Virus record (IMG/VR): IMGVR_UViG_3300031566_004868
Location: 1 to 20,031 of that record
DNA: 20,031 bases
Strand: one strand, 5' to 3'
Origin: a virus
Part shown: piece after piece, positions 1 through 20,031 of the stretch
Position numbering within the stretch: position 1 is the first letter of the stretch
How the letters are laid out: each line of letters starts with the position of its first letter
Program-made: the position numbers and the translations under genes
Notes under the pieces: generated by a model
Databases searched by the model: none
What the model was told of the DNA's origin: nothing
Seen by the model: only the letters and a program-made list of their open reading frames with translations

Positions 1-1247
1 ATATCGTCCCAAAAGTCAATTATGAAATGGACCCCATCGATCTCTGCGTAAGTTGTATCTCCACCCAGCCTGAAGAAGACCGATAAAACATCCAGGGTGT
101 TATTAACCGGATCGTCTGCTACGACCGGAGTTTCATTGTATCCGGTGGCACTAAAGTTACCTGCCCACCCATGCGATATAACCTGCACTCCCCAGGTACC
201 ATTTACATTTCTCAAATTGAATCCCACCCTCACTTGATACCGATAGCTCGGGCCCCACAATGGCATATAGGCTGCGATCTGTTTGAGGTGATCCGTTTGC
301 AGGTATAGATAATGGCTGCTCGGTGTTTGTAGAACGGCATAAGTATCCCGATCTAAATCTATCGCGTCCTCCGGATTTAAGCATGGTGTCACCGTCGCAA
401 GAATCTTCTCCGGAATAACTCGCATCCTACGACTCTCTCCCAGACCAACAGCGTCGGGTATGTTCAGATCCACATAATACTCATTCTTCGCCGGAGTGTG
501 GGTCACTGAAAAATATCCAAACTCGGCAAGCTGTCTCATCTCAGGGAAATACTGAAAAACCCAATTCGCATTTACGGCCTTGCCGTCGACGTTCGGATGT
601 CGGTATGCCAGATATTTGAAGTCCTCTCCGCCGATGCAGAAAGCCGGACATGCGTTCCCGATTCTGGCCATCAGATAAGCCCTATCGTTTCCGCTTTCGT
701 AGAGATCCCCTAAGACCATAGGCCATCTTAGATTTTTGCTATCATTCGGGATCTCCGGATAGTCCGTCTGATTGAGCTGCCTCTCGGGCTTTTCCTTAAT
801 CAGCCTTCCCTCGTCCGTGGTGAGCAGAAGGGTGACCTCTACCTCTGTGACCTCCTCCACTGATTCGATATGGAATTGACCCATGTTTAACTTGTCTGAA
901 GCACTCGTCAAGGATTTGATCCAAAGATAGATTTCGACCAACTGTCCCTTTTGCCAATGTCCCTGCAGTAACTCATTCACCCCCCAATTTTTGCGAAGAA
1001 GGGTAAGCCTACAAGAATTAGCTGGTGACAGATTGGACTCCTCATCTGCGTTCATCCTGATAAAGTCTACCCTCTTGAGAAAAGGATCAAAAGTATCCGA
1101 TCCCACTGTAACATGCTCCTCGCATACATGATAATGATCTGCTGGATTGTTAGGATAGCCCGGCCAAAAGGTGACCAGGTGAAGAGCCTTCTCCCCGGAT
1201 ATCCGATAGTATACTCGATCCCAAAACGATGGACTGTATGTTTTCAT
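1..1247 (-). CDS. Distal tail / tail hub-like protein, 3' end outside window
   Basis: Hand translation from the ATG at 1247 stays open for about 415 codons and runs off the left edge, so the C-terminus is missing. The ATG overlaps the stop of the upstream tail gene (ATGA), which suggests translational coupling. The N-terminal 200 residues have the layout seen in tail-tip proteins downstream of the tape measure: a beta-rich start (MKTYSPSFWDRVYYRISG), a segment reading FHIESVEEVTEVEVTLLL, then a PMVLGDLYES stretch like the 'PivyGd' motif of such proteins. Inference: a structural protein of the baseplate or tail tip that may contact the host. The assignment rests on position and this general pattern. 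No receptor-binding or enzymatic domain is recognisable in the visible part. Confidence 0.72.
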   Translation of the reverse strand, partial: MKTYSPSFWDRVYYRISGEKALHLVTFWPGYPNNPADHYHVCEEHVTVGSDTFDPFLKRVDFIRMNADEESNLSPANSCRLTLLRKNWGVNELLQGHWQKGQLVEIYLWIKSLTSASDKLNMGQFHIESVEEVTEVEVTLLLTTDEGRLIKEKPERQLNQTDYPEIPNDSKNLRWPMVLGDLYESGNDRAYLMARIGNACPAFCIGGEDFKYLAYRHPNVDGKAVNANWVFQYFPEMRQLAEFGYFSVTHTPAKNEYYVDLNIPDAVGLGESRRMRVIPEKILATVTPCLNPEDAIDLDRDTYAVLQTPSSHYLYLQTDHLKQIAAYMPLWGPSYRYQVRVGFNLRNVNGTWGVQVISHGWAGNFSATGYNETPVVADDPVNNTLDVLSVFFRLGGDTTYAEIDGVHFIIDFWDD

Positions 1248-1855
1248 CCCATCACCTTTTCTATCAGACTCATTTGGGCCTCCCACCAGTCCGGAGCGCG
1301 TGGCACGAAGAGAATCTCATTCTCCATAAACTGAACGGGATAGCCGAGCATAAAGCTATCACCGGTCCCGACCGCATAATCAAAGGCTGGATCCACCACC
1401 ACCTGATCAGAAGATCCGTAAGAGTGCTGGATTTTTCTCCATAAGCCCTGAGCTATGCCGGTCTTGATCACCGCCCAATATCCTCGCCAGGTGTGGTCTA
1501 CCTGGCTGAGAGAGCTATGTTGTAAGATCGTCGTGCTGCTCGACCCCTGTTGTGTCATATCGGCGATTATAGGCTGTTGATGTGGCTGCAAAGTAAACCA
1601 GTTGGACCGCCCGGAGATTAGGTTGTAGAAGTCCCTCTCGATGCTCTTTTTGACTGCCGATGTAATCAAGGGAATTCTGAGTTGAAAGATCTTCCTAAAT
1701 GTGCCCCTCTCATATTGAACGGAGTATCCGGAGCTTCCCTCCACCACTTCGGCGTTATCCCTGACTCTATCCGGAGTAGGTGCTGGACTCAGGGTCAAAG
1801 TTGTAAAGGCTTTGCTCGATGTGAGACTTCCGTCTCCAAGTAATCGTAACGACAT
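1244..1855 (-). CDS. Minor tail protein, distal-tail region (203 aa)
   Basis: This gene lies directly after the tape measure, with one base between the tape-measure stop and its ATG, and overlaps the next tail gene by four bases. That is the usual place for the distal tail protein that joins the tube to the tip. The protein is beta-rich with many aromatic residues, and has no signal peptide, membrane segment or catalytic motif that I can see. The stretch from about residue 60 (LRIPLITSAVKKSIERDFYN) resembles the helix-strand parts of distal tail proteins, but similarity is not strong enough to name a family. A 22-bp piece of this gene (1548-1569) is copied exactly at 19257-19278. The upstream ribosome binding site is weak, so reinitiation after the tape measure is likely. 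Confidence 0.75.
   Translation of the reverse strand: MSLRLLGDGSLTSSKAFTTLTLSPAPTPDRVRDNAEVVEGSSGYSVQYERGTFRKIFQLRIPLITSAVKKSIERDFYNLISGRSNWFTLQPHQQPIIADMTQQGSSSTTILQHSSLSQVDHTWRGYWAVIKTGIAQGLWRKIQHSYGSSDQVVVDPAFDYAVGTGDSFMLGYPVQFMENEILFVPRAPDWWEAQMSLIEKVMG
1548..1569 (-). repeat. Source copy of the 22-bp repeat, in minor tail gene
   Basis: Coding-strand sequence for IADMTQQ in the minor tail gene, identical to 19257-19278. It lies 1.6 kb from the 78-bp source block, whereas the two copies at 19.3 kb lie 38 bp apart in the same order. Confidence 0.82.
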
Positions 1856-1856
1856 A

Positions 1857-3395
1857 TCACGCCATTAAGAGTTTAGTTTCTCGATTCCTGGCCATTCTCT
1901 CGATGTACGGAGCTATGCGATCTCTCGTCAACTGGTCCCAATCCAACGTAACCAGAAAGATGTTTTGAGTTGTGGATCCGCCGGTGTAAGATTTCATGTT
2001 CGTGATATTTTCCTGCGCCGGTATAACTCTCTCTCCTTCGTGAAGCTGATACCATCCGGTCTGTTCCACGTATGGTGTTCCCTTCTGAAGCTGTAAGCCG
2101 GTCATTCTCTGAAAGAATCCCGCCGCCCCAACTTCCGGAAAGATCATGCCCATAATCAGAGAAGTCAGTCCGGACTGCACCAGACTCATAATCATATTCT
2201 CCAGCATTTGTTTCCAGCGTTCCTCTACTCCGGCGAAGGCTGATATGAAAATTCCACTCATCTGTGAGACGTAGCCGGACAAAGCGCTTTGGTGTCTGAC
2301 TATCGCCCTCTCCGCTTCCCGGGCCAACTGTTCCTGCTCCCGCTCATACTCTCTCATGGCCCTCTGACGTTCCTTCTCCGCTGCCTTCCCGGCTGCCTCT
2401 TCCTCTTTCACTATCTCCGCTGCTCTCGCATATCCCCAGGCCATTTGTCCAATCTCCGGAGCAAGACGGAAGTCCCGGATCCTGATCTTCAGTTCTATGT
2501 CCTCGATCTCCTTGAGACGCTTAACATAATCCCCGGCCCATTTATCCAACTCGGTCAATTCAGCTTTTAGGAAATCTCGATATGCCTCCAGCCGGTTCTC
2601 GTCATGCTCAGCCTCCCACTTCAGCCGGTTAGTCAACCTCTCTTTAAGAGACTCCTCCTGGCTTAGCCCCAACTCCTCATAAGCTTCCCTGAGCTTTCTT
2701 ACTTTGTTCTCCTCGTCCGCTGTCTGTCTCACTACAGCATCGTCGATCTTGTCAACCCAGGCCAGATAATCTTCATAGGTTCCGGTTAGGGTCCCGATTC
2801 CCGCCCACTCCTCAATTCGTATCTGTGCTTTTTTATCAGCCAGATCTTTTTCGGCAGCCAGCAGATCTTCTAAGGCAAGTCTCTTAGCTCGCGCACTGGA
2901 GTCTCCGACTTCTGCGCTGGCTAATTGAGTAAGCGCCGCGATCTGGCGTTCAATTGATTCCGTGGCTTCATCCGCTCGCTTCCGCTTCAGCAGAAAGGCT
3001 CCCGCTAATCCGGCGATGGCGATGCTTGCCAGGCCCACCGGTCCGAGGAAAGAAGAAAGGGCCGTCCCGGCGCCCATGATCCCGGTACGGACCAGATTTG
3101 AGGATCCATGCAATCCGGTCATTCCGCCAGCAAGGCCAGCTATGTCCGTAGTCATAAGAGCAAACGGCGAAGCTCTCGTTGTAAGTCTACCCCAGCCTGT
3201 GACCACCTTATCCGATGCGCTCGTAAGTTCCGCCGCGCTCTGTTTAGCCTTTGCGTTTGATCGTGAGCTTTGTTCCTGCAGGAGCCGCATATACTCAGCT
3301 GCCTTTGCTGCCGGCACACTCATCCCGGACGGATCCAGTCCGATCTTAATCATGACCTCTCGATGGCGGCTTTCTGAGGCTCTTGGTGCACCCAT
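1857..3395 (-). CDS. Tail tape measure protein (512 aa, short)
   Basis: This protein sets tail length and fills the tube before DNA ejection. It sits just after the chaperone pair and before the distal tail genes, the canonical position. Hydrophobic, glycine-rich stretches lie at about residues 77-135 and again near 390-430 (MIMSLVQSGLTSLIMGMIF). Between them is a long charged region likely to be coiled coil (about 140-380). The C-terminal GTPYVEQTGWYQLHEGER stretch matches the conserved tail end of many tape measures. At 512 residues it is short, so a short tail is predicted. Met15 (ATG at 3353) begins a more typical sequence (MIKIGLDPSG) and is a possible alternative start. Residues 49-74 are encoded by the 78-bp sequence duplicated at 19.3 kb. 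Confidence 0.92.
   Translation of the reverse strand: MGAPRASESRHREVMIKIGLDPSGMSVPAAKAAEYMRLLQEQSSRSNAKAKQSAAELTSASDKVVTGWGRLTTRASPFALMTTDIAGLAGGMTGLHGSSNLVRTGIMGAGTALSSFLGPVGLASIAIAGLAGAFLLKRKRADEATESIERQIAALTQLASAEVGDSSARAKRLALEDLLAAEKDLADKKAQIRIEEWAGIGTLTGTYEDYLAWVDKIDDAVVRQTADEENKVRKLREAYEELGLSQEESLKERLTNRLKWEAEHDENRLEAYRDFLKAELTELDKWAGDYVKRLKEIEDIELKIRIRDFRLAPEIGQMAWGYARAAEIVKEEEAAGKAAEKERQRAMREYEREQEQLAREAERAIVRHQSALSGYVSQMSGIFISAFAGVEERWKQMLENMIMSLVQSGLTSLIMGMIFPEVGAAGFFQRMTGLQLQKGTPYVEQTGWYQLHEGERVIPAQENITNMKSYTGGSTTQNIFLVTLDWDQLTRDRIAPYIERMARNRETKLLMA
3175..3252 (-). repeat. Source copy of the 78-bp repeat, in tape measure
   Basis: This is the in-frame copy within the tape measure (residues about 49-74), where it forms part of a normal helical region. 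It is probably the original and the 19.3-kb copy the derived one, because here it makes ordinary tape-measure sequence. Confidence 0.9.
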
Positions 3396-3397
3396 TG

Positions 3398-3733
3398 TTA
3401 CTTTTCCTTTGCCAATCGTTCGTTTCTTCGCTGTCTTTGGATCTCGCTTTTTATAATGTCAAATTGAAGTAAGAGTTTATGCGGCTGATCCAGGACTCCT
3501 CCAGCCACAGGCAAATTCCCCTTCTCCATGTGAGGATATAAAGAGAGCGCGTGTCTGTTGCACGCTAAGATCTTGGGCAGATACTTGTATTCGCATTTCC
3601 CGTACCTCTCACAGTCTACACAGAACAACTTTACCCATGTGCACTCTTGACAGTTGAAACCCGGACATCCATCCTCCGGGAATTGCGGTCCCGTTTCTTT
3701 TGCTTCTTCCGACACAGGTTGACAGGCAGCCAC
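3398..3733 (-). CDS. Frameshift extension of tail assembly chaperone (GT-like), Cys-rich
   Basis: This open frame has only a GTG start at 3733 and no good ribosome binding site. It lies exactly in the -1 frame of the preceding chaperone gene and stays open back to the slippery site at 3769-3775. It is therefore best read as the second half of a gpG-gpGT type frameshift product of about 242 residues (119 + 123), as known in lambda and many long-tailed phages. The extension normally binds the tape measure during tail assembly. This one is unusually rich in cysteine, with spacing C-x4-C-x2-C-x6-C-x2-C-x5-C in the first half (CPGFNCQECTWVKLFCVDC), suggesting a metal-binding or disulfide-stabilised fold. 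The C-terminus is a charged helix. Independent translation from the GTG cannot be excluded. Confidence 0.82.
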   Translation of the reverse strand: MAACQPVSEEAKETGPQFPEDGCPGFNCQECTWVKLFCVDCERYGKCEYKYLPKILACNRHALSLYPHMEKGNLPVAGGVLDQPHKLLLQFDIIKSEIQRQRRNERLAKEK

Positions 3734-3738
3734 TCCGT

Positions 3739-4125
3739 CTATGAATCCGAGGAGGACTGCCCGCCTAAGTTTTTTTCCTGTTCCGGTGGCAAGAAATTAA
3801 AGTTCATCACCTGATCCACCAGGTGATTGTAAACTCCCGCCTCGTAAGAGTCCTCGACCTTCTTCCGGCTGCATAAGAGATCCAGATTTTCAGCCGTTAC
3901 TTCCAGCGTCTTACCATCCCCGCTTTTGAAAGTCCAGTCCACGATCGAGGCCAAAACCATAGCTTCGATCGGCTTCTCCTGCAGATCCAGGATTTGCCGT
4001 CTGGTAAGTTGACGGATCGTCACGCTGCCGATTTCCTTCTCCTCCGGATCTACGAACTTCAACGTCTTGCTCAGAAGAGTGTCCTGCTCCAGGCAGCTTT
4101 TGAAAGATACTTTGATCGTTGGCAT
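3739..4125 (-). CDS. Tail assembly chaperone (gpG-like, 128 aa)
   Basis: This gene lies between the major tail protein and the tape measure, the fixed position of the tail assembly chaperone. The protein is small and has no catalytic motif. It begins with a beta segment (MPTIKVSFKSCLEQDTLL), continues into mixed helices, and ends with a polar tail. Just before the stop codon the reading frame passes through GAA AAA AAC, a perfect -1 slippery heptamer, giving a longer product in a fraction of translations. The ATG at 4125 has a purine-rich GGAGAAACAGGG upstream. Two TACNNGTA palindromes lie in the 80-bp gap before it, so this gene may begin a transcription or control unit for chaperone, tape measure and tail tip. 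Confidence 0.86.
   Translation of the reverse strand: MPTIKVSFKSCLEQDTLLSKTLKFVDPEEKEIGSVTIRQLTRRQILDLQEKPIEAMVLASIVDWTFKSGDGKTLEVTAENLDLLCSRKKVEDSYEAGVYNHLVDQVMNFNFLPPEQEKNLGGQSSSDS
3769..3775 (-). promoter_or_regulatory. Programmed -1 ribosomal frameshift site (A AAA AAC)
   Basis: On the coding strand the heptamer A AAA AAC is phased as NNA AAA AAC in the chaperone frame, the required phasing for tandem -1 slippage. After the slip the frame reads CTT AGG CGG GCA with no stop until 3398. A downstream stem that could stimulate slippage is visible: GGCAG (3757-3761) can pair with CTGCC (3725-3729), with a shorter CTCC/GGAG helix inside it. Seen directly in sequence; the function follows from the conserved gpG/gpGT mechanism in long-tailed phages. 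Confidence 0.88.
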
Positions 4126-4147
4126 GGTCCCTGTTTCTCCTTTTGGT

Positions 4148-4180
4148 TACATGTAATAGAGGACGTCACCTATACTTGTA
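4148..4180. promoter_or_regulatory. Pair of TACNNGTA palindromes upstream of chaperone
   Basis: TACATGTA (4148-4155) and TACTTGTA (4173-4180) lie 25 bp apart, start to start, in the 80-bp gap before the chaperone gene. On the coding strand the distal copy reads TTACAAGTATAGG. The proximal copy ends 22 bp before the start codon, just upstream of the ribosome binding site. No good -35/-10 pair accompanies them. Candidate operator or promoter element. Confidence 0.6.
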
Positions 4181-4205
4181 ATGCACCCGGGTCCCTAAAG
4201 TCCTC

Positions 4206-5222
4206 TTACGCTCCCTGTGTCACCGGCTCTGCTTCTTCGTCTGCCAGAATGATTACGCTCTGAGATCCAGTGAGTCCCTTATGGCCCATTGCCTCAACCT
4301 CTTCTTCTACCAAACCCTGTCCCCTCGGTGTCCGCTTATATTTGGTCAGAAACGTGTAGGTGGAGGTCACGTTCAGGTTTGCCACCCCCGTCTCTAACAG
4401 ATTTGCCCCTCCCCCGGCTGCGGTATGAGCCTCCCACTCCGACCGCAAAATGCTTGAAGCTGTGGAGTCCATTATCCTTTTTGCCGAGATCGTAAATCTG
4501 AAAGCCTCCTCCGATCCAGCCCTCTCCAAACGTGATCTCTCACGCGATCCTATCACATAGGACTCATCCACGTCCGCAGCTAACTCGTTCTCGATTCTGA
4601 TTGTAAAAATGCTCCATCCGTATGCGTTGTGCAGGTGTGGAGAATTGGGTGCGTAGTCGTCTGCGGTCCAGAAATGATTTCCGGAGGATGGCACAAGAAT
4701 GGTGGGAGCCGCTGATAGATCTTCATACGAAAAGCTTCCGCCTATCAGCTCCATTGTGAACCGAGGGAAATCGTTCGGCTTGTGAACAAACTCCATGGAC
4801 TTCACTCTTCCCCCCCTGAGATGCCATTGTCCTTTTGTGGGTGCTGCTTCCCGGTAAGGTGTTCTGACAAGACACTTGAGGGATACCGGAGTCTGAAGGC
4901 TCGGACCAAAAGTATGATCATAGGGTCCCGATCCCGTGCTCGTGACCTTGCCCATGAGAGAAAGAATAGGAAAACCCAATCCCTCCTTGGGGATTTTCCC
5001 GCCTACACTCAAACTCCAACCCCTGACCCCTTGGGCGAAGTCGTATACGTGCGCCTCTGGATTCGGATCGGAGTGCTTAACCTTTAGGTGCTCAATCTGA
5101 GGTTCAAAGTCGGGAGGCTGGACCGCCAGCCCGAGCAATGTAGGCGATCCCCACGCCTCGTTATATGCGCTCTCCGCAGCGCAAGCAAAAAGGATCTCTC
5201 TTCCTACGGCGACGTTTCCCAT
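4206..5222 (-). CDS. Major tail protein (tail tube subunit, 338 aa)
   Basis: This is the tail tube building block. The assignment rests on its place before the chaperone and tape measure, its size, and its pattern: a start typical of tube proteins (MGNVAVGREILFACAAESAY, where an early 'gte..yGt/w' stretch normally follows), glycine-rich beta segments such as FAQGVRGWSLSVGGKI and MELIGGSFSYED, and a repeated two-domain beta-sandwich feel with no catalytic residues. The ATG at 5222 has a strong AGGAGG nine bases upstream, in keeping with a highly made structural protein. A single TACATGTA palindrome lies 46 bases before the start codon. There is no sign of truncation or frameshift. The length is within the range for two-domain tail tube proteins. 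Confidence 0.85.
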   Translation of the reverse strand: MGNVAVGREILFACAAESAYNEAWGSPTLLGLAVQPPDFEPQIEHLKVKHSDPNPEAHVYDFAQGVRGWSLSVGGKIPKEGLGFPILSLMGKVTSTGSGPYDHTFGPSLQTPVSLKCLVRTPYREAAPTKGQWHLRGGRVKSMEFVHKPNDFPRFTMELIGGSFSYEDLSAAPTILVPSSGNHFWTADDYAPNSPHLHNAYGWSIFTIRIENELAADVDESYVIGSRERSRLERAGSEEAFRFTISAKRIMDSTASSILRSEWEAHTAAGGGANLLETGVANLNVTSTYTFLTKYKRTPRGQGLVEEEVEAMGHKGLTGSQSVIILADEEAEPVTQGA

Positions 5223-5267
5223 ATTCTCTTACCTCCTCAGAATGTTATGACTCTACGGGATCCCACA

Positions 5268-5275
5268 TACATGTA
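5268..5275. promoter_or_regulatory. TACATGTA palindrome upstream of major tail protein
   Basis: A single copy of the TACNNGTA motif in the 66-bp gap between the 116-residue gene and the major tail protein. The coding strand reads CTTACATGTATG. The site lies 27 bp upstream of the strong AGGAGG of the tail gene. Candidate member of the window-wide motif family. Confidence 0.55.
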
Positions 5276-5288
5276 AGGATCCGATCGT

Positions 5289-5639
5289 TTATTCCTTGCC
5301 GATGGCCGTACACTCTATGGTCACGTTCGGATCGTCTCCGCCCAAAGTCCATTCCCATTTGACGAACGGCATAAACCCGAACTCAGTATCGTTCGGTACG
5401 GCCAGCGTCCAATGTCCGACCGCGTCTTTGGATCCGAAGCTGTGAAGATCCACGAAATGCACGTTATCCATACTGTGGACTAATTTGGGTGTGATTGTCG
5501 GAGTGTCCCCGGCAATGTTGGTGATCCGGAGGGAAAAGACCGCCGCCTTAAAGCGGGACATGTTCTGCGCTACAGAAGATCCGTTTTCGGTTTTGCTCTC
5601 CTCCGCCTGAAAGGTCAATACAGCATTGTTCTCGCTCAT
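5289..5639 (-). CDS. Unknown phage structural-module protein (116 aa)
   Basis: Not recognised. It lies between the tail terminator-like gene and the major tail protein and has a strong AGGAGG ribosome binding site, so it is probably made in quantity. The sequence alternates short beta-like segments (AAVFSLRITNIAGDTPTITP, FMPFVKWEWTLGG, VTIECTAIG) and lacks cysteine clusters or membrane segments. This fits a single small beta-sandwich, perhaps a tail-tube or capsid accessory protein. In the first third a polar stretch (EESKTENGSSVAQNMSR) is probably flexible. Its role as a virion component is inferred from neighbours only. Confidence 0.7.
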   Translation of the reverse strand: MSENNAVLTFQAEESKTENGSSVAQNMSRFKAAVFSLRITNIAGDTPTITPKLVHSMDNVHFVDLHSFGSKDAVGHWTLAVPNDTEFGFMPFVKWEWTLGGDDPNVTIECTAIGKE

Positions 5640-5655
5640 CGCTTGCCTCCTGCTT

Positions 5656-6099
5656 TTAAGGATCCGACTTCAAGAAATCATAGAAGATATATATTCGCGC
5701 CTGAAAGATGATCAACTTCTCAGCTGTTACTATGGCATCATAACCATCGAATTCGAGAAATTTACAGTTGCTCCCCAGATCCAATCCGGAATACAAAAAC
5801 TTTTTGAGATCTCCGTCCACTGTCCCGAACCTCGCCGAGGGATCTCTATCACAATGCACATACCCGACGATCACCGGATACATGCCGACAAAGATTGAGT
5901 CCTGGACCTGTTCTTCTTCGTCCCTGGTTTCTCTACCATCGTCCAACAAAAACAGACAGGGCATTTCTGAGGTGTGACATGCCTCAAAGGATTTGAATTT
6001 CCGGTCCACCAGAGGATAATCGTTTTGATAGCCGTTGGCCTTGGAGATCTTCTTCATCTCCGTCAGAAGGTTGTCAAGGATCGTGAACCGGGTATTCAT
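5656..6099 (-). CDS. Tail terminator / completion-like protein (147 aa)
   Basis: This gene lies after the gp10-like neck gene and before the major tail protein, where the protein that caps the tail tube and joins it to the head (gpU-like) is normally encoded. The N-terminus (MNTRFTILDNLLTEMKKISK) forms the expected amphipathic helix. It is followed by strands and the FVGMYPVIVGYVHCDRD stretch typical of the beta sheet in this family, then KKFLYSGL. Its size is right for the family. No catalytic motif is present. Its ATG lies three bases from the stop of the preceding gene, so the two are probably translationally coupled. Confidence 0.7.
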   Translation of the reverse strand: MNTRFTILDNLLTEMKKISKANGYQNDYPLVDRKFKSFEACHTSEMPCLFLLDDGRETRDEEEQVQDSIFVGMYPVIVGYVHCDRDPSARFGTVDGDLKKFLYSGLDLGSNCKFLEFDGYDAIVTAEKLIIFQARIYIFYDFLKSDP

Positions 6100-6102
6100 T
6101 CT

Positions 6103-6642
6103 CTACTTCTCCCACGCCTTTATGATGGCCTCTTGGACCGAGGTGACAAACTCTCCCTGTGTCTCCTCTATCGACGTTCTCAGATACGAACGCTCCGGAA
6201 TGGTGACCGATCTCCTCAAAGCAAATAATGGTCTTATGCCGCTCTCGCCTTTTTCAAAGATCACCCCTTTGGCGACAAATGTATTTTCGTAATCCCCTGC
6301 CCATCCGGTTACTCCTGGGAATGGGACTGTCAAAGCCTCGGCTCGGCGAGGAAAAATGGTTCCTCCGAATTCGTGGATCCTCCAATATCGGATGCTCGTC
6401 TGAAGCGAAGCGATGAGCTTTCTTCCTAAACTCTTTGCGACGATCGGTATCAGTCCACTCCGCAAGGCTCCCGTCTGTACCTTTAAAACCTGTCCCGACA
6501 GTTTGTTCGTGACAATGTGGGAATGGAGTTTAAAGATATAGGAGCTTAGAACCCTGGTCAATTCCGGTATGGCCCGCTGCGGCAGCGTTCCCAGGATCCG
6601 GGCTATTATCTCTCCTCCCTCAACTGTGATATGGAGACGCAT
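6103..6642 (-). CDS. HK97 gp10-like neck / head-tail joining protein (179 aa)
   Basis: It resembles the HK97 gp10 (head-tail joining) family: a helical N-terminal half, then TGALRSGLIPIVAKSLGRKL and the conserved region around IRYWRIHEFGGTIFPRRAEA, where an aromatic 'yw..vE/Hf Gt' core is diagnostic. The C-terminal part carries RSYLRTSIEETQGEF, matching the 'rpfl..a..' end of the family. These proteins help the finished head dock onto the tail. The start codon overlaps the stop of the gp6-like connector gene (TAATG). It is slightly longer than typical gp10 proteins because of an insertion in the middle. Neighbouring genes on both sides support the call. Confidence 0.82.
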   Translation of the reverse strand: MRLHITVEGGEIIARILGTLPQRAIPELTRVLSSYIFKLHSHIVTNKLSGQVLKVQTGALRSGLIPIVAKSLGRKLIASLQTSIRYWRIHEFGGTIFPRRAEALTVPFPGVTGWAGDYENTFVAKGVIFEKGESGIRPLFALRRSVTIPERSYLRTSIEETQGEFVTSVQEAIIKAWEK

Positions 6643-7193
6643 TAAACGGACCCCCGCCTTCTGTGCCTTTGTAAGATCCCCTTAATCTCTTCCGTAATGA
6701 GAGAATCCGAAAAGCTGACACTTTGATCTCCGAAGGATTCACTCCTTACCCCTTGCCGGTTTCTGTCTATCTCTTTGAACTTCCTCGCGCAGATCTCCAG
6801 GAGCACAAATTTGATTTCCTCCGGGACTTCTTGTGTGCCGGCTTTATAGGTGACCACCACGTTATGACTTCCGGATGTGAACACTGATCCATCCATCAAC
6901 TTTATGGAGCCCTCATCCGGATAAAGCTCATAATCGGCAGCGAGGATAGCCGTTCCGTCGATCGTTAAAGTTGTGATCGAATTCACATCCATTTCCGAAA
7001 GAAGTATCTCCGTATGTCCGTTCCCATCCAGGGTCTCGGTCAACTCCTCCTCTTTGAAAAGTCTCCCGCAGAATCCCTGGACATAACCTGATCCAACAGA
7101 GATAAGCTTTTTCAGAAGCTCCTTATGTTGCTGGTCGTCTGCCGGGATCTGGAGGTATATCTTTAGCTCCGTATCCGTAATGAGATCTGCCAT
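6642..7193 (-). CDS. gp6-like head-tail connector protein (183 aa)
   Basis: The N-terminal 100 residues match the gp6-like connector family: an initial helix region (ADLITDTELKIYLQIPADD), then helices ending in YVQGFCGRLF. This is extended here by a beta insertion (TETLDGNGHTEILLSEMDV and LTIDGTAILAADYELYPD), as is common in phages that fuse this fold to a small beta domain. The C-terminus is helical (EEIKFVLLEICARKFKEI). Twelve copies normally form the ring below the portal. The upstream ribosome binding site is GAGGAG. It follows the acidic 113-residue gene and is coupled to the gp10-like gene downstream. Confidence 0.8.
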   Translation of the reverse strand: MADLITDTELKIYLQIPADDQQHKELLKKLISVGSGYVQGFCGRLFKEEELTETLDGNGHTEILLSEMDVNSITTLTIDGTAILAADYELYPDEGSIKLMDGSVFTSGSHNVVVTYKAGTQEVPEEIKFVLLEICARKFKEIDRNRQGVRSESFGDQSVSFSDSLITEEIKGILQRHRRRGSV

Positions 7194-7199
7194 TACTTG

Positions 7200-7541
7200 T
7201 TACTCCTCCCCGACGGGCCGTCCGGCTGCCGGCGGAGTTTGTTCTGAACTTCTCTCTTCTTCCGGGCCTTCCGCCCCCGTCCCTTTTTCCGGCCCTGTGG
7301 TTTGCGTGGCATCGCTTTTTTCCTCCCCTCCTGGAGCTATGGTGTCTTCCGGAGGATCCGTCTTGGTGGGCTCCGGAGAATCCGTCTTTTCGGACCCCTC
7401 CGAGAAGTTATCCGGAAAAGTCTTCAGCAGATACTTGCCCTTCTCCTCCGGAAGCTCCTTCTGTTCACCGTCTGCGAAATGGACATCCGGCTTACCGTGA
7501 TATTCCCGGAGTGGTCCACTCTTTTTGAATTTCACCAACAT
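7200..7541 (-). CDS. Small head-module protein with disordered acidic tail (113 aa)
   Basis: Not assigned to a named family. The first 45 residues (from MLVKFKKSGPLREYHGKPDV to the KGKYLLKTFPDNF stretch) form a small domain like those found in many phage head modules, where a short beta core is followed by a helix ending near 'Ll..G'. From about residue 46 to the end the sequence is made almost only of E, D, P, G, T and S, so it is very probably disordered and strongly acidic. It sits between the capsid genes and the connector genes. The start at 7541 has AAAGGAAAGGG upstream. The 231-bp region before it is the longest gap in the window and carries four TACNNGTA sites. Confidence 0.72.
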   Translation of the reverse strand: MLVKFKKSGPLREYHGKPDVHFADGEQKELPEEKGKYLLKTFPDNFSEGSEKTDSPEPTKTDPPEDTIAPGGEEKSDATQTTGPEKGTGAEGPEEERSSEQTPPAAGRPVGEE

Positions 7542-7584
7542 CTTAAGTTCCCTTTCCTTTCTGAAGATCGATCCGGATATCCCT

Positions 7585-7702
7585 TACATGTATGCTCTCC
7601 GGATCCCCTCCGGTTACTTGTATTGCTGGCCACCTTGCACATTTGAGCCATTTAGTGATCCCTTATACCGGTATTTTCCGCTCAGCTGGTCCTATACAGG
7701 TA
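7585..7702. promoter_or_regulatory. Cluster of four TACNNGTA palindromes
   Basis: TACATGTA (7585-7592), TACTTGTA (7615-7622), TACCGGTA (7666-7673) and TACAGGTA (7695-7702) fill the gap before the acidic protein gene. Start-to-start distances are 30, 51 and 29 bp. On the coding strand three read ATACCTGTATAGG, ATACCGGTATAAGG and ATACATGTAAGGG, showing a shared extension on one side. This is the densest cluster of the motif in the window and marks the border between capsid and connector genes. Confidence 0.65.
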
Positions 7703-7723
7703 TGAACGGCGCCGGCACGAGGT

Positions 7724-7756
7724 CTACAGGGAGGGGAATTGATCCCCTCCCTGTAG
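7724..7756 (-). terminator. Perfect 14-bp hairpin after capsid-associated gene
   Basis: CTACAGGGAGGGGA (7724-7737) and its exact complement (7743-7756) enclose a five-base loop, 17 bp after the stop of the 96-residue gene. The stem is GC-rich and very stable. No U-run follows on the coding strand, so it may act as a partial terminator, or as a barrier that protects upstream mRNA from 3' exonucleases. Either would separate the highly expressed capsid genes from the connector genes. Confidence 0.6.
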
Positions 7757-7772
7757 GGGAGCCGTATCCCCT

Positions 7773-8063
7773 CTAAGGTGCGTCGCTTGCCGGGACCCAG
7801 AAGACCAGAAGCTGCTCGTTAGCCGTCGATGTATCAGTGGTGCTGCATTGCACCGTATCGTCGGCGGTGATGGTGCACTCGTCGGTCAGATTGCCAAGGA
7901 AAGCTTTTCCCGCTGCTCCCAAAGCTGAGACGTGAAGCGCGGTCACCAGGTGATCGCCGAGCTTGATCCCGGTGATGGTGATATCCGCTGCCGCTGCCTT
8001 GCCATCCCCATAATTGGCGGTCAGTCTGGATATATTCACCGGGTTCATAACCTTGTTTGCCAT
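7773..8063 (-). CDS. Small capsid-associated protein, possibly decoration (96 aa)
   Basis: A short, alanine- and threonine-rich protein encoded directly after the major capsid gene, with a near-perfect ribosome binding site (AGGAGGAGGC before the ATG). The sequence is beta-rich with small residues (ADITITGIKLGDHLVTALHV; ECTITADDTVQCSTTDTS) and ends in a short FWVPASDAP tail. Position, size and expected high expression fit a capsid decoration or cement protein, but no family is recognised and a fibre or tail accessory role is possible. The gene is bracketed by two hairpins (8105-8127 and 7724-7756), so its mRNA segment may be processed or maintained separately. Confidence 0.72.
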   Translation of the reverse strand: MANKVMNPVNISRLTANYGDGKAAAADITITGIKLGDHLVTALHVSALGAAGKAFLGNLTDECTITADDTVQCSTTDTSTANEQLLVFWVPASDAP

Positions 8064-8104
8064 GCCTCCTCCTCGTTAGATGTTTACGTCTCGAGTTCAA
8101 ACGA

Positions 8105-8127
8105 CTAAATCCAGATCCTGGATTTAG
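8105..8127 (-). terminator. 10-bp hairpin overlapping the capsid gene stop codon
   Basis: CTAAATCCAG (8105-8114) and CTGGATTTAG (8118-8127) are exact inverted repeats with a three-base loop. The TAA stop of the capsid gene (8124-8126) lies inside the stem. The coding strand after the stem reads TCGTTTG, only a weak U-run. It is probably an attenuator or mRNA-stabilising hairpin between the capsid gene and the 96-residue gene rather than a full terminator. Confidence 0.5.
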
Positions 8128-9569
8128 ACGTTGTAGTTGACCCCCACCGTCAATTCCGTTGCGGCGTACTTGCCCTCGAAGTCCATCCGCTGCGTGACCA
8201 CCGTCACGTCCTGGTCCGTCTCGATATTCTGAGCCGATTTTACCCTCGGCATTCTCCGGTCTCCGATCAGATAGGCGTCCTTCCGGACCAGAAGCGTCAG
8301 GGTCTTGGTCTTGGTAACCCCGTCGTAGACTCCGGAGGCATTCAGGTCCGCTCGGACGTATTCGGAGATTTCGATCGGGATTCCGTCGATCGCTGACAGA
8401 TATCCTTTCAACCAGGTAGCCTGCTCTCCAAATTTATCCACCGTGGCAACCTCGGTGAAGCTCAGGGTGGTCATGTATGCACCGATGCTCATGATGTGGC
8501 AGAGTTTCTTGGGGTCCACTCCGTATTTGCCCATAAGACCTCGAAGCGTTCGGAGGTCTGCCACGTCATAGGTGGTCACGTCCCTGAAGGTCGTAGCGGG
8601 GCAGAGCTCCCGTAGACCGGCGAATGCTTTCCTACGATCCTTGGCATCGTTCACGCCAAGTGGGTCACCGGCTTTAGCGTCCTGATGTGGAGCGCTCCTG
8701 TCCCCGTTTATGATCACGTCCTCCTGTCCGTCGGCCAGACCTTTCACGATGTCCGCCTTGATCAGCGGCAGAACCGCCACGATGGAATCCTCGCTGAGTT
8801 CCGTCGAGGATAGGAGACGCCCACCCAGCTTACGGGCGGTGAACGTCACGTCCGCTGTCGGAATGCCGCTGGTGGGGATCTTCTCGTCCACGTCGGCGGT
8901 GGCTTCCGAAAGGTAATAGACGACGAATCCGCCCGTCTTCACCGGGAACTTGAACACCGGCGTCGGCATCCAGAATCTCTGAAAGAGGCTCGCTACCCGC
9001 AGCTCCAACCTGATCTGATCGACCAGATCGGCGGAAAGCTCCGTCGGGATCCACTCGAGTCCTTCCGTGGCGGTGGCGGTGTCCATCGCTTTGCGGAAGT
9101 CCTCCGATACCTCCATGTAACGATCGTACATGGCCAGGCTCTTGATGCCGCCGTAGTTCTCACCATGCCGTTTCATTATCATGTGGGTGATCAGGAGATC
9201 ATCGGCTGCCATCTGGACGGCCTTTGCCTGCGGATCTGCGGTCGGCAGCCCCAGGAGCATGGAGTACCTTTCCGCCGGCTTTTTCTTCAGGTACATGAAG
9301 GGATGCTGGAGGGCTGGCTGGTTGAAGTAGGGATCCTTCTCCCTGAAGCTTTGGAACTCGAGCCGGCGGGTTTCCCTGTTGATCGATTTGGCATGTTCGA
9401 TCATGTCCTCGCCGGCTTTCGCCTTGAACTCTTCCCAGTCCGCCTTGGAGGGACCGTCCTTCAGTCTCTCCAGTTCCGGCTTGATCTCTCCGATCATTTT
9501 CAATCCGTCATCGACGGACCGCTTCCAGGCTGCGTCGCCTGTGAATTTATCATCGTCTTTCGGTGGCAT
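8124..9569 (-). CDS. Major capsid protein from internal in-frame start (481 aa, nested)
   Basis: Met321 of the fusion is preceded by GGAGGT at 9577-9582 with a seven-base spacer, one of the best ribosome binding sites in the window, yet it lies deep inside an open frame. Translation from here would give a 481-residue protein beginning MPPKDDDKFTGDAAWKRS: a helical delta-like scaffold domain (to about residue 110) followed by the whole capsid domain (for example ATWLKGYLSAIDGIPIEI near the C-terminus). Capsid protein is needed in hundreds of copies per head and protease in few, so a nested start explains how one frame can feed both, as for nested head genes in lambda. This is inference from the sequence; the fusion may also be cleaved by its own protease. 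Confidence 0.68.
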   Translation of the reverse strand: MPPKDDDKFTGDAAWKRSVDDGLKMIGEIKPELERLKDGPSKADWEEFKAKAGEDMIEHAKSINRETRRLEFQSFREKDPYFNQPALQHPFMYLKKKPAERYSMLLGLPTADPQAKAVQMAADDLLITHMIMKRHGENYGGIKSLAMYDRYMEVSEDFRKAMDTATATEGLEWIPTELSADLVDQIRLELRVASLFQRFWMPTPVFKFPVKTGGFVVYYLSEATADVDEKIPTSGIPTADVTFTARKLGGRLLSSTELSEDSIVAVLPLIKADIVKGLADGQEDVIINGDRSAPHQDAKAGDPLGVNDAKDRRKAFAGLRELCPATTFRDVTTYDVADLRTLRGLMGKYGVDPKKLCHIMSIGAYMTTLSFTEVATVDKFGEQATWLKGYLSAIDGIPIEISEYVRADLNASGVYDGVTKTKTLTLLVRKDAYLIGDRRMPRVKSAQNIETDQDVTVVTQRMDFEGKYAATELTVGVNYNV

Positions 9570-10529
9570 ACTTTTAACCTCCACTTTGATAGGTTGCGAT
9601 TTGCCTTGCTCGGAGGGATCGCTCCCTCCATCTGGCTTCTCTTTCTTCTCGGGCTCAGTCCTCCTTTCTCCGAATAACCTGATATGATCGTATGGTGCGG
9701 GGATCACTATACTTTTGCTCTTGGCCTGTTCAAAGAGAGCGAACGAATTTGCTGGTATGGTGACCACTGAGATCTCCAGAAGCTCCAGATTGGTTATCAC
9801 CCGAACGTCTCCGTGCATGGTCCAATCCGCATCACCGTTCGGGAAATCATAGCTGTAGCTGAAAGCCTTTAGGATTCCTTCCTCGATCAGCTTCCAGATA
9901 GTCTCCGCCGTTTCGGATATGTAGACCGATCCAAACAGACCTTTCTCCTGGATCTCTAATTCCAGGGCTTTTCCGATAGCCTGATACCAGTCGTGCATAT
10001 AACAGACCATCGGGTTACGCATGAAAGCCGGGATTGCTGTCTCAAAGGCAGTCGAGACCACGATATCCCGATAGCAATCCAGGTCGTCAGTCGAAATGAA
10101 TCCCTCGATCTTGCGATTCTTGAGATCCACGTTTTTAAATTCCAGCGGTGCGCTCCGCTGCGGGACCACCCGACCATCCAGGGGTCCGGTCCAGATCGAT
10201 TGCGGAAAGTAGTTATTCTCTCGGGCCCACTCTTTTGCTGTCTCCATTGTCCAGCCAAGAGATTTATCAAACATCAACCGGAGGACAATCCTCTCCTTCT
10301 CTCCCGGATAGTTCCCCTGGATGGATGTTATCCTGTGCGGCTCGGGCATTTCTATCACAGTGAAAGTCTCTGGATCGAAATTGCTTTTGTCCACAACCGG
10401 TAGGTGGATCCACTCGTCCGTCTCCTCCGTTTTGAAGTCCACCTTTTTCAGGATGGGACGCAGATCTAATCCCTCTCTGAAACGAATCTGCTTTGGTCTT
10501 TGTGCTTTCTCCTGTTTGTGTAAAGGCAT
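8124..10529 (-). CDS. Prohead protease fused to HK97-fold major capsid protein (801 aa)
   Basis: One reading frame joins two head proteins that are usually separate. The start chosen is the ATG at 10529 (GGGAG five bases before it); a GTG at 10544 is in frame but lacks a ribosome binding site. Residues about 80-108 (LRLMFDKSLGWTMETAKEWA) and 135-265 form a prohead protease: KIEGFISTDDLDCYRDIV, then His179 (YMHDWYQAIGKA), Ser224 (LKAFSYSYDF) and the conserved LLEISVVTIPANSFALF. A proline- and charge-rich linker (about 290-320) follows. Residues about 330-400 look like the helical scaffolding (delta) domain. From about 460 to 801 is the capsid fold. The protease would cut the scaffold off after shell assembly. 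An internal start at Met321 probably supplies free capsid protein. Confidence 0.9.
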   Translation of the reverse strand: MPLHKQEKAQRPKQIRFREGLDLRPILKKVDFKTEETDEWIHLPVVDKSNFDPETFTVIEMPEPHRITSIQGNYPGEKERIVLRLMFDKSLGWTMETAKEWARENNYFPQSIWTGPLDGRVVPQRSAPLEFKNVDLKNRKIEGFISTDDLDCYRDIVVSTAFETAIPAFMRNPMVCYMHDWYQAIGKALELEIQEKGLFGSVYISETAETIWKLIEEGILKAFSYSYDFPNGDADWTMHGDVRVITNLELLEISVVTIPANSFALFEQAKSKSIVIPAPYDHIRLFGERRTEPEKKEKPDGGSDPSEQGKSQPIKVEVKSMPPKDDDKFTGDAAWKRSVDDGLKMIGEIKPELERLKDGPSKADWEEFKAKAGEDMIEHAKSINRETRRLEFQSFREKDPYFNQPALQHPFMYLKKKPAERYSMLLGLPTADPQAKAVQMAADDLLITHMIMKRHGENYGGIKSLAMYDRYMEVSEDFRKAMDTATATEGLEWIPTELSADLVDQIRLELRVASLFQRFWMPTPVFKFPVKTGGFVVYYLSEATADVDEKIPTSGIPTADVTFTARKLGGRLLSSTELSEDSIVAVLPLIKADIVKGLADGQEDVIINGDRSAPHQDAKAGDPLGVNDAKDRRKAFAGLRELCPATTFRDVTTYDVADLRTLRGLMGKYGVDPKKLCHIMSIGAYMTTLSFTEVATVDKFGEQATWLKGYLSAIDGIPIEISEYVRADLNASGVYDGVTKTKTLTLLVRKDAYLIGDRRMPRVKSAQNIETDQDVTVVTQRMDFEGKYAATELTVGVNYNV
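9567..9582 (-). promoter_or_regulatory. Internal ribosome binding site and ATG for capsid protein
   Basis: On the coding strand GGAGGT, seven bases and ATG occur in the capsid frame (GGAGGTTAAAAGTATG). The site falls at the border between the protease linker and the scaffold domain, exactly where a separate capsid gene would begin. The spacing and strength are what a dedicated start would have. Confidence 0.7.
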
Positions 10530-10544
10530 GAGAGCTCCCTTCAC

Positions 10545-12692
10545 CTATTCTTTAAGTTTCGACGCTACGAGTGTGCATCGGCAGTTTATAACTTCCTCCG
10601 GAAAGCCTTCCTGTGAATCTCCAGGGAACATCAGCAAAGCGCCCCCGACTTCGAAGGGCTCCAGTAGAGGCTTCTCTTGCCCATGTGCTCCAAATTCCTG
10701 TCCGTGTGTGTCTCTCACCCGATCGTCGTCAGTCGCAATCCATTTTTTTGTCAGCACTACTCCGGATTCCACCATCCCTTTCCAAACTGCAAAGTTATGA
10801 TGTCCTATAACCTCTGTCCTGGCTATCCGGTCCGATCGATAATCTCTCGTCCGGTCCAGGTGGTCTGCAATCTGCTGGGAGATCTCCCGAATCGTATACT
10901 CCTGCTTGAGCGCGTCCGTTATGATGTTGGCCAACTGCCTTCTGGTAGTTTCGTTTACCGATCGGACAAATCTTTGGATCTTGGTCCGTAGCCAAAGTTC
11001 TGCCGCCTCATCCATTACGAAGTTGGCCCCGATCCCCAGATTTACGAGAGTATCGTTTCCGATTCTCTGGATCATGCTCAAGAGGTATTGCCTGGTCGCG
11101 TCGGTGAATAATTCGCTCTCCTGCAGGATAGCAAAGATCCTCTCCAGGTCGTGTTCGCCTACCTTGAATTGGCTTCCCCGTTTCACTTTCTTCTTATATT
11201 TCCGTTTGATCGTGGCCAGCCAATCCTCGCCCTCGCTATCCAGCTTCCGGAGAATTCTGTCCTTCTGCTGTTCCATAAAAGCCACCACCAAAGGCTTGAA
11301 TCCTTCCTCTTCCCGGGTCAGTTCTTTGTCGAAAATATGCCAGATGGCTTTCTCTTCCTCAGTCGGAGGATCCTCCGCGTCTTTACTTTTGCCCGGTGCT
11401 CGATTGTCTATCAGACTCAGGGATCCTACTCCTGCCGGGAGGGAAAGTGTGGGCTTCGCCTGTGGTTCATCTCCCCACCCTACCGGAGGTTTGTTATAAT
11501 ACTCGTGTCGTACTTCGTTTATTGTGAAGATCCCCCGATCTACCAGACCTCCCACCGTTTCCGCAACTTCCTTTTGATCGGCCTGGAGTTCTTGGATCTC
11601 GGAGGTATCGAATTCGCAAAAAGCTCCTTTCTCCATGAAGGGGATCAACCTCTCATTTAGTTTGTCGGCCACCTTCCGGAGTAGAGGAAGAATGGTATTG
11701 ACCCAGAACATCTTCATCTGCTCCCTGGAGTTCGCATAGTTGGCATATCGAAAGATTCCCACCACTGCCGGAGGGACCCTGAAGATCGCGCAGACTTCTT
11801 CTCTGTTCATGTTCATCATTTGCAGGAACTCAAGATCCTTCGGCTTTAGGATTGTGTCTTTGTACTTCAGTCCTCCCTCCAGCACAACCAGCTTGTGCCA
11901 ATTCGCCACTCCTTGATGAGCCAGATTCCAATCTTTCTTTAAACGATTTCGTACCTTAGTCTCCATCGTCTCGTCGGTCTCTAACAGAGCTCCTGGCCGG
12001 TGTGTGTTTTTGAAGAGCTCTTTGTTAGATCTCCTGGCGAACCAATCCGTCGTAAGGGTGGTCCTGGCTACCTTCATCGGAGAAAGTCCGTAATACTCGT
12101 CCTCAGCGTGAAAGTTCTTGAAGTGAACCACGTCCTCCGGAATGAAGCCGATCTTTTTCCCGTTCCGCTCGTAGAGGTATCCTGCTATAAAGTCGATCTT
12201 ATCGGGAACGATTTTCATCCGGTACGGATGGACCGGAAAGATCTCTGTAGGATTCTCCCCTCCCTCCAGGATCCAGTAAGCATTTCCGTCGATCTGGAGA
12301 AAGGCCGCCGTGGATTCGATCAGATCCCTATAACTCATAAACGGATTCACTGTCGAAAAAAGATCCACCATCCGGCCAGACGTGATTTCCTTGCGTTCGT
12401 CTCCGGACTCTCGATAGAATCTCAAAGGGACCGACGCGGCGTTCTCCGCTATGGTCCGGATGCAGACGAAAGCCCAGACTGCCAGAGAATAGCTCTTTGC
12501 GTATTTGGCAGCGTCGAGGTCGCCTTGGTGTCCCTGTTGAAGTTCCCACTCTTCCGCGTATTGGTCAAATAACCTCCGGCTCTTTTCCTCCTCAGCTTCC
12601 CTGGCCATCTTCTCCGCGTCCTGGAGGGAGCCCCTCGTCTGAATCTCATTAACCACGTATTGCCAGATTCGTTCCTTGACAGCTTTCAGCAT
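10545..12692 (-). CDS. Portal protein fused to MuF-like head morphogenesis domain (715 aa)
   Basis: Residues about 60-420 are an HK97-type portal: AKSYSLAVWAFVCIRTIAEN, then FLQIDGNAYWILEG, VHFKNFHAEDEYYGLSPM and the stretch REEVCAIFRVPPAVVG that marks the family. From about 440 a charged helical linker leads to a MuF domain: RSDRIARTEVIGHHNFAVW (from about 619), KKWIATDDDRVRDTH (about 649-662) and the cysteine motif EEVINCRCTLVA (about 700-710). The portal forms the dodecamer through which DNA enters and leaves. MuF domains go into the head with it and sometimes carry ejected effector domains; no toxin is visible here. Its ATG overlaps the large terminase stop (TGATG), and its stop is 15 bases before the protease-capsid ATG. 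The fusion is longer than a lone portal. Confidence 0.93.
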   Translation of the reverse strand: MLKAVKERIWQYVVNEIQTRGSLQDAEKMAREAEEEKSRRLFDQYAEEWELQQGHQGDLDAAKYAKSYSLAVWAFVCIRTIAENAASVPLRFYRESGDERKEITSGRMVDLFSTVNPFMSYRDLIESTAAFLQIDGNAYWILEGGENPTEIFPVHPYRMKIVPDKIDFIAGYLYERNGKKIGFIPEDVVHFKNFHAEDEYYGLSPMKVARTTLTTDWFARRSNKELFKNTHRPGALLETDETMETKVRNRLKKDWNLAHQGVANWHKLVVLEGGLKYKDTILKPKDLEFLQMMNMNREEVCAIFRVPPAVVGIFRYANYANSREQMKMFWVNTILPLLRKVADKLNERLIPFMEKGAFCEFDTSEIQELQADQKEVAETVGGLVDRGIFTINEVRHEYYNKPPVGWGDEPQAKPTLSLPAGVGSLSLIDNRAPGKSKDAEDPPTEEEKAIWHIFDKELTREEEGFKPLVVAFMEQQKDRILRKLDSEGEDWLATIKRKYKKKVKRGSQFKVGEHDLERIFAILQESELFTDATRQYLLSMIQRIGNDTLVNLGIGANFVMDEAAELWLRTKIQRFVRSVNETTRRQLANIITDALKQEYTIREISQQIADHLDRTRDYRSDRIARTEVIGHHNFAVWKGMVESGVVLTKKWIATDDDRVRDTHGQEFGAHGQEKPLLEPFEVGGALLMFPGDSQEGFPEEVINCRCTLVASKLKE

Positions 12693-14383
12693 CAGATTAA
12701 CCTCACTCTCGGCGTGGGTAACCTCCCTTTGATTCGTATCGCCAGATCCGCGTAAACAAATCCATGAAAATAATGATCCTGTTTGGTTCCCTCGTCCCAG
12801 ATATACCTTTGTCCCTTTGGATCTAAAATTCTTACCGGAGCCTGAAGCTGTCTGTAGACCTCTCCGCCATCCAATGTTGCAGCGTTCCCAGGTAGCAAGA
12901 TCTCTTGACTCAAAAAGCCGCTCACCGTATCGTCGATGGCTTGAGTCCGGTCCACCTGGACGATCCGTTCCTCTTCCTTGAAAATGGGCTCCTCCACCAC
13001 CACGTCCTTCCGATATTCACAAAGCCAGACCTTGCATTTGCCTTTCATCCGGTTTACAAATCTCCTGGCCTCCGATGTCTCGGGCCGGGCATCCACCACC
13101 GCTGTTCCAACTTTGAATTGCTTTACTTTATCGTCTAACTCTGTTAGGTGCTGGACCGTTCCAATCCAAATCGGTTTGCGGATCTTTCCCCTCTTTAATT
13201 CGTGAATGACCACATAATTAGGCTTCCCAACATCGACGCCCATAAACGTATTTTTGCCGGTCGATTTGAGTCCGTAATTCGCCCCGGCCTTGACGCAGAG
13301 ATCCAGGATCGCTTGGGTCAACTGTCGACCCTTGGCTGCATAGGGAAGTCCCAGAACAGAGTTATGAAACCGCTGGAGTTTGCTTTCGTTCTTCAGGGCC
13401 TCCAGATAGGTAACCCAGATGTTGGCTATTGTGCTGTTAGGGCTTATAAGTCTGGAGCCAGTATATCCGGATATGTCCGCTTGCTGGTCCTCCGGAATCC
13501 ATTCCGCTTTTGCCAGCCGGTCCAGAACCCCTCCGCACTTGCGACAAAAGACCTTTGCATCCTCTGGAGATCTCTTTTCCCATTTTGTGTCCAGAAGCTC
13601 CCACTCCTCGTCCGCGGTCTGCCGGACCACATTATCGAAAAACGAGAGCTCCTGATAGGTCCCGCAGGATCCGCAGCGGGGCATCCATCGTTTACGGTCG
13701 GATTCTGCGTAGGTGTGGTCGATTCCTCGATCCGGATATGTAGGGACCCCGACCTCTCGGCTGAATTTATAATCCGATTCCATCAGCCGGTCCGGAGCCA
13801 GGGCCAGATTATCCTCGTTACATTCGTCCCTTTCGTCGATCGCTATAACGTCCGCCGGATAGGATAAGAAGGATTTGCGGGAATTGGATCCAACAAAAAG
13901 TATGGTCCCTGTCGCCCCGAATGTTTTCAATCCGATATTGTCTATGGGATCGATCCCTTCCATGCCGCCTGTCTCAGTAATCCGTTCCCGATATTCCGGA
14001 CAGTCCGCAATGGCTCGATTCACTCTCTCGCCCACAAGCAAATTTCGGAGATCGATAGTAGGTAAGACGTAGAAGTACCGCAGTCCATCGAAGGCAAAAC
14101 GGAAAGCGTCAACCATCAGCCATGTAGTAACACCCCACTGTGTGGGTTTCCTAACGGCGATGTCCGGGCTCTCGTCCTTGTAGAGATCCACCAGGTACGG
14201 AAAGCGATCGAAGTCCAGAGACTTACGTCTTTCCGTTTGGTGAACCGAAGCGAGAGCCCACCTTGGATGTTCCCGGAGATCCGAGACGACTTCGCAGCAT
14301 TGCAGTAAGTAACTTAAGCTCGGGTTCGGGCAACGATCCAACAGTTTTGTAAAAATCTCTTTCGAGTCGGTCCTGACCTCCAT
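12692..14383 (-). CDS. terL: Terminase large subunit, GpA-like (563 aa)
   Basis: This is the packaging motor and nuclease. The ATG at 14383 is chosen because GAGGGGG lies ahead of it; an in-frame GTG at 14416 would add 11 residues. ATPase motifs: a variant Walker A at about 77-88 (AVRKPTQWGVTTW) and Walker B at about 177-184 (ADVIAIDE). A zinc ribbon with CGSC (237-240) and CRKC (280-283) is inserted in the middle, as in the lambda gpA family. The C-terminal nuclease has MGVDVG (Asp384) and VVDARPE as likely metal-binding segments, plus a conserved DHYFHGFVYADLAI near the end. The gene overlaps the small terminase out of frame by about 161 bases. It is longer than the T4-type enzymes, as expected for the GpA branch. 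Confidence 0.92.
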   Translation of the reverse strand: MEVRTDSKEIFTKLLDRCPNPSLSYLLQCCEVVSDLREHPRWALASVHQTERRKSLDFDRFPYLVDLYKDESPDIAVRKPTQWGVTTWLMVDAFRFAFDGLRYFYVLPTIDLRNLLVGERVNRAIADCPEYRERITETGGMEGIDPIDNIGLKTFGATGTILFVGSNSRKSFLSYPADVIAIDERDECNEDNLALAPDRLMESDYKFSREVGVPTYPDRGIDHTYAESDRKRWMPRCGSCGTYQELSFFDNVVRQTADEEWELLDTKWEKRSPEDAKVFCRKCGGVLDRLAKAEWIPEDQQADISGYTGSRLISPNSTIANIWVTYLEALKNESKLQRFHNSVLGLPYAAKGRQLTQAILDLCVKAGANYGLKSTGKNTFMGVDVGKPNYVVIHELKRGKIRKPIWIGTVQHLTELDDKVKQFKVGTAVVDARPETSEARRFVNRMKGKCKVWLCEYRKDVVVEEPIFKEEERIVQVDRTQAIDDTVSGFLSQEILLPGNAATLDGGEVYRQLQAPVRILDPKGQRYIWDEGTKQDHYFHGFVYADLAIRIKGRLPTPRVRLI

Positions 14384-14744
14384 CAGAACTTTCCCCCTCA
14401 CTGGAGGTTTCCTCACCGAGTCCCAGCGCTTTCAATATCGCACTGGCGGCTCTTAGGACCGTCTCTCCCTTCTGCCTGAAATCATAGGTCTTGGGATCGC
14501 TCTCCGTCGCTGTCAGTAGAATGATCGTCTCCGCTGCGCGTCTGGCATTTCTCCCAAGAACTATCTGGGCATCCCTTAATCCTTTCGCTATACAGGCTTC
14601 TTCCTCTTCCCTGAATTCCTTCTTCTTCTGCCATTTGTATAAGACCCGTTCAGATACTTCGAGTTTTTTTGCTATCTCTTCATAGGTTAAATTGCTGTCC
14701 CACTTCAGAGTTAAAAAATCTATTTGTTTTTTGTTGAGTGCCAT
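14223..14744 (-). CDS. terS: Terminase small subunit (173 aa)
   Basis: It recognises the packaging site and loads the large subunit. The N-terminus (MALNKKQIDFLTLKWDSNLT) plus YEEIAKKLEVSERVLYKWQK is a helix-turn-helix of the type found in small terminases. The middle (about 45-110) is helical and would form the oligomer ring. Residues 110-173 are serine-, glycine- and proline-rich, then basic, and are probably the flexible tail that binds the large subunit. That tail is encoded by the same DNA as the first 54 residues of the large subunit, in a different frame. The ATG at 14744 is preferred to an upstream TTG at 14756. A TACTTGTA palindrome lies 37 bp upstream inside a small inverted repeat. 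Confidence 0.85.
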   Translation of the reverse strand: MALNKKQIDFLTLKWDSNLTYEEIAKKLEVSERVLYKWQKKKEFREEEEACIAKGLRDAQIVLGRNARRAAETIILLTATESDPKTYDFRQKGETVLRAASAILKALGLGEETSSEGESSDGGQDRLERDFYKTVGSLPEPELKLLTAMLRSRLGSPGTSKVGSRFGSPNGKT

Positions 14745-14773
14745 GTCTCTGAACAAATCTGAATGGAGAAGAT

Positions 14774-14799
14774 CCGGCTATACTTGTATTCGTAGCCGG
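14774..14799. promoter_or_regulatory. TACTTGTA palindrome in the loop of an inverted repeat
   Basis: CCGGCTA (14774-14780) and TAGCCGG (14793-14799) enclose 12 bases that contain TACTTGTA (14781-14788). The coding strand reads ATACAAGTATAGCC. The element lies between the radical SAM gene and the small terminase, and could be a terminator-like hairpin for the first, a control site for the packaging genes, or both. Confidence 0.55.
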
Positions 14800-14815
14800 C
14801 TCGAAACTTCTATTC

Positions 14816-15625
14816 TCACATTCCCAAGCCAACCTGTTCCTCCGGAAATGGAGTCACGTCGTAAAGAGTTCTGTCTGTCTCTTCTGGAGTAAGTTCAATC
14901 TCTCCCTCTTTCTGTATACGAAATTGGAGGTCCTCTTTGATATAGAATCGGGATCCCACTCCTCGGAGTCTTTCGATAACCGCTCCAAAATTCTTTTGCC
15001 GTTGGCTGCCCTGGCTGAAGTAATTGAGGACTCCGATCATGTAGTGATCCACGAATCGATAGGTCGCCTCGATTAACTTGAGGACCTGGTCCGTGCAGAT
15101 AACCGGCTCCAGGCTTACCCATACCTTCACTCCATGACCTGCCAGAAACTTTAGTGCTTTGATTCTATCTGCCGGGATGGCCGCTCCGGGTTCAAACTTC
15201 CGGGATTCCTCCTCATTGTCGAAGGTGAGCGTCGCCCCTACTTTTATATGATCCCCGAACGCTTTGAAAACTGCCAGATCCCGCAAGGATCTGGTTCCGC
15301 CTTTACTGAGAATGGCCGTCGGGATCCGTTGGTCCAGAAGCATCAGCAGCACTTGGCCAGTGATTCTCAGATCTTCGTCCTTATGGCAATATGGATCCCC
15401 GGCAAAGGAGACGAGAACCTGATCTTTTGATCCCTTGATTTTCTGCGCGTCCGTCTGTACCTTTCGGAGAATATCCTGCTTCGGCTCCACCGGTTTGTTA
15501 TGCCAGTTCTGATCCCAATTCAGACAATAACAGTATTGGCAGCCGTGGTCACATCCGGAGTAGATGTTTAAAGCCAACGGTGAGTACTCAAACGCTCTTC
15601 CCTTTGGTACATAGATTGTTCGCAT
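14816..15625 (-). CDS. Radical SAM protein, SPL/SplB-like (269 aa)
   Basis: A radical SAM enzyme related to spore photoproduct lyase-like proteins. The iron-sulfur cluster motif CX3CX2C is at Cys25, Cys29 and Cys32 (YSGCDHGCQYCYCLNW). Typical following elements are VLVSFAGDPYCHKDED (glycine-rich region), RIPTAILSKGGTRS, and VKVWVSLEPVICTDQV (the 'slEPv' segment of the family). The start used is the ATG at 15625 with AAAGGA upstream; the longer open frame to 15808 would overlap the next gene and adds no recognisable sequence. Enzymes of this kind are common in phages, but their substrates are mostly unknown. Repair of thymine photoproducts is only one possibility and should not be assumed. It is encoded beside a methyltransferase-like gene. 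Confidence 0.88.
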   Translation of the reverse strand: MRTIYVPKGRAFEYSPLALNIYSGCDHGCQYCYCLNWDQNWHNKPVEPKQDILRKVQTDAQKIKGSKDQVLVSFAGDPYCHKDEDLRITGQVLLMLLDQRIPTAILSKGGTRSLRDLAVFKAFGDHIKVGATLTFDNEEESRKFEPGAAIPADRIKALKFLAGHGVKVWVSLEPVICTDQVLKLIEATYRFVDHYMIGVLNYFSQGSQRQKNFGAVIERLRGVGSRFYIKEDLQFRIQKEGEIELTPEETDRTLYDVTPFPEEQVGLGM

Positions 15626-15671
15626 GTCTGGATCCTTTCTGTTTCTTCCCCTACTATATATACGAAACCTA

Positions 15672-15707
15672 TACAGGTATCCGTTGTGGCCATGTGATAT
15701 ACCTGTA
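15672..15707. promoter_or_regulatory. Pair of TACNNGTA palindromes before radical SAM gene
   Basis: TACAGGTA (15672-15679) and TACCTGTA (15700-15707), 28 bp apart, lie in the 86-bp gap before the radical SAM gene. The proximal copy reads ATACCTGTATAGG on the coding strand, identical to the copy at 7691-7703. A TATATATA run (15655-15662) lies 9 bp downstream and could serve as a -10 element, with the palindrome taking the place of a normal -35. Confidence 0.6.
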
Positions 15708-15711
15708 AAGC

Positions 15712-16266
15712 TTAGATCCTGAAAAACAGATAATGCTTCTTTTGATAGGACCGGTGAATCACTTCGGTGACCCCTCTCTTTCCAAGGTATAACAGAAACT
15801 TCTTCCATCCCTCTCTATAAAACATAGTGGGGCATTTCCGAATCATGCTGCGCGGATAACCCAAGATGTCCAGCATACCAAAAGGCAAAACTCCAGGCTG
15901 GCGCTGGATGTAGGTTACGAAAACGTGCATCTTGCCGGTTCTCTTTCTTATTCTGCCGAACAGGATCTCCAACTGGCGGAAGGGTACACCGTAAGCGTCC
16001 AGATCTATCACGTCGAATTTTGATAGATCCAGGACCCGCAGCCACTTCACGTTATCCCCCTTGAGAGCAAGAGCCGATCCTCTGTCCTCTTTCTCTATCG
16101 ATGTTACGATTAAACTCTTCTCGGTTTGCATTTGGACACTCTGCCAGATCGTTCCATCGCCAGCGAAGCAATCCAGAACCCGGATCTTTCTTTTATCCGG
16201 TAGATGCTTGGTCCTTAGTCCGATCTTCTCCTCCGGAAAGCTGTTGTCAGTTTGCGCCCTGTTCAA
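15712..16266 (-). CDS. Methyltransferase-like protein (184 aa)
   Basis: It has the layout of a class I SAM-dependent methyltransferase: motif I at residues 30-38 (VLDCFAGDGT), an acidic residue after strand two (TSIEKED, about 56-61), then strand four ending in FDVIDLDAYGVPFRQLE (about 84-100). The last segment resembles the DPYG/DPFG motif of Trm1-type RNA guanine methyltransferases, so RNA or DNA methylation is possible; the substrate is not known. The only start codon available is TTG at 16266, which lies inside the end of the ParB-like gene (20-base overlap) behind the purine-rich AAGGAAGGGG. Motif I is intact, so the protein is probably active. It is co-transcribed with the ParB-like and radical SAM genes. 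Confidence 0.72.
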   Translation of the reverse strand: MNRAQTDNSFPEEKIGLRTKHLPDKRKIRVLDCFAGDGTIWQSVQMQTEKSLIVTSIEKEDRGSALALKGDNVKWLRVLDLSKFDVIDLDAYGVPFRQLEILFGRIRKRTGKMHVFVTYIQRQPGVLPFGMLDILGYPRSMIRKCPTMFYREGWKKFLLYLGKRGVTEVIHRSYQKKHYLFFRI

Positions 16267-16801
16267 CCTCCACCCCTTCCTTGTCTCCGATCTGCTTTAG
16301 CAGTTCCTGGATTGTCTGATAGGTCTTGGGCGACATCGACAATAGGACATGGACCTTTTTGAAATCTCGAACCTCATCTTTGACTTCCGTCAGTCTGCCC
16401 ACCCCGAAACTTCTTACCGACAGCCTTTGGACGTCGCCCATTTTGAAACCGGTGAGTGTGACCGCGGAGGGATCCTCAGAGGCTATCCGTTGCAATGCCG
16501 TCAAAAGCTTTGGTTCGTTCCAATGTCCTCTGATCTTATTCAGCCCAAGAGCTACCTTTTGCTCTTTGCCTGGCTGAACGAATACCTCCACTCCAGGGAT
16601 TCTCTTATTTCCCAATTCCGCCCAGGCTTGACACCGGTGCTTACCTCCGATCACCAGTCCATCCGGATTGACCACGATCGGATCCACCATTCCAACGTCG
16701 GCGAGAAAGTCCTTGAGGGCCCGGTATTCCTCCGGACTCATTTCGTTGGGATCTTCCTTGAGATACCTTAGATCGGAGATTACAAATTGGCGTAGTTTCA
16801 T
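16247..16801 (-). CDS. ParB/sulfiredoxin-fold nuclease-like domain protein (184 aa)
   Basis: The first 90 residues carry the ParB N-terminal fold: a strand-helix start (FVISDLRYL), a helix (ALKDFLADVG), VDPIVVNPDG and the signature box VIGGKHRCQAWAELG at 50-64, where G-G-K-H-R is the nucleotide-binding loop. The C-terminal half does not resemble the helix-turn-helix of true chromosome-partition ParB; it is helical and phage-specific. Such short ParB-like proteins are frequent in phages next to DNA-modification or packaging genes and may bind nucleotides, cut DNA or regulate. It is the first gene after the sigma70-like promoter, with GAGGGG before the ATG at 16801, and heads the three-gene cassette that ends with the radical SAM gene. 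Confidence 0.85.
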   Translation of the reverse strand: MKLRQFVISDLRYLKEDPNEMSPEEYRALKDFLADVGMVDPIVVNPDGLVIGGKHRCQAWAELGNKRIPGVEVFVQPGKEQKVALGLNKIRGHWNEPKLLTALQRIASEDPSAVTLTGFKMGDVQRLSVRSFGVGRLTEVKDEVRDFKKVHVLLSMSPKTYQTIQELLKQIGDKEGVEVEQGAN

Positions 16802-16824
16802 CTTCCCCTCGTCAGATGTAAGAT

Positions 16825-16898
16825 GGCCCAGGCCGTTGCGATGCTTCTCAATATGTGGAGATCATCGTCCCCTGAGAAGTATCCTGCCGGCCTGGGCC
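16825..16898 (-). ncRNA. Structured leader upstream of ParB-like gene
   Basis: GGCCCAGGCC (16825-16834) is an exact inverted repeat of GGCCTGGGCC (16889-16898). Inside it GATGCTTCTCA and TGAGAAGTATC pair over 10 of 11 positions, leaving a 22-base loop and a small internal loop. The element lies between the predicted transcription start and the ParB-like gene, so the mRNA would begin with a stable two-helix structure. It could be a regulatory leader or a small RNA. No known riboswitch class is recognised. The single non-Watson-Crick position forms G-U only if the plus strand is transcribed, so the strand is not settled. Confidence 0.45.
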
Positions 16899-16924
16899 TG
16901 TTGTAAGTATCGAATCCACAACAG
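16898..16924. promoter_or_regulatory. Operator-like inverted repeat at predicted transcription start
   Basis: CTGTTGT (16898-16904) and ACAACAG (16918-16924) form a 7-bp inverted repeat with a 13-base spacer. It abuts the -10 box and covers the expected start of transcription, a typical place for a repressor site. The small helix-turn-helix-like protein at 17739-17945 is a possible but unproven partner. Confidence 0.5.
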
Positions 16925-16954
16925 TATATAAAACGTGGCTCCGCACCTTGTCAA
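16925..16954 (-). promoter_or_regulatory. Sigma70-type promoter for the ParB/methyltransferase/radical SAM genes
   Basis: The coding strand has TTGACA (16949-16954), an 18-base spacer and TATATA (16925-16930). The -35 matches the consensus fully and the -10 in five of six positions. It is the only intergenic TTGACA on the coding strand of the window and lies in one of the two larger gaps that lack a TACNNGTA motif. It is likely read by host RNA polymerase early in infection. Confidence 0.72.
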
Positions 16955-16963
16955 GAACTTTTT

Positions 16964-17185
16964 TCAATTTTTCCCCGGACCAGGACAGAGAGACGTCACC
17001 GTCTTGGCCAGGACCACCTTGGCTCCCCCTCCTACGAAGTGATAAATCCATGCCTTCAGCACTCCTGAACCATCTTCGAAGTTGGCTCCGATTACACCGT
17101 GGGGATCTCGATCCAAATGCACCAGGTCCACCCTGGAGATCTCTCTTAAGAGTCGAGGTCCTTTTCTTGTTTTCACTATCAGCAT
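16964..17185 (-). CDS. Unknown small protein (73 aa)
   Basis: Not recognised. The ATG at 17185 lies inside the end of the preceding gene (ATGCTGA, seven-base overlap), which supports it being real and translationally coupled. The protein is mixed: a basic start (MLIVKTRKGPRLLREI), an acidic central segment (DLVHLDRDPHGVIGANF) and a hydrophobic, glycine-rich end (WIYHFVGGGAKVVLAKTV). The pattern suggests a small compact beta-rich domain. It is the last gene before the promoter region of the next operon. An A-rich stretch follows its stop on the coding strand. Confidence 0.65.
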   Translation of the reverse strand: MLIVKTRKGPRLLREISRVDLVHLDRDPHGVIGANFEDGSGVLKAWIYHFVGGGAKVVLAKTVTSLCPGPGKN

Positions 17186-17727
17186 GGCGGCTTCCTCTTT
17201 GCCTCCGGCATTGGATCCAGCCAGCCGCCCACTTTTGTAATGTCCATCCTCAAAAACTCTGCTGGCGTCAGATAGCGGTAACCCTGAAAGCCGTTAAAGA
17301 GAACAGGTCTAATCCAGGTCCACGTCGGTGCGTTCATCAGAACCCAAAAGCCGTCTTTGAATGAATGAAAAATGTCGTAGAGTGATCCCCCCAAGAAATC
17401 GATTCCTTTCATCAGATGAGGAGGTCCCGGCGTTTTTCTATTGTCCTTTAAGGGAAGTTTAATAGAACTGTTTCCACTCAAGACCGTTCGTGGATCCAAA
17501 TCCTTATATCTGATCGTCACGTCTTTTGGACCGGTGAAGCAGAGAAAACTGGTCGCGTATCCTCTTAGGAATCCATCCATCACATAGAACACTCTATCGC
17601 CGACTCTGTAATCTTTTGGACGTGTGGCAAAGCGCCTGAAGTAGTAACCTCCATCCCTCTTTGCTGCTTCCGCCTCCTCTGCCGCTTCCTTGATTCTGTT
17701 TTTTGGAGTGGTCACCAGCAGATCCAT
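17179..17727 (-). CDS. Unknown phage accessory protein (182 aa)
   Basis: Not assigned to a family. The ATG at 17727 is preferred because GGGAGG lies four bases upstream; an ATG five codons earlier (17742) forms an ATGA overlap with the previous stop but lacks a ribosome binding site. After an alanine- and glutamate-rich helix (about 10-25) comes the segment YYFRRFATRPKDYRVGDRVF. There an aromatic/basic stretch precedes a small strand 'vGDrvfyv' and then GFLRGYATSFLCF, a layout like nucleic-acid-binding ASCH/PUA-type folds. The second half has many aromatic residues (SFKDGFWVLMNAPTWTW) and ends with a LTPAEFLRMD helix. The ASCH/PUA comparison is weak inference only. It overlaps the 73-residue gene by seven bases. 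Confidence 0.75.
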   Translation of the reverse strand: MDLLVTTPKNRIKEAAEEAEAAKRDGGYYFRRFATRPKDYRVGDRVFYVMDGFLRGYATSFLCFTGPKDVTIRYKDLDPRTVLSGNSSIKLPLKDNRKTPGPPHLMKGIDFLGGSLYDIFHSFKDGFWVLMNAPTWTWIRPVLFNGFQGYRYLTPAEFLRMDITKVGGWLDPMPEAKRKPPC

Positions 17728-17738
17728 GTTCCCTCCCT

Positions 17739-17945
17739 TCATTTGTTTATTGCAGCTTCGAATTCCTCAGCAAATATCCTGTCCACCGTTCCGGGTGTCA
17801 CCCGAAACCTTTTTGCAATTCTGTTGATCTCCCCTAAGGTCAATTCGAAGCCCTCTAACTTGCTCGGCCAGTCCGGAATCATCTGCCCCCGCGCTTCCAT
17901 CCTCAACCTCCAGATGCGATCGTCGATTCCCCTCGACGTTATCAC
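17739..17945 (-). CDS. Small helix-turn-helix-like protein (68 aa)
   Basis: Residues about 35-62 (LTLGEINRIAKRFRVTPGTV then DRIFAEEFE) look like a helix-turn-helix: a first helix, a turn at RVT and a recognition helix. Such small proteins act as DNA-binding regulators or fragments of them. The GTG at 17945 gives a GTGA overlap with the preceding Cys-rich gene. An ATG at 17900 with GGAGG six bases before it would give a 53-residue form that still has the whole motif, so the true start is open. It is a candidate binder of one of the operator-like repeats in this window, with no direct evidence. Confidence 0.62.
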   Translation of the reverse strand: MITSRGIDDRIWRLRMEARGQMIPDWPSKLEGFELTLGEINRIAKRFRVTPGTVDRIFAEEFEAAINK

Positions 17946-18622
17946 TCTATCGCCAATTCCGGTGACCTCTTCTTACGCTTCGGATTGTGATCCGGATCGT
18001 CATGCGGGACCTGCACCGGAGTAATTCCCCGGAGCTTCAGCTTCTCAATCTCTTCCGCCGGCGTTTGATCCGTTACGATCTTCTCTATCCGGACCGGCTT
18101 GAAAGCGTGAAAGATACAGGGCTTCCAAATATGCCGCTCAACCTTCATCCCTTGAACCATCTCGTCCGGCAGCTTTTCTCTGATCCCTTTAGGATGGACC
18201 AATAGGATCCAAGTCTCATCCAGGGTTAGAGCCTTTGGGATCGACGATATCCGTTTCGATACCCCCAGCTTCTCCGCCTCCTCCTCAAAATCATGCATGG
18301 TGGGATAGAAGCTTTCACCGACCCACATTAAGCCGACTGTCCCGAGCTCATCACTGTAACAGATCGGGCAGTGTGCGTCGTGACAAGGTGCAAGAGCCGG
18401 GATTCCTTCCTCCTCCATCGTCAGCGCTTTGCAGTTCTCCCCAAAGAATTCTTTTCCATCCATCCAGCGGATCCCCAGGCTCGGCTTAATCCCATGACCA
18501 CACGTCGGGCACTGTCCCACCGGATACGGCAACCGATCGCATACCATCCGACCAGGTCCGCCCACCAGGTACAATCCTCCAACTATCCGAAATCCACAAC
18601 CGCGTTTTTCTTCTACTGACAT
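17942..18622 (-). CDS. Cys-rich conserved phage protein, zinc-binding type (226 aa)
   Basis: The N-terminal half has the pattern of a protein found in many phages and prophages: RGCGFRIVGGLYLVGG, then MVCDRLPYPVGQCPTCGHG, GENC and APCHDAHCPICYS. The CPTC and HCPIC pairs look like two metal-binding knuckles. From about 95 on the protein is globular and has no further cysteine cluster except one near 170; it ends in a basic tail (PKRKKRSPEL). Its function is not established. The ATG at 18622 has GGGAG before it. It sits between the DUF6166-like gene and the small helix-turn-helix-like gene, with a four-base stop/start overlap to the latter. Recognition of the family is from its motifs, not from a database search. 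Confidence 0.72.
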   Translation of the reverse strand: MSVEEKRGCGFRIVGGLYLVGGPGRMVCDRLPYPVGQCPTCGHGIKPSLGIRWMDGKEFFGENCKALTMEEEGIPALAPCHDAHCPICYSDELGTVGLMWVGESFYPTMHDFEEEAEKLGVSKRISSIPKALTLDETWILLVHPKGIREKLPDEMVQGMKVERHIWKPCIFHAFKPVRIEKIVTDQTPAEEIEKLKLRGITPVQVPHDDPDHNPKRKKRSPELAIE

Positions 18623-18625
18623 AGC

Positions 18626-19066
18626 TCAACTCCCTTCACTGGTTTTTTCTTCGGCCTTTTCCATTTCTCTTGCCAGATCAGGATTTCGCCTCAGCAGATC
18701 CTTCCACCAGCTTGTTATATCGGAGTCGGTAAGCTGAAAGCTCTGTCCCTTTTTTAATCCGGCTATCACATTCCACTTAAAGTCGTGATAAAGTGCAACC
18801 TGTCGGCTCTGCTTGCCGAAGAAATCCGCCAGGATAGAACGAGATAACTCCGCCGGTCCGGATCCTCCATATCCCCAGGAGAATCCCGTTGGATCCCGCT
18901 CCCCTGAGTGCGGTAGTGGTTTGATGTCTGTGCCTCTCAATACGTTTACCTGTTCGATGGGAACTCCATCCTCATCGCCCACATCTCCCTTATAGATTAT
19001 GTCCGACATTCTGTTTCTCCCTTCTATTGATTTGAGGATCTGCTCCTCGATATTCTGGATGCTCAT
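18626..19066 (-). CDS. DUF6166-like protein (146 aa)
   Basis: The stretch GFSWGYGGSGPAELSRSIL followed by LYHDFKWNVIAGL and a final DSDITSWWKDLL is the signature layout of the DUF6166 family: a WGYGGSGPA loop, a helix, then a YxxFK segment. The family is widespread in phages and plasmids and has no known function. Two starts are possible: ATG 19066 (GGGGG before it) and ATG 19009 (GGGAG seven bases before it), the second giving a length and beginning (MSDIIYKGDV) more like the family. A stable hairpin lies 20 bp upstream of the first start. It is followed directly by the Cys-rich gene. Confidence 0.78.
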   Translation of the reverse strand: MSIQNIEEQILKSIEGRNRMSDIIYKGDVGDEDGVPIEQVNVLRGTDIKPLPHSGERDPTGFSWGYGGSGPAELSRSILADFFGKQSRQVALYHDFKWNVIAGLKKGQSFQLTDSDITSWWKDLLRRNPDLAREMEKAEEKTSEGS

Positions 19067-19085
19067 TCTTCCCCCTTTTTTCTTT

Positions 19086-19140
19086 GGCCGGCCCCGGGTA
19101 GCTGATCGTTTGATTTCATCGGATAAGACCGGGACCGGCC
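19086..19140 (-). promoter_or_regulatory. Strong leader hairpin upstream of DUF6166-like gene
   Basis: GGCCGGCCCCGG (19086-19097) pairs with CCGGGACCGGCC (19129-19140) over 12 positions, enclosing a 31-base loop. The one non-canonical position is U-G in RNA made from the coding strand but C-A in the opposite strand, which supports a transcript in the gene direction. It lies just before the purine-rich ribosome binding site and may control translation or act as a transcript-end or processing signal. The remaining gap up to 19275 holds a GAGAGGAGG stretch without a start codon and no recognisable gene. Confidence 0.55.
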
Positions 19141-19256
19141 AGGCGAACTATGAATCCCTCCGATTCCTCAGCGTGTCGCTCCTATCCGGAGCCGAAATCA
19201 AAGGGAGGCTTTGAACCGGATTCCTCTATACGACCTCCTCTCTTTTAAATTACCTT

Positions 19257-19278
19257 TGTTGTGTCATATCGGCGATTA
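19257..19278 (-). repeat. 22-bp exact copy of tail gene segment 1548-1569
   Basis: The 22 bases at 19257-19278 are identical to 1548-1569, inside the gene after the tape measure, in the same orientation. The copy provides the TAA stop (19276-19278) of the zinc-ribbon-like gene. A 22-base match is not expected by chance in 20 kb. See the 78-bp repeat 38 bp away. Confidence 0.85.
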
Positions 19279-19683
19279 GCCGATGCAACCGCCCTGTCCC
19301 TTACCCTTCTTCTTCGCTCGTTGTAAGTCTACCCCAGCCTGTGACCACCTTATCCGATGCGCTCGTAAGTTCCGCCGCGCTCTGTTTAGCCTTTTCGTCT
19401 TTTCCTTCTCCCGCTGCTCGTCGACCTTCTGGTCCATCTTCATGATCCAGTCCTTGAATTCCTTGTCACTCAGCTTGGCCTTTTTGTCCAGGCACTGCCG
19501 GCAGATCCAGTATCTCTTGTCTTTGTCCCGAACATTCGGCCTGATGGCCAGAAGCAGCCGGCCTCCGTGCCAATGATGCTCCGGTTTCTTTCTGCCGGCC
19601 CCCTCCCATCCGTCACCCCAACCTTGCAAACTGGAGTCTCCGGATTTGTGGCAATCACAACAGCGTATCGCTGATCGTCCCAT
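19276..19683 (-). CDS. Zinc-ribbon-like basic protein with a captured tape-measure segment (135 aa)
   Basis: The N-terminal half looks like a small zinc-binding domain: CCDCHKSGDSS, a glycine- and tryptophan-rich loop (GWGDGWEGAGRKK), HHWHGGRLL, then WICRQCLDKK. The C-terminal part is strongly basic. Its residues from about 98 to 122 (KRLNRARRNLRAHRIRWSQA, then GVDLQR) are encoded by a 78-bp block identical to part of the tape-measure gene but read in another frame. Its stop codon lies inside a second copied fragment. The original C-terminus is therefore probably lost and replaced. The ATG at 19683 has a strong AGGAGG upstream, and three TACNNGTA sites lie in the gap before it. DNA or RNA binding is plausible from the zinc site and charge; no enzyme motif is seen. 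Confidence 0.75.
   Translation of the reverse strand: MGRSAIRCCDCHKSGDSSLQGWGDGWEGAGRKKPEHHWHGGRLLLAIRPNVRDKDKRYWICRQCLDKKAKLSDKEFKDWIMKMDQKVDEQREKEKTKRLNRARRNLRAHRIRWSQAGVDLQRAKKKGKGQGGCIG
19317..19394 (-). repeat. 78-bp exact copy of tape-measure segment 3175-3252
   Basis: Bases 19317-19394 are identical to 3175-3252, in the same orientation. In the tape measure the block reads KQSAAELTSASDKVVTGWGR in the middle; here the frame differs and gives an arginine-rich sequence. The match ends sharply on both sides, as in a recent transfer or an assembly joining artefact. Confidence 0.95.
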
Positions 19684-19708
19684 ACTCTTTACCTCCTGCC
19701 AGATCCCG

Positions 19709-19774
19709 TACCTGTATAGATCGTCCTGATCAGCAGGATCTTTACAAGTATCCCGCAGCTGGACGGTACAGGTA
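19709..19774. promoter_or_regulatory. Three TACNNGTA palindromes upstream of zinc-ribbon-like gene
   Basis: TACCTGTA (19709-19716), TACAAGTA (19743-19750) and TACAGGTA (19767-19774) lie in the 101-bp gap before the gene starting at 19683. Spacings are 34 and 24 bp. A CTGATCAG palindrome lies between the first two. The gene has a strong ribosome binding site, so this is a good candidate control region. Confidence 0.6.
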
Positions 19775-19784
19775 TCCGATCCGA

Positions 19785-20027
19785 CTATCTAAGATTAAGA
19801 TTCGGTTTCTCATCCCATGACATGGACTTCACCTTAAACCGGTTAAGGGCATCATCCTGGGCCCTCTCGAGCAACGCGCCCTTGGCTGCCTTGCTCAATT
19901 CTGCTGGGACCCAGAAGTGATAGTGCTCCCCCTCTTTGCCGTGCGATATGCAGTAATCCAATCCGGCGATCTTATCACCTTCGACTCTCTCAGCAAAATC
20001 AAAACTGAGATCTCTAAAGATCTGCAT
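19785..20027 (-). CDS. Unknown small protein (80 aa)
   Basis: Not recognised. The ATG at 20027 is only four bases from the window edge, so its ribosome binding site cannot be seen and a longer N-terminus is possible. The protein has a beta-like first half with histidines and aromatic residues (DYCISHGKEGEHYHFWVPAE), then a helix (LSKAAKGALLERAQDDALNR) and a polar C-terminus. It could be a small accessory domain. The downstream gap carries three TACNNGTA motifs, so transcription is probably reset after this gene. Confidence 0.6.
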   Translation of the reverse strand: MQIFRDLSFDFAERVEGDKIAGLDYCISHGKEGEHYHFWVPAELSKAAKGALLERAQDDALNRFKVKSMSWDEKPNLNLR

Positions 20028-20031
20028 AAAT

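Follow-up and report, generated by a model that had tools for sequence, protein, structure and literature searches.

Exact copies of two tail-gene stretches at the 3' end of a zinc-ribbon-like gene in an uncultured phage

The 3' end of a zinc-ribbon-like gene in an uncultured phage carries two short stretches of DNA that are identical to sequence in the tail genes of the same record. We consider it likely that these stretches record a real and recent DNA-copying accident in the phage lineage, in which template switching or strand annealing gave rise to short templated insertions. The window, meaning the whole stretch of DNA that was analysed, is the complete record IMGVR_UViG_3300031566_004868 (20,031 nt), which holds the window alone. 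A protein search of IMG/VR found one relative, IMGVR_UViG_3300035158_000277 (34,729 bp), and most of the argument below depends on comparing the two. The features concerned, all on the minus strand, are as follows.

19276..19683, minus: recipient ORF, zinc-ribbon-like, 135 aa with two Cys-x2-Cys pairs, without a Pfam or PHROG match
19317..19394, minus: 78-bp exact copy of tape-measure sequence; in frame, Arg-rich, 26 codons; absent from the gene of the relative
19279..19316, minus: 38-bp spacer, Lys/Gly-rich in translation, of low complexity
19257..19278, minus: 22-bp exact copy of sequence in the tail gene that follows the tape measure; opens with the stop codon of the recipient ORF
19233..19247, minus: TAAAAGAGAGGAGGT, common to the relative, whose gene stops at its TAA; out of frame in the window
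3175..3252, minus: source of the 78-bp copy, in the tape-measure gene (1857-3395); homologous site in the tape-measure gene of the relative
1548..1569, minus: source of the 22-bp copy, in the tail gene (1244-1855) downstream of the tape measure; homologous site in the relative

Two exact copies of tail-gene sequence

Positions 19317-19394 match 3175-3252 at 78 of 78 bases, and the match can be extended through one mismatch and three further matches to 82 nt. Positions 19257-19278 likewise match 1548-1569 at 22 of 22 bases. The copies are separated by 38 nt (19279-19316) and their sources by 1.6 kb, with order and strand conserved between source and target. The sequence-only reading had reported both copies with this spacing, order and orientation, and its coordinates, identities and distance between the sources all proved correct. 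It had also judged that neither match was to be expected by chance, and simulation bears this out: in 60 random sequences with the length and dinucleotide make-up of the window the longest repeat was 13-19 bp, and for a target this small about 1e-6 matches of 22 nt to the window would be expected. No further copies were found in the record, nor any other direct repeat of comparable length. A 38-mer from within the 78-mer, used as a query against IMG/VR, had no other match there, and thus no second copy of the species of the window was found in that database.

Just before the 22-bp copy, in the mRNA sense, lies the sequence ATCGGC, which is the reverse complement of a GCCGAT within the copy (window 19257-19290). 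If the two paired, the new stop codon would lie within a small hairpin. This may be another mark left by strand switching, or it may be chance.

Exact identity could also have been produced artificially, by an amplification or library chimera or an assembly error that placed tail sequence in the zinc-ribbon-like gene. The block is known from a single contig of a species without a second copy in IMG/VR, it lies about 0.35 kb from the contig end, and there is zero divergence between copies and sources. A chimeric product at a thinly covered place is possible. The lengths 78 and 22 also equal k+1 for k = 77 and 21, and both are common assembler k values, but we know of no assembler step that makes inserts of length k+1 without reads that carry the junctions. 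Because a de Bruijn assembler makes joins only across k common bases, and at the borders no more than a few are in common, reads must have carried the junctions. Moreover, both flanks are correct by comparison with the relative, and the 78-bp insert, its length divisible by three, is open in the frame of the recipient; we therefore regard an artefact as unlikely.

Direction of copying and the new C-terminus

The relative is colinear with the window over nearly all of its length, at 76-82% DNA identity, and its genome is probably complete because its two ends overlap by 141 bp. It was the single relative recovered when IMG/VR was searched with the zinc-ribbon protein, its DUF6166 neighbour and the terminase. 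One scan of genome contigs for relatives gave no match, and in a phage collection the recipient gene had no match at the DNA or protein level, while all matches to the terminase were below 60% identity.

Both source sites are present in the relative, with 73% (tape measure) and 77% (next tail gene) identity over about 250 bp. The two source stretches are free of gaps in this comparison and the proteins align through the sites, the tape-measure proteins as a whole sharing 76% amino-acid identity. The zinc-ribbon-like gene of the relative matches that of the window to residue ~97 (78% identity over residues 1-97), and then continues into a short basic tail ending ...KAKKKTEGRGKGAGGAKKKRRTI. Neither the 78-bp nor the 22-bp copy is present in it, and likeness between the two phages returns at the stop codon of the relative, in TAAAAGAGAGGAGGT. 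Since the relative has both tail sites and neither copy, the tail genes acted as donors to the zinc-ribbon-like gene. The capture of tail fragments by an accessory gene, as the earlier reading had put it, is thus supported. The comparison with related phages that it had proposed shows that the C-termini diverge where the repeat begins, and in the one relative available the block was not found to be an ancient and normal part of both genes. The 100 copied bases are still all identical to their sources (upper 95% limit for the divergence about 3%), while the window and the relative differ by about 20%, and on this sequence comparison the copying is recent relative to the split of the two phages.

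The 78-mer enters the recipient ORF at codon 97 and is read there as RLNRARRNLRAHRIRWSQAGVDLQR. As had been noticed from the letters alone, the copy is Arg-rich and is read in a frame other than that of the tape-measure ORF, and the peptides encoded at the two places are unlike. The 78 bp contain stops in one of the three frames, and the frame of the zinc-ribbon-like gene is open. The stop codon now in use is the TAA with which the 22-mer opens in the mRNA sense, so that the shorter copy does indeed supply the end of the gene. The net effect is that one basic, low-complexity C-terminal tail has been exchanged for another, which is probably why the insert was tolerated; a new function need not be assumed. 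Over the first 95 alignable codons of the recipient gene dN/dS is about 0.2-0.4, indicating purifying selection. With this selection, an open insert that keeps the frame and a basic tail in place of a basic tail, it is plausible from the sequence that the recipient gene still works.

Variable regions of diversity-generating retroelements likewise lie at the 3' ends of genes as near-identical repeats, and a copy of tail sequence might otherwise serve as an RNA or regulatory element acting on the tail genes. We think a functional element of this kind very improbable. Diversification by a retroelement is unsupported because a reverse transcriptase (PF00078) is absent from both the window and the relative, and adenine-biased changes are absent as well, with 0 changes within the 78 bp; this candidate was rejected. 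A structured RNA was also rejected, there being no Rfam match. The copy is in the sense and not the antisense orientation, its reading frame differs from that of the source, and it is missing in the relative.

Several other features of the two records may be mentioned here. The motif TACCTGTA/TACAGGTA occurs 5 times in the window (7695, 15672, 15700, 19709 and 19767) and 16 times in the relative (9066-9166, 16241-16692, 22154-22211, 26218, 27134 and 34132), versus about 0.2 expected. It clusters in non-coding stretches, including one 0.6-kb cluster in the relative, and two of its sites lie directly upstream of the zinc-ribbon gene; judged by sequence and placement, these look like dispersed, putative repressor operator sites. 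The relative also has a 34-bp exact direct repeat (16645-16678 and 34114-34147; about 7657-7720 in the window), which pairs its non-coding motif cluster with a stretch downstream of the capsid gene and is probably a duplicated control site, since the TACCTGTA motif lies inside it. Elsewhere in the window, a single 806-aa ORF (8124-10544) fuses prohead protease (Peptidase_S78) and major capsid (Phage_capsid) domains, and a 330-aa radical SAM protein is encoded at 14816-15808 amid packaging and accessory genes.

How the copies may have been made

The 38-bp spacer between the copies bears on the mechanism. It is probably the recipient gene's own sequence, because it has a Lys/Gly-rich reading. 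Its DNA alignment to the relative was no better than that of shuffles (1041 of 2000 scored as high), the sequence being of low complexity. No match for these 38 bp was found in the donor interval. The sequence-only reading had offered two mechanisms, a copied tail segment with a large internal deletion and template switching during replication. Under the first, a tail segment of about 1.7 kb would have been inserted whole and its middle later deleted, and the retained order and orientation agree with this. A plain deletion, however, would leave the two pieces abutting, and the unmatched spacer therefore disfavours this account, which also requires a 1.7-kb insertion in a gene followed by a precise loss; we consider it improbable. 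Template switching is the better fit of the two.

Copying by template switching or strand annealing could have taken place as the zinc-ribbon-like gene was replicated or repaired at its 3' end. For 78 nt the tape-measure gene would have served as template, either to the elongating strand or to an annealed single-stranded fragment, and the next tail gene would have done so for 22 nt. A return of the strand to its own template after each patch would give two insertions 38 bp apart. Because the patches share a 1.7-kb donor region, order and orientation, one event with alternation of templates on one donor strand, rather than two accidents, may be suggested. Short homologies at the borders may have guided the copying; some shared bases beside the borders, as read in the present-day window sequence with a single relative for comparison, are ACG.AAAGG. 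A phage annealing protein of the RecT type may have assisted. RecET-promoted recombination has been reported at homologies of 5-13 bp (PMC2327257). In the relative, a gene for a RecT-family protein (PF03837) lies upstream of the recipient gene at a distance of about 3 kb, and the phage of the window presumably has one too, this region lying beyond its contig. We put forward tentatively, as something that could well be otherwise, the full sequence of a single concerted event aided by a RecT-type protein. The strand would have passed from the gene to 78 nt of the tape measure, 38 nt of the gene, 22 nt of the next tail gene and back to the gene, and the phage would so have rebuilt the C-terminus of a working gene out of sequence from its structural genes.

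The comparison of the two phages gave 19 indel entries of at least 12 bp: 7 in the relative and 12 in the window, the recipient locus contributing two of the latter. Distant self-templated sequence accounts for 2 of the 19, both at the recipient locus. The indels of the relative include one nearby duplication of 37 bp. Among 25 unrelated IMG/VR stretches used as a control, which total 207 kb and are mostly shorter than the window, there were two dispersed exact direct repeats of more than 20 bp (22 and 23 bp) and one end overlap.

Relation to known events and significance

Harms et al. in 2016, a study named in PMC7192050, reportedly described a bacterial process, SPDIR, in which a short ectopic segment of the genome is copied exactly into an unrelated locus while the source remains intact. 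The process is characterised by a single-stranded donor, independence of RecA and microhomology of donor and recipient at the borders. The present case resembles it in that the inserted DNA is matched by distant loci of the same genome (78/78 and 22/22), and in that the recipient in the relative lacks the insert while the source keeps its place. SPDIR was described in bacteria, whereas here a phage has received a long patch (78 bp) and a short one at one locus. Insertions arising by template switching or microhomology-mediated repair likewise place several short template pieces in order at one junction region, but they are best documented in eukaryotic break repair. The RecT-family gene near the recipient in the relative recalls illegitimate recombination and mosaicism by phage Red/RecET systems (PMC2327257), although these are known mainly for exchange between phages or at deletions and not for small self-copied patches within a genome. 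Composite genes, which are reported to be widespread in viruses (PMC4202312), similarly join segments of unrelated families, but those are detected as domain-sized, related segments, and here the fragments are short and read in a new frame. The matches to distant loci and the sources kept in place in the relative agree with a templated insertion, and we would assign the case to this class and to no narrower one. It adds one case to a kind of event already known, and is not a new genetic system.

The window thus provides a recent case, with its direction resolved, in which the tail genes of a phage have furnished another of its genes with a new C-terminal end, read in a new frame. Short orphan protein tails can accordingly arise without exchange between phages. 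It would be worth comparing colinear relatives for the signature of such events, indels that hold short exact copies of sequence from elsewhere in the genome, in phages with and without RecT-type proteins.
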